A DNA stretch of 49,808 bases from the IMG/VR virus record IMGVR_UViG_3300042905_003911, positions 1 through 49,808 of that record; one strand, given 5' to 3'. The notes under the pieces are model-generated. The model saw only the letters and a list, made by a program, of their open reading frames with translations. It did not search any database and had not been told where the DNA came from. Position numbers and translations under genes: made by a program. This DNA comes from a virus. Of this stretch, positions 1 to 49,808 are shown in pieces; the first letter of the stretch is position 1; every line of letters starts with the position of its first letter.

Positions 1-191
1 TAATAATAAAAGTACATACGACCAATGATAGACTGATTTTTTAATCGTTCACGATCACGCATCAACTCACCTTTGGTGGGTCTGAGTGAAGGAACTTTGG
101 ACCTTAGCCACGAACGAGCCTCACGGGATCGTGGTGCATATCCTGACTTAGCAAGGGATTCCTTAATTCTATCAATGAGTCGTTTCGCCAT
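1..191 (-). CDS. Partial conserved T4-like late protein, possibly DNA end protector (gp2-like); N-terminal 63 residues
   Basis: Reading the minus strand from an ATG at 191 gives an open frame that runs off the left edge of the window. It begins MAKRLIDRIKESLAKSGYAP and continues with a basic stretch (SWLRSKV, SLRPTKGEL, RDRERLKNQ) and then IIGRMYFYY at the edge. The Arg/Lys-rich N-terminus followed by GRMYFYY resembles proteins I recall near gp4 in marine T4-like phages, often named DNA end protector gp2, but only the N-terminus is visible and the name is from memory. Its ATG lies 7 bases past the gp4 stop, so the two genes form one minus-strand unit. It could instead be another small virion-assembly protein. 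That it is a real gene is more certain than its name. Confidence 0.5.
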   Translation of the reverse strand, partial: MAKRLIDRIKESLAKSGYAPRSREARSWLRSKVPSLRPTKGELMRDRERLKNQSIIGRMYFYY

Positions 192-198
192 CGATTAT

Positions 199-633
199 TT
201 ATCTGATACCCAAATGCTTTTCCGTCAAAATTTGAAACTGCCAGCCATGATCTTTACAGAACTCTTCTGCCGCATACCATTTGGCTTTATTGATTTCGTA
301 AGTGATTGCTTCTTGAAGATATGTCTTGGTCTTGCGTTTTTGTGTGGGTGGTTGAGTCTGCTTTTCTGGTTTGACTTCTATGATGTAAGTCATCACTGTG
401 CCGTCTGCTTTACGCATCTTGGCAATAAAGTCTGGAAAGTAACGATGCTTCTTTTTGTCAATTGGACTGTAATAGGGTATGGGAAGCTCTTCCGAACCCC
501 ACCAAATGACGTTCGGATTCTCATCTAAATAATTCATTACCTTTATTTCCCACGTAGATCGATAGATGATATTGTTCGCATCACCCTTGTATTTCTGTGG
601 GTTTTTTGGTTTAAATCTTCCTTTATTTGACAT
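199..633 (-). CDS. gp4: Head completion protein gp4
   Basis: A 144-aa protein acting late in head maturation, when the DNA-filled head is made competent for tail joining; T4 gp4 is about 150 aa. It matches the family from end to end: NPQKYKGD near residues 11-18, W-x-S near 45-47, PIPYYSP 51-57, RYFPDF 64-69 and EVKPEKQTQPP 86-96. The spacing of PD (67-68) and E-x-K (86-88) is that of a PD-(D/E)xK nuclease core, which this family is known to carry; whether it cuts DNA here is unknown. The start matches the family N-terminus. No clear Shine-Dalgarno is visible. The gene is divergent from the rest of the morphogenesis cluster, and its start codon overlaps a plus-strand late-promoter-like octamer. 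Confidence 0.95.
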   Translation of the reverse strand: MSNKGRFKPKNPQKYKGDANNIIYRSTWEIKVMNYLDENPNVIWWGSEELPIPYYSPIDKKKHRYFPDFIAKMRKADGTVMTYIIEVKPEKQTQPPTQKRKTKTYLQEAITYEINKAKWYAAEEFCKDHGWQFQILTEKHLGIR

Positions 634-638
634 AAATA
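631..638 (+). promoter_or_regulatory. T4-type late promoter (CATAAATA) for the baseplate block
   Basis: One mismatch from the T4 late consensus TATAAATA. With T4 spacing (-13 to -6) transcription would start near 644, giving a leader of about 24 bases before the gp48 ATG at 668, with AGGA at 657-660. The octamer contains the complement of the gp4 start codon (631-633), so promoter and opposing gene share bases. Confidence 0.6.
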
Positions 639-667
639 CTATCTAGTCAATCAAAACAGGAACCCTC

Positions 668-1900
668 ATGGCATTTTTCGGTCTATCAGATATTACCATA
701 GCAAAAGAAGACAATAGAAGAGGACCACTGGCACCTCTTTTTCAGGGTACCACAACAAACACTTTTAGATATCCTTTAGACATTGGTAATTATGACAAAG
801 CGCATTACATGGTTGTCAATGTTTTCAAACAAAATAATTCACAGTTCCAGGGCGTTCAGCAAAGTGGCGTCAATAGAATAGGTAACATAACTCCTTCGAC
901 TGCCACGGGATCGCAAAGCCCATCTTTCGCATCAAAAATTAATAGCGCCGTCGATAACGCTGTAAATAATTTTACAAGTGGAAGAAGTTTGTTTGGTAAA
1001 AGTATCGCAACTAATTTTGGTGGACCAGTGAAACAAAGTGCTGCTGTAGACATTGATCAAAACTCTTACATCAGCAACGTGCAGAGTATTGAAAATGATT
1101 CTCTAATAAAAACAACTACAAAAACTGATGAGACAATCGTTCTTTATATGCCAGACACTCTTCAATATACTTTTGCACAGTCATACGCTGAAGCGGCTTT
1201 AGGTGAAGAGTTGGGTGGTAAAATAGCGGTAGCGGGTAAGTCTGTATTGGAAGATTTGAAAAATGGTTTAGATCCCAAAGCTGCTGCTGAAAAAGGTCTA
1301 AAGGGTCCAGCGGCAACTGCTGCTATACAAAAAGGAATTGAAGCTACTGGTGCGGTTATTGGACAGGGTTCTGCTAGGGCTGCGGCATTTTTGGCTCTTG
1401 GTGGCGTAAACAATCCAATGCTCGAACTGCTCTATTCATCACCATCATTTCGTCAGTTTACTTTCGAATTTATGTTTTATCCTCGTGATGAAAAAGAAGC
1501 ATTAGAGGTTCAAAACATTTTAGAGAGATTAAGATTTCATCAAGCACCAGAGATAGACGGTGGTTCTGGTGGACTTCTATTAATACCACCTTCAGAGTTT
1601 GAACTTTCTTTTTACTATGGCGGTCGACCAAATCCAAACTTACCTGGCATAGGTCGTTGTGTTCTCACAAACATGTCAGTAAATTATGCTCCCAACGGTT
1701 GGACAGCATATGAAATGTTTGGTGAAAATGATCCACGTTTGGGTCGCACTGGTATGCCTACAGCTATTCAATTAACACTCGATTTTAAAGAAACTGTTAT
1801 TCTTACAAAGAAAAGTATGGTTCGTGGCGATGGTGGTTACAAATCAACACAGTCTGTTGGTACGAAAATACAAGACATTTATAACACACTTAAAAAATAA
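668..1900 (+). CDS. gp48: Baseplate tail tube cap protein gp48
   Basis: A 410-aa protein expected to sit on the central baseplate hub and start tail-tube polymerisation (T4 gp48, 364 aa). The C-terminal third carries the recognisable part: a beta-rich block with FTFEFMFYPRDEKEA and a PNG turn, then QLTLDFKETVILTKKSM, matching in position the terminal LEI-x-MREI-x-TLNRASL block of T4 gp48. Residues 60-130 and 170-235 are Ala/Ser/Gly-rich and probably peripheral. The paralogue gp54 is the main alternative; the C-terminus fits gp48 better. It opens the plus-strand baseplate operon and its TAA overlaps the gp53 ATG (TAATG). Confidence 0.75.
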   Translation: MAFFGLSDITIAKEDNRRGPLAPLFQGTTTNTFRYPLDIGNYDKAHYMVVNVFKQNNSQFQGVQQSGVNRIGNITPSTATGSQSPSFASKINSAVDNAVNNFTSGRSLFGKSIATNFGGPVKQSAAVDIDQNSYISNVQSIENDSLIKTTTKTDETIVLYMPDTLQYTFAQSYAEAALGEELGGKIAVAGKSVLEDLKNGLDPKAAAEKGLKGPAATAAIQKGIEATGAVIGQGSARAAAFLALGGVNNPMLELLYSSPSFRQFTFEFMFYPRDEKEALEVQNILERLRFHQAPEIDGGSGGLLLIPPSEFELSFYYGGRPNPNLPGIGRCVLTNMSVNYAPNGWTAYEMFGENDPRLGRTGMPTAIQLTLDFKETVILTKKSMVRGDGGYKSTQSVGTKIQDIYNTLKK

Positions 1901-2562
1901 TGGCCAAGTATTTTAATTTTTTCCCAAAAACACTTTATTCTTTATCCGATAAATCAACGGCTGCTGATTTCGTAACAAACATTATTGCTCGTTTTGGATT
2001 TGAACAAGAACTAAAAGAAAACTCTAGTATATACTACCCATATGATATTCAAGATGGTGATACACCAGAAACAATTGCTAACAAGTATTATGGTTCACCC
2101 GAAAAACATTGGGTAGTTTTATTGTTCAACGATATTATTGATCCTCAATATGATTGGCCTCTTGATCAAAGAACAATTATTAATTATATTGATGACAAAT
2201 ATACAGCGAATGGTACAGCAAATACAACACCACAAACTGGATTGGCTTGGTCAAAATCAAACACAAAGTCTTATTATAAAGTGGTCACAAGAGTTACAAA
2301 CAACGCAGTAAGAGACACAATTAAAGAAAAGTTGGAAGTAGATTCTAACACATATGCTAATGTTGTTATTTCAACCTCTTCATATACATTACAAAACAAT
2401 ACAACCATAACACAAACGGTAACAAAAGAAACGGAAACATATTACGATTATGAAGTAAATTTGAATGAATCAAAAAGAAGAATTAAATTACTCAGGGCAG
2501 ATATTGTGTCGCAGTCAGGTTTACTTGATGAATTCAAACGAGTGGTGAGTTCCAAAGATTAA
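1900..2562 (+). CDS. gp53: Baseplate wedge protein gp53
   Basis: A 220-aa baseplate wedge component that joins neighbouring wedges around the hub; T4 gp53 is 196 aa. The N-terminal half contains the family hallmark, a LysM-like segment at about residues 48-84: YDIQDGDTPETIANKYYGS, then HWVVLLFNDIIDPQYDWPL. The C-terminal half is a polar, probably helical tail with ESKRRIKLLR near 190-200. The start codon overlaps the gp48 stop, implying translational coupling. The next gene starts two bases after its stop. Identification is secure; the C-terminal half alone would not be diagnostic. Confidence 0.92.
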   Translation: MAKYFNFFPKTLYSLSDKSTAADFVTNIIARFGFEQELKENSSIYYPYDIQDGDTPETIANKYYGSPEKHWVVLLFNDIIDPQYDWPLDQRTIINYIDDKYTANGTANTTPQTGLAWSKSNTKSYYKVVTRVTNNAVRDTIKEKLEVDSNTYANVVISTSSYTLQNNTTITQTVTKETETYYDYEVNLNESKRRIKLLRADIVSQSGLLDEFKRVVSSKD

Positions 2563-2564
2563 AA

Positions 2565-3914
2565 ATGGAAACAGTTAATTTACCAGAAACACCCTCTAAA
2601 TTTAGTATCAACGAACTTGCTATTGTAACTAAAGCAGGTAAATTGGACATATCTAAATTGTTTCAGGAAATAAACATATTTGATTCTCTATTATCTCCCG
2701 TTATGTCTGGTGCCGTAGTTATTATTGATTCTATTGGTTTATCATCTAAACTTTTGTTTGATGGCTCAGAAGTTCTTCTTGTGAATATTGGCAAAGACAC
2801 AGATTCGTCGTCTTTTCGTTTAAAGAAAGCATTTAGAATATATCGTCAAAGCAACAGAGCCACACTACAACAAAATGCAGAAACATATACTTTAGAGTTT
2901 GTTTCTGACGAATTTATTTTTTCTGAACAACAAAAAATAAATCAATCTTACAAAACAACTTACAGTGATGTAGTGAATAAAATATTAGTTAATTATTTAA
3001 AAGTACCAGAACAAAAATTGAGAGGCGTATTTCAAGATACAACTGGTGTTCGTGATTTAGTTATACCTAATTTAAAACCTCTTGATGCTCTAGAGTGGTG
3101 TGCCAAACGTGCAGTCGATCAAAGAAGATCGCCTAATTACGTTTTCTTTGAAAATAATTTGGGATTTAACTTTGCTTCATTGTCTTATCTTCTATCATCT
3201 GATTATTTGTTCAAGATTAAGTTTCCAGCAAAAAATTTAGAAGAAACAAAACCAAATCAAGATTTGTTAAGTCCACGACACTTTGAAGTTGTCAATCAGT
3301 CAGATAAAATAAAAACTACCAGAGAAGGTGTGGCTGCTGGAACATTCATTGGATTTGATCCTATTACCAGAACAATACAAAATAAACGCATTGGGTTTGA
3401 AGATCATTACAATGCTATGGACCATGGCAACGATACTGCCAACTTTTCTCAATCAAAAAATAGAGGCGGTGAAACTGCAACTCAAGCATTTGATTCTAAA
3501 AAAGTAGTGAATATTTTTGGTGCCAATATAAAAAATAGTCAGTACATTAAAAAGTATGACCCAACATCAATCTCAAAAGTTGAAACACCAGAAGATTTCA
3601 TATTTGCTCGAAAAGCAATCTTTGCTAATTTGATGAATAAAAGAATTAAACTTGTGATGCCTGGTAATTTCCAATTAACTTCAGGCTTCAACTTGAACGT
3701 TCGTGTGCCAGACTTTTCTAAAAAAGAAAGCGGTTCAGAAAACGAAGATCGTTCGTTAAGTGGAAAATACTTGATTATTGCTACAAGACACATTATCAAG
3801 TATGACATGCACGAAACAGTTTTGGAACTTGCAACAACCTCAAATGAAATTGATTTTATACCACAAAGTGTACCAGAACAAAATCAAGCAATAGAGACAT
3901 ATGGAAACTACTGA
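2565..3914 (+). CDS. gp27: Baseplate hub protein, gp27-like
   Basis: A 449-aa protein placed where the trimeric baseplate hub gene is expected, directly before the gp5-type spike with a 14-base overlap. The N-terminal part is beta-rich with ISKLFQEINIFDSLLSPVMSGAV-type sequence typical of hub proteins of the gp27 / late-control-D fold. LDALEWCAKRAVD near 170-182 resembles the hub segment that contacts the tail tube. The C-terminal part has the beta pattern GKYLIIATRHIIKYDMHETVLEL, which such proteins use to close the second tube-like domain. T4 gp27 is 391 aa. Assignment rests on context, length and these patterns, not on high identity that I can verify. Confidence 0.72.
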   Translation: METVNLPETPSKFSINELAIVTKAGKLDISKLFQEINIFDSLLSPVMSGAVVIIDSIGLSSKLLFDGSEVLLVNIGKDTDSSSFRLKKAFRIYRQSNRATLQQNAETYTLEFVSDEFIFSEQQKINQSYKTTYSDVVNKILVNYLKVPEQKLRGVFQDTTGVRDLVIPNLKPLDALEWCAKRAVDQRRSPNYVFFENNLGFNFASLSYLLSSDYLFKIKFPAKNLEETKPNQDLLSPRHFEVVNQSDKIKTTREGVAAGTFIGFDPITRTIQNKRIGFEDHYNAMDHGNDTANFSQSKNRGGETATQAFDSKKVVNIFGANIKNSQYIKKYDPTSISKVETPEDFIFARKAIFANLMNKRIKLVMPGNFQLTSGFNLNVRVPDFSKKESGSENEDRSLSGKYLIIATRHIIKYDMHETVLELATTSNEIDFIPQSVPEQNQAIETYGNY

Positions 3915-4833
3915 CAATAAAGATTTTGCTGGTAAATATGGTTTTACCTGGTGGATGGGGGTTGTTGAAAAAATTAACGATCCTTTGAAACTTGGTCGTT
4001 GTAAAGTTCGTTGTGTTGGTTGGCACACCGACAATAAATCTTTATTGCCAACAGACGATTTGCCTTGGGCAATGTCTTCAATTCCAGTGAATATTAATAA
4101 TGTTTACCCACCACGTGAGGGTGACATGGTATTTGGTTTTTTTGTTGATGGTGAAAATGCTCAAGTACCTGTAATTCTTGGTGTGCTTCCGGGTATACCA
4201 CTTAACGCCGCAAACTATCAGCAAGGCTTCAATGATGCTAGAACTCCAGCAGAAGTTTCTGCTGCACCAGTCAAGCCATATGAGTCAGCAACAAATTATC
4301 CACGTAAATTGGACGAGCCAACAACATCAAGACTTGCTCGAAATGATTCTGATTATCCATCTGAAATACTAGCAGCAAAAAGAGAAAGAAAAGCAAGTAA
4401 GGTTGAACCCGATTCATATTACAACGCAAAGTATCCATATAATAATGTGTATGAATCCGAGTCTGGTCATGCTCTAGAATTTGATGATACCAAAGGTGCA
4501 GAACGAGTTCATGTTTATCATCGTTCGGGATCATACACCGAATGGGGTCCAGCTGGTGATAGGTCAGAAAGAATACAAAGAAATAAGTTTGAAGTTGTTA
4601 TTGGAGATGAACAAGTATACGTCAAGGGTGATGTAAAAATCTATGTTGACGGTGACTATGATTTGGAAGTTACTGGCGACATAAGAATAAATGGTCAGAC
4701 AATCAATCTAAATCAAGGAACAAAAGGTGCTGCTCGTATTGATGATACAACCTCAGATAACGATAGCGAAACAAATGGACCAGACACAGGAAAAATTACA
4801 TCTGGTTCAGATACAGTGTTTATTGGGAACTGA
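3901..4833 (+). CDS. gp5: Baseplate central spike gp5, lacking the lysozyme domain
   Basis: A 310-aa spike protein that should trimerise below the hub and pierce the outer membrane. Residues 1-105 form the OB-fold seen in gp5/VgrG proteins: WWMGVVEKINDPLKLGRCKVR, then PREGDMVFGFFVDGENAQVPVILGV. Residues 110-180 are a polar linker. Residues 180-290 form the start of the triple-stranded beta-helix: SGHALEFDDTKGAERV, then regular short strands VVIGDEQVYVKGDVKIYVDG. T4 gp5 (575 aa) carries a lysozyme domain between these parts; here the linker is too short for one and no catalytic Glu/Asp/Thr signature appears. The start overlaps the upstream hub gene. Loss of lysozyme is shared with other marine T4-like phages as far as I recall. 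Confidence 0.88.
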   Translation: METTDNKDFAGKYGFTWWMGVVEKINDPLKLGRCKVRCVGWHTDNKSLLPTDDLPWAMSSIPVNINNVYPPREGDMVFGFFVDGENAQVPVILGVLPGIPLNAANYQQGFNDARTPAEVSAAPVKPYESATNYPRKLDEPTTSRLARNDSDYPSEILAAKRERKASKVEPDSYYNAKYPYNNVYESESGHALEFDDTKGAERVHVYHRSGSYTEWGPAGDRSERIQRNKFEVVIGDEQVYVKGDVKIYVDGDYDLEVTGDIRINGQTINLNQGTKGAARIDDTTSDNDSETNGPDTGKITSGSDTVFIGN

Positions 4834-4840
4834 ATAAATA
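4833..4840 (+). promoter_or_regulatory. Late-promoter-like AATAAATA immediately before gp25
   Basis: The octamer ends 5 bases before the gp25 ATG (4845). With T4 late-promoter geometry transcription would start at 4845-4846, on the start codon itself. No Shine-Dalgarno is seen close to this ATG. It is either a leaderless promoter or chance in A+T-rich DNA. Confidence 0.3.
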
Positions 4841-4844
4841 AAAC

Positions 4845-5267
4845 ATGACTACCACAATAACATCAATTAATCCTAAGATTGAAACCGAAAGGTCTTATAG
4901 AGACTTAGACTTAAATTTTACGGCACATCCTGTCAAGAAAGATGTCAGTGTTCATCTTAATGAAAAGGCGATAATTAATTCCGTAAAAAATCTAGTTTCA
5001 ACTAACTTTTATGAAAGACCGTTTCAACCAGAGTTAGGATCTTCAATTCGTGCTTTGCTCTTTGAACCCGTTGACTCAGTTTTTGGTGCATCAATAGAAA
5101 GACGATTACTTGATGTAATCAACAACTATGAACCCAGGGTTTCTGTTGAATCAGTTGTTGCCATACCGGCACCAGATGAAAATGGATATAAAGTAACCTT
5201 AACATTTTTTATTGTTAATTTGACTAATCCAATTACAATTAATTTCTTTTTAGAACGTATAAGATAA
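4845..5267 (+). CDS. gp25: Baseplate wedge protein gp25
   Basis: A 140-aa member of the gp25 / lysozyme-like wedge family, the most conserved baseplate component of contractile tails. It binds the sheath and the gp6 core bundle. Family features are visible: YRDLDLNF at 18-25, KAIINSVKNLVSTNFYERPFQPELGSSIRALLFEP at about 41-75, and the EPR motif at 96-98 followed by a beta-strand region ending in NPITINFFLERIR. T4 gp25 is 132 aa. It precedes gp6 with a one-base gap, as expected because the two proteins interact. The family has a lysozyme-like name but is structural. Confidence 0.95.
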   Translation: MTTTITSINPKIETERSYRDLDLNFTAHPVKKDVSVHLNEKAIINSVKNLVSTNFYERPFQPELGSSIRALLFEPVDSVFGASIERRLLDVINNYEPRVSVESVVAIPAPDENGYKVTLTFFIVNLTNPITINFFLERIR

Positions 5268-5268
5268 A

Positions 5269-7332
5269 ATGGCTGAACCACTACAAGTTACTGAACTTGA
5301 TTTTGATCAAATCAAGCAAAATTTAAAAACCTATCTGAAGAGTCAATCTGAATTTACAGACTATGACTTTGATGGTTCAGGATTAAGTATATTGTTGGAT
5401 ATTTTGGCATATAATACTCACTATCAAGCATACTACTTGAACATGGTCGCCAATGAAGCTTTTATGGATACGGCTTTGTTGCGTGATTCTGTGGTATCTC
5501 ATGCCAAAGTTTTGGGTTATGTTCCTTATTCTCGTAAGGCTTCACGTGCCGTTCTTAACTTTACAGTAAACACCAATGTTGATGATTCTTCGACTTTGAC
5601 TATACCAAAAGGATTTGCTTTTTTATCCAATGAAATTGACGGTGTATCTTATAATTTTGTAACACTGGAAGAAAAAACTGTAACTAAAGCAAACACAGAT
5701 TTCATATTTTTAAGTTTGCCAATTTACGAGGGTCAGTTAGTAACTTATAGTTATACTTACGATCAAACAACAAATCCAAAACAAATATTTGTCTTGCCAG
5801 ATGTAAACATTGACACAACATCTTTAACTGTTTCTGTTCGACCTTCAGCATCAAATACTGATACGGAAGTTTATACACTTGCTTCAGATGCATCTGAAAA
5901 TACAACAACGTCTACCGTATTTTATTTGCAAGAAAATAGAGGTCAAAAATATGCGATTTATTTTGGTAACGACATAACAGGCAAGAGTTTAACAAACGGT
6001 TCAGTTGTAAGTGTAACTTATTTGGTCACAAATGGAGCGGCAGCAAACAAAGCAAATAATTTTGTGGCTACAGGAACCTTAACTGATTCGGGCAATCAAA
6101 ATCAAACAAATTTTACAATTAATCCTATAAGTGCTGCTTCAGGTGGAGCCGAACGTGAAAGTGTTGATGAAATAAAATTTTCAGCACCTCTTCAGTACAC
6201 GACACAAAATCGTTTAGTCACAACTGAGGATTATGAATCTTTTATTAAAAAAAATTATCCTTCAGTGGACTCTTTATCTGTTTGGGGTGGAGAAGATGAA
6301 ATTCCAGCAGTTTATGGTAAAGTGTTTATTGCGTTAAAACCAAAAGATAATTACTTCATAAGCCAAGCTGAAAAACAGAGAATCATTGATGAGATTATTA
6401 ATCCAAGAGCAATTATTTCGGTCAGTGCTGAAATTAGAGATCCAGATTATCTTTACATTTTGCTGAATAATCAAGTAAAGTATGATTCGAAAAAAACTGT
6501 GCTTACAGAAACACAACTTTCTTCACAAATTAGAAGTGCAATTATTAGCTATAAACAAATTAACTTAAATAAATTTAATGCTATTTTTGCTCTTTCAAAG
6601 GTACAAGATCAAATTGATGGTGTAGAAAATAACGCCATTATTGGTTCAGAAACAACAGTTAGACTTCAGAAAAGAATAACTCCAGAACTAAACAAAAGTT
6701 CTAATTATACAATAAATTTTGGTGTTCCTATTAAAAGAGGCACACTAACAGATAGATTAACAACAACAGAATTTTCAGTTCTTGATAATACCGGAGTAAC
6801 TAGAACAGCCATCATTGAAGAAATACCACAATCATTTACTGGTATCTCATCAATCGAAATTGTAAATGCTGGATATGGATATACTTCAACACCCACAGTT
6901 ACAATTTCTGGTGATGGTATTGGTGCAACAGCAGAAGCCATTATTGAGGGTGGAAGAATCACGCAAATTCATATATCAAACCGTGGCACTGATTATACAC
7001 GTGCTACTGTGACTATCACTGGTGGTGGCGGTTACAGCGGTTCAGCTACACCGGTAATTGATTCGAAAGTTGGAACACTTAGAGTTATCTATTATGACGA
7101 AAATGCTAATAGACAAGTTATTGATTCTAGTGTTGGTGAAATTTTTTACGATACAGGTGTTATTACATTGAGTGATTTAAAAATACTTTCAGTTTCATCA
7201 AACGATGGTCTGCTGCGTTTGACCGCAGTTTCGGAAGAAGGTGTGATTGAGTCAACAAGAAATGTGATTATAACAATTGATGAAAATGATGCAACATCAA
7301 TTGTAACAACGCTTGAAAAAATGACAGCATAA
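5269..7332 (+). CDS. gp6: Baseplate wedge protein gp6
   Basis: A 687-aa wedge protein (T4 gp6, 660 aa) whose dimers form the continuous inner ring of the baseplate. The N-terminus has the baseplate J-like signature: DFDQIKQNLKTYLKSQSEFTDYDFDGSGLSILLDILAYNTHYQAYYLNMVANEAF spans residues 11-65, and NRLVTTEDYESFIKKNYPSV lies near 315-335. Residues about 530-600 add a beta insert with two GxGY-type repeats (NAGYGYTSTPTVTISG, then NRGTDYTRATVTITG) that also occurs in neighbouring baseplate genes. The stop overlaps the next ATG (TAATG). Identification is firm. Confidence 0.93.
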   Translation: MAEPLQVTELDFDQIKQNLKTYLKSQSEFTDYDFDGSGLSILLDILAYNTHYQAYYLNMVANEAFMDTALLRDSVVSHAKVLGYVPYSRKASRAVLNFTVNTNVDDSSTLTIPKGFAFLSNEIDGVSYNFVTLEEKTVTKANTDFIFLSLPIYEGQLVTYSYTYDQTTNPKQIFVLPDVNIDTTSLTVSVRPSASNTDTEVYTLASDASENTTTSTVFYLQENRGQKYAIYFGNDITGKSLTNGSVVSVTYLVTNGAAANKANNFVATGTLTDSGNQNQTNFTINPISAASGGAERESVDEIKFSAPLQYTTQNRLVTTEDYESFIKKNYPSVDSLSVWGGEDEIPAVYGKVFIALKPKDNYFISQAEKQRIIDEIINPRAIISVSAEIRDPDYLYILLNNQVKYDSKKTVLTETQLSSQIRSAIISYKQINLNKFNAIFALSKVQDQIDGVENNAIIGSETTVRLQKRITPELNKSSNYTINFGVPIKRGTLTDRLTTTEFSVLDNTGVTRTAIIEEIPQSFTGISSIEIVNAGYGYTSTPTVTISGDGIGATAEAIIEGGRITQIHISNRGTDYTRATVTITGGGGYSGSATPVIDSKVGTLRVIYYDENANRQVIDSSVGEIFYDTGVITLSDLKILSVSSNDGLLRLTAVSEEGVIESTRNVIITIDENDATSIVTTLEKMTA

Positions 7333-9827
7333 TGACTACAGATTTAAAAACATCATTACTTATCAATCGTCAAGTTCCTGAATTTATTCGGGACGAGTAT
7401 CCTACTTTTATTGCTTTTCTTGAGGCATATTATGAATTCCTTGAACAAAAACAAGGATCAGAAACAAATGATTTGATCACTCAAGCGAAATCTCTTCGTT
7501 ATGTCACTGATGTTGATGAGTCGATATCTCAGTTTCAAACAAATTTTATCAATAATTATGCGCCATTAGTTCCACAAAACGCAACTGTTGATAAAGCATT
7601 TTTGATAAAAAATGTATTACCTTTTTATTTGACTAAAGGTAATATTAAATCTTTTGAGTTATTTTTCAGACTTCTTTATGGTACAGATGTTACCATAACT
7701 TTTCCTAAAGACAATATTCTTCGTGCTTCTGATGGAAAATGGACTGTAGAGAATGTTGTTCGCATTGATAATGAAGTCTATTCCTACTATGTTGGGAACG
7801 GTACAAAAAAAGAGTTTATTCTTGCTCAACAAGTTGGTGAATCAGACGTTATTGTTTATCTAAACAATGTTGTAACAACAAGCGGCTTTTACATACTTAA
7901 AGAAGCCAAGAAAATTATTTTCGATTCTGCTCCGGCAAGTAATATTGAAATAAAAGTTGTTTATAATAATTTTAATGAAAATCTTTTTACGAATAGAAAG
8001 ATTACTGGTCTAACTTCAGGTGCCACAGCAATAGTTGAACGAGCATCACCAAGACTAATTACACAGCAAACTTCAATTGAATTATATGTTGACGATGCTA
8101 CTTTATTGGGAACATTTTTAAATGCTGAAGTAATTACAACAGATATTTTTGCTGATGATGGTGAAACATTAATTACAATTAGATCAGACACGGTAGCAAC
8201 ACTCAGTTCAATCACAATAACAAATGGTGGTGCTAGTTATAATGTAGGTGATCCAGTAACAATTATTGGTGGTGCGCCACAAACACCCGCTGAAGCAGTT
8301 GTAAGTGAAGTGTCGGTTGGCTTTGCTGATTCAGCAAATATTGGTTATGGTGGTGCTGGTTTTGCGCTTGGTGGCATTATAACAGCATTCAATAATGATG
8401 GAACAATCACTCTTGCTTCTGGTGCGATTGATTCTTCTGGAGCAAATTCGCCAAATACATATACGCTTTTTACTGATACGATTGATGTTTACTCCAATAT
8501 AGTTCTTTCGAATAGTGATTATGGTTTCCCTTCAAATGTAATTCCTACGGGCGAAAACATCTCGACAAGACTTGTTGATGCGTTTTCAAAAGCCACAATT
8601 ACAGACATTGGTCCAATGACTAATGTTATTATTCTTTATTCTGGAACAGACACTTCAAATTTAACAATTGATGCCGATGGCGCAAAGTACGCAAACACAT
8701 TTGACATAAAAACCTTCGGTTCAATAGGTAGAATTGACATAGTTTCTGGTGGCAGCAATTATAGAATAGGTGATGAAATTGTACTAGGTGCAAACCCAGT
8801 AGGTACATATGGCAGAGGTTTTGCTGCCGCAGTTACAAATACAAGTGCTTCTGGTGCTATTACAAGAATCGAACTACAACCATCAAGAATTACTGGTAAC
8901 GCAAACACTACATCTGGCAATGTTGTAGTTGTTGGTATTGGAACTGATTTTGTGAATGAATTATCAGTTGGTGATCGAATCATGATCAACTCTGAAGCCC
9001 GTTATGTGAACTCTATTCTATCATCCACTTCACTTAACGTAAACGTAGCCTTTACACGAACTTCAACCGAAAAAAGAGTTGGTGTTTACGACAGATATCT
9101 CATTGGTGGTCAAGGTTACATACAAAATAATTTTCCGTCTGTTACTGTTTCTTCAGCAGCAGGTACAAGCGCAAACTTACAAATTACTTCATTAATGGGA
9201 GATGGTGAAAGACTTGGAATTAATGCTTCGGGTGTGGCTGGAGAAATCACAAAAATCAGAGTGACAAATCCTGGTGTTGGTTATCAGTTTATACCAACAA
9301 TTGATCTGTCAAGTCGTGGTGACGGCACTGCAACCGCTGAAGCACAGATTGAAAGATCCTACATTTCTTTCCCAGGTAAATGGGTTGGATCAGATGGCAT
9401 CATTTCGTCGTTGGATAGAAAAATAGAGGGCTTAGATTATTACATAGACTTTACCTATGTAACTTCAGTTGCTACGGAGTTTTCTAAGTATGCAGAAATT
9501 TTGAAAGGTTTACTACATCCGGCAGGCTTCAAAAATTATGCCGAGTATCCACTTTCAAGACCAATCGATTTAACTTTGACAGTTGAATCTACTGTAGCAC
9601 AAACGATTTCTGGATTAGTTTCTACAAACGCCAATTCTATTATCGTCACTGGAACATCAACTAAATTTAATGTTGCGAACAGCCTGGGTACCATTTCAAT
9701 TGGTACACAAATCTCTATAAATAATCAGATACGCACAATCAATGCGATTATTAGCAACACTTCATTGACAGTCTCAAGTGCATTTACAAGCAATTCATCT
9801 GCACAGACATTGATTATTATCACATAA
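7332..9827 (+). CDS. Large baseplate-region structural protein (gp7 position)
   Basis: An 831-aa protein between gp6 and gp8, the place of gp7 in T4 (1032 aa). I cannot show sequence identity to gp7. The N-terminus (LLINRQVPEFIRDEYPTFIAFLEAYYEFLEQ, residues 10-40; YLTKGNIKSFELFFRLLYGT, 99-118) matches a virion protein family common in marine myoviruses. The middle and C-terminal parts are beta-rich. Three GGxxY beta motifs lie near residues 295, 472 and 645. Two copies of a G-x-GT-x-F ... TSL module lie at about 530-577 and 757-831, the second at the extreme C-terminus. It is coupled to gp6 by TAATG. Likely a wedge component that tiles with gp6 and gp8. Confidence 0.6.
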   Translation: MTTDLKTSLLINRQVPEFIRDEYPTFIAFLEAYYEFLEQKQGSETNDLITQAKSLRYVTDVDESISQFQTNFINNYAPLVPQNATVDKAFLIKNVLPFYLTKGNIKSFELFFRLLYGTDVTITFPKDNILRASDGKWTVENVVRIDNEVYSYYVGNGTKKEFILAQQVGESDVIVYLNNVVTTSGFYILKEAKKIIFDSAPASNIEIKVVYNNFNENLFTNRKITGLTSGATAIVERASPRLITQQTSIELYVDDATLLGTFLNAEVITTDIFADDGETLITIRSDTVATLSSITITNGGASYNVGDPVTIIGGAPQTPAEAVVSEVSVGFADSANIGYGGAGFALGGIITAFNNDGTITLASGAIDSSGANSPNTYTLFTDTIDVYSNIVLSNSDYGFPSNVIPTGENISTRLVDAFSKATITDIGPMTNVIILYSGTDTSNLTIDADGAKYANTFDIKTFGSIGRIDIVSGGSNYRIGDEIVLGANPVGTYGRGFAAAVTNTSASGAITRIELQPSRITGNANTTSGNVVVVGIGTDFVNELSVGDRIMINSEARYVNSILSSTSLNVNVAFTRTSTEKRVGVYDRYLIGGQGYIQNNFPSVTVSSAAGTSANLQITSLMGDGERLGINASGVAGEITKIRVTNPGVGYQFIPTIDLSSRGDGTATAEAQIERSYISFPGKWVGSDGIISSLDRKIEGLDYYIDFTYVTSVATEFSKYAEILKGLLHPAGFKNYAEYPLSRPIDLTLTVESTVAQTISGLVSTNANSIIVTGTSTKFNVANSLGTISIGTQISINNQIRTINAIISNTSLTVSSAFTSNSSAQTLIIIT

Positions 9828-9830
9828 ATA
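9823..9830 (+). promoter_or_regulatory. Late-promoter-like CATAAATA immediately before gp8
   Basis: The octamer overlaps the upstream stop codon and ends 7 bases before the gp8 ATG at 9837. By T4 geometry transcription would begin at about 9836. No Shine-Dalgarno is visible before this ATG. It may drive a leaderless message or be coincidental. Confidence 0.3.
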
Positions 9831-9836
9831 TAACTT

Positions 9837-11393
9837 ATGGCGCTAAATTATACATCAGAAAAACTTTCACTAGACAATGCTGAGAGATTTAAAGACTCTT
9901 TCAGTGATGCTGATCCGTCTATTCAATACATTTTTATTGGAAATCACACACCGTATTCCAATGAATCTTCTCCGTCAAGCATTGTAGAAACAATCGCAAG
10001 TGAAAAGTCTGTTTGGGATAACATGTTTGCGGCAAAAAAAGTTACCGCAACTGACGTAGAATTGGTCATACCTAGAGTAAATTGGACAGCAAACACAAAG
10101 TATCGTCAGTATGATGATACGATTGCTTTGTCAGACTTGATTAGTGGTAATACTACTCAAAATCTGAAGCCTTTTTATATTATTACGTCAGACAGAAATG
10201 TTTATAAGTGTCTTTCAAATAATTTTTCTTCAAACTCTACGGTTGAACCTACGGGTGATTATTCTACTTCTAATGGCGCTATTTCAACGGCTGATGGCTA
10301 TATTTGGAAGTACATGTTCAATGTCAAATCGTCGAACAAGTTCTTAAATACTGATTGGATTCCAACACCAACAAGAAATACTCAAACAAGTGGATTGTCG
10401 GATTATGGTCTTGATGACACAGGTGTTGTAGAAGGTGAATTGACAACGGTTGTAATTACTAGCGGTGGTTCTGGTTACTATGACACAAGTATTGGTGTGA
10501 CTCCTTTTATCACCGGCTGTTCTATTTTGACTGTAGCAAACACAACAAATATTGCCGCAAATATGGCAGTTTCGGGAACAGGTATACCTACTGGAACAAT
10601 TATTTCTGTTCTCGATACACCAAACAACAAAATTACTTTGTCATCAGCAGCTACGTCAAATGGCGGTGGCAACGGATCAAATCTATCAATTGCTACCCGA
10701 ATCTATTTTGATGGTGATGGTATAAATGCCGCAGGCTCGGCAACTCTGGCAAACGGTCAAATATCTAAAATTACGATTACAACAATTGGAACAGGGTACT
10801 CACGTGCAAATGTTTTGATATTCGGTTCAGGTACAGGTGCCAACGCTAGAGCAATTATTGCGCCAAAATATGGACATGCCAAAAATCCAGCAAAAGATTT
10901 GTTGGCTAAAAATGTCATACTGACAAGTGTAATTGGACAAGTTGATTCTACTGAAGATGGTTTGATTTCTATCGACACATCTTTTAGACAATTTGGATTA
11001 CTCAGAAACCCGCATAAATATGGTCAATCGGCAGTAGCAAATAATTCAACTGCCAATGCGGTCATAAGCCAAGCAAGAACTTTGACGATGACCCCAGGTC
11101 CTTCATATACTCTTAATGAATATGTGTATCAAGTAACTGCTAACAATACAATTGCGTATGGTTTTGTTTATTCACAAACGGCTACTGCGATAAAAGTTAC
11201 TCAAGTTAAAGGTAGTTTTGTTGTTGGTCTTTCAGTTATTGGCGCATCATCAGGAACATCACGTACACTAGTGGCATCAGCAAACCCTGAATTTGAGCCG
11301 TATTCTGGTGATATTTTGTATGTTGAAAACATCGAAAAAATAGAAAGAGAAGATGGTCAAGCTGAAAATATCAGATTTATTATACAATTCTAA
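9837..11393 (+). CDS. gp8: Baseplate wedge protein gp8
   Basis: A 518-aa wedge protein; T4 gp8 is 334 aa. Family landmarks remain: an early IQYIFIGNHTPYSNE like the T4 FITFGRSEPWS segment, VWDNMFAAKKV followed by VIPRVNW (T4 VIPRRDW), TADGYIWKYMFNV (T4 GDGYVWEYLFEI), and the C-terminal YVENIEKIEREDGQAENIRF (T4 MIYMENRPPI...TEEINILF). The extra length comes from beta inserts at residues about 205-348 containing two GG-x-GY motifs shared with gp6 and the 831-aa protein. In T4 gp8 is a dimer on the wedge near gp7. Confidence 0.85.
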   Translation: MALNYTSEKLSLDNAERFKDSFSDADPSIQYIFIGNHTPYSNESSPSSIVETIASEKSVWDNMFAAKKVTATDVELVIPRVNWTANTKYRQYDDTIALSDLISGNTTQNLKPFYIITSDRNVYKCLSNNFSSNSTVEPTGDYSTSNGAISTADGYIWKYMFNVKSSNKFLNTDWIPTPTRNTQTSGLSDYGLDDTGVVEGELTTVVITSGGSGYYDTSIGVTPFITGCSILTVANTTNIAANMAVSGTGIPTGTIISVLDTPNNKITLSSAATSNGGGNGSNLSIATRIYFDGDGINAAGSATLANGQISKITITTIGTGYSRANVLIFGSGTGANARAIIAPKYGHAKNPAKDLLAKNVILTSVIGQVDSTEDGLISIDTSFRQFGLLRNPHKYGQSAVANNSTANAVISQARTLTMTPGPSYTLNEYVYQVTANNTIAYGFVYSQTATAIKVTQVKGSFVVGLSVIGASSGTSRTLVASANPEFEPYSGDILYVENIEKIEREDGQAENIRFIIQF

Positions 11394-11402
11394 AGGTTAG
11401 AC

Positions 11403-14400
11403 ATGGCATTAAATTTTAATACAAATCCATATTATGATGATTTTGATGAGGATAAAAATTTTCATAGAATCCTGTTTAGACCTGGTCGTGCTGTACAAGC
11501 ACGTGAATTAACACAATCACAAACTATTCTTCAAAACCAAGTTGATCGTTTTGGTAAGCACGTTTTCAAAGAAGGTTCAAGAGTTACCGGTGGTGAGACA
11601 TTTGATGAGACTGTAATTTCCGTTAAACTTCAACCAACTTTTGGGAATACCACAATTGATATTTCCAATTATGATGGTTATTTTGCTGTTGCTAATAGCA
11701 GTAATGCTGTCTACAAAATTAAAAAAGCTGAAGTTGCTGACACCGTAGATCCAAACACCTTGTTTTTGTTGTTTATTAAGGGTACGGGTAGACTATCTTC
11801 AAATGCGAATAGTGCTGTCTCCAACTCTGAAACACTCAGAGTATATTCAACTGGTGATCTTTCCGCAGCGAATCTTGTTGGCAACGTACTTACTTCTTCT
11901 ACAGAAACTTCGTTTACAGGAAGACTATTTTCCATTAACGAAGGCATCTTCTTTACAAATGGTTGTTTTGTAAAAAATGATGCTCAAACAGTTGTAGTTT
12001 CAAAGTATTCAAACAATGCGAACGTAACTGTTGGCTTTGATGTTACAGAGTCTATTGTTACATCATCATCAGATTCTTCTTTACTTGATCCAGCTATTGG
12101 TGCTTCAAACTATATTGCACCAGGCGCAGACAGATATAAAATTGCACTCACATTAAGTGCAAAAGAAATTGTTGATGAGTCGATACCAGACTTGACAACA
12201 TCAAACTATATTGAAATTTCTCGTTATAGAGAAGGTATTTTAGTCAAAGATACAAGAACTTCAATCTATTCTGTTTTAGATGAAACTCTTGCCAGAAGAA
12301 CATATGATGAATCTGGCAATTATAGAGTAGACGGTCTTGATCCTAAGATTCCAAGAGAGAAGTTTTCATCATCAGCAAATACTACATTTGCTTTGGACAT
12401 AAGCCCAGGTAAAGCATATGTCAAAGGTTATGAAATAGAAACAATTGGCACAACTTCATTGTCTGTAAATAAAGCACGTGACACTGAAAGTGTGTCGGGT
12501 TATGACGTTCCTGCTTATTATGGCAATTATTTTTATGTGACAACTGCTAATGGTGCGGTCATAAACTTTTCTACTGCCGAAAAATTAGAACTTCATACAA
12601 ACGTGGGTGCGTTTAGCGCATCAACAAAAATTGCTGAAGCATATCCCAAAAATCTTGAGTATGTAAGTGGTAATGGTTCAACTTCAACTTACAAGTTACA
12701 ACTTTTCAATATTGTAAAAACAAGTAATACACCAATTGATTTAACACGCTGTATCATTGCAGGTAATTCCACCTCAGTTAATGCTACGTGTAACATCTCA
12801 AATAGTTCGGTTATTACAAGAACGATTGCTGGTACAAACTATTCTTATTCAAACGTAATTAATCTAGCTAGTTCTACGGGTGTGACTGTTGGTATGGAAG
12901 TTTCGGGTACTAATGTTTCATTCCCGACTTATGTAACTGCTATTAATGGTAATGATATTACTGTAAGTGGAAATCCTGTAGGTAACAATACATTACAATC
13001 ACTTACATTTAGATCAGCATTTTTGACAGATACCAACTATGATGCCTCTGTTTTTGAAGCATCTTACGATGTAATTAAAGAGTTTTCTCAAGTCAATTAT
13101 AATGCTAAACGAGTATTCAAATCTGTATCATTTACTGCTGGTATAGCATCTGTTCAAACAAATGATGGCACCGAAAGATTCAAAGACGTAAGCGGTGCTA
13201 ATCTTCAGAGAAACTATGCTATCTGTATTCGTACTGGTGGTACAGGTTCTTTCCCGAATTTCACTTGGGTTAATTTGAGTGCTGGTTCTTACATTAGTGT
13301 TCCATCACCTTCACCAGGTTCTCCAGCAACTCTGAATATCAATTTGGGTGATGGTACGTTTAATGGTACAGCAGATATTCTAACCACGCTTGATATTACG
13401 GCAGCAGCAAGAAGAACTAAAACATTATCACAAAACAACATTAAGTATTTTACCGTATTAGACACGGCAAATACATTCTCTCTGGGTTATGCTGATGTAA
13501 TCAATGTATCAGCAATTTACATTGCCACCGGTTCTAATAACGCATCGAACGCAAACGTGAACGTAGTTGGGAGTTTTGATATTGATTATGGTCAAAGAGA
13601 TAGCTTCTATGATCATGCTACAATTAAACTGAAGAATGGTGTTACTGTTAATACTGGTAACACAATGATTGTATTTGATCGTTATACTCATTCGGGTACA
13701 GGCTTCTTTGATACTTTGTCATATCCAACGTACAATACAATTCCAACGTACACAAAAACAGACGGCACAATAATTGATTTGAGAGACTCAATAGATTTTA
13801 GACCAATTAGAACGGCAAATGTGTCTTCTAATGTTTATTCAAATCTCTCAATGACATTTGCCTCACAACAAATCGTTGATTCACTTATCGGTTCAGTTGA
13901 TACTGATGTTGAATATTATCTGGCCAGAAATGACAAAGTTGTTTTGAGAAAGAATGGTTCATTTGCTGTCATTGAGGGTGTAAGTGCCTTAAACAATCCA
14001 CCAATTCCAAATGATGAAGTGGATGCGATGACATTATATACTTTGACAATCGATCCATACACATATGGAATCAGCAATGTTAAAATGAAGATTGAAAGTA
14101 ACAAACGTTACACAATGAAAGACATTGGTGCGCTTGACAATCGATTAACAAGAGTAGAATATTATACGGCACTTAATTTACTTGAAAAAGATATTGCTTC
14201 ATCAACTTACTATGATGATCAAAATAATCTGCTCTTTAACAACGGCTTCATTGTAGATTCGTTCAAAGGACACAGTATTGGTGATGTGTTTAATACTGAT
14301 TATAAGTGTTCAATTGACTATGATAATGAGATATTAAGACCAAGATTTGAAAGTAACGGTACATCTTTGTTACTGTCTAGCAATACACTTGCTACAACTG

Positions 14401-16763
14401 GCAATCTTTTGACTCTTTCTTATACTTCGGTACCTTATATTACACAAAACATAGCGTCAGAAACAGTCAATGTTAATCCATTTAATGTCGTTGGATTTAT
14501 TGGTTACGTAAGATTAGAAAAAGATGTCGCAAGTTGGGTAGATTTTTCTACAAGACCAGATGTTGTAATTAACAATGACAATGGTTTAGATAATTATGTC
14601 TACTCAAATAATTTTGCTGGCACAAAGTGGAATGATTGGGCAGTATTAGGTTACGCTGAAGAAACAAATGTAATCTACACGTATTACTCAACATCAGGCC
14701 AAAGTGTTCAGACCACAACTGATGGTAGAGTAAGACAGCAAGACAGTGCTATATTAGAAAACAAACTGTTAAATTATGTCGCAAATACAAGTATTAACTT
14801 CGAGTTATTTGGTATGCGACCAAACACTGAAATAACAGTGTACTTGGATTCTAATCAAATCAGTAGTTATCTGCGAGCATACAACGTTACCTCTGCAAGT
14901 TATACTACAGAATCTTTAGTTACTAACTCCAATGGTTACGCTAAAGGACGTTTAACTATTCCTAATGATGCGGCATTCAAATTTACAGTAGGTAAAAACC
15001 ATCTGTATTTCTGTGATAATCGCATTGATATGAGAAGTGTTAGCACTATTGCTGAGACATATTTTTACTCAGCAAATCCACCAGTTGTAAAGCCAAATCA
15101 ACCGGTAAGAAATGATCCAGCCATAAACAATGTTGGTGGCGGAAGTTCGGGATATACACCAACTTCATATGATGATAGTTGGAAAACAACTGAAAATGCT
15201 ATCGCCATTCAATTGCAAAATAACGGAACTAGTGGTTTAAGAGGCACAGGGGGAAGTGGAGACTTTAAAGATGCTGTTAGAGATGCTACAAACGGCGCAG
15301 GTTGGTCAGCGCAACCATCTTATGCTGCTGCCGTTTCTGCTGTAACTGCTGCTTCAAGTCTAGTTGATAGTTTATATTCGGGAATTTCAAGTCGAACCGG
15401 TGGCGCAGACCGTGATGGATATAGTTATTGGGTTTCTGTTGCTTCATCTCCTGGCGTAGATTCCGCATGGGTCACTGCTGCATTTAATGCTGCCGCCGCT
15501 GCAAATGGAGAGTGTGTAGGAAAAGATCCAATTGCACAAACATTCTTTGTCAATCGATTCACAAATCCAAACGGCATTTTTGTATCGAACATTGATTTAT
15601 ACTTTGCCACAAAAGACAATGCGGGAATTCCAGTTTCGGTCGAACTAAGACCAACTGTAAATGGTTTCCCAGATTCAGAAAGAGTCATTCCTGGTTCCAG
15701 AGTAACATTGAATCCTTCAAGTGTTAATTTACCATCAAATCCAAATATTCCTGTTGCTACAACATTCACATTTGATGCGCCAATATATCTTGAGCCGGGT
15801 GAATACTCTTTCGTTGTTCTAAGCAATTCAGATCAATATACGGTTTACATTGGTACAATTGGTCAGCAAAGACTTGATGGTGTAGGTCCTATTGTTTCGC
15901 AACCATATATTGGTTCATTCTTCAAGTCACAAAACGCATCTACATGGACACCAGAACAGAACAGTGATATCTGTTTCATTCTCAGACAATGTAGATTTAC
16001 GGCAAATACAAATCAAACTGCTGTTCTGACACCCGTTGCTTTGGGCTATACTCAACTGTATGATGTCGCAAGAGTAAGTGTACCATATCAGTCATTGTCA
16101 CCATCAGCTAATATCTCATTTGAGTTGTCAACTAAAAATAATGGGGCATCGGTGTTGAGTGACTATGTTGGAATTATTCCAAACTCAAACATTTTGCTTG
16201 ATCAAAGAAAAACAGCAAATGCCGCAACTGATGCGAATGTCAAAGTAACGATGACAACAACAGACCCGGATGTTTCACCGTATCTAGATATTTCTCGTTC
16301 GAGTTACATTGTCATTAAAAACTTGCTAGATAGTTCAGCAGCCGCAAATGTAGTTTCGTATCCAGAAACTTTATCATCCGGTGGTGGAGCTTTGTCTAAG
16401 TATATTATGCGTAAAGTTACTCTAAATGATGGCTTTGACTCTTCCGCAATTAGAGTTTATCTACAACAAAACTTGCCGCAAGGTTCTTCAATTCAAGTTT
16501 ATTATCGTGTGCTTTCGGCAACCGATTCGGATAAAATTGAAAATAAGCCTTGGACATTGATGACACAAACTGGTGTATCTTCAGTTAATCAAAATAATTC
16601 TGAATACTATGATTATGAATATAAAGTGAATGGTGTAAGCTACACTTCTGGTGGAGTAACATACACAAACTTCAGAACATTTGCGATTAAGATTGTATTC
16701 TATTCTACAAACCCAGCCAATGCACCAACGGCTAAGAATCTGAGAGCGATTGCACTGTCATGA
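11403..16763 (+). CDS. Giant virion structural protein (DUF4815-type N-terminus), probable baseplate/tail periphery
   Basis: A 1786-aa protein, among the largest in the window. The N-terminus (YDDFDEDKNFHRILFRPGRAVQARELTQSQ, then GKHVFKEGSRVTGG) is the hallmark of a phage virion family that I know as DUF4815. The centre is beta-rich with repeated short strands. A Gly/Ser-rich linker lies near 1240-1300. From about 1374 (DPIAQTFFVN) a second conserved block with NIDLYFATKDNAGIPVSVELRP, EPGEYSFVVLSNSDQY and ICFILRQCRF forms a beta-sandwich-like terminus. Its position after gp8 is that of T4 gp9/gp10, so it may replace the fibre-socket and pin proteins, but no homology to them can be claimed. 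AAGG precedes the ATG. Confidence 0.65.
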   Translation: MALNFNTNPYYDDFDEDKNFHRILFRPGRAVQARELTQSQTILQNQVDRFGKHVFKEGSRVTGGETFDETVISVKLQPTFGNTTIDISNYDGYFAVANSSNAVYKIKKAEVADTVDPNTLFLLFIKGTGRLSSNANSAVSNSETLRVYSTGDLSAANLVGNVLTSSTETSFTGRLFSINEGIFFTNGCFVKNDAQTVVVSKYSNNANVTVGFDVTESIVTSSSDSSLLDPAIGASNYIAPGADRYKIALTLSAKEIVDESIPDLTTSNYIEISRYREGILVKDTRTSIYSVLDETLARRTYDESGNYRVDGLDPKIPREKFSSSANTTFALDISPGKAYVKGYEIETIGTTSLSVNKARDTESVSGYDVPAYYGNYFYVTTANGAVINFSTAEKLELHTNVGAFSASTKIAEAYPKNLEYVSGNGSTSTYKLQLFNIVKTSNTPIDLTRCIIAGNSTSVNATCNISNSSVITRTIAGTNYSYSNVINLASSTGVTVGMEVSGTNVSFPTYVTAINGNDITVSGNPVGNNTLQSLTFRSAFLTDTNYDASVFEASYDVIKEFSQVNYNAKRVFKSVSFTAGIASVQTNDGTERFKDVSGANLQRNYAICIRTGGTGSFPNFTWVNLSAGSYISVPSPSPGSPATLNINLGDGTFNGTADILTTLDITAAARRTKTLSQNNIKYFTVLDTANTFSLGYADVINVSAIYIATGSNNASNANVNVVGSFDIDYGQRDSFYDHATIKLKNGVTVNTGNTMIVFDRYTHSGTGFFDTLSYPTYNTIPTYTKTDGTIIDLRDSIDFRPIRTANVSSNVYSNLSMTFASQQIVDSLIGSVDTDVEYYLARNDKVVLRKNGSFAVIEGVSALNNPPIPNDEVDAMTLYTLTIDPYTYGISNVKMKIESNKRYTMKDIGALDNRLTRVEYYTALNLLEKDIASSTYYDDQNNLLFNNGFIVDSFKGHSIGDVFNTDYKCSIDYDNEILRPRFESNGTSLLLSSNTLATTGNLLTLSYTSVPYITQNIASETVNVNPFNVVGFIGYVRLEKDVASWVDFSTRPDVVINNDNGLDNYVYSNNFAGTKWNDWAVLGYAEETNVIYTYYSTSGQSVQTTTDGRVRQQDSAILENKLLNYVANTSINFELFGMRPNTEITVYLDSNQISSYLRAYNVTSASYTTESLVTNSNGYAKGRLTIPNDAAFKFTVGKNHLYFCDNRIDMRSVSTIAETYFYSANPPVVKPNQPVRNDPAINNVGGGSSGYTPTSYDDSWKTTENAIAIQLQNNGTSGLRGTGGSGDFKDAVRDATNGAGWSAQPSYAAAVSAVTAASSLVDSLYSGISSRTGGADRDGYSYWVSVASSPGVDSAWVTAAFNAAAAANGECVGKDPIAQTFFVNRFTNPNGIFVSNIDLYFATKDNAGIPVSVELRPTVNGFPDSERVIPGSRVTLNPSSVNLPSNPNIPVATTFTFDAPIYLEPGEYSFVVLSNSDQYTVYIGTIGQQRLDGVGPIVSQPYIGSFFKSQNASTWTPEQNSDICFILRQCRFTANTNQTAVLTPVALGYTQLYDVARVSVPYQSLSPSANISFELSTKNNGASVLSDYVGIIPNSNILLDQRKTANAATDANVKVTMTTTDPDVSPYLDISRSSYIVIKNLLDSSAAANVVSYPETLSSGGGALSKYIMRKVTLNDGFDSSAIRVYLQQNLPQGSSIQVYYRVLSATDSDKIENKPWTLMTQTGVSSVNQNNSEYYDYEYKVNGVSYTSGGVTYTNFRTFAIKIVFYSTNPANAPTAKNLRAIALS

Positions 16764-16969
16764 TGTATAAAGTAAAAGATCATAATAATCTTTTGAGAGA
16801 CCCTTCAAATCAGGCGATCATAAATGTCGATAGAGAGAAATTGTCGGAACATCGAAATAAAAAACAAATGAAAGATAATATCGAATATTTAAATGAAGAG
16901 ATTGCTTCTTTAAAGAGCGACTTTCAAGAGATTAAATTTTTGTTGCAACAGATTGCAAGTAGAGGATAG
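16760..16969 (+). CDS. Small coiled-coil protein
   Basis: A 69-aa charged protein starting four bases inside the end of the giant gene (ATGA overlap), so it is translationally coupled to it. Residues 1-35 are polar (NLLRDPSNQAIINVDREKLSEH). Residues 36-66 form an amphipathic helix with Ile/Leu at heptad spacing (IEYLNEEIASLKSDFQEIKFLLQQI). No enzymatic motif is present. It may trimerise and cap or connect the upstream structural protein. I do not recognise a named family. Confidence 0.7.
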   Translation: MMYKVKDHNNLLRDPSNQAIINVDREKLSEHRNKKQMKDNIEYLNEEIASLKSDFQEIKFLLQQIASRG

Positions 16970-16971
16970 AA

Positions 16972-17655
16972 ATGCCAGCAAATATTAATCAAATAACAAC
17001 TGCAAATACCTTTCAGCAATGGCTTGTTGCAACTCAAGATTTGATTGGAATTGCTAACAATCTTACCAACGGTGTAGGCGGCACATTCTATGCAAACACA
17101 GATTTAGTTGTTGGAGGCAATCTTACTGTAACAGGTAACATTAGACTTGATGATGCCGGATTCAATGACATTAATGTAGCCGGAAATGTCTATGCCAGTG
17201 GTTATGCTTTCTCTGCTGATGCCAATGTAAAATCTGGAGTTACCACATTTAAAGTGACAAACTCAGGCTCTTCAGCATATCTTTTCGACCAGTATACGGG
17301 AAACAATCCGAACATTTATTTACATCCTGGTCAAACGGTGTCTTTCAATATTGATGCTGTTGGTCACCCATTTTTAATCAGACAGTCTTCTGGGGGTACA
17401 TTATATAATGTTGGACTTACTCATGTTTCAACAACTGGAGTCGTTTCAATAGGTTCAGATGCACAAGCAAAAACAACGGGAACTTTAATTTGGAAAGTGC
17501 CGTTTGATTTACTAAACAATACCTATGTTTATCAGTGTCAGAATCATTCTGGAATGGTGGGGAATCTAATCATTCAAAATACGGTTACAGCCGCTCTTGC
17601 AGCAGCCAATTCAGCAACGGCTGATTCGTTGGCTTTTGCAATAGCCTTAGGATAG
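16972..17655 (+). CDS. Virion-type protein with a cupredoxin-like (type 1 copper) domain
   Basis: A 227-aa protein of three parts. Residues 1-75 look fibre-like (GGNLTVTGNI, then NVAGNVYASGYAF). Residues 90-203 read as a cupredoxin fold: YLFDQYTGNNPNIYLHPGQT, GHPFLIRQSS, then YVYQCQNHSGMVGNLIIQ. All four type-1 copper ligands are in place: His132, Cys189, His192 and Met195, in the C-x2-H-x2-M spacing of amicyanin-like proteins. Residues 205-227 are an Ala-rich helix. There is no signal peptide, so the copper site would be carried in the cytoplasm or on the virion rather than exported. Related domains occur in marine phage fibre proteins as far as I recall. Copper binding is inferred. Confidence 0.7.
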   Translation: MPANINQITTANTFQQWLVATQDLIGIANNLTNGVGGTFYANTDLVVGGNLTVTGNIRLDDAGFNDINVAGNVYASGYAFSADANVKSGVTTFKVTNSGSSAYLFDQYTGNNPNIYLHPGQTVSFNIDAVGHPFLIRQSSGGTLYNVGLTHVSTTGVVSIGSDAQAKTTGTLIWKVPFDLLNNTYVYQCQNHSGMVGNLIIQNTVTAALAAANSATADSLAFAIALG

Positions 17656-17663
17656 AATAAATA
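17656..17663 (+). promoter_or_regulatory. T4-type late promoter (AATAAATA)
   Basis: One mismatch from TATAAATA, directly after the stop of the cupredoxin-like gene. Predicted start is near 17669, followed by AAAGGAA at 17671-17677 and the ATG at 17687. Confidence 0.55.
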
Positions 17664-17686
17664 CAGTATCAAAGGAATACTCAAAA

Positions 17687-18019
17687 ATGGCGAATACTTT
17701 TAAAAATCAAACACTCAAGGCGGCTGGAACTACGGCTCAAAATGCTTATGCGGCTGGAGCAGGCGTACAAGCAACCGTGATCGGCATGACAATTGCTAAT
17801 ATTACAGCATCTCCAATTTCAGCAAATGTTATATTGAGTGGTGGTAATATTACTAACAACGTTTATCTTGTCAAAGATGCGACAATCGCACCCGGTGGTG
17901 CTTTAGTTCCAATTGGTGGTGATCAAAAGTTGGTCATGGAAGCAGGTGATTATCTACAAGTCAACACATCAATTGCTTCATCTGGCGATGTCATCGTTTC
18001 AGTTCTGGAGATTACTTAA
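17687..18019 (+). CDS. Small beta-sandwich structural protein
   Basis: A 110-aa protein rich in Ala, Thr, Val and Ile with alternating hydrophobic strands: VIGMTIANITASPISANVILSG, then LVMEAGDYLQVNTSIASSGDVIVSVLEI. The pattern of an initial strand about local values, a middle strand, then D/GDxLxV and a final strand resembles small phage fibre-accessory proteins, and two other genes here (18551 and 22745) share it. Its TAA overlaps the next ATG. It has its own promoter-like motif and Shine-Dalgarno. Function not established; a tail-fibre or head accessory protein is likely. Confidence 0.65.
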   Translation: MANTFKNQTLKAAGTTAQNAYAAGAGVQATVIGMTIANITASPISANVILSGGNITNNVYLVKDATIAPGGALVPIGGDQKLVMEAGDYLQVNTSIASSGDVIVSVLEIT

Positions 18020-18537
18020 TGGCATACATCGGTAACGGTCCCGAAGTAAACTTCTTTACAAATAAACTAGAAAAGTTTAGTGGTACTGGTGCCTGCACTC
18101 AGTTTACTTTGACACGAACTATTGATGATGCTAATGCTATCACAGTTGTTGTGAATAGTGTTTTGCAGACACCCATTGCTTCTTATAGCGTTTCATCTGG
18201 TGTTGTGACATTTACTGAAGCACCTTCTTTGGGTACAGAAAACATTCTGGTGAACTATGATTCGCCAGTTATGGTTACTTTCAATCAAGTTTCGTCGAGT
18301 CAGATTTTAGCAAACTCTGTTGGTACAACACAACTTGCTCCTAATTCTGTCACAACCGACAAGATTGCTCCAGGCACAATCATAGAAACAGACGTAGCAG
18401 ATGGTAGCATTACAACGTCTAAAATAGCGGTAGAAGCAATTACGGGTAACTTGGTTGCAAATAATGCTATCTCAGGAAACAATATCGTATCACCTCCAGA
18501 CATTTTTGATGACGCATTTTTGTTTGGTGGAATGTAA
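18019..18537 (+). CDS. Fibre adaptor-like protein with C-terminal PPDIFDD-x-FLFGGM motif
   Basis: A 172-aa protein. Residues 1-90 form a beta module: MAYIGNGPEVNFF, FTLTRTIDDANAITVVVNSVLQTP, then VTFTEAPSLGTENILVNYDSP. The same module begins the 22349 gene and occurs three times at the end of the 1589-aa fibre. Residues 95-155 are short repeats of the ILANSVGTTQLAPNSVTTDKI type, typical of fibre stems. The last residues, PPDIFDDAFLFGGM, recur almost exactly at the end of the 34116 gene. It is followed by a small beta protein and a large adhesin-like gene, an order repeated at 22349-25734. Probably part of a tail fibre. Confidence 0.65.
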   Translation: MAYIGNGPEVNFFTNKLEKFSGTGACTQFTLTRTIDDANAITVVVNSVLQTPIASYSVSSGVVTFTEAPSLGTENILVNYDSPVMVTFNQVSSSQILANSVGTTQLAPNSVTTDKIAPGTIIETDVADGSITTSKIAVEAITGNLVANNAISGNNIVSPPDIFDDAFLFGGM

Positions 18538-18550
18538 AAAGGAAAAATAA

Positions 18551-18889
18551 ATGGCAAGAGCATATAAAATATTAGGTCAAAGAAATCCTTCAGCCAATGT
18601 GTTATCTACATTGTACACAGTGCCGGCAGGGAACTCTGCGATTATATCCTCCATCGTTGTGGCAAATCTTGATGAGGGTGCGAACGTTGGAAATTCGTTT
18701 AGAATAGCGGTGAACACAGCAAGTGCTGCCGTGTCTAATGCTAGTTATTTGGCATATAGTGTCAATGTTCCTGCTAGAGACACCATAACGCTTTCGTTGG
18801 GTATTACACTGAACGCTGGCTCAATTGTATCGGTGAATGCGAATAGTTCATTGTTGGCATTCTCAGCATTTGGCACAGAAGTCTTCTAA
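18551..18889 (+). CDS. Small beta-sandwich protein, second copy type
   Basis: A 112-aa protein (ARAYKILGQRNP; TLYTVPAGNSAIISSIVVANL; VNVPARDTITLSLGITLNAGSIVSVNA). The pattern T-x-YTVPAG-x-x-A-x-I-x-S-x-V-x-AN and the closing L-x-AG-x-x-V-x-V-x-A block are those of small beta-sandwich phage proteins beside fibre adhesins. The gene at 22745 has the same layout (ILGKSN, KINTLIVSNVDG, LYLEEGDQIKVKG). AAAAGGA precedes the ATG. It sits between the adaptor-like gene and the 685-aa adhesin, so it may bind or cap one of them. Function not known. Confidence 0.65.
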   Translation: MARAYKILGQRNPSANVLSTLYTVPAGNSAIISSIVVANLDEGANVGNSFRIAVNTASAAVSNASYLAYSVNVPARDTITLSLGITLNAGSIVSVNANSSLLAFSAFGTEVF

Positions 18890-18891
18890 GA

Positions 18892-20949
18892 ATGACGTTA
18901 AGAAGAGTTGGTCTATCCAATAGTCTGTCAAGTCAGGCTAAAATTTCTAATAAAAGATTTACTTTAAGTAGAGTAAGTCTTAGACGTTTTCCATTTCCAA
19001 CTGCTGCCGCAGCGGCTGCCATTCCAGTTTATATTGAAGAAGTGTTCTCGACTTTTTTATATAAAGGTGATAATGTTGCAGGTCGATTGATTCAAAATAA
19101 TATTGATTTGGCTGGTAAAGGTGGGCTGGTGTGGACAAAAAGCCGATCTTTTACTTGGGGTTCGGTTGTTATTGATACAACAAGAGAAACGGACATTTAT
19201 GGATATAAACGATTATTTACTAACAGCGTCATAGCTGCCGCTACCTCTAATTTTGGCTTGACGGCATTTAATAGTAATGGCTACACACTTGGTGGTTTTG
19301 ATTCTGGCACTGGATACAATTCTCCCGACTTTAATAATTTACCTGGTCAATTTGGAGATTCGGATCCTTCTTATGTTTCATGGACATTTCGAAAACAATC
19401 TAAGTTCTTTGATATAGTAACATACACAGGTAACGGATCAACTCAAACAATTAATCATAATCTTGGTTCTACTCCAGGATGCATTATGATTAAAACCCTA
19501 AGTAACGACTCAACTTATGGTTGGTGTGTATTTCATAGAAGTACCGGTTCAAATAATTTAGTTTTGAATTCAACTGAAGCCGCCGGTTTAACTTTTACGG
19601 GTGATATATCAAATGTAACATCATCTTCGTTTAATGTTTCATCTCAAATTGATGTAAATTTTGATGGTAGAACATATGTCGCTTACATATTTGCTCATGA
19701 TGCGGGGGGATTTGGCTTAACTGGCTCGGATAATGTGATTACCTGTGGGTCATTTACGACTAATGGGAGTGGTAATATACCATCCACAAATCTAGGTTAT
19801 GAGCCTCAGTGGATATTACTTAAATCGTCAACCAATACTCAGTCTTGGGTCATATATGACACAATGAGAAAATGGTCAATCACTAACTCAGCATATTTAT
19901 TGCCAAATAGCACATCCGCTGAGGTAGAACAAGGCGCTCAACTTCCTATAACTTCAACCGGTTTTGGTCCTAGTGCGGGTGGGTGGCTTACAAATACCAC
20001 ATACATTTACATCGCCATACGCCGTGGTCCAATGAAAACACCGACGAGTGGTACGAGTGTATTCAAACCTGTTAGAAGAACTGGTAATGGTAGTACCACA
20101 ATAATATCCGCTGGTTTTCCTATTGATATGTCCTTCACGGATACTAGTGCTGGTACCTATCTCACAATAGATAGATTAAGAGGTTTAAATTATTTCCGCA
20201 CAATCTCAACGGACGCAGAGGCGGCCGGTGGTGCAGCGTATGACACTCAAGATGGTTATAGAGTGGGTGTAGGGGGAACATTTCCTTTCAACACAAATGG
20301 CACCTCGTATAGTGATCACTTCTTCCGACGAGCGCCAGGTTTCTTTGATATAGTGTGTTATAATGGTCTTGGAAGTGGCTCAGATACCGCTAATATACCT
20401 CATAACTTAGGTGTAGTGCCAGAAATGGTCATCTATAAATCCAGAAACAATGTATCTCAATGGGTTGTTAGAGGAACTTTTGGTTTCCTTATTTTAAATA
20501 GTGATCAGAGCGCATTAAGTTCAACTCCCCTACCAGCAACAACAACAACTTTTGAAGCATCAGCAAGTGTCAATGCACAACTTAGCCAATATCAGTCTGG
20601 TTATACCTATGTTGCTTATCTATTTGCTTCTTGCCCCGGTGTGTCTAAAGTCGGAAGCTACACAGGAAATGGATCAAGCCAAACAATCGATTGTGGATTC
20701 ACCACCGGTGCCAGATATGTCTTGATTAAGCGAACAGATTCAACTGGTAGTTGGACTGTTTTTGATTCGGCTTTAGGTATTGTTGGTGATAATGAAGTTT
20801 TTGGTAGATTTAATTCTCCTGGTGGAGTAGATAGTTCTGCCACAGGAGATCATATAGATCCAACTTCTACAGGATTTATTGTCAATCAAGTTGCTTCATC
20901 AAGCATCAATGTAAATAATGCTACTTACATATTTTTAGCAATCGCATAA
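18892..20949 (+). CDS. Putative tail adhesin with repeated DUF7483-like modules
   Basis: A 685-aa protein. After a basic N-terminus with an Ala run (residues 1-45) it contains repeated modules of about 100-150 aa: FFDIVTYTGNGSTQTINHNLGSTPGCIMIK, then W-x-V-x-HRS; the pattern returns near 310 (PQWILLKSSTNTQSWVIYD), 495 (FFDIVCYNGLGSG; PEMVIYKSRNNVSQWVV) and 600 (SYTGNGSSQTIDCGF; RYVLIKRTDSTGSWTVFD). Each ends with T-Y-x-Y-x-A-I/F. I associate this pattern with lectin-like modules of phage tail proteins (DUF7483). No catalytic motif is seen. It follows an adaptor-like and a beta-sandwich gene with minimal spacing, suggesting co-assembly in a host-recognition structure. Confidence 0.62.
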   Translation: MTLRRVGLSNSLSSQAKISNKRFTLSRVSLRRFPFPTAAAAAAIPVYIEEVFSTFLYKGDNVAGRLIQNNIDLAGKGGLVWTKSRSFTWGSVVIDTTRETDIYGYKRLFTNSVIAAATSNFGLTAFNSNGYTLGGFDSGTGYNSPDFNNLPGQFGDSDPSYVSWTFRKQSKFFDIVTYTGNGSTQTINHNLGSTPGCIMIKTLSNDSTYGWCVFHRSTGSNNLVLNSTEAAGLTFTGDISNVTSSSFNVSSQIDVNFDGRTYVAYIFAHDAGGFGLTGSDNVITCGSFTTNGSGNIPSTNLGYEPQWILLKSSTNTQSWVIYDTMRKWSITNSAYLLPNSTSAEVEQGAQLPITSTGFGPSAGGWLTNTTYIYIAIRRGPMKTPTSGTSVFKPVRRTGNGSTTIISAGFPIDMSFTDTSAGTYLTIDRLRGLNYFRTISTDAEAAGGAAYDTQDGYRVGVGGTFPFNTNGTSYSDHFFRRAPGFFDIVCYNGLGSGSDTANIPHNLGVVPEMVIYKSRNNVSQWVVRGTFGFLILNSDQSALSSTPLPATTTTFEASASVNAQLSQYQSGYTYVAYLFASCPGVSKVGSYTGNGSSQTIDCGFTTGARYVLIKRTDSTGSWTVFDSALGIVGDNEVFGRFNSPGGVDSSATGDHIDPTSTGFIVNQVASSSINVNNATYIFLAIA

Positions 20950-20961
20950 AGAAAGTCAATC

Positions 20962-21438
20962 ATGGGATATAGATTACAATCAACAGGTGAATATTTCGCA
21001 ACAGATCACGCTATGCGTGGCACGATACCGTCAACACCAGCACCAGTGACCATTGAGTGGATGGAAGCAAACGGTATTGATCCGGTGTTCGAGGGACCAC
21101 AAGCAACAGGTGGCACCGTATATCAATACAGTCAGTTTGATGGCATTGAACAAATCGACGGAAAATGGTACACTAAGTATGTGTTGGGACCAATCTTCAT
21201 CGACAATGAAATACAAACTGCTGCTGAACAAGAAGCGGCATACAAAGCAATAAGAGATGCCGCACAAGGTGATAACATTCGTAGCACACGCAATCAAATG
21301 TTATCAGAATCCGATTGGACACAACTGGAAGATTCACCAGTAGACAAAGCAGCATGGGCAACGTATCGTCAAGCACTGCGTGATGTGCCAACGCAAGAAG
21401 GTTTTCCTTGGAATGTACAGTGGCCTGAGAAACCATAA
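20962..21438 (+). CDS. Tail-fibre / tail assembly chaperone-like protein (Phage_tail_APC type C-terminus)
   Basis: A 158-aa protein. The N-terminal half (YRLQSTGEYFATDHAMRGTIP; GKWYTKYVLGPIFID) looks like a small beta domain. The C-terminal half has the classic signature of tail-assembly chaperones attached to adhesin loci: IRSTRNQMLSESDWTQLEDS, then AWATYRQALRDVPTQ, then GFPWNVQWPEKP. In other phages such proteins often follow the fibre gene and assist its folding or attachment. It directly follows the 685-aa adhesin, which may be its client. GAAAG lies upstream of the ATG. Confidence 0.7.
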   Translation: MGYRLQSTGEYFATDHAMRGTIPSTPAPVTIEWMEANGIDPVFEGPQATGGTVYQYSQFDGIEQIDGKWYTKYVLGPIFIDNEIQTAAEQEAAYKAIRDAAQGDNIRSTRNQMLSESDWTQLEDSPVDKAAWATYRQALRDVPTQEGFPWNVQWPEKP

Positions 21439-21468
21439 TATATAAAATTATAAATGAAAGGTGATTGA

Positions 21469-21888
21469 ATGAACAATGAAGAGATTTATTATTCGCAGTT
21501 TTTGATTAATCATGGTCAAGGTAGACTAGATTGTAATTATAAAACAGCAGCACGTGCGTTAAGACCAACAGCACAGTATGGTTTGTCGGAACAAGATGGT
21601 GAGTTTGTTTTCACTGAGTATCTAGATGAAAGTGGTTTACCGCCACCGACAAAAGAAGAAATATTGAGTGAACTAGAGTTTCAGCAAAGATTTTGTACAT
21701 ATTGGCAGCACTTTTATGACCGGTATCAGGCATATCCTGATATCACTGTGTTGTTTAATTTACTGTGGGATGCGATAGATAAAGATTATATTAAAGCAAA
21801 AAAATCGGATTTTTACAAGGTGATTAAACAGGTAAACGAACAATATCCTTCTCCAGAGGGTGAGCCGCCTTCTAGAACGAATAAATAA
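21469..21888 (+). CDS. Tandem paralogue A, XkdW-like small tail protein
   Basis: A 139-aa protein (NNEEIYYSQFLINHG; AARALRPTAQYGL; LPPPTKEEILSELEFQQ; YWQHFYDRYQAYPDI; EGEPPSRTNK). The next gene has the same length and matching blocks, so they are tandem duplicates. The R-ALRP-x-A-x-Y followed by PPT-x-EEI resembles XkdW-type tail proteins, but the match is partial. Central Trp, Phe and Tyr residues suggest a helical small domain. The upstream TGATTGAATGA is shared with paralogue B, so the duplication included the ribosome-binding region. Function unknown; possibly a fibre chaperone partner. Confidence 0.6.
   Translation: MNNEEIYYSQFLINHGQGRLDCNYKTAARALRPTAQYGLSEQDGEFVFTEYLDESGLPPPTKEEILSELEFQQRFCTYWQHFYDRYQAYPDITVLFNLLWDAIDKDYIKAKKSDFYKVIKQVNEQYPSPEGEPPSRTNK
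21880..21887 (+). promoter_or_regulatory. T4-type late promoter (AATAAATA)
   Basis: Lies in the last codons of paralogue A (Asn-Lys-stop). Predicted start near 21893, then AGGGTG at 21907-21912 and the ATG of paralogue B at 21918. The spacing is good for a short leader. Confidence 0.5.
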
Positions 21889-21917
21889 AGCATTAAACAT
21901 TTTATTAGGGTGATTGA

Positions 21918-22337
21918 ATGAATAACGAAGACATTTCTTATGCTCAGTATTTGGTAGGCAGCAATAACAAACTTGTGTGTGGTATTGACACGGCAATTAA
22001 AGCACTTAGACCACATGCTCGTTATGATATGTCTGCGTCCGGTGGACACTTTGAGTTCACACGTTGGGAAGATGAGACAGGCAGCAAGCCACCAACAAGA
22101 GATGAAATTTTTAAAGAACTAGAATATCAGAATAAGTTTATTGAATACTGGCAGCACTTTATTGATCGTGCTGCAAACTATCCTGATATAGTAACAATAG
22201 TAAATAATTTATGGGAAGCAATTGATTCTGGTGCTATTCCGGGAAAAGGAACAAAATTCTATGACTCTATTAAAGAAATCAATGATAAGTTTCCTAAACC
22301 AGAAGGTGAACCACCAGTAAGACCGACATACGAATAA
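21918..22337 (+). CDS. Tandem paralogue B, XkdW-like small tail protein
   Basis: A 139-aa duplicate of the preceding gene: NNEDISYAQYLVG, AIKALRPHARYDM, KPPTRDEIFKELEYQNKFIEYWQHFIDRAANYPDI, then KFPKPEGEPPVRP. Most differences lie outside the aromatic core, indicating selection on the fold after duplication. Its own late-promoter-like motif precedes it. It is followed within 11 bases by the second adaptor-like gene. Possibly each copy serves a different adhesin, since one lies after the 685-aa adhesin and the other before the glycine-rich set. That is inference. Confidence 0.6.
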   Translation: MNNEDISYAQYLVGSNNKLVCGIDTAIKALRPHARYDMSASGGHFEFTRWEDETGSKPPTRDEIFKELEYQNKFIEYWQHFIDRAANYPDIVTIVNNLWEAIDSGAIPGKGTKFYDSIKEINDKFPKPEGEPPVRPTYE

Positions 22338-22348
22338 TAGGAAATTAA

Positions 22349-22741
22349 ATGTCATATATTGGCAATCAAGTAACTTCGGTACCGCATGTAATAGACGCAT
22401 TCAGTGGCGATAACAGCACGACTTCATTCGGACCTTTAGTTCGGGCACCAGCCGGGGTTGCGGCAATTGCCGTTTTTATTTCGGGTTCTTATAACACACC
22501 AGGTATTGATTATTCATTGAATGGTGATTACATCAATTTCACTGCTGCGCCAGCATCAGGCACAAATAATATTATCATTCATCATCTAGGAAATGGTTCA
22601 ACAACACAGGTTCCTTCTGATGGTTCGGTTACTGGTGTCAAACTAGCAGTTAATTCTGTTGGAGCAAATAATTTTTCAGCATCAGCAAATTCAAAAATTT
22701 CAGGTTCGGGTATCGTAGGCTCGATCATTTTCGGAGGTTAA
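22349..22741 (+). CDS. Fibre adaptor-like protein, second cassette
   Basis: A 130-aa protein that starts MSYIGNQVTSVPHVIDAFSG, close to MAYIGNGPEVNFF of the 18019 gene. It continues with the same beta module: FGPLVRAPAGVAAIAVFISGSYNTPGIDYSL, then INFTAAPASGTNNIIIHHLG. The C-terminus is a short stem (SVTGVKLAVNSVGANNF) ending IVGSIIFGG, similar to the SIVFGG end of the 1589-aa fibre. It heads the order adaptor, beta-sandwich, adhesin. AGGAAA precedes the ATG. Probably a linker between fibre parts; function not established. Confidence 0.65.
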   Translation: MSYIGNQVTSVPHVIDAFSGDNSTTSFGPLVRAPAGVAAIAVFISGSYNTPGIDYSLNGDYINFTAAPASGTNNIIIHHLGNGSTTQVPSDGSVTGVKLAVNSVGANNFSASANSKISGSGIVGSIIFGG

Positions 22742-22744
22742 TAA

Positions 22745-23128
22745 ATGGCTGCGCCAAACATTGTTAGCGTATCAACTATTTTAGGTAAGAGTAATGTCGC
22801 CAACATTACAACAACATCATCGTCAGTCATTGTCAATGCTGTCAATTCAGGTAAAGTGTTTAAAATTAACACTCTGATTGTATCCAATGTTGACGGAACA
22901 AACGCTGGCAATGTCTCAGTCGAGTTGTTTAAATTTGGCGCACAAAACTCAAGTACAGGTGTAGGTAACACAACATATGCAATTGCAAACGTTGTTACTG
23001 TACCTGCTAAATCATCACTTGATATTTTGTCAAAATCACTTTACTTAGAAGAAGGTGATCAAATCAAAGTCAAAGGTGATTCAAACAATCGTCTACATTT
23101 CATCTCATCATTTGAAGAGATTAGCTAA
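22745..23128 (+). CDS. Small beta-sandwich protein, second cassette
   Basis: A 127-aa protein with the layout of the 18551 gene: ILGKSNVANITTTSSSVIVN, VFKINTLIVSNVDGTNAGNVSVELF, YAIANVVTVPAKSSLDIL, then LEEGDQIKVKGDSNNRLHFISSFEEI. The G/E-D-Q-I-x-V-K-G block is the typical last hairpin of this fold. GGAGGT precedes the ATG by a short spacer. Its stop overlaps the start of the glycine-rich adhesin (TAATG), so the two are translationally coupled and may be made in fixed proportion. Confidence 0.65.
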   Translation: MAAPNIVSVSTILGKSNVANITTTSSSVIVNAVNSGKVFKINTLIVSNVDGTNAGNVSVELFKFGAQNSSTGVGNTTYAIANVVTVPAKSSLDILSKSLYLEEGDQIKVKGDSNNRLHFISSFEEIS

Positions 23129-25734
23129 TGCCTTTAGGTTTAAATGGCGGCATCATTGGCCTAGTAAATCCAGTTACAACTAGTAGTGCCACTGGTCTTT
23201 GGACACTTGATCAAGTAAGCATCAATAGACTTGCTGGCTTATGGCCAGTTGATTTCACACCCGCTCCAAATGTAGCCGTTCAAATTTTTACAGAAAGCAC
23301 ATCATGGACTGCACCTCAAGGTGTGTCTGAGGTTGAATATCTTGTTGTTGCTGGCGGTGGCGGCGGTGGAGGAAGCACTGGCGGCGGTGGTGGTGCTGGC
23401 GGACTTAGAACTGGTACAGGTTTATCCATAACACCGGGAACCACCTATACTGTCACTATTGGAGCAGCAGGAGCAGCATCGGGAACAGGACCGGCTAATC
23501 AAACATCTAAAGGTGGAAACGGTAGTAATTCTATATTCAGCACTATTACGGCTACCGGTGGAGGTGGAGGTGGCTCCCGGAATACGAATTTTGTAGGGAA
23601 TGACGGTGGATCTGGTGGTGGTGCTGGGGGAGGCGCCCCTACCGGTACTGGTGGTGGATTAGGCAATACACCATCTACATCACCAAGTCAAGGAAATAAT
23701 GGTGGTGCCGCTAGGTGTGGAAACAGAGCAGGCGGAGGTGGAGGTGCTGGTGCAGTTGGTCAGAGTGGTCAGCCCGGAGGTCCTGATAGATCGGGGAACG
23801 GTGGCATAGGAATATTTTCGACAATATCTGGGGCTAATATAGCATATGCCGGTGGCGGTGGTGGTGGCGGCTCTAGACTTGAATGTGTAGCAGCAGGATT
23901 GGGTGGCGCTGGTGGGGGAGGAAATGGTGGGTATACTACAGAAGGGTTTTCTGGAAATACCAGCACCGGTGGCGGAGGTGGCGGTGGCACTTTACAACCT
24001 GGACCCATCAACTCAGCCGGTGCCGCAGGTGGTTCTGGTGTCATTGTTCTCAAATGGACATTTAGTAATCCAGCTAATCAAATATTTACTTTCGCCAACA
24101 CAGGGCAATTCAGAGTACCCGATGGTATCACATCAATCGACTATCTATTAGTTGCTGGCGGCGCAGGTGGTGGTGGTTCTATAGGTGGTGGTGGAGGTGC
24201 TGGTGGATTCAGAACTGGAACTGGTTTTCCTGTTGCTCCCAATCAACTTTATACTGTCACAGTTGGTGCCGGTGGTGCCGGTGGTGCTGCACAGCTTGCG
24301 TTTCGAGGAAGTAATGGCGTAAGTTCATCAATTTCTGCTGGTAATACCGCTAATAATCCTATTCTTTCTGCTACTGGTGGAGGTGGTGGTAGTTCATATT
24401 CATGCTGTTCTGCTAGGGCTCAGAGTGGTGGTTCTGGTGGTGGAGCGGGCGCTCTTGTTCCAACACCAGGTTTAGGTAATCTAGGTGGTTATACTCCGTC
24501 TGAAGGAAATAATGGAGGAACTTCTACGAATAGTGGATATAACACTGGTGGAGGCGGTGGTGCAGGTGGCGCAGGAGTAAATGGGATTTCATCCGGAGTA
24601 AATATTTCAGGTAATGGGGGTATTGGTTTATTTAATTCTATAACTTCTTCAAACACTGCTTTTGCTGGTGGTGGAGGTGGTGGTAGTAGAAGTGATGCCT
24701 CTGGAAGTATTGTGGGTAAAGGTGGTGGTGGATATGAGTTATATTCCGCAGGATCACCTTGGCTAGGAACTCCTTATGGTGGAGGTGCCGGTGGTAGAAC
24801 AACAAACGGCAGTAGCGCAAATAATAATACCGGTGGTGGCGGAGGTGGTGGTGGGTGGACACCATGTGCGTATTATGCTGGTGGCGCCGGCGGTTCAGGT
24901 TTTGTCGCCATCAAAATCTCTGCTGTACAAAACAAAATCGCAGTCTTTTCATCCACAGCAACATGGAACGTGCCAACAGGTGTGACTAGTCTCGATTATC
25001 TGGTCGTGGCTGGTGGCGGGGGTGGTGGTAAAGGCGGCAACGGTGGCGGTGGCGGTGGTGCAGGTGGATTTAGAACAGGCACAGGTTACGGCGTAACTCC
25101 TGCACAAACAGTCACTATTATTGTTGGTGCTGGTGGAGCTGGTGCTAGTACACCTACCACAGATGCAAATGGTTCTTCCGGTTCAAATTCATCTTTTGGT
25201 ACAATATCAAGCACTGGTGGAGGATTTGGCGCTGGTGGTGGTCCCGCTACCAGTCCTACGGTTCAAGGAGGGCGTGGTGGTTCAGGTGGTGGCGGTTCAA
25301 GAGGTTTCGGTGCACCTGGAGGAACAGGAAATTCTGGTGGTTATACACCATCTGAAGGAAATGCCGGAGGAAGTTCCGCTCCCGGAAACACCGATGGTGG
25401 TGGTGGCGGTGGTGGTGCAGGCGGAGTAGGGAATAATGCAACACCGTCTAATCAAGGTGGTGATGGTGGTGCTGGATCAAACTCAAGCATAACAGGTACA
25501 AATACAACATACGCTGGAGGTGGTGGCGGCGCCGGCGGTTCTGGAAGTGTTTATGGATTTTCTGGTGCTTTAGGTGGAATAGGCGGTGGAGGCCGTGCTG
25601 GTTATAGTGCTAATGGAGCATCTGGGACCGCAGGCACTGGGGGTGGGGGTGGAGGAGCTAATCCTGGACCTGTATCCGGATTATATGTTGGCGGCTCCGG
25701 CGGCTCAGGCGTCGTTATTCTCAAATGGACATAA
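23128..25734 (+). CDS. Glycine-rich putative tail adhesin A (three Gly-rich modules)
   Basis: An 868-aa protein. A short N-terminal part (GLNGGIIGLVNP; GLWTLDQVSI; LAGLWPVDF) is shared with the next gene and is the likely attachment domain. Three modules of about 260-300 aa follow (near 50, 315 and 600). Each opens with a T-W/F-x-VP-x-GV-x-x-x-(E/D)YLVVAGGGGGGG strand, passes through many poly-Gly runs with GNNGG, FSTI-x-G and YAGGGGGG, and closes with GG-G/A-GGSG-(V/F)-(I/V)-x-LKWT or IKIS. This is the glycine-rich fibre domain of marine phages (Gly_rich_2 type). In known phage adhesins poly-Gly loops form receptor-binding tips, so host recognition is the best guess. Confidence 0.72.
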   Translation: MPLGLNGGIIGLVNPVTTSSATGLWTLDQVSINRLAGLWPVDFTPAPNVAVQIFTESTSWTAPQGVSEVEYLVVAGGGGGGGSTGGGGGAGGLRTGTGLSITPGTTYTVTIGAAGAASGTGPANQTSKGGNGSNSIFSTITATGGGGGGSRNTNFVGNDGGSGGGAGGGAPTGTGGGLGNTPSTSPSQGNNGGAARCGNRAGGGGGAGAVGQSGQPGGPDRSGNGGIGIFSTISGANIAYAGGGGGGGSRLECVAAGLGGAGGGGNGGYTTEGFSGNTSTGGGGGGGTLQPGPINSAGAAGGSGVIVLKWTFSNPANQIFTFANTGQFRVPDGITSIDYLLVAGGAGGGGSIGGGGGAGGFRTGTGFPVAPNQLYTVTVGAGGAGGAAQLAFRGSNGVSSSISAGNTANNPILSATGGGGGSSYSCCSARAQSGGSGGGAGALVPTPGLGNLGGYTPSEGNNGGTSTNSGYNTGGGGGAGGAGVNGISSGVNISGNGGIGLFNSITSSNTAFAGGGGGGSRSDASGSIVGKGGGGYELYSAGSPWLGTPYGGGAGGRTTNGSSANNNTGGGGGGGGWTPCAYYAGGAGGSGFVAIKISAVQNKIAVFSSTATWNVPTGVTSLDYLVVAGGGGGGKGGNGGGGGGAGGFRTGTGYGVTPAQTVTIIVGAGGAGASTPTTDANGSSGSNSSFGTISSTGGGFGAGGGPATSPTVQGGRGGSGGGGSRGFGAPGGTGNSGGYTPSEGNAGGSSAPGNTDGGGGGGGAGGVGNNATPSNQGGDGGAGSNSSITGTNTTYAGGGGGAGGSGSVYGFSGALGGIGGGGRAGYSANGASGTAGTGGGGGGANPGPVSGLYVGGSGGSGVVILKWT

Positions 25735-25737
25735 CAA

Positions 25738-28239
25738 ATGGCAAGCAGAAGATTTAACGGTGGTATAATTGGTGTAAGGAATCTTGCTAGTTCAGACAGC
25801 ACTGTGGGTCTTTGGACTCCTGGTGAAGTTCAACTAGCAAAATTAGCTAATATATGGCCGGTTGACAGGGGTCCGTTAGGTGCTAATGGTATTCAAGTTT
25901 TTACTGAAAGCACGACATGGTCGGCATCAGAGGGTGTGACAAGTGTAGAATATCTTGTTGTTGCTGGCGGTGGTGGTGGTGGAGGAAGCACTGCTGGTGG
26001 TGGAGGTGCCGGTGGATTTAGAACAGGTACAAGTTTAGCCGTAACTTCAGGACAAGTTTATACAATTGTTGTTGGAGCAGGCGGTAGTGGAAATGCACCA
26101 ATGGTGGTCGGATCAAATGGTTCAAACTCTGGTATTTATGGCACATCTCCCTTTCCAGCTATTTGGTCAATTGGTGGAGGTGGTGGCGCCACTGGTGCAC
26201 CAAATAGTGGTACATTGGCAAGAAGTGGAGGTTCTGGTGGAGGGGGTACTTGTTATGCTGGCCAACCGTCAGAACTGCGAAATGGTGCGCTTGGAACACC
26301 GGGTCAAGGAAACAATGGTGGAAATGGTGCCAGTGATGCCGGTGGCGGTGGTGGTGGAGCAGGAGGAGCGGGTGGAAATGCTTATTTAATACCCGCCGTT
26401 GGTGGTGCAGGCGGAAATGGTGGTGTAGGACTTTTTTCATCAATCTCCGGTTCAAATACTGGATATGCCGGTGGTGGTGGCGGCGGTAGTCAAGTTTCAG
26501 TCGGCACTGCCTCTCAAGGAGGTGGCGCTGGTGGCTCAGCAGCAGGAACCGCAGCACTTACTAACTCTGGTGGTGGTGGAGGTGGTGGATGGCCTTATAC
26601 TGGAGGAGGTGGTGGTGCTGGAGGTTCGGGTGCTGTTATTCTCAAATGGACATTTGGAAATCCAGCAAATCAAATCTTTACTTTTGCCAACACAGGACAA
26701 TTTAGAGTACCTGATGGTGTAACAACAGTCGATTACTTAGTTGTTGGTGGCGGTGGAGGTGGTGGCTGGGGTTTGGCGTGCTCATTCAATGGTGGGGGTG
26801 GTGGCGCCGGTGGCTTTAGAATTGGGACTGGCTTTGCCGTTGGACCTAATCAATTATATACTGTTGCTGTAGGCGCTGGAGGTGCAGCCAATTCTTCTGG
26901 TGGAAATTCAATTTTTAGCACTATAACATCAAATGGTGGCGGTCGTGGTGGAGGTGGGCCTAATTCCTATGGAGGTAATGGTGGTTCTGGTGGTGGGGGA
27001 GCTTCACATACTCCATTAAATGGTGGTTCAGGGAACACACCTGCAACATCACCAAGTCAAGGTAATAACGGTGGTGTAGGAACTCCAAGTGCGCCCGGAT
27101 ATGGTGCTGGTGGTGGCGGTGGTGCTGGTGCTAATGGGGCAAATGGAACAAGTGGCGGTGGTGGCAATGGTGGTAATGGAAGCGCATCTTCTATTACTGG
27201 TTCAAGTGTCACTTATGCTGGTGGTGGCGGCGGTGGAGCATCTGCTGTAACTGCTGGTACGGGAGGTTCTGGTGGAGGGGGTAATGGGGGAAGAGCGGCC
27301 TCCGGTTCCACTGGAACTAATAATCTAGGTGGCGGCGGTGGCGGTGGTTCAGGTATTGGAGCATCTTACGCCGGCGGCATCGGCGGTTCTGGCTTTGTCG
27401 TCATCAAAATCTCTGCTGTACAAAATACGATTGCTATTTTCTCTAACACAGCAACATGGAATGTGCCCACTGGTGTAACAAGCGTTGATTACTTAGTTGT
27501 TGCTGGTGGTGGTGGCGGCGGTCACTTTGGCGGTGGTTCGTCTAATGGCGGTGGTGGTGGCGCCGGTGGTTATCGTACCGGTTCTGGATACGGAGTATCA
27601 GCAGCACAAACATTTACTGTTGTTGTAGGTGCTGGTGGAAGTGTAAATGCAAATGGAACTAATTCGGGATTTTATACCACAGGAACTTCATTATGGTCAT
27701 TGGGTGGTGGTGCTGGTCAATGGAGATGTAATAACGGTGATTCTGGTGGTTCAGGTGGCGGTGCTGGTGGTGGCACCTCACCCCCTTCATTTCGTCCTGG
27801 GGGAGCGGGTACACCCGGACAAGGTAATAGTGGCGGCACTAGTATAAGTTTAGCACCAGCAAATGGTCGTGGTGGTGGTGGAGGTGGTGCGGGTCAAGTC
27901 GGAGGTAACGCATTTGATATGTGTAACCCATCATCCACAGGCAGAGGTGGCAACGGTGGTGCTGGTTTATATTCATCAATAACGGGTTCAAACACTGCCT
28001 ATGCCGGTGGCGGTGGTGGTGGCGGTGATGGCAGAACTTGTCAGGGTTTTGGATCTGGTGGAGTTGGTGGCGGCGGAAGAGGTTCTGGAAAAGCCTTTTG
28101 TCCAGGTCCAAGTAGCTTTGTACTTTTTCCTGCCGTAGCGGGAACGCAGGGTACTGGTGGTGGTGGCGGTGGTAGATCACATTGTAGTTTTGCCGGTGCA
28201 GAAGGTGGTTCAGGTATTGTTGTTATTAAATGGACATAA
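25738..28239 (+). CDS. Glycine-rich putative tail adhesin B (paralogue of A)
   Basis: An 833-aa tandem paralogue of the preceding gene. It shares the N-terminus (FNGGIIGVRNL; GLWTPGEVQLAKLANIWPVD) and three modules (about 50-305, 307-557 and 560-833), with nearly identical module joints such as FGNPANQIFTFANTGQFRVPDGV and KISAVQNTIAIFSNTATWNVPTGV. The loops between the joints differ strongly from copy A. Cys residues occur in a few loops (RTCQGF, AFCPGPS, HCSF), which is unusual for a phage fibre. The pattern of conserved frames and variable loops fits alternative receptor-binding proteins that evolve by duplication and recombination. Confidence 0.72.
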   Translation: MASRRFNGGIIGVRNLASSDSTVGLWTPGEVQLAKLANIWPVDRGPLGANGIQVFTESTTWSASEGVTSVEYLVVAGGGGGGGSTAGGGGAGGFRTGTSLAVTSGQVYTIVVGAGGSGNAPMVVGSNGSNSGIYGTSPFPAIWSIGGGGGATGAPNSGTLARSGGSGGGGTCYAGQPSELRNGALGTPGQGNNGGNGASDAGGGGGGAGGAGGNAYLIPAVGGAGGNGGVGLFSSISGSNTGYAGGGGGGSQVSVGTASQGGGAGGSAAGTAALTNSGGGGGGGWPYTGGGGGAGGSGAVILKWTFGNPANQIFTFANTGQFRVPDGVTTVDYLVVGGGGGGGWGLACSFNGGGGGAGGFRIGTGFAVGPNQLYTVAVGAGGAANSSGGNSIFSTITSNGGGRGGGGPNSYGGNGGSGGGGASHTPLNGGSGNTPATSPSQGNNGGVGTPSAPGYGAGGGGGAGANGANGTSGGGGNGGNGSASSITGSSVTYAGGGGGGASAVTAGTGGSGGGGNGGRAASGSTGTNNLGGGGGGGSGIGASYAGGIGGSGFVVIKISAVQNTIAIFSNTATWNVPTGVTSVDYLVVAGGGGGGHFGGGSSNGGGGGAGGYRTGSGYGVSAAQTFTVVVGAGGSVNANGTNSGFYTTGTSLWSLGGGAGQWRCNNGDSGGSGGGAGGGTSPPSFRPGGAGTPGQGNSGGTSISLAPANGRGGGGGGAGQVGGNAFDMCNPSSTGRGGNGGAGLYSSITGSNTAYAGGGGGGGDGRTCQGFGSGGVGGGGRGSGKAFCPGPSSFVLFPAVAGTQGTGGGGGGRSHCSFAGAEGGSGIVVIKWT

Positions 28240-28246
28240 ATAGATT

Positions 28247-28254
28247 TATAAATA
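28247..28254 (+). promoter_or_regulatory. T4-type late promoter, exact TATAAATA
   Basis: A perfect match to the T4 late consensus in the short gap after adhesin B. Predicted start near 28260, with AAGGGAG at 28272-28278 and the ATG at 28287. Confidence 0.75.
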
Positions 28255-28286
28255 CAAAGTAATTTTTAACAAAGGGAGTTTTTTAG

Positions 28287-28676
28287 ATGGCACATTTTGC
28301 ACAACTTGATGAAAACAATGTTGTAACTCAAGTCATTGTTGTGTCCAACAATGAACTACTTGACGCTAATGGCGTTGAGCGTGAAGAACTGGGTATTGGT
28401 TTTTGCCAAAGATTGTTTGGTGGCAATTGGAAGCAAACATCATACAATCACAACTTCCGTAAACGCTACGCTGGTATTGGATACACATATAACGCAGAAC
28501 TTGATGCGTTCGTTCCACCTAAGCCACATGCTTCATGGGTATTAAACAATACCGAAGCATCTTGGGAAGCACCTGTTGCTATGCCAGCAGACGCAGGACA
28601 AGGTGATCCACCTAAGGTATATACATGGGATGAAGAAACAGTTTCGTGGAAAGAAGTTGAAACGCAAACTGTTTAA
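28287..28676 (+). CDS. Conserved phage protein of unknown function (MAHFAQLDENN family)
   Basis: A 129-aa protein. The start MAHFAQLDENNVVTQVIVVSN and the middle block GIGFCQRLFGGNWKQTSYN, then RKRYAGIGYTYNAELDAFVPPKPHASWVLN belong to a family widespread in marine myoviruses and podoviruses with no known function. The C-terminus is acidic with W-x-x-PV and YTWDEETVSWKEV. It has the best promoter in the island and a strong Shine-Dalgarno, and is followed by an intrinsic terminator, so it forms a one-gene unit that is probably well expressed. It may be a fibre accessory or virion protein. Confidence 0.75.
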   Translation: MAHFAQLDENNVVTQVIVVSNNELLDANGVEREELGIGFCQRLFGGNWKQTSYNHNFRKRYAGIGYTYNAELDAFVPPKPHASWVLNNTEASWEAPVAMPADAGQGDPPKVYTWDEETVSWKEVETQTV

Positions 28677-28698
28677 TATTGTTATTCATACGTAAAAC

Positions 28699-28723
28699 AA
28701 AACCCCGCTTGTCGGGGTTTTTT
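28699..28723 (+). terminator. Intrinsic terminator
   Basis: Inverted repeat AAAACCCCG (28699-28707), loop CTTGT, CGGGGTTTT (28713-28721), overlapping a run of six T (28718-28723). G+C-rich stem plus U-tract; it lies 22 bases after the stop of the 28287 gene and ends that unit. Confidence 0.9.
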
Positions 28724-28741
28724 ATTAGCGGTACAAGATTG

Positions 28742-28749
28742 ACTAAATA
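28742..28749 (+). promoter_or_regulatory. Late-promoter-like ACTAAATA
   Basis: Directly downstream of the terminator. Two mismatches from TATAAATA; the same ACTAAATA stands before the sheath gene. Predicted start near 28755, with GGAG at 28761-28764 and a TTG start at 28771. Confidence 0.5.
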
Positions 28750-28770
28750 CACGATTAGAAGGAGACAATC

Positions 28771-29106
28771 TTGGCGGCATATTCGGAAATTACGATTGAG
28801 CAAGGCGCAAACCTTACATCAACTGTTACAGTAAATGATACACAAGGTGATGCTGTAAATCTCACAACATATTCTGCTTCGGCGCAATTACGCAAATCAT
28901 ATTATTCTTCATCAGCAAATACACTTACAGCAATAATTACTGGTAATGCTAACGGTCAAATTACACTTTCAATGACTGCCGCAAATACATCAAATCTAAC
29001 ACCAGGTCGTTATGTGTATGATTTGATTATTACAAACTCAACTGATAACTCTGTGACACGTGTAGTAGAAGGCACTGCTGTTGTTCTTCCATCAGTTACG
29101 AGGTAA
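28771..29106 (+). CDS. Small beta-rich structural protein with TTG start
   Basis: A 111-aa protein. The start is TTG, chosen because GGAGA sits 6 bases upstream, no in-frame ATG occurs until mid-gene, and the N-terminus (AAYSEITIEQGANLTSTVTVND) begins a complete Ig-like beta domain: GDAVNLTTYSASAQLRKSYYSS, ITLSMTAANTSNLTPGRYVYDLIIT, then SVTRVVEGTAVVLPSVTR. This looks like the N-terminal domain of phage baseplate-upper or receptor-binding proteins (BppU-like), here free-standing. It opens a new unit after the terminator and precedes the long fibre. The rare start codon may limit its amount. Confidence 0.65.
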   Translation: MAAYSEITIEQGANLTSTVTVNDTQGDAVNLTTYSASAQLRKSYYSSSANTLTAIITGNANGQITLSMTAANTSNLTPGRYVYDLIITNSTDNSVTRVVEGTAVVLPSVTR

Positions 29107-29109
29107 GTC

Positions 29110-29331
29110 ATGCCAGATTTAGGTAAAGTTACGGTTTTTCAACCAAACAGAACAACACTTGTATCACCAAACTATAAGCCAAAACCAAACGTATCATTAG
29201 CAGAAATTAATGATGTGTCCACAGAAGGTGTACAAGATGGATACTCTTTAGTGTTTGACTCAGCAAATAATCGTTTTGAAACTAAAATTGCTACTACCGT
29301 TTTGGGTGCTATTGACGGTGGATTATTCTAA
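29110..29331 (+). CDS. Small fibre-associated protein
   Basis: A 73-aa protein (PDLGKVTVFQPNRTTLVSPNYKPKPNVSLAEINDV). The block DVSTEGVQDGYSLVFDSANNRFE is a common linker in marine phage tail proteins (the 'L-x-DV-x-x-x-x-x-DG-x-x-L-x-Y/FD' pattern), often at fibre N-termini, and here it is a separate short gene ending AIDGGLF. It sits between the BppU-like protein and the giant fibre. It could be a fibre-attachment piece. Confidence 0.6.
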   Translation: MPDLGKVTVFQPNRTTLVSPNYKPKPNVSLAEINDVSTEGVQDGYSLVFDSANNRFETKIATTVLGAIDGGLF

Positions 29332-29340
29332 GAATTACAA

Positions 29341-32300
29341 ATGTCAAATACATCAATTCAAATAAAGCGTTCGCTAACGACAAACACGCCAGCGTCACTG
29401 AACATTGGTGAACCGGCGTATTCGTATAGCAGTAATACATTATTCATTGGCTCACCAAGTGAAGACGGTGCTATTGCCATTGGTGGTCACGATTCTTATC
29501 TTCGTGGCATTACATCATATGATCAGTCTAACTTAGCGTTTCGTACCGCAAATGCCGCTTCTATTCGTGCCAATAATTCGTTAAATGCTAACGTTGGTGG
29601 TACAATTACTGGCGATGTTCTGATTCAAGGTAATCTGAATATTATTGGTGGTTCAATTGGTGCTAATGTTCCTGTCGTATTGATTGGTGATAATATCATC
29701 ACATTGAATACAGCAATCAGTCAGTCGGGTCAACCGACAATGAACGCTGGTATTGAAATTGATCGTGGAGCACAACCAAACGTTTATTTGCTCTGGAACG
29801 AAACACTTGATAGATGGCAGTTTACAAATGACGGCACAAGCTACGATGACTTAGGTGGTTCAGCAACAGCATCATACGCAAACTCTGCTTTCATAAAAGC
29901 GAATGCTTCATTCGACCATGCTAACGCATCTTATCTTTCACAGAATGCGACTGGTCAGTATGCGAACTCAGCATTTATTCAAGCAAACGCAGCATTCATC
30001 CATTCGAATTCAGCATACATTTTTGCGAATGCTAATTTTTATCATGCGAACTCTGGATTTGATCATGCGAATTCGGCATTTTTCAAAGCCAATGCTTCGT
30101 TCATCAGTCAAAACTCTACTGGTGAATATGCAAATGCAGCGTTCACTTTGGCAAATGGCGCATTCATTCATGCTAACTCAGGTTTCATACAAGCGAATGC
30201 TGCTTATCAGTCACAGAATGCTACAGGCAATGTAGCTAATGCTGCTTTTGCAAATGCTAATGGTGCTTTTGCCGCTGCGAATGCTGCTTTCGCAAACGCT
30301 AATGGTGCTTTTGCTTCGGCCAATGCGGCATACATTCAGGCAAACTCAGGATTCATAAAAACAAATGCTGCGTTTGATCATGCCAATGCTGCCTTTGCTT
30401 CAGCAAATAACGTAGCACCACAAGTACAACCAGCATTTAACACTGCGAATGCGGCGTTTATACATGCGAACTCTGGATTCATTCAAGCAAACTCAAGTTT
30501 CAATCACGCTAACTCTGCGTTCGCAAATGCCAACGGTGCGTTCGCAAGAGCCAACGCTGCCTTTGCGAATGCTAATGGTGCTTTTGCTTCATCCAATGCG
30601 GCGTTCAATACTGCTAATGCTGCGTTCATTCGTGCGAATAATTCATTAAACGCAAACGTTGGTGGTCAAGTTACAGGTGATGTTACAATTGTCGGTAACG
30701 TTACATCCAACACACTGACAACAACAGGTTCAAATGGCAGCATCACAGGCGCCAATGCTATTTTTGCGAATTATGTTTTTGCTGCGAATAGTAACGTAGA
30801 CTTATACATTTACTCTTCTAACGCATATGCGAATGCTAACGCTGGTCTTGCGATGGCTAATGCTTCTTTCGCAAATGCTAACGGTGCTTTTGCTAAATCA
30901 AATGCGGCATATGATCACGCAAACTCAGCACTAATTCATGCCAACTCTGGTTTTGGTCACGCTAATGCTGCTTTTGCAAATGCCAACGGTGCTTTTGCTG
31001 CTGCTAATGCTGCTTATATTCAAGCAAACTCAGCATTCATACAGACCAACTCAGCATTTGATCATGCCAATGCTGCTTATCTGTCGCAAAATGCTACAGG
31101 TCAATATGCCAATGCCGCTTTTGTACATGCGAATAGTTCATTCATTCATGTGAACAGTAGTTTCATTGAAGCAAATGCGGCATTTGCTCATGCTAATGCT
31201 GGTTACAGTCAAGCCAATACTGGAACAACATTAGCACAAGCAGCATTCGATAATTCAAATACTAAGTTTAGTTCGGCTGGTGGTACAATTTCAGGTAATG
31301 TAACAATTCAAAATGATCTGAGTGTTTTAGGTAATGTTAATTTTGTAGGTAACGTTACTTCGATAACCGTTACTGGTAATAGTGGTCAATTTTTCGGCTA
31401 CGCATCAAATGGACACAATGCTTTATACGCAGGTATTCCAACTGGATACGACTATCAACCATTCACAGTATTTCAAGCCTCTGCGAATTATGATGGTTAC
31501 TCACAGATAAACATTCAAAACATTAGTAATGGTCCTGATGCGTCTGGTGATTATGTTGCTACTGCTGATAACGGTACTGAAGATGATACTTACATCGACA
31601 TGGGTATTGGTAGCAGTCAGCATTCTGATCCTGAATTCACATTAGTTGGAATTAATGATGGTTATCTGTACACACATGGCAACACATCAACTGGTGGTGG
31701 TGATCTTGTAGTTGGCACATTCTTACCTCAAAATGACGTAATATTTGCTGCTGGTGGCATGAACGAAGAAAATGAACAGATGCGTATCATCGGTTCAAGT
31801 AACACCATTAACATTCGTGCCAATGTAGATATAAGTCTTTCAAAGAGTGTTCTTCTAGGACCAATTTCGAATATTCACATTACTGGTGGTTCCGACGATG
31901 ATTATATTAGAACCGATGGTGCTGGTAATTTAACATTCACAAATCTAACTTCTGCAAATGTAATTAAAGTTTTATACAACACAACAAACGCATCATTCAT
32001 TGCTGCTAATTCTGGCTTTATTCAAGCTAATGCTTCATTTGATCATGCCAATGCCGCCTTTGCTGCCGCTAATAATGTAACACCACAGGTTCAACCTGCG
32101 TTTAATACTGCTAATGCTGCGTTCATTCATGCTAACGCATCGTTCGATAAAGCAAATAATGCTGATGCGAATGCCTTGTCTTCTGGTGTATACGCTAACA
32201 GTGCTTTTGTACACGCTAATGCCGCCTTTGCTGCTGCGAATAATGTAACACCGCAAGTACAACCAGCATTTAATACGGCAAACTCAGCATTTGTACAAGC

Positions 32301-34110
32301 CAACGCATCGTTTGATCATGCCAATGCTGCGTTTGCTGCTGCCAATAATGTAGCACCACAAGTACAGCCTTCATTTGATACTGCTAATGCTGCGTTTATT
32401 CAAGCTAATTTGTCATTCAATCATGCTAATGCTGGGTTTGATAAAGCAAATACTGCCGATATAAATGCGCTGTCTGCCGGTTCATATGCTAACAGTGGAT
32501 TTATTCATGCTAACTCTGCGTTTGATAAAGCAAATAATGCTGATGCGAATGCTCTGTCTGCTGGTTCTTATGCCAATGCTGCGTTTGCTGCTGCCAATAA
32601 TGTAGCACCTCAAGTACAGCCTTCATTTGATACTGCCAATGCTGCGTTTATTCAAGCCAACGGTGCGTTTATTCATGCGAACTCAGCGTATGCTGATTTG
32701 AATACAATATCGATTTACGCTAACACACCAAGTTATACAGCAAACTCTGCTGCGATTTATGCTAATGGCGCATTTGCTCAGGCAAACGTAGCAAATGCTG
32801 ATGCCTTCTCAGCAGGCAACTATGCGAATGCTGCGTTTATTATTGCTAACTCTGGATTCATACAAGCAAACTCAGCATTCTTCCACGGCAACTCCGCATT
32901 TGGTCATGCTAACGGTGCTTTTGATGCGGCAAACTCTGGCGGCATATATGCTAACGGTTCATTTGCGACTGCTAACTCAGGTAGTCAGTATGCGAACTCA
33001 GCATTTGTTCATGCGAACAGTGGATTCATACAAGCAAACGCATCGTTCATAGTTGCAAATGCTACGACACTTCAAGCTAATGCTGTATTCATTGTAGCAA
33101 ATGCCTCTTCGTTGCAAGCCAATGCGGCATTTGACCATGCCAATGCTGCTTTTGCTTCAGCAAACAATGTGGCACCACAAGTACAACCAGCATTCAACAC
33201 GGCTAATGCTGCGTTTATTCAAGCTAATGCTGCGTTTAATAAAGCGAATACTGGTGCTAATGCTGAAGTAAGCAGCTTTACTACAACATCAAATGGTGCT
33301 GTTTCTACCTATGCTTTAGGATTTACACCAGCATCTAATACGGCAGTAATTGTTTCGATTGGTGGTATTGTACAGACTGAATTGGCCGACTATGAAATAA
33401 ATCGTTCAAACAATTCGATTTCATTCAATGAGCCTCCGCCTGCTGGAGAATCTATCCGTGTAGCAGGATTTAATAATGTAAACCTTTATACTCTTGATGT
33501 TGCAAACTCGGCTGGTGCTGTCGTGGTTTCTTACAATGGTATAGGTGATGGTTCAACACAAGCATTCAACATTGGATTTAGACCAGAATCGGGTAACGCA
33601 ATTTTTGTTTCAATTGGTGGACTTCTTCAGCCTGAAACGGCATATTCTGTCACACCATCTACCAATACTGTAACTTTTACAACTGCTCCTGGTAGTGGTG
33701 AAAATATTCGTGTCGTTGGATATGATAAAGTAAACCCATACTTCATTCAGTATGTTTCTTCAAATGTTTCTGTCTCAGTATTTGAAACTACTGCTAATGG
33801 AACTGTTGATACATTTAACTTAGGATTTAATCCTCAAGCACGTGAGGTCTTGATTGTCACAATCGATGGTGTTGTTCAACCAATAACAGCATATACGGTT
33901 AACACATCACAACAAACAATTACATTTGACGATACCCCAGCTAATGGTGAACTGGTTCGTGCCATTACACTTTACACAACAGCAAATGCTTTTGTTACGC
34001 CTGATGGTAGTATAACAGCATCAAAATTGAGTCCGTCACTCAATACGGCTATTCAATCTGCTGCTTCAACTGGAAAAGCAATAGCGATGTCTATTGTATT
34101 CGGAGGTTAA
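29341..34110 (+). CDS. Long tail fibre with extensive Phe/Ala heptad repeats
   Basis: A 1589-aa fibre. Residues 1-175 form an N-terminal domain (SIQIKRSLTTNTPASLNIGEPAYSYSSNTLFIG; GGSIGANVPVVLIGDN; DRWQFTNDGTSY) typical of marine phage fibres. From 178 to about 436, 493 to 640 and 880 to 1306 the protein is nearly pure heptads N-(A/S)-(A/G)-(F/Y)-x-x-A, for example NAAFIHANSGFIQANAAY. Placing Phe at a and Ala at d gives a regular coiled coil. The blocks are separated by beta domains (about 437-490 and 640-876). Three related beta modules end the shaft (1310-1546; NTAVIVSIGGIVQ, NAIFVSIGGLLQP, EVLIVTIDGVVQP), and the tail is SIVFGG. Likely a trimeric side fibre. Confidence 0.8.
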   Translation: MSNTSIQIKRSLTTNTPASLNIGEPAYSYSSNTLFIGSPSEDGAIAIGGHDSYLRGITSYDQSNLAFRTANAASIRANNSLNANVGGTITGDVLIQGNLNIIGGSIGANVPVVLIGDNIITLNTAISQSGQPTMNAGIEIDRGAQPNVYLLWNETLDRWQFTNDGTSYDDLGGSATASYANSAFIKANASFDHANASYLSQNATGQYANSAFIQANAAFIHSNSAYIFANANFYHANSGFDHANSAFFKANASFISQNSTGEYANAAFTLANGAFIHANSGFIQANAAYQSQNATGNVANAAFANANGAFAAANAAFANANGAFASANAAYIQANSGFIKTNAAFDHANAAFASANNVAPQVQPAFNTANAAFIHANSGFIQANSSFNHANSAFANANGAFARANAAFANANGAFASSNAAFNTANAAFIRANNSLNANVGGQVTGDVTIVGNVTSNTLTTTGSNGSITGANAIFANYVFAANSNVDLYIYSSNAYANANAGLAMANASFANANGAFAKSNAAYDHANSALIHANSGFGHANAAFANANGAFAAANAAYIQANSAFIQTNSAFDHANAAYLSQNATGQYANAAFVHANSSFIHVNSSFIEANAAFAHANAGYSQANTGTTLAQAAFDNSNTKFSSAGGTISGNVTIQNDLSVLGNVNFVGNVTSITVTGNSGQFFGYASNGHNALYAGIPTGYDYQPFTVFQASANYDGYSQINIQNISNGPDASGDYVATADNGTEDDTYIDMGIGSSQHSDPEFTLVGINDGYLYTHGNTSTGGGDLVVGTFLPQNDVIFAAGGMNEENEQMRIIGSSNTINIRANVDISLSKSVLLGPISNIHITGGSDDDYIRTDGAGNLTFTNLTSANVIKVLYNTTNASFIAANSGFIQANASFDHANAAFAAANNVTPQVQPAFNTANAAFIHANASFDKANNADANALSSGVYANSAFVHANAAFAAANNVTPQVQPAFNTANSAFVQANASFDHANAAFAAANNVAPQVQPSFDTANAAFIQANLSFNHANAGFDKANTADINALSAGSYANSGFIHANSAFDKANNADANALSAGSYANAAFAAANNVAPQVQPSFDTANAAFIQANGAFIHANSAYADLNTISIYANTPSYTANSAAIYANGAFAQANVANADAFSAGNYANAAFIIANSGFIQANSAFFHGNSAFGHANGAFDAANSGGIYANGSFATANSGSQYANSAFVHANSGFIQANASFIVANATTLQANAVFIVANASSLQANAAFDHANAAFASANNVAPQVQPAFNTANAAFIQANAAFNKANTGANAEVSSFTTTSNGAVSTYALGFTPASNTAVIVSIGGIVQTELADYEINRSNNSISFNEPPPAGESIRVAGFNNVNLYTLDVANSAGAVVVSYNGIGDGSTQAFNIGFRPESGNAIFVSIGGLLQPETAYSVTPSTNTVTFTTAPGSGENIRVVGYDKVNPYFIQYVSSNVSVSVFETTANGTVDTFNLGFNPQAREVLIVTIDGVVQPITAYTVNTSQQTITFDDTPANGELVRAITLYTTANAFVTPDGSITASKLSPSLNTAIQSAASTGKAIAMSIVFGG
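29875..33260 (+). repeat. 21-bp coding repeat array (heptad repeats of the fibre), in three blocks
   Basis: Repeating 21-base units encode N-(A/S)-(A/G)-(F/Y)-x-x-A. Main blocks are roughly 29875-30650, 30820-31260 and 31980-33260. A larger unit ending NNVAPQVQPAFNTA recurs several times (for example near 30410, 32070, 32245, 32340, 32600 and 33165), often with almost identical bases, indicating recent internal duplications. Codon choices vary (GCA/GCT/GCG, AAT/AAC). Confidence 0.85.
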
Positions 34111-34115
34111 TTAAA

Positions 34116-34346
34116 ATGGTACAAAAAGTAGGTACCGGTCTTATTAGAACAAATACCATAACAGGTAATCTGATGACAGGTGGTGCTGTTTCAGGTAACA
34201 ATATTGTTTCAAATGCTGTTCGTGGTAACAATATTGTCGCCGGCACAATCACAGGAAATTTGATTGCGAATGATACCATTAGTGGTAGTTCAATATCATC
34301 ACCTCCAGATATTTTTGATGATGTATTTTTATTTGGTGGAATGTAA
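34116..34346 (+). CDS. Short stem-like protein with C-terminal PPDIFDD-x-FLFGGM motif
   Basis: A 76-aa protein made of short repeats (TNTITGNLMTG, AVSGNNIVSNAVRGNNIVAGTITGNLIANDTISG) of about 9-10 residues, resembling a left- or right-handed beta-helical stem. It ends PPDIFDDVFLFGGM, the same tail as the 18019 gene; the last 48 bases of the two genes differ at four positions by my count. It looks like the isolated C-terminal stem of a larger fibre protein, either a decayed copy or a separate tip piece. It follows the long fibre by five bases. Confidence 0.6.
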   Translation: MVQKVGTGLIRTNTITGNLMTGGAVSGNNIVSNAVRGNNIVAGTITGNLIANDTISGSSISSPPDIFDDVFLFGGM

Positions 34347-34349
34347 ATA
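34342..34349 (+). promoter_or_regulatory. Weak late-promoter-like TGTAAATA
   Basis: Overlaps the stop of the previous gene, with two mismatches from TATAAATA. Predicted start near 34355; ATG at 34370. No good Shine-Dalgarno follows, so support is low. Confidence 0.3.
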
Positions 34350-34369
34350 AGTTTATTGGATACTAAAAC

Positions 34370-34951
34370 ATGACTCAACAGTTTTTACAAACAGGTAGAA
34401 TTGCAAACACGGCTGTCACATCAGATAAGATAGCGAATACAGCAATTACATCAGATAAGATAGCAAACTCCGCAGTTACGGTTGATAAAATAGTTAATTC
34501 TTCTATTACTTCACCTAAATTGTCGTCTAACTTATCTGTCTCCTTGACTAACGTTTTAGAGACTGCAAACATTTATACGACCGCTGTTGGTGGCAATGTA
34601 AACATTGATGTTCTAAACAATACAGTTTATTTCTTTTCTTCAAACACTACCGCAAATGTGACGTTTAATTTTAGAGGAAATGGCGCAGTCACACTTCAAA
34701 ATACGATTTCTATAGGACAATCTATTTCGTCTGCTATATTGCTCAAGCAAAGTGCAAACACTTTTAGAGCAAATGTTCATGTTGATGGAAGTTTGGTAAG
34801 ACCTCTTTGGGCTTCTAATTCAGCACCCGCTTACATAGCAGGAACAAATGAATCAACTGACTTGTATGTGTTTAATATAATTCGAACAGGCACTAGCACA
34901 TATACAATATTAGCTTCAAATACAAAATTTTCAGCGGCGTTAGGACAGTAA
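34370..34951 (+). CDS. Fibre-tip-like protein, tandem paralogue 1
   Basis: A 193-aa protein. The N-terminal third is a repeat stem (IANTAVTSDKIANTAITSDKIANSAVTVDKI). From about residue 60 comes a beta domain: SVSLTNVLETANIYTTAVGGNVNIDVLNNTVYFFSSNTTANVTFNFRG, then IGQSISSAILLKQSANTFRANVHVDG and STYTILASNTKF. The next gene repeats this domain closely. ANVTFNFRG with TxSIxLLxxQG-like and Y-x-V-x-VDG is found in marine phage fibre heads. It lies at the end of the adhesion island next to the neck gene gp13. Confidence 0.65.
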   Translation: MTQQFLQTGRIANTAVTSDKIANTAITSDKIANSAVTVDKIVNSSITSPKLSSNLSVSLTNVLETANIYTTAVGGNVNIDVLNNTVYFFSSNTTANVTFNFRGNGAVTLQNTISIGQSISSAILLKQSANTFRANVHVDGSLVRPLWASNSAPAYIAGTNESTDLYVFNIIRTGTSTYTILASNTKFSAALGQ

Positions 34952-34954
34952 ACT

Positions 34955-35509
34955 ATGACACAAAGAATCGGTTCAACCAGAATTGCGAATACTTCTATAA
35001 CTGGCCAAAAGTTAGCTGACAATTCAGTTCGTGCTAATAATATTGTTGCTGGTCAAATTTCTGGCAATACACTTGCATCTAATCTACATATATCTTTATC
35101 ACAAGCACTTGAATCGGCGAACATATTTGCGACAGCAGTTGGTGGTAATGTAAACATTGATTTAGAAAATAATACTTTGTATTTCTTTTCGTCAAACACT
35201 ACTGCAAATGTGACCTTTAATTTAAGAGCAAACACACAAAATACTCTTGATTCACAATTGTTAACCGGACAGTCAATCACTGCTGGTATTTTATTGAAAC
35301 AAGGTGCAACAAGATATCGTGCAAACGTATACATTGATGGTACACTACAAACTCCATTTTATTTGGGTAACTCGGCTCCTTCTTTTGCAACATCTCAACA
35401 AGAATCAATCGATGCTTACGCAATTAATGTGATAAAAACAGCATCGAATACATATACAGTATTGGTGTCAAATTCGAATTTCCAAAGAGCAACAAATCAG
35501 AATCCATAA
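34955..35509 (+). CDS. Fibre-tip-like protein, tandem paralogue 2
   Basis: A 184-aa paralogue of the preceding gene, separated from it by three bases. Shared blocks include TAVGGNVNIDLENNTLYFFSSNTTANVTFNLRA, LTGQSITAGILLKQGATRYRANVYIDGTLQ, NSAPSF and NTYTVLVSNSNF. The stem is shorter (ITGQKLADNSVRANNIVAGQISGN) and shares the NNIVAG unit with the 34116 gene. The duplication kept the C-terminal domain while the stem changed, which fits mosaic evolution of fibres. Function inferred only. Confidence 0.65.
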   Translation: MTQRIGSTRIANTSITGQKLADNSVRANNIVAGQISGNTLASNLHISLSQALESANIFATAVGGNVNIDLENNTLYFFSSNTTANVTFNLRANTQNTLDSQLLTGQSITAGILLKQGATRYRANVYIDGTLQTPFYLGNSAPSFATSQQESIDAYAINVIKTASNTYTVLVSNSNFQRATNQNP

Positions 35510-35512
35510 CCT

Positions 35513-36466
35513 ATGGCAACTATAAACACAAGACAACAGTTCAAAGATTACTGTCTGCGTAGACTAGGATTTCCAGTCATTGAAATTAACGTTGACGATG
35601 ATCAGGTAGATGATCGTATCGATGATGCGTTAAATTTCTGGCGGGATTATCATTACGATGGAACAGAAAAACTGTTCATGAAACATCAAATTACTCAAAC
35701 AGATATTGATCGTCAATGGATTTACTGTCCAGATGCCGTACAATTTGTCACAGGTATTTTTCCGTTTGATCAGTCAAACGCATCGATCAATATGTTTGAT
35801 TTGCGTTATCAGTTGCGTCTACACGACCTTTATGATTTTACATCGGTGTCGTATGTGTCATATGAAATTACGATGCAACATTTACGCACATTGAATCTTC
35901 TATTTTCTGGCACACCTCAATTCAGATTCAATCGTCATCAAAATAAAGTGTTTCTTGATATTGATTGGTCAAGAGATGTTGAGCCGGGAGAATGGGTTGT
36001 TGTTGAATGCTATCGTACAATTCGACCAGAAACCGTTGTACTGACTGGTACAGTAACAGGCTCACCATCATCAAATACCATTACTGGTTATGGTACAAAG
36101 TTTGATCAAGAGATTGTGCCGTTTGACTTCATTACCATTGGTGGTGAATCGAAGCAAGTTGGTAATATTGAGTCGCCCACAAGTCTGACATTAGTTGGAC
36201 CGCCGACATTGACACATAATAATTCGGCAATTCAAATTGAAGGTACAACGGATGTGTGGAATGATCGTTTTCTAAAACAATTGGCCACAGCAAAAATCAA
36301 ACAACAATGGGGCAATAATCTCAAAAAGTTTGAAGGTATTCAGATGCCTGGTGGTGTTACATTGAACGGTCAAAAAATTTATGATGAAGCATCGGAAGAA
36401 ATAAAAGAAATGGAAGAACAAATTTATATGATGGGTTCACTGCCGTCAGAAATCTTTACTGGCTAA
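35513..36466 (+). CDS. gp13: Neck protein gp13
   Basis: A 317-aa neck protein (T4 gp13, 309 aa) that joins the portal after packaging so the tail can attach. The family start is clear: FKDYCLRRLGFPVIEINVDDDQVDDRIDDALNFWRDYHYDGTE, followed by TQTDIDRQWIYCPDAV and NMFDLRYQLRLHDLYDF. The C-terminus is a long helix (LKQLATAKIKQQWGNNLKKFEGIQMPGG...EEIKEMEEQI). Residues about 176-243 contain a beta insert with GYGTKFDQEI and SPTSLTLV, the same module found twice in the 831-aa baseplate protein. Coupled to gp14 by TAATG. Identification secure. Confidence 0.92.
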   Translation: MATINTRQQFKDYCLRRLGFPVIEINVDDDQVDDRIDDALNFWRDYHYDGTEKLFMKHQITQTDIDRQWIYCPDAVQFVTGIFPFDQSNASINMFDLRYQLRLHDLYDFTSVSYVSYEITMQHLRTLNLLFSGTPQFRFNRHQNKVFLDIDWSRDVEPGEWVVVECYRTIRPETVVLTGTVTGSPSSNTITGYGTKFDQEIVPFDFITIGGESKQVGNIESPTSLTLVGPPTLTHNNSAIQIEGTTDVWNDRFLKQLATAKIKQQWGNNLKKFEGIQMPGGVTLNGQKIYDEASEEIKEMEEQIYMMGSLPSEIFTG

Positions 36467-37371
36467 TGACTACTAATTTTTACTTTAATAATTTTCCAAA
36501 CAGATTAGGAGGCAACAGTGTTGTCACTCCTGAACAGTTATTGGTTGAAAATCTTGTTATTGAAGCACTCAAGATTTATGGTCTTGATGTTTATTATTTG
36601 CCACGCACAACACGTGATCAAGTAGATTATCTGTTTGGTGAAGATGTTCTGAAAGAATATCGCACAGCACATCCAATTGAAATGTATCTAGAAAATGTAA
36701 CAGGCTTTGATGGTGAACAAGACTTTATATCTAAGTTTGGTTTAGAAATTCGTGATGAAGCAACTCTGCTTGTTTCAAGGCTGAGATTTAGATATGCGGT
36801 TAATGGTTACACAAGACCCCGTGAAGGTGATTTAATTTTTATACCAATGACCACAAGTTTCTTTGAGATTACGAGTGTTGAATCTGAGAACGATCAAGCA
36901 ATGTTTTACACATTAGGTCGTGGTCGTGGTGGTAATGTATATGTTTATGCTTTGAAAATGAAACAGTTTTATTTTTCAAATGAAATTATTGAAACTGGTA
37001 TTGATGAGATTGATGGTAACATTCGTAATTACTATCCAAAACTACGTATCTCATTAGGTTCTGGTTCAGGTAAATTTCTCAATGATGAGATTGTGTATCA
37101 AGGGTCAAATCTATCATCGGCTACAGCACAAGCACTTGTTCATGACTTTGAGCCGAATGCTTATATTGATGTGTATCGTATGCAAGGTGATTTTACAACA
37201 TCAGCAAATGTAATAGGCAATACAAGTTCAGCGCAGTGGACAGTTACACTTGCGTCTGATGCTGCTGTACAAAACACAGCATTTGAGGACATTATTGACA
37301 ATGCTCGTATTGAAGCAGCCAGTGATGGTATCATTGACTTTACGGAAGTCAATCCGTTTGGAGAACCGTAA
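36466..37371 (+). CDS. gp14: Neck protein gp14
   Basis: A 301-aa partner of gp13 in the neck (T4 gp14, 256 aa). It starts with the family pattern TEQ/TPEQLLVENLVIEALKIYGLDVYYLPRT and has DYLFGEDVLKEYRTAHPIEMYLENVTGFDGEQDFISKFGLEIRDEATLLVSRLRF, about residues 48-110. The C-terminal part (LKMKQFYFSNEIIETGIDEID; GEP end) is also typical. Extra length lies in the region 190-280. Start overlaps the gp13 stop and its stop overlaps the gp15 start, so gp13, gp14, gp15 and gp16 form a tightly coupled series. Confidence 0.93.
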   Translation: MTTNFYFNNFPNRLGGNSVVTPEQLLVENLVIEALKIYGLDVYYLPRTTRDQVDYLFGEDVLKEYRTAHPIEMYLENVTGFDGEQDFISKFGLEIRDEATLLVSRLRFRYAVNGYTRPREGDLIFIPMTTSFFEITSVESENDQAMFYTLGRGRGGNVYVYALKMKQFYFSNEIIETGIDEIDGNIRNYYPKLRISLGSGSGKFLNDEIVYQGSNLSSATAQALVHDFEPNAYIDVYRMQGDFTTSANVIGNTSSAQWTVTLASDAAVQNTAFEDIIDNARIEAASDGIIDFTEVNPFGEP

Positions 37372-38369
37372 TGTTAGGTAATGCACAATTTTATCATCGC
37401 ACCATTCGTAAGATGGTTGTTGTGTTTGGCACAATGTTCAATGACCTTGAAATTGTTCGCTACACACAATCTGGTAGTCCAAAAGAAAAACTTAAAGTGC
37501 CTTTGTCATATGGTCCTAAAGAAAGATATTTGACACAGATTACTTCTGATCCAAATTTGATCAAGTCAATTAATTCTGTGATACCAAGAATGTCTTTTAA
37601 TCTTGATAGTCTTGAGTATGATTCAAGTCGTAAACAGATTTCTACATTACAGAATTTTGCCGCCGTTACAAACACTGGGGTTAGCACACAATATCTACCT
37701 GTGCCATATAACTTTGAATTTAGTTTGTCGATTTATGTTCGCAACACAGAAGATGGTACACAAATACTAGAACAAATCCTACCATTCTTTACACCAGACT
37801 TTAGTGTAGTAGTAGATTTTATTCCTCAAATGGGTCAGAAATATACTGTGCCTATCATACTCAATTCTGTTGCATCTACAGTTGAATATGAGGGTGCTAT
37901 GGGTGACGGTACAACAAGAATCATTATTTGGGATTTGACGTTTACTGCCAAAAGCTTTATTTGGCCACCAGTCAAATCTGGCAAAATTATCAATTCTGCT
38001 AATACCAATATCAACATTGACCTTACTTCAAAAGAAATTCAGAAAGTTTATGTTGACTATGCGAATGGTAATAATGTATTCACTACTGGTGAAACGATTC
38101 GTGACAGCGCCAATGGGTTCTTTGGCACAGTAGAATACTTCAGCAACACCGCACTTGGCACTTTAGTGATCACTGGTGGTAATGATTACATTAAACCTGG
38201 ATATACACTCACAGGTGATTATTCTGGTGCAAAATATAATGTCTCTACATTAGACACAACTTCGATTAATGCTGCTGCGGTAATTGTTGAGCCCAATCCA
38301 ACAACAGCCGCACCACCTGCTGATTTTGGATTTATTGAAACGATCAAAGAATGGCCCGACACATTATGA
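37371..38369 (+). CDS. gp15: Tail sheath stabiliser / completion protein gp15
   Basis: A 332-aa protein forming the hexameric ring that ends the tail and joins it to the neck (T4 gp15, 272 aa). Hallmarks: QFYHRTIRKMVVVFGTMFNDLEIVR at 6-30, KVPLSYGPKERYLTQIT at 42-58, a RMSFNLDSLEYDSSRK segment, VPYNFEFSLSIYVRNTEDGTQILEQILPFFTPDFSV, and DLTFTAKSFIWPPVKSGKII. The C-terminal 90 residues (FTTGETIRDSANGFFGTVEYFSN...) are an additional beta domain compared with T4. ATGA overlap with gp16. Confidence 0.94.
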   Translation: MLGNAQFYHRTIRKMVVVFGTMFNDLEIVRYTQSGSPKEKLKVPLSYGPKERYLTQITSDPNLIKSINSVIPRMSFNLDSLEYDSSRKQISTLQNFAAVTNTGVSTQYLPVPYNFEFSLSIYVRNTEDGTQILEQILPFFTPDFSVVVDFIPQMGQKYTVPIILNSVASTVEYEGAMGDGTTRIIIWDLTFTAKSFIWPPVKSGKIINSANTNINIDLTSKEIQKVYVDYANGNNVFTTGETIRDSANGFFGTVEYFSNTALGTLVITGGNDYIKPGYTLTGDYSGAKYNVSTLDTTSINAAAVIVEPNPTTAAPPADFGFIETIKEWPDTL

Positions 38370-38767
38370 AAAAACTGAATAAAAATTTATCTGAAATCTT
38401 TGATGTAGAACCTATCGAAGAAAAAAGAATAGAGGCATTACCTGTTGTCGTAGATGATAGCGCCAATCAAATTGATGCTGATGCTGAATTTGCTCGTACC
38501 AATATGCGTTCATTGATTGATAATGGTAACAAAGCATTAACTGAATTGGCATCAGTTGCCAATCAATCAGAGTCACCAAGAGCATACGAAGTCTTAGCCA
38601 CAATGATGAAAAATCTGGCTGAGATGAATAAAGATTTACTAGAGTTACAAAAAAGAAAGAAAGAGCTTGCACCTCAGTCTGAGTCTAGTAAAGGAGTCAA
38701 CATAGATAAAGCAGTCTTTGTTGGCTCCACCAACGAATTACTTAAAATGATTAAAGGAAATAAATAA
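38366..38767 (+). CDS. gp16: Small terminase subunit gp16
   Basis: A 133-aa DNA-recognition subunit of the packaging motor (T4 gp16, 164 aa). I start it at the ATG at 38366, which forms ATGA with the gp15 stop; an upstream in-frame ATG at 38351 would add five residues inside gp15. The protein is mostly helical with a central coiled coil (DADAEFARTNMRSLIDNGNKALTELASVA; EVLATMMKNLAEMNKDLLELQKRKKEL), as expected for the oligomerising core. The C-terminus has the conserved AVFVGSTNELLKMIK. It is separated from its partner gp17 by a Dps-like gene, which is unusual. Confidence 0.92.
   Translation: MKKLNKNLSEIFDVEPIEEKRIEALPVVVDDSANQIDADAEFARTNMRSLIDNGNKALTELASVANQSESPRAYEVLATMMKNLAEMNKDLLELQKRKKELAPQSESSKGVNIDKAVFVGSTNELLKMIKGNK
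38759..38766 (+). promoter_or_regulatory. Late-promoter-like AATAAATA immediately before the Dps-like gene
   Basis: Sits over the gp16 stop and ends 5 bases before the ATG at 38772. T4 geometry places the start at 38772, on the ATG. AAAGGAA lies upstream of the octamer (14 bases from the ATG), too far to be ideal. Could serve a leaderless message. Confidence 0.3.
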
Positions 38768-38771
38768 AATT

Positions 38772-39206
38772 ATGGAACAACTAATCGAACAAATGAAAGT
38801 TATCTTGGGTACAAATTTTGCTTTGTACTTTAAGGCACATACTTTTCATTGGAATGTAGAGGGTCCAGACTTTGCTCAATATCACGGTTTCTTAGGAGAC
38901 TTTTACGAAGCAGTGTTTGACCAAACCGATTCAATTGCTGAACATATCCGTGCGTTGAATTCGTATGCGCCAACAACTCTTGGTAGAATGAGTGAACTGT
39001 CAAAGATTACTTTTAACGTAGCGATACCTGCGCCAATCGTAATGATGTCAGAACTTGCTGCGGATAACGACAAATTTATTATGGAACTTCGTACTGGTAT
39101 TGCTGTTGCTGATGCCGCCGATGAACCTGCGGTAGGTAATTTCTTACAAGATATTTTAGATGCTCATCAAAAACATGGTTGGATGCTGAAGAGTTTTACA
39201 CGCTAA
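38772..39206 (+). CDS. dps: Dps-family ferritin-like protein
   Basis: A 144-aa member of the Dps/ferritin-like superfamily, which stores iron with H2O2 and shields DNA. The helix signature KAHTFHWNVEGPDFAQYHGFLGDFYEAVFDQTDSIAEHIRAL (21-62) is diagnostic. Compared with E. coli Dps, His26 and His38 keep the 12-residue spacing of H51 and H63, and Asp53 and Glu57 match D78 and E82. The position of D67 is Gly42, with Asp43 next to it, so one metal site is altered. No lysine-rich N-terminal DNA-binding tail is present, and it is shorter than most Dps. It lies between gp16 and gp17 with 4- and 3-base gaps. No signal peptide. Confidence 0.88.
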   Translation: MEQLIEQMKVILGTNFALYFKAHTFHWNVEGPDFAQYHGFLGDFYEAVFDQTDSIAEHIRALNSYAPTTLGRMSELSKITFNVAIPAPIVMMSELAADNDKFIMELRTGIAVADAADEPAVGNFLQDILDAHQKHGWMLKSFTR

Positions 39207-39209
39207 ATT

Positions 39210-40841
39210 ATGGATGACGGATACCTTGGTAATGCCCGACTTAAACGAGTCGGTGTTGAAATATCCTACACAGAAGAGCAACTAAAAGAAATTGTAAAAT
39301 GCACCGAAGATCCGGTGTACTTTATTCGTACCTACGTTAAAATTGTCAACGTAGATAAAGGTCTTGTTCCTTTTGAGATGTGGCCGTTTCAAGAAGAAAT
39401 GGTCACTCAATTTCACAACAATCGTTTTGTCATTGCAAAAATGCCACGACAGGTCGGTAAGACAACTACCACTGTCGGTTATATGCTTTGGTCTGCCTTG
39501 TTTAATGAAGAATTTGTAATTGGTATTCTTGCCAACAAACTTCAACTTGCACAAGACATTCTTGCCAAGATACAGAAAGCATATGAGTATCTACCCATGT
39601 GGCTTCAGCAAGGTATTATCAACTGGAACAAACGTTCGATTGAATTAGAGAACGGCTCAAAGATTTATGCGTATGCAACGTCGGCAGCAGGTGTTCGTGG
39701 TGGTTCGTATAATCTGATCTTCCTTGATGAATTTGCTTTCGTGCCACACAACATGGCGGTAGACTTTTTTACTTCTACTTACCCTGTTATTTCTTCTGGT
39801 AAAACATCTAAAGTAATTATTGTTTCTACACCGAACGGCTTAAATCTATTCTACAAGATGTGGATGGATGCAATTGAAAATCGTTCACTGTACAAGACAC
39901 TTGAGATTCACTGGTCGATGGTGCCGGGTCGTGATGAAAAGTGGAAAGAAGAAACGATACGAAACACTTCTGAAGAACAGTTCCGTCAAGAATTTGAGAC
40001 AGAGTTTATTGGTTCTTCAGCGACACTGATTTCTGGTGCTAAGTTACGTTCACTAGCATTTCATGATCCAATGCGAATTGAAGATGATGGAAATCTGTTT
40101 GTATATGAAGACCCCAGACCAGGTAGACTATACATTGCTACCGTAGACTGTGCTGAAGGTGTTGGATTAGATTATCACACAATCAATATTTTAGATGCCA
40201 CAGAAGCACCTTACAAACAAGTTGCAAGATACCGAAATAATAAGCTGCCCCTATTGTTTTTACCTACAGTCATCTATGCTTTAGCAAATCGTTACAATCA
40301 AGCATACGTTCTGATTGAGACAAACAATGTAGGACAACAAGTAGTAGATATTTTACACTACGATCTAGAGTATGAGAACATCTATAAGCTAGAGCATCAT
40401 CACATTAAGGGACAGAGCATCTCTGCTGGCTTCAAACGTTCAGTGTCTTTTGGTGTAAAAACGACCAAATCAGTTAAGAAAATTGGCTGTGCTAATCTCA
40501 AGACATTGATCGAAAACGACAAACTGATCATCAATGATTTTGACACAATTGCTGAACTGAATACCTTCGTTCGAACAAGAGACACATATGCTGCCGAAGA
40601 GGGTAATAATGACGATATTGTGATGGGTTTAGTGCTTTATGCATGGCTGACAGCACAGACTTTCTTCAAAGATGAGACAAGAATTGACATCCGTAAGATT
40701 ATGTTGGAAGAGCAAAACCTGTTGGGAGAAGAAAGTATGCTACCGTTTGGCTTCATTGAAGACGGGCTGCGTAGAGAGATGGAAGTGGAAGATGGTGATA
40801 TGTGGGAGCCGCCAGCTGGTTATTTATCATCAAGTTTGTAA
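39210..40841 (+). CDS. gp17: Large terminase subunit gp17 (ATPase-nuclease)
   Basis: A 543-aa packaging motor and headful nuclease (T4 gp17, 610 aa). ATPase domain: Q-motif region FEMWPFQEEMV (55-65), Walker A PRQVGKTT (79-86), Walker B LIFLDE (169-174, Asp173 and catalytic Glu174) and coupling motif VSTPNG (205-210). Nuclease domain of RNase H fold: first Asp in ATVDCAEGVGLDYHT (Asp313), Glu370 in YVLIETNNVG and Asp468/469 in EGNNDDIVMG. All required residues are present, so it should be active. There is no clear Shine-Dalgarno; the ATG follows the Dps stop by three bases, suggesting reinitiation. Confidence 0.97.
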   Translation: MDDGYLGNARLKRVGVEISYTEEQLKEIVKCTEDPVYFIRTYVKIVNVDKGLVPFEMWPFQEEMVTQFHNNRFVIAKMPRQVGKTTTTVGYMLWSALFNEEFVIGILANKLQLAQDILAKIQKAYEYLPMWLQQGIINWNKRSIELENGSKIYAYATSAAGVRGGSYNLIFLDEFAFVPHNMAVDFFTSTYPVISSGKTSKVIIVSTPNGLNLFYKMWMDAIENRSLYKTLEIHWSMVPGRDEKWKEETIRNTSEEQFRQEFETEFIGSSATLISGAKLRSLAFHDPMRIEDDGNLFVYEDPRPGRLYIATVDCAEGVGLDYHTINILDATEAPYKQVARYRNNKLPLLFLPTVIYALANRYNQAYVLIETNNVGQQVVDILHYDLEYENIYKLEHHHIKGQSISAGFKRSVSFGVKTTKSVKKIGCANLKTLIENDKLIINDFDTIAELNTFVRTRDTYAAEEGNNDDIVMGLVLYAWLTAQTFFKDETRIDIRKIMLEEQNLLGEESMLPFGFIEDGLRREMEVEDGDMWEPPAGYLSSSL

Positions 40842-40844
40842 AAA

Positions 40845-40852
40845 ACTAAATA
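40845..40852 (+). promoter_or_regulatory. Late-promoter-like ACTAAATA before tail sheath
   Basis: Lies just after the gp17 stop. Predicted start near 40858; AAAAGGAGA at 40882-40890 and the sheath ATG at 40897. The strong Shine-Dalgarno and own promoter fit the high demand for sheath protein. Confidence 0.55.
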
Positions 40853-40896
40853 GACAATAAAAAGAATATTGACCCAACAATAAAAGGAGAAATCCA

Positions 40897-42588
40897 ATGG
40901 CATTTCAATTATCACCTGGAGTGAATGTATCAGAGGTTGATCTGACTACAGTTATTCCTTCAGTTGCCACTTCTACTGGCGCTTTTGTAGGACCTTTTAA
41001 TTGGGGACCAATTGGTGTTGTAACAACTATTTCCGATGAAGTTCGTCTAGTGAACACATTCGGTAAACCAGATAGCGATAATTATGAGTATTGGTTCTCT
41101 GCTGCGAACTTTCTAGCATATGGAAATAACTTAAAGATTGTTCGTACTCAAGGTTCTGGCGCTCTAAACGCCACGGCAAATGGTACAGGCGTACTGATCA
41201 AAAACGAAGACGATTATGTTGACAATCACAAAGGCTATGCAGACGGTGCATATGGCGCTACAGGTGGTTGGGCAGCACGTTTTGCTGGCTCACTAGGCAA
41301 CAGCATTCTTGTTTCGATGGCTGACGCTAATACATGGAATGTATGGCCATACAGAACACAATTTAGCGCAACTCCAAACACATCTTCTTATGTTGCTAGC
41401 CGTGGTGGTGCTAATGACGAAGTTCATATTGTAGTTGTTGACGAAGATGGTTTGTGGACAGGTGCAGCCGGTACAGTTCTAGAAAAATATGCATTTGTTT
41501 CTAAAGCTTCTGATGCAAAAGACGATAGCGGCAACTCAAACTACTACAAAGATGTTATTCAGAATAAGTCACAGTATATTTGGTCACTGTCACATCCAAC
41601 AAATCTAGGTGTAGGTACAGCTTGGGGTTCTGCGGCAAACACTAGCGCATTCAAACTTCTATCAAGCAACTCATCAAACTCACTGTCTGCTGGTGCTATT
41701 GGCACAAGTGGCACAGCAAATGTTACATCAGGATGGGATGAATTCAAGAATGCAGAATCAGTTGATATTTCTCTGCTAGTAACTGGAACAGGTAACAGCA
41801 CAGTTGCATCATATGTTATCAGCAACATTGCAGAGACACGTAAAGACTGTGTAGCATTTATTTCACCCGAAAAAGCAGACTGCGTTGACAATGCAGGTAA
41901 TGAAGTTACCGATATTACAGCATTCCGTAATGGTCTAACATCATCTTCATACGCTGTAGTAGATTCTGGCTACAAATATCAGTACGATAAGTATTCAGAC
42001 ACATATCGCTGGATTCCACTGAACGGAGACATTGCTGGTCTATGTGTTCGTACAGATAACGAACGTGACCCTTGGTTCTCACCAGGTGGCTTTAATCGTG
42101 GACAAATCAAGAACGTAATTAAGCTTGCATGGAATCCAACAAAAACAAACCGTGATGATCTGTATCAAATCGGCGTCAATCCTGTTGTAAGTTTCCCAGG
42201 TGAAGGCACAGTTCTTTATGGTGATAAAACTATGTTGAGCAAGCCAAGCGCATTTGATCGTATCAATGTTCGCCGTTTGTTCATCACACTTGAGAAAGCA
42301 ATCTCACGTGCAGCACGTTTCTCTCTGTTCGAATTCAACGATCAGTTCACACGTGCCCAGTTTGTTGCTCTAGTTGAACCATTCCTGCGTGATGTTCAAG
42401 GTCGTCGTGGTATCACAGACTTCCGTGTAGTTTGCGACGATACAAACAATACAGCGGAAATTATTGACCGTAATGAATTTGTTGGTGACATTTACATTAA
42501 ACCTGCTCGTTCTATCAACTTCATTCAACTTAACTTTGTTGCTGTACGCACAGGTGTAAGTTTCAATGAAGTCGTAGGGGCAGCCTAA
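40897..42588 (+). CDS. gp18: Tail sheath protein gp18
   Basis: A 563-aa contractile sheath subunit (T4 gp18, 659 aa). The start AFQLSPGVNVSEVDLTTVIPSVATSTGAFVGPFNWGPIG and the early GKP-x-NYEYWFSAANFLAYGNNLKIVR are family hallmarks. The C-terminal domain has the conserved IGLC-type block DIAGLCVRTDNERDPWFSPGGFNRGQIKNV, then VSFPGEGTVLYGDKTM, FDRINVRRLFITLEKAI and FVGDIYIKPARSINFIQLNFVAVRTGVSF. The shorter length reflects a smaller outer domain (about 95-330). Codons such as CGT, CTG and AAC are commoner than in the island, as expected for an abundant protein. Confidence 0.97.
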   Translation: MAFQLSPGVNVSEVDLTTVIPSVATSTGAFVGPFNWGPIGVVTTISDEVRLVNTFGKPDSDNYEYWFSAANFLAYGNNLKIVRTQGSGALNATANGTGVLIKNEDDYVDNHKGYADGAYGATGGWAARFAGSLGNSILVSMADANTWNVWPYRTQFSATPNTSSYVASRGGANDEVHIVVVDEDGLWTGAAGTVLEKYAFVSKASDAKDDSGNSNYYKDVIQNKSQYIWSLSHPTNLGVGTAWGSAANTSAFKLLSSNSSNSLSAGAIGTSGTANVTSGWDEFKNAESVDISLLVTGTGNSTVASYVISNIAETRKDCVAFISPEKADCVDNAGNEVTDITAFRNGLTSSSYAVVDSGYKYQYDKYSDTYRWIPLNGDIAGLCVRTDNERDPWFSPGGFNRGQIKNVIKLAWNPTKTNRDDLYQIGVNPVVSFPGEGTVLYGDKTMLSKPSAFDRINVRRLFITLEKAISRAARFSLFEFNDQFTRAQFVALVEPFLRDVQGRRGITDFRVVCDDTNNTAEIIDRNEFVGDIYIKPARSINFIQLNFVAVRTGVSFNEVVGAA

Positions 42589-42591
42589 ATA
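42584..42591 (+). promoter_or_regulatory. Late-promoter-like CCTAAATA before tail tube
   Basis: Overlaps the last codons of gp18. Predicted start near 42597; CAGGAGAA at 42601-42608 and the tube ATG at 42615. Confidence 0.5.
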
Positions 42592-42614
42592 AAAGAGAAA
42601 CAGGAGAATAATAA

Positions 42615-43160
42615 ATGGCATTTAACGTAAATCAGTTCCGTTCACAACTAACAGGTGACGGTGCCCGCCCAAATCTATTTGAGGTAAGTATGCCGTTTCC
42701 TGCGTTCTCACTACCAGGAAACGCACAAACAAAAATGACGTTCATGTGTAAGACAGCACAACTTCCAGGGGCAACTCTGGGTGTTGTGCCAGTTCAATAC
42801 TTTGGCCGTGAATTAAAGTTTGTGGGCAATCGCACGTTTGCTGACTGGACAGTAACAATTATCAACGACGAAGATTTTATTGTGCGTAATGCATTTGAGC
42901 GTTGGATGAATGGCATCAATAGTCATAATCTAAACGTTCGTAATCCAGCCGCTGGTACACCACTAGGTTACACAACTGATGGTGAAGTTACACAGTTTGG
43001 TAAAGCGGGTAACTCAATTAAGAAATATAAATTTGTTGGAATGTTCCCATCAGACATCACACCAATTGATGTTGATTGGGGATCAAATGATACGATTGAA
43101 GAGTTTTCTGTAACACTTACCTACCAGTGGTGGGAAGCAGTTGCAGATGGTGTGGTCTAA
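42615..43160 (+). CDS. gp19: Tail tube protein gp19
   Basis: A 181-aa inner tube subunit (T4 gp19, 163 aa). Family blocks: FNVNQFRSQLTGDGARPNLFEVSMPFP (3-29), MTFMCKTAQLPGATLGVVPVQYFGRELKFVGNRTFADWTVTIINDEDF (43-90), AFERWMNGINSHN, then YKFVGMFPSDITPIDVDWGSNDTIEEFSVTLTYQWWE. It follows the sheath as in T4 and has its own promoter-like motif and AGGAG. Directly after its stop lies a clear intrinsic terminator, so it closes the sheath-tube unit. Confidence 0.97.
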   Translation: MAFNVNQFRSQLTGDGARPNLFEVSMPFPAFSLPGNAQTKMTFMCKTAQLPGATLGVVPVQYFGRELKFVGNRTFADWTVTIINDEDFIVRNAFERWMNGINSHNLNVRNPAAGTPLGYTTDGEVTQFGKAGNSIKKYKFVGMFPSDITPIDVDWGSNDTIEEFSVTLTYQWWEAVADGVV

Positions 43161-43162
43161 GA

Positions 43163-43185
43163 GTAGGGCTTTTGCCCTACTTTTA
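43163..43185 (+). terminator. Intrinsic terminator after tail tube gene
   Basis: Perfect 7-bp inverted repeat GTAGGGC (43163-43169), loop TTTT, GCCCTAC (43174-43180), then TTTTATTA. It begins two bases after the gp19 stop codon and ends the sheath-tube transcript. Confidence 0.88.
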
Positions 43186-43203
43186 TTACAGGATGATAAT
43201 TTA

Positions 43204-43848
43204 ATGGCGTTATACCTTCTTGTCAAAGAACATGCTGACACAGGTTTAAAATACTTGTGTAAGCATGTTGCTTCTTCTTTTTCCGAATGTGAAAAATATA
43301 AAGGTTCTGGCATTTATTGGAAAAGACATATAAAACAACATGGTAACAATGTAAAAACTATCTGCCTGTTTGTCACTGAAGACGAAAAAGAGTTTCGTCA
43401 AGTTGCTAAAAAATATTCTTTAAAGTTCAATGTGATTGAATCTAAAGAGTGGGCTAATCTTTGTAATGAAGAGGGCCAAGGCGGCAACACCGTTGTTGAT
43501 AAAAAAGAACACGGTAAAAAAACTAAAATTAAACTACATCATCCAGATGTTAGAGAAAAACATCTTGCACATTTGAAAGAACACGTAAAAATTACTCAAC
43601 CATTAGCAGCAAAAGCAGCAAAAGAAAAACTTACTGGCGTTTCAAAAACTGAACGGCATAAAGAAAATATGCGTGGTAAAAGACCCCATGTTATTCAGTC
43701 GGGTAGTAAAAATAATAATGCTAAAAGCATTCAAACTCCTTACGGAATATTTGGTAGCATACGTGAAGCATCACAACAAATTGAAGGACATACATACAAA
43801 ATGATTTGGGATAGACTACAAAATGATAATTCGTGGGGGTATATCTAA
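43204..43848 (+). mobile_element. Free-standing homing endonuclease-like gene (GIY-YIG/NUMOD type)
   Basis: A 214-aa protein between gp19 and gp20, which are normally adjacent. The start is the ATG at 43204; an upstream in-frame ATG at 43141 lies inside gp19 and would read through the terminator. N-terminal block: TGLKYLCKH (13-21), YKGSGIYWKRHIKQHG (32-47), then SKEWANLCNEEGQGG (80-94), a set seen in phage GIY-YIG-like endonucleases. LTGVSKTERHKENMRGKRP (143-161) resembles a NUMOD3 DNA-binding motif. The end, TPYGIFGSIREASQQ (178-192) with RLQNDNSWGYI, resembles NUMOD1-type helices. It may cut DNA of phages lacking it. The GIY-YIG core is divergent, so the nuclease class is uncertain. Confidence 0.72.
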
Positions 43849-45518
43849 TGGCACTACGCCTGTTCGGCTTTACTATAGGCTCAAAGGATGTCGTCAAGGT
43901 TGAAAAACCAGAGCAGGCATCCTTTGCTTTGCCTTCTGCTACCGTAGATGATGGTGCGGTTACCGTTACGCAAAATGCGTACTATGGTACCTATGTTGAT
44001 CTCGAAGGTTCTGTTCGTAACGAAATAGAACTTATCACACGATATCGTGAGATGTCGAATCATCCAGAATGTCAAATGGCAATTGATGAAATCGCCAATG
44101 AAGCCATTACACATGATGATCAAGGCAAAGTAGTTGATATTGTTCTTGATAATCTGAAACAACCAGAAACGATCAAGAAAAAAATTATTGAAGAGTTCAA
44201 CAATGTATTAAAGATGTTGAACTTTAGTAATTTGGCTGATGATGTTTTTAAACGTTGGTATATTGATGGTCGTGTTTTTTATCACATCGTAGTCAACGAC
44301 AAGAATCCTAAAGAAGGTATTCAAGAACTTAGATACATTGATCCACGCAAGATTCGTAAAGTGCGTGAGATTAAAAAAGATCGTGATCCAAAAACCGGAG
44401 CAATGGTTGTAGTATCGGTTGCTGAATACTATGTCTACAATGATCGTGGTACCACGACACAGACATTTACATCAAACGTAGGTCAAGGTATTCGTATTGC
44501 ACCAGACGCTATCATCAATGTGAACTCTGGTCTGATGGATGCCAAGAATACGTTTGTTATTTCGTATCTACACAAAGCAATCAAGCCACTTAATCAGTTG
44601 CGTATGATTGAAGATGCGATTGTTATTTACCGTATTAGCCGTGCGCCAGAACGCCGTATTTTCTATATTGACGTTGGTAACTTGCCACGTGGTAAAGCAG
44701 AACAATATCTGCGTGACATCATGATCAAGTACCGTAACAAGTTGGTGTATGATGCCAACACAGGTGAGATCCGTGATGAACGTAAGCATATGTCAATGCT
44801 TGAAGACTTCTGGCTGCCCCGCCGTGAAGGTGGTAAAGGCACAGAGATTACCACACTACCTGCAGGTCAAAATTTAGGTGAACTAGAAGACGTAAAATAT
44901 TTCCAAAAGAAACTTTTGCAGTCTCTCAATGTACCATATTCACGCCTTGAATCACAAGAAGGTGGGCTTGCAGGACTTGGTCGTTCACAAGAAGTAACAC
45001 GTGATGAATTAAAATTTGCCAAGTTTGTTGTGCGCCTGCGTAATAAGTTCTCACAAATCTTTGATGAAGCATTGAAAGTACAATTGGTACTTAAAGGTAT
45101 CTGTACACGTGAGGAGTGGGAATCATTTAAGGAAGATGTTTACTACGACTTCCGTAAAGACAATAACTTTACCGAACTGCGTGAAGCAGAACTGCTACAA
45201 AACAGATTGCAAATGGTAAGTCTGGTTGATCCATTTGTTGGTCGTTACTTCTCTAACAATTATGTTATGAACAAAGTTCTCATGATGACGGATGAAGAAA
45301 TTGAAGCAATGAAAGAAGAAATACAAAAAGAAAAAGACACATTACCCGATGATATGCAAGGCCCTGTCTTAGGCGGGCCACCACAAGGTGCGACACCACA
45401 AGCAGAACCGGAAGACAATACAGTTGAAAACACCGAAGAAACAGAAGAGTCATTGACACCCGGTCTTGACGATGAGGTAAACAAGTCAGTTGTCAATATA
45501 AATAACAGACGCAGATAA
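43848..45518 (+). CDS. gp20: Portal vertex protein gp20
   Basis: A 556-aa portal subunit (T4 gp20, 524 aa) forming the dodecameric DNA channel and prohead initiator. The ATG at 43848 is preferred: it forms TAATG with the endonuclease stop and has GGGGG at 43835-43839; a GTG at 43833 would add five residues. Landmarks: YREMSNHPECQMAIDEIANEAI (65-86), FNNVLKMLNFSNLADDVFKRWYIDGRVFYHI, YRISRAPERRIFYIDVGNLPRGKAEQYLRDIM, and LEDFWLPRREGGKGTEITTLPAGQNLGELEDVKYFQKKLLQSLNVPYSRL. The C-terminus is acidic. No late-promoter motif is seen before it; a promoter may lie further upstream or have been separated by the inserted gene. Confidence 0.97.
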   Translation: MALRLFGFTIGSKDVVKVEKPEQASFALPSATVDDGAVTVTQNAYYGTYVDLEGSVRNEIELITRYREMSNHPECQMAIDEIANEAITHDDQGKVVDIVLDNLKQPETIKKKIIEEFNNVLKMLNFSNLADDVFKRWYIDGRVFYHIVVNDKNPKEGIQELRYIDPRKIRKVREIKKDRDPKTGAMVVVSVAEYYVYNDRGTTTQTFTSNVGQGIRIAPDAIINVNSGLMDAKNTFVISYLHKAIKPLNQLRMIEDAIVIYRISRAPERRIFYIDVGNLPRGKAEQYLRDIMIKYRNKLVYDANTGEIRDERKHMSMLEDFWLPRREGGKGTEITTLPAGQNLGELEDVKYFQKKLLQSLNVPYSRLESQEGGLAGLGRSQEVTRDELKFAKFVVRLRNKFSQIFDEALKVQLVLKGICTREEWESFKEDVYYDFRKDNNFTELREAELLQNRLQMVSLVDPFVGRYFSNNYVMNKVLMMTDEEIEAMKEEIQKEKDTLPDDMQGPVLGGPPQGATPQAEPEDNTVENTEETEESLTPGLDDEVNKSVVNINNRRR

Positions 45519-45529
45519 GGAAGGTTATT

Positions 45530-45730
45530 ATGGAATTAAAAGATATTATCAACAATATTGCCGCTGGTGATAGCGCAGCAGCAAAAGAAGGCATAGAAAA
45601 TGTTTTATCCGCAAAAGCGTTCGATGCGCTGCAAGGCCGTAAGCAAGAAATCGCTTCTACTCTATTTGGCGGGAAAGACCAAAGCGACGAAGAAGTTGCC
45701 GACAGTGAAGAAGCCGTAGAGCAAGAATGA
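45530..45730 (+). CDS. gp67: Prohead core protein gp67-like
   Basis: A 66-aa acidic protein (T4 gp67, 80 aa) directly after the portal, as in T4. Residues 1-48 are helical (ELKDIINNIAAGDSAAAKEGIENVLSAKAFDALQGRKQEIASTLF) and the end is Glu/Asp-rich (SDEEVADSEEAVEQE), as expected for a core protein that the prohead protease degrades to an internal peptide. GGAAGG precedes the ATG. Its stop overlaps the next start by 4 bases (ATGA). Confidence 0.8.
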   Translation: MELKDIINNIAAGDSAAAKEGIENVLSAKAFDALQGRKQEIASTLFGGKDQSDEEVADSEEAVEQE

Positions 45731-46386
45731 AATCTTTACTTGAGTTTAAATCTATTGTAGAAGAAGAGAAGTCAGACTATTCAAAGTTTGACGCTCTTGT
45801 TCGTGCTGGCTTAGCCAACAAAGCACAGTTGGCTCGCATTCACAAAATCTTAGATAAGATGGGTGAAGAACGCCCACAGTTCAATAATGCTGATCGTGAA
45901 ATCATGCGTAATCTTTTCAACCGCATGGTAGATTTAGTTTCGAGTAAACAGATTTATGGTAAAGCAAGACAAGCAGTTCGTGAAGAAATGGAACTTGATG
46001 AAGCACGTATGGATACGCCATTAGTGCCAGATCCACCAGTCATTTTGGTGATCAAACGTAAAGCGGTAAGATTGTACCCAGACGGCACACGCATTGCTCT
46101 TTATTGGAGTGATAAAATAAAAAGAGCATTTAGTATTCCTTATGGCCCAATGGTTGATGCTCCAGTTCAAGCAGAAGAATATATTAAAGAACTTGCTGAA
46201 GCAGAAGAAATAACGCTCAATGATGGTATTACTATTTCTCTAGACGAAAAAACAAAACAACAAATTATAAACACATACGGACAGTTAGAAGAAGATAGCA
46301 AAGAAATCTTTTGGCAACAACTAACTGAATCTGTAACAACATTTGGAAAACTATATGAATTTTGTAGAACTAATTCTACAGAATAG
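45727..46386 (+). CDS. Unknown prohead-region protein between gp67 and gp68
   Basis: A 219-aa protein (KSLLEFKSIVEEEKSDYSKFDALVRAGLANKAQLARIHKILDKM) with a charged helical N-terminus, a beta-like centre (PVILVIKRKAVRLYPDGTRIALYWSD) and an acidic helical C-terminus (IFWQQLTESVTTFGKLYEFC). Two sites fit the T4 prohead protease consensus L/I-x-E: ELDE|A (cut after 92) and LAE|A (cut after 158). Neighbours and these sites suggest a scaffold or core component, though proof is lacking. It overlaps the following gp68-like start. I do not recognise a named T4 counterpart. Confidence 0.6.
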   Translation: MKSLLEFKSIVEEEKSDYSKFDALVRAGLANKAQLARIHKILDKMGEERPQFNNADREIMRNLFNRMVDLVSSKQIYGKARQAVREEMELDEARMDTPLVPDPPVILVIKRKAVRLYPDGTRIALYWSDKIKRAFSIPYGPMVDAPVQAEEYIKELAEAEEITLNDGITISLDEKTKQQIINTYGQLEEDSKEIFWQQLTESVTTFGKLYEFCRTNSTE

Positions 46387-46816
46387 ATTAGACGAAGCCA
46401 AAGAATTAATCTTTGAGCGTCTGAACGATATTGCTTCTGTTCGTATGGAAGAAGCAAAGCCATATATCGTTGATGCAATGTTTGAAGAGATTGAAGTTGA
46501 CGAAGAAGTATTGGAAGAAGCGGCTAAGAAACGCAATCCAAACATTCAAAAGATGGGTCGTATTACAAAAGTACGCCGTCGAATTCGTCGCAACAAAAAA
46601 GGTAGAATTGTTGTACAAAGAAATGTACGCAAATCGGGCATTAAGGGTTATCGCATTTCTGGTAACACAGTTAAACGCATACCGGCAACAGTAAGATTAC
46701 GTAAAGCACGTTTATTGAAACGTTCTTGGAAGACAACAAGAAAAAGTAAACTCAGACGCACATTGATGAAAAGAAAAATGTCAATGCGCCGTCGTCAAGC
46801 AATGGGACTAAAATAA
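46355..46816 (+). CDS. gp68: Prohead core protein gp68-like
   Basis: A 153-aa core protein. The ATG at 46355 is preferred over a TTG at 46343. The N-terminus is acidic and helical (FVELILQNRLDEAKELIFERLNDIASVRMEEAKPYIVDAMFEEI); the C-terminal half is highly basic (KVRRRIRRNKKGRIVVQRNVRKSGIKGYRISGNTVKRI, then RLLKRSWKTTRKSKLRRTLMKRKMSMRRRQAMG). This acid-base layout, position and length match T4 gp68 (141 aa). RLDE|A and VLEE|A are plausible cleavage sites for gp21. The basic part may bind DNA or the acidic scaffold. Confidence 0.8.
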   Translation: MNFVELILQNRLDEAKELIFERLNDIASVRMEEAKPYIVDAMFEEIEVDEEVLEEAAKKRNPNIQKMGRITKVRRRIRRNKKGRIVVQRNVRKSGIKGYRISGNTVKRIPATVRLRKARLLKRSWKTTRKSKLRRTLMKRKMSMRRRQAMGLK

Positions 46817-46817
46817 A

Positions 46818-47180
46818 ATGCCATTTGAAATTACTAATACACTCAGAGGGTCGTCGATTGTTCGAGCAGTAGATCCTGGAACATATACAATCACTCTGAA
46901 TAATTTAAGAGCAAACGCCACAACTGAAACTGTTACTGCTGCTGACATCAAACATGTTTTGTGGTCAACAAACGGCAACATACGTATCATTCGAAACGGT
47001 GTACCTTTGTTAGCACTTCAAAATGGCGGCGACATGGATTTCGATTCTTATGGATATTCAGTCGCAAACAACAACACTCAAAGCATTGTAATTGAAATCA
47101 ATACTGGCGGCACAGTTATTTTACATCTTGCCAAGTATGCGACATACAATGTCGATCCATATACAGGAGTAACTCTATAA
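46818..47180 (+). CDS. Small beta-rich protein before the prohead protease, unknown
   Basis: A 120-aa protein made of short beta strands (FEITNTLRGSSIVRAVDPGTYTITLNNLRA; IKHVLWSTNGNIRIIRNGVPLLALQNGGDMDFDSYGYSVA; SIVIEINTGGTVILHL). The compact Ig- or jelly-roll-like pattern and its place in the head cluster suggest a head decoration or accessory protein. Its stop overlaps the gp21 start (TAATG). I recall unnamed homologues in the same place in marine T4-like phages. No cleavage-site pattern is obvious. Confidence 0.6.
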   Translation: MPFEITNTLRGSSIVRAVDPGTYTITLNNLRANATTETVTAADIKHVLWSTNGNIRIIRNGVPLLALQNGGDMDFDSYGYSVANNNTQSIVIEINTGGTVILHLAKYATYNVDPYTGVTL

Positions 47181-47830
47181 TGAAACTCATCAAAGAACAC
47201 ATTGAAAATGTAAGATATCTTACCGAAAAAACAGAAGACGGTAAAAAGAATCTTTACATTGAAGGTACATTTCTGGTTGGCGATGCAGTCAATCGCAACA
47301 ACCGTATGTACAAAATGGACACACTTCGTAATGAAGTTGCACGATATACAGAAGAATACATTAACACAAATCGTGCGCTTGGTGAACTGGGACATCCAGA
47401 CACACCATCATTGAATCTAGAACGTGTGTCACACAAGATTACAAGTTTGGTAGAGAACGGCAATACATTTGTCGGTAAAGCACTGATCATGGAAACACCA
47501 TATGGCTTGATCGCTAAGAATCTAATTGAGTCTGGTGTTAATCTAGGCGTTTCATCACGTGCTTTAGGTTCTGTCGTTATGACAAAAGAAGGTTATAATC
47601 TAGTACAAGATGATCTGCGTCTTGCAACTGCTGCTGATATTGTTGCTGATCCTTCTGCACCTGGCGCTTTCGTTCAGGGCATTATGGAGAACAAAGAATG
47701 GATGTTTGTAGAAGGCAAGTTTGTCGAGTCTCATATCGACTATGCTAAACAACAAATTCGTAAAGCATCACGCAAAGATATTGAATCAGTTGGATTGCAA
47801 CTTTTCGAAAACTTTCTACGAAAACTTTAA
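47180..47830 (+). CDS. gp21: Prohead core protease gp21
   Basis: A 216-aa serine protease (T4 gp21, 212 aa) of the herpesvirus-protease-like fold that matures the prohead. Catalytic His is expected at His72 in ALGELGHPDTP, and Ser at 125/126 in NLGVSSRALG. YIEGTFLVGDAVNRNNRMY (26-44) is the conserved N-terminal strand region. The C-terminal part (HIDYAKQQIRKASRKDIESVGLQLFENFLRKL) would be removed on activation in T4-like proteases. It is coupled to the preceding gene and followed by a promoter-like motif for gp22. Confidence 0.95.
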   Translation: MKLIKEHIENVRYLTEKTEDGKKNLYIEGTFLVGDAVNRNNRMYKMDTLRNEVARYTEEYINTNRALGELGHPDTPSLNLERVSHKITSLVENGNTFVGKALIMETPYGLIAKNLIESGVNLGVSSRALGSVVMTKEGYNLVQDDLRLATAADIVADPSAPGAFVQGIMENKEWMFVEGKFVESHIDYAKQQIRKASRKDIESVGLQLFENFLRKL

Positions 47831-47834
47831 AATT

Positions 47835-47842
47835 TATAAATA
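47835..47842 (+). promoter_or_regulatory. T4-type late promoter, exact TATAAATA
   Basis: Perfect consensus in the gap after gp21. Predicted start near 47848; TAAGGAGA at 47851-47858 and the gp22 ATG at 47865. The leader would be short, about 17 bases. Confidence 0.75.
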
Positions 47843-47864
47843 AGAAATCATAAGGAGATATTCA

Positions 47865-48953
47865 ATGGCAACAAACAAACTCATGGAAGCAGCAGCAGAG
47901 ATTCTTGCAGGAAGCAAGTCATCTGCTCCTGGTATGCCAATGCCTAAACTGCCTTCTGTTACTCCAGGTAATTCTGGAACACCTGAAGACTTAGGCGGTC
48001 CTACACCTCAGAACAACAAGCCTACTGATGATTCTAATAAGTTGTCAAGCAAGGCTTCAGCTAAGAGTGCAGTAGCACCTACAACAAAACCTTCAGCAGC
48101 ATCAAGCGATGTTCAACTTGGTGACAAGAATATGAAAGCTGGCACAGGTACAGCAATGATGCCTGAGCAAGCTGAAGAAGAAGAACTGATTGATGATGAA
48201 TCAGCAATTCAAGAAATGAAAGCACAAATGAAAGAAGATGTTGCTTCATTGTTTGCTGATGATTCAAGCATCTCAGAAGACTTCAAAGCAAAAGCCGCTA
48301 CAATCTTTGAAGCACGTGTGTTTGACCGTGTTGCACAGATTCAAGAACAAATGGAAGCAGAATATGCTGGCATGTTGGCTGAGGCTCTTGAAGAAATCAA
48401 ATCTGAACTTACAGAAAAGGTAGATGATTACCTGAACTACGTAGTAGAGCAGTGGATGGACGAAAACGAAATCGCTATCGAAAGCGGTCTGCGTTCAGAA
48501 ATCACCGAAGACTTTATTGCTGGTCTGCGTAATCTGTTTGCCGAAAACTACATCAACGTTCCAGAAGATAAAGTCGAACTGGTAGATGAACTTGCATCTA
48601 AAGTCGAAGAACTGGAAGTTAAACTGAATGAAGAAATTGAAGCCAATATTCAGTATAAGAAACAACTTACTGAGGCAATTAAGGTACAACTAGTAAATGA
48701 AGTTTGCGAAGGACTCACAGCAACTCAAGTAGAAAAAATCAAGTCACTTGCAGAGAGTGTAGAATTCTCCACAGAGGAAGAGTTCGTAGAAAAACTTGAG
48801 ACAATTCGTGAGAATTACTTCCCATCAGGCATCAAAAAAGCCGATGTAGCACAACTTCATGAAGAAGTAGAAGACGATGGCAGCGAAAAGAAAGTATCTG
48901 CTGACCCATACGTTGCTTCGGTTGTACAAGCGATTTCGAAAATCAAAATTTAA
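47865..48953 (+). CDS. gp22: Major prohead scaffold protein gp22
   Basis: A 362-aa scaffold (T4 gp22, 269 aa). Residues 1-100 are a low-complexity Pro/Ser/Ala/Thr segment (APGMPMPKLPSVTPG; ASAKSAVAPTTKPSAAS). Residues 105-345 are acidic and helical (EEEELIDDESAIQEMKAQMKEDVASLF; EQMEAEYAGMLAEALEEIKSEL; ITEDFIAGLRNLFAENYINVPEDKVELVDELASKVEELEVKL), the usual scaffold coiled coil. The block DFIAGLRNLFAENYINVPEDK is highly characteristic. LME|A (cut after 8) and similar sites fit degradation by gp21. It precedes the capsid gene as in T4. Confidence 0.94.
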   Translation: MATNKLMEAAAEILAGSKSSAPGMPMPKLPSVTPGNSGTPEDLGGPTPQNNKPTDDSNKLSSKASAKSAVAPTTKPSAASSDVQLGDKNMKAGTGTAMMPEQAEEEELIDDESAIQEMKAQMKEDVASLFADDSSISEDFKAKAATIFEARVFDRVAQIQEQMEAEYAGMLAEALEEIKSELTEKVDDYLNYVVEQWMDENEIAIESGLRSEITEDFIAGLRNLFAENYINVPEDKVELVDELASKVEELEVKLNEEIEANIQYKKQLTEAIKVQLVNEVCEGLTATQVEKIKSLAESVEFSTEEEFVEKLETIRENYFPSGIKKADVAQLHEEVEDDGSEKKVSADPYVASVVQAISKIKI

Positions 48954-48956
48954 ATA
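48949..48956 (+). promoter_or_regulatory. Late-promoter-like TTTAAATA before major capsid
   Basis: Overlaps the gp22 stop. Two mismatches from TATAAATA. Predicted start near 48962; AAGGAG at 48964-48969 and the ATG at 48977, so the leader would be very short. A T4 gp23 promoter occupies the same place. Confidence 0.45.
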
Positions 48957-48976
48957 ATAACAAAAGGAGATACTAA

Positions 48977-49808
48977 ATGTATTTGTCTGAAAATCTACAA
49001 AAGAAATGGGACGCAGTTCTGGATCACCCAGACATGCCTGCCATTGCAGATCCATACCGTAAAGCAGTTACAGCGGTAATTCTGGAAAACCAAGCTCAGG
49101 AAATGATCAAAGAAGGTCATATTCTGAACGAAGCTGGTTCACCAACTAACTTTGCTGGTACAGGCGGTTTCAGTGGCGGTGCTGCTGCTGCTGGTCCTGT
49201 TGCTGGTTTTGACCCAATCCTGATCAGCCTGGTTCGTCGTTCACTGCCAAACCTGATCGCTTATGACGTTTGCGGCGTTCAGCCAATGACAGGTCCTACT
49301 GGCCTGATTTTTGCGATGCGTACACGTTATGCTGGTCAAACTGGTACAGAAGCATTCTACAACGAAGCAAACACAGCATTCTCAGGTGCTAACGGTGCAA
49401 TCGTTGCTTCTTCAATGAACATTGCTGGTAACACAACAGACTATCTGTTCGTTGGTAACGCTGCTCCAACTGGCGCTATGACAACTGGTTCTGCTGAAGC
49501 ACTGGGTGACGGCGCTGCTGGTAACACATTCCAAGAAATGGCATTCTCAATTGAGAAAGTCACTGTAACAGCCCGTACACGTGCGCTGAAAGCAGAATAC
49601 TCAATGGAACTGGCACAAGACTTGAAAGCAGTTCATGGTCTTGACGCTGAAACAGAACTGGCTAACATTCTGTCCGCTGAAATTCTTGCTGAAATCAACC
49701 GTGAAGTTATCCGTACAATCTACAGAATCGCTAAGCCAGGTTGCCAAGCAGGTACTACAACTGCTGGTGCATTCAACCTTGACACAGATTCAAACGGTCG
49801 TTGGATGG
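48977..49808 (+). CDS. gp23: Major capsid protein gp23, 5' part (277 residues, cut by the window edge)
   Basis: The ATG at 48977 follows AAGGAG by seven bases and opens a frame that runs off the right edge. The protein starts MYLSENLQKKWDAVLDHPD and has AVILENQAQEMIKEGHILNEAG, where gp21 cleavage is expected after Glu52 (ILNE|A), as T4 gp23 is cut after Glu65. Conserved blocks follow: GFDPILISLVRRSLPNLIAYDVCGVQPMTGPTGLIFAMR (about 74-112), then FQEMAFSIEKVTVTARTRALKAEYSMELAQDLKAVHGLDAETELANILSAEILAEINREV. This is the HK97-fold capsid subunit of T4-like phages. The visible codon use is strongly biased to CGT, CTG and AAC, as expected for the most abundant virion protein. Confidence 0.97.
   Translation, partial: MYLSENLQKKWDAVLDHPDMPAIADPYRKAVTAVILENQAQEMIKEGHILNEAGSPTNFAGTGGFSGGAAAAGPVAGFDPILISLVRRSLPNLIAYDVCGVQPMTGPTGLIFAMRTRYAGQTGTEAFYNEANTAFSGANGAIVASSMNIAGNTTDYLFVGNAAPTGAMTTGSAEALGDGAAGNTFQEMAFSIEKVTVTARTRALKAEYSMELAQDLKAVHGLDAETELANILSAEILAEINREVIRTIYRIAKPGCQAGTTTAGAFNLDTDSNGRWM

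Follow-up and report, generated by a model that had tools for sequence, protein, structure and literature searches.

The 227-aa protein P0001 of a T4-like myovirus contains a cupredoxin domain with a complete and conserved type-1 copper ligand set, occupies a syntenic baseplate/fibre position and belongs to a domain family that has spread in modular fashion over phage tail proteins. The gene was found in the window, the whole stretch of 49,808 bp that was analysed, as a stop-free frame whose translation includes both GHPF (H132) and YQCQNHSGM (C189, H192 and M195). C189 is the only cysteine of the protein. The gene and its parts are the following.

16972-17655, + strand: whole gene, tail/baseplate-associated protein with cupredoxin domain (open frame, phrog_677, synteny)
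16972-17220, + strand: N-terminal module, residues 1-83 (A5 alignment)
17221-17586, + strand: cupredoxin domain, residues 84-205 (AlphaFold2, Foldseek against PDB, profile search of PDB)
17365-17367, + strand: His132 codon, first predicted copper ligand, in GHPF (kept in 180 of 182 domains; aligns with the His of rusticyanin GHSF)
17536-17538, + strand: Cys189 codon, predicted copper thiolate ligand (kept in 181 of 182)
17545-17547, + strand: His192 codon, predicted copper ligand (kept in 180 of 182)
17554-17556, + strand: Met195 codon, predicted axial copper ligand (kept in 181 of 182)
17581-17652, + strand: C-terminal helical tail, residues 204-227, ending in LAFAIALG (model, A5 alignment)

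The N-terminal module consists of a helix (residues 14-29) followed by short beta repeats of the NLTVTGN type, and probably serves attachment or oligomerisation. The same type of module was present in 43 ORFs with a cupredoxin domain and in 4 ORFs without one. When the full-length monomer was modelled, the N-terminus was of low confidence and not resolved; the C-terminal tail, the ending of which is conserved in the A5 alignment, formed two helices, also of low confidence.

Residues 82-207 were modelled with AlphaFold2, the input being the domain sequence of the window together with those of IMG/VR loci, 43 in all. The mean pLDDT was 92.7 and the pTM 0.86. In the numbering of the model the ligands are residues 51, 108, 111 and 114: His51 immediately precedes strand 53-56, Cys108 closes strand 103-108, and His111 and Met114 are located in the loop ahead of the last strand (115-120). 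Ligand geometry in the model was judged from the secondary structure and the order of the ligands, and in the model this order of strands and ligands is the cupredoxin plan. Using Foldseek, all 49 matches in the PDB at E ≤ 0.001 were cupredoxins or cupredoxin-domain enzymes, among them rusticyanin, plastocyanin, amicyanin, copper nitrite reductase, multicopper oxidases and laccases. The TM-scores were moderate (approximately 0.5) and the rmsd was large, as would be expected if an additional segment separates the first His from the Cys loop. The preliminary description had predicted a cupredoxin-like domain; structure prediction and fold search, the check set beforehand, returned this fold, a Greek-key beta-sandwich of 7-8 strands. 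On the basis of the model, a cupredoxin fold for residues ~84-205 is almost certain.

Searches of PDB and Pfam with P0001 as a single sequence were uninformative and therefore a family profile of 63 relatives was used to search 177,635 PDB sequences. The top matches were nearly all type-1 copper or Cu_A proteins (E from 8.7e-5), and in the alignment with rusticyanin H132 was paired with the His of GHSF, and C189, H192 and M195 with Cys, His and Met, respectively. Against the Pfam family Copper-bind (PF00127), the whole protein scored 14.2 bits and the domain 16.0 bits, which is below the curated cut-off of 21.2 bits; 32 of the 63 relatives matched this family weakly at E ≤ 0.1 (best 8.7e-5). 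Five relatives matched PF25489 (At5g54830-like), which gave no match with the window protein. The weak single-sequence searches would be compatible with a fibre domain that is beta-rich but unrelated and resembles a cupredoxin by chance. However, the predicted fold, the fold and profile searches and the conservation point the same way, and chance resemblance is refuted to practical certainty.

Conservation of the ligands was determined with 241 loci (IMG/VR scans and phage records), which yielded 182 distinct domains with identities to the P0001 domain down to about 30%. The complete set of His132, Cys189, His192 and Met195, present in P0001 exactly as first described, was kept in 180 of them, so that the domain has the aligned and conserved His...Cys-x(n)-His-x(n)-Met arrangement of a type-1 site. 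The counts for C189 (181) and H192 (180) are partly selected, because the peptide patterns of the IMG/VR scans often contained these residues; M195 (181) was absent from all scan patterns, and of the six patterns used in one IMG/VR scan, a single one contained H132 (180). Phage records, which were found by tblastn without patterns, showed the same ligand conservation. The amicyanin-like C-x2-H-x2-M spacing had also been read correctly; of 98 distinct relatives, 92 have this spacing and 5 have x2/x3. By weighted conservation, the ligand columns ranked 2, 4, 7 and 8 among 136 (P ~5e-6 for random placement), and the codons of the His and Cys ligands varied synonymously (CAT/CAC and TGT/TGC). Free variation at Cys189, His192 and Met195, for which the phage homologues were checked, was not seen.

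The ligand exceptions, L058 and L069, look like degenerate copies. The L058 domain has lost both His (LCRM) and no second copy is present within its 91-kb contig, while in L069 a second tandem copy lacks all four ligands and the adjoining copy is intact. The natural variant at L058:2977-3348, in which Cys and Met are retained, provides a natural control for metal dependence. Such ligand-less copies favour a structural site, in which copper (or Zn or Cu(I)) merely stabilises a generic exposed beta-sandwich, comparable to the Ig-like domains elsewhere in phages; the promiscuous modular spread on fibre proteins, sometimes with two copies per protein as in decoration domains, fits this as well. 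The ligand-less copies are rare, however (2 of 182), and apo-cupredoxins fold without metal, so a gain in stability would scarcely account by itself for ligands that are nearly invariant across 182 domains. We consider a structural site unlikely. Because the ligands are near-invariant across very different carriers, selection appears to act on the metal site, beyond the beta-sandwich alone. Metal binding by the predicted site is highly probable, and copper is probably the metal. In small cupredoxins the first His usually precedes Asn or Ser; His132 is followed by Pro, and the site is therefore possibly atypical.

The window covers the structural region of the phage, which runs from the tail tube cap through the genes of the baseplate wedge and hub to the fibres, followed by neck, sheath stabiliser, terminase, sheath, portal and scaffold. 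Cyanophages and Pelagibacter phages are among the closest isolates when terminase and sheath are compared (~54-55% identity). P0001 is flanked by the following syntenic genes.

9837-11393, + strand: baseplate wedge subunit (phrog_438)
11403-16763, + strand: large protein of 1786 aa (phrog_358/877), upstream neighbour, probably baseplate or fibre
16760-16969, + strand: virion structural protein of 69 aa (phrog_473), directly upstream of P0001
17687-18019, + strand: protein of 110 aa (phrog_1276), directly downstream of P0001, conserved neighbour

This order, P0001 included, was wholly or largely kept in about a dozen relatives, among which the genes farther downstream of the 110-aa neighbour differ. 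The preliminary description had placed the gene in an adhesion island. P0001 is not a variable gene of such an island, because the genes on either side of it are conserved; judged from gene order, it is a stable tail gene that borders the variable fibre region on the upstream, syntenic side. Residues 52-203 matched phrog_677 ('baseplate wedge tail fiber protein connector') at 1.3e-26, a match that covers only the C-terminal third of the profile (263-410 of 412), and BFVD matches lay in baseplate connectors and tail fibres. The designation as a virion-type protein is thus supported by phrog_677, a tail family, and by gene order, which make it very likely that P0001 belongs to the virion.

Several other genes of the window were recorded. 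A Dps/ferritin-like gene (38772-39206, + strand; Pfam Ferritin 3.1e-19), situated between the small and large terminase genes, is a second metal-related gene of the same phage. It is rare in phage records, with 7 matches, the best being Synechococcus phage S-SRM01 (31.5%). Between the tail tube-like and portal genes, a 235-aa ORF (43141-43848, + strand) overlaps its neighbours; by eye it looks like a GIY-YIG-type homing endonuclease, and Pfam gave a weak HORMA match only. The fibre region contains tandem paralogous genes of 139 aa (21469-21888 and 21918-22337), and 23128-25734 and 25738-28239 look like paralogous glycine-rich proteins.

With one cyanophage-type copy as the query, 330 phage records were found, 324 of which were named Synechococcus phage, Prochlorococcus phage or Cyanophage. 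The domain was carried by proteins with a TFQQWL N-terminal module, the ends of gp9-like connectors, long or proximal fibres, collagen-like fibres and fibres annotated as S8 proteases. In the gp9-like proteins of Kyanoviridae it is located at the C-terminal end. Several proteins contained two domains, and genomes contained up to four copies (four in P-SSM2). From these sequence comparisons, the domain is a mobile module across tail proteins. A search of plasmids for relatives of the P0001 domain gave no match. Two adjacent P0001-type paralogous genes, each with an intact domain, were seen in L062, L064 and L066, and two adjacent tail genes with one domain each in L081 and L085. A second, longer cupredoxin-like class with the four ligands was observed in L081 and L085 (in both, residues 314-458 of the second ORF) and in L050 (residues 66-210). 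The sequence GRYCVTP.YP.GTYAYF, which resembles YHYH-domain proteins, follows the domain in L078, L081 and L085.

A 173-kb T4-like contig (L118/G001) has two copies of the domain and lacks psbA/psbD, which shows that the domain is not exclusive to cyanophages or photosynthetic hosts. A tail-linked role in photosynthesis was unsupported, as psbA/psbD were present in only 2 of 16 large contigs, most of the contigs being fragments. The domain could be a redox-active part of the virion, in which the tail copper alternates between Cu(I) and Cu(II); it might pass electrons to or from a surface protein of the host, or sense the redox state close to the cell and thereby gate fibre deployment or adsorption. 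In favour of this role, electron-transfer cupredoxins retain the full four ligands, axial Met included, and the domain is frequently located at the end of gp9-like fibre connectors. Cyanophages, in whose hosts the surface redox state changes with light, carry it very commonly. However, no recurring redox partner domain was seen beside the cupredoxin domain, and its presence in L118/G001 also argues against this role, which we regard as improbable.

The domain was compared with known copper proteins. Amicyanin has the fold and the C-x2-H-x2-M ligand loop in common with the P0001 domain, but it is a periplasmic electron carrier with a signal peptide, whereas the P0001 domain is fused to a tail module in a protein that, as first reported, contains no signal peptide. 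The Pro after the first His and the extra segment between this His and the Cys loop are further differences from amicyanin. The best profile and fold matches were the cupredoxin domains of rusticyanin, plastocyanin and nitrite reductase; unlike P0001, these have longer ligand loops and are soluble redox carriers or enzymes. Apart from its fusion and the lack of a signal peptide, P0001 differs from plastocyanin in having C-x2-H-x2-M and not C-x2-H-x4-M. Some of the same phages do carry PetE, a plastocyanin of the same superfamily and an auxiliary metabolic gene product, and a stand-alone tail-region copy in S-SCSM2R is annotated in GenBank as 'PetE'. That the tail domain is a mistaken PetE was rejected, since the true phage petE lies elsewhere in the same genomes; in Syn9, for instance, petE (104905-105159) and the tail domain (79905-80240) are separate loci. 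Moreover, phage PetE passes Pfam Copper-bind, whereas the compared tail domains do not.

The phrog_677 connectors (T4 gp9-like label, Kyanoviridae) have the same domain at the same C-terminal place as P0001. They are 400-800 aa long, whereas P0001 is short and has a different N-terminus, and the family has no copper annotation. Metal in phage fibres has been described as HxH iron sites in T4 gp37 and in fibres of alterophage R22Y, in connection with the Trojan Horse hypothesis (PMC11705849). These fibres resemble our reading of P0001 in having a metal in the tail fibre with a proposed role in host contact, but they hold octahedral Fe by HxH motifs, whereas P0001 has a folded, single-chain domain with a predicted type-1 copper site. 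In the open-access literature, no paper on a type-1 copper domain of phage tails was found; in this setting it would be a known chemistry at a new place.

A scan of 84,980 prokaryote genomes for the close group revealed no cellular relative. The scan with the cyanophage-type alignment found mostly proteins of Bacteroidota (L245-L253), secreted or lipoprotein-like, with a homologous C-terminal domain containing the ligand set; one L251 domain lacks the first His. Several of these proteins, the nearest cellular relatives, have a signal peptide or lipoprotein leader by eye, and some have collagen-like stalks. The cellular setting and the presumed setting on the phage tail are both extracellular. 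A match in a Rickettsiales MAG (L244) was rejected as a cellular gene, because its gp9-like N-terminus looks like phage DNA. A Flavobacterium protein (L250:4158-5315) with a lipoprotein-like leader, two SHPAHIH-motif repeats (CHRD-like by eye) and a C-terminal cupredoxin copy is a possible extracellular copper protein. The identity of the Bacteroidota relatives to the cyanophage-type query (42-61%) would agree with horizontal acquisition of a bacterial surface cupredoxin, retained as a binding domain only and conserved merely because the transfer was recent. Such an origin of the conservation is very improbable, since phage members diverge to ~30% identity with their ligands kept and with synonymous ligand codons.

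The explanation that we prefer is that the domain forms a type-1 copper module on the outside of the tail and functions in contact with the host. P0001 would be an exterior component of the T4-like tail, in which the N-terminal attachment module bears one cupredoxin domain at the level of the baseplate or proximal fibre. In the cytoplasm, the domain would most likely fold in its apo form. Since free copper is negligible there, loading would take place outside the cytoplasm, with one copper ion taken up after lysis. The copper-held site would then belong to the surface with which the tail contacts the host envelope, where it may either be recognised like a host copper ligand or hold the binding loop. 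As a whole we give this explanation an even chance, because the role in host contact is its weak step.

Copper-site domains on tails would be a new metal chemistry of virions, beside the tail-fibre iron sites, which are under debate. The domain is present in hundreds of cyanophages, including the cultured Syn9 and P-SSM2, and is thus amenable to laboratory tests. It is improbable that a large class of aquatic T4-like phages exposes a redox-active type-1 copper outside the tail, often on the long-fibre connector, as a cue or contact for deployment or adsorption; if this were true, the virion would be a redox-responsive or electron-exchanging particle. The conserved predicted site suggests that virus particles carry copper for some purpose, and tail copper domains may matter for the carriage of copper in sea and lake water.
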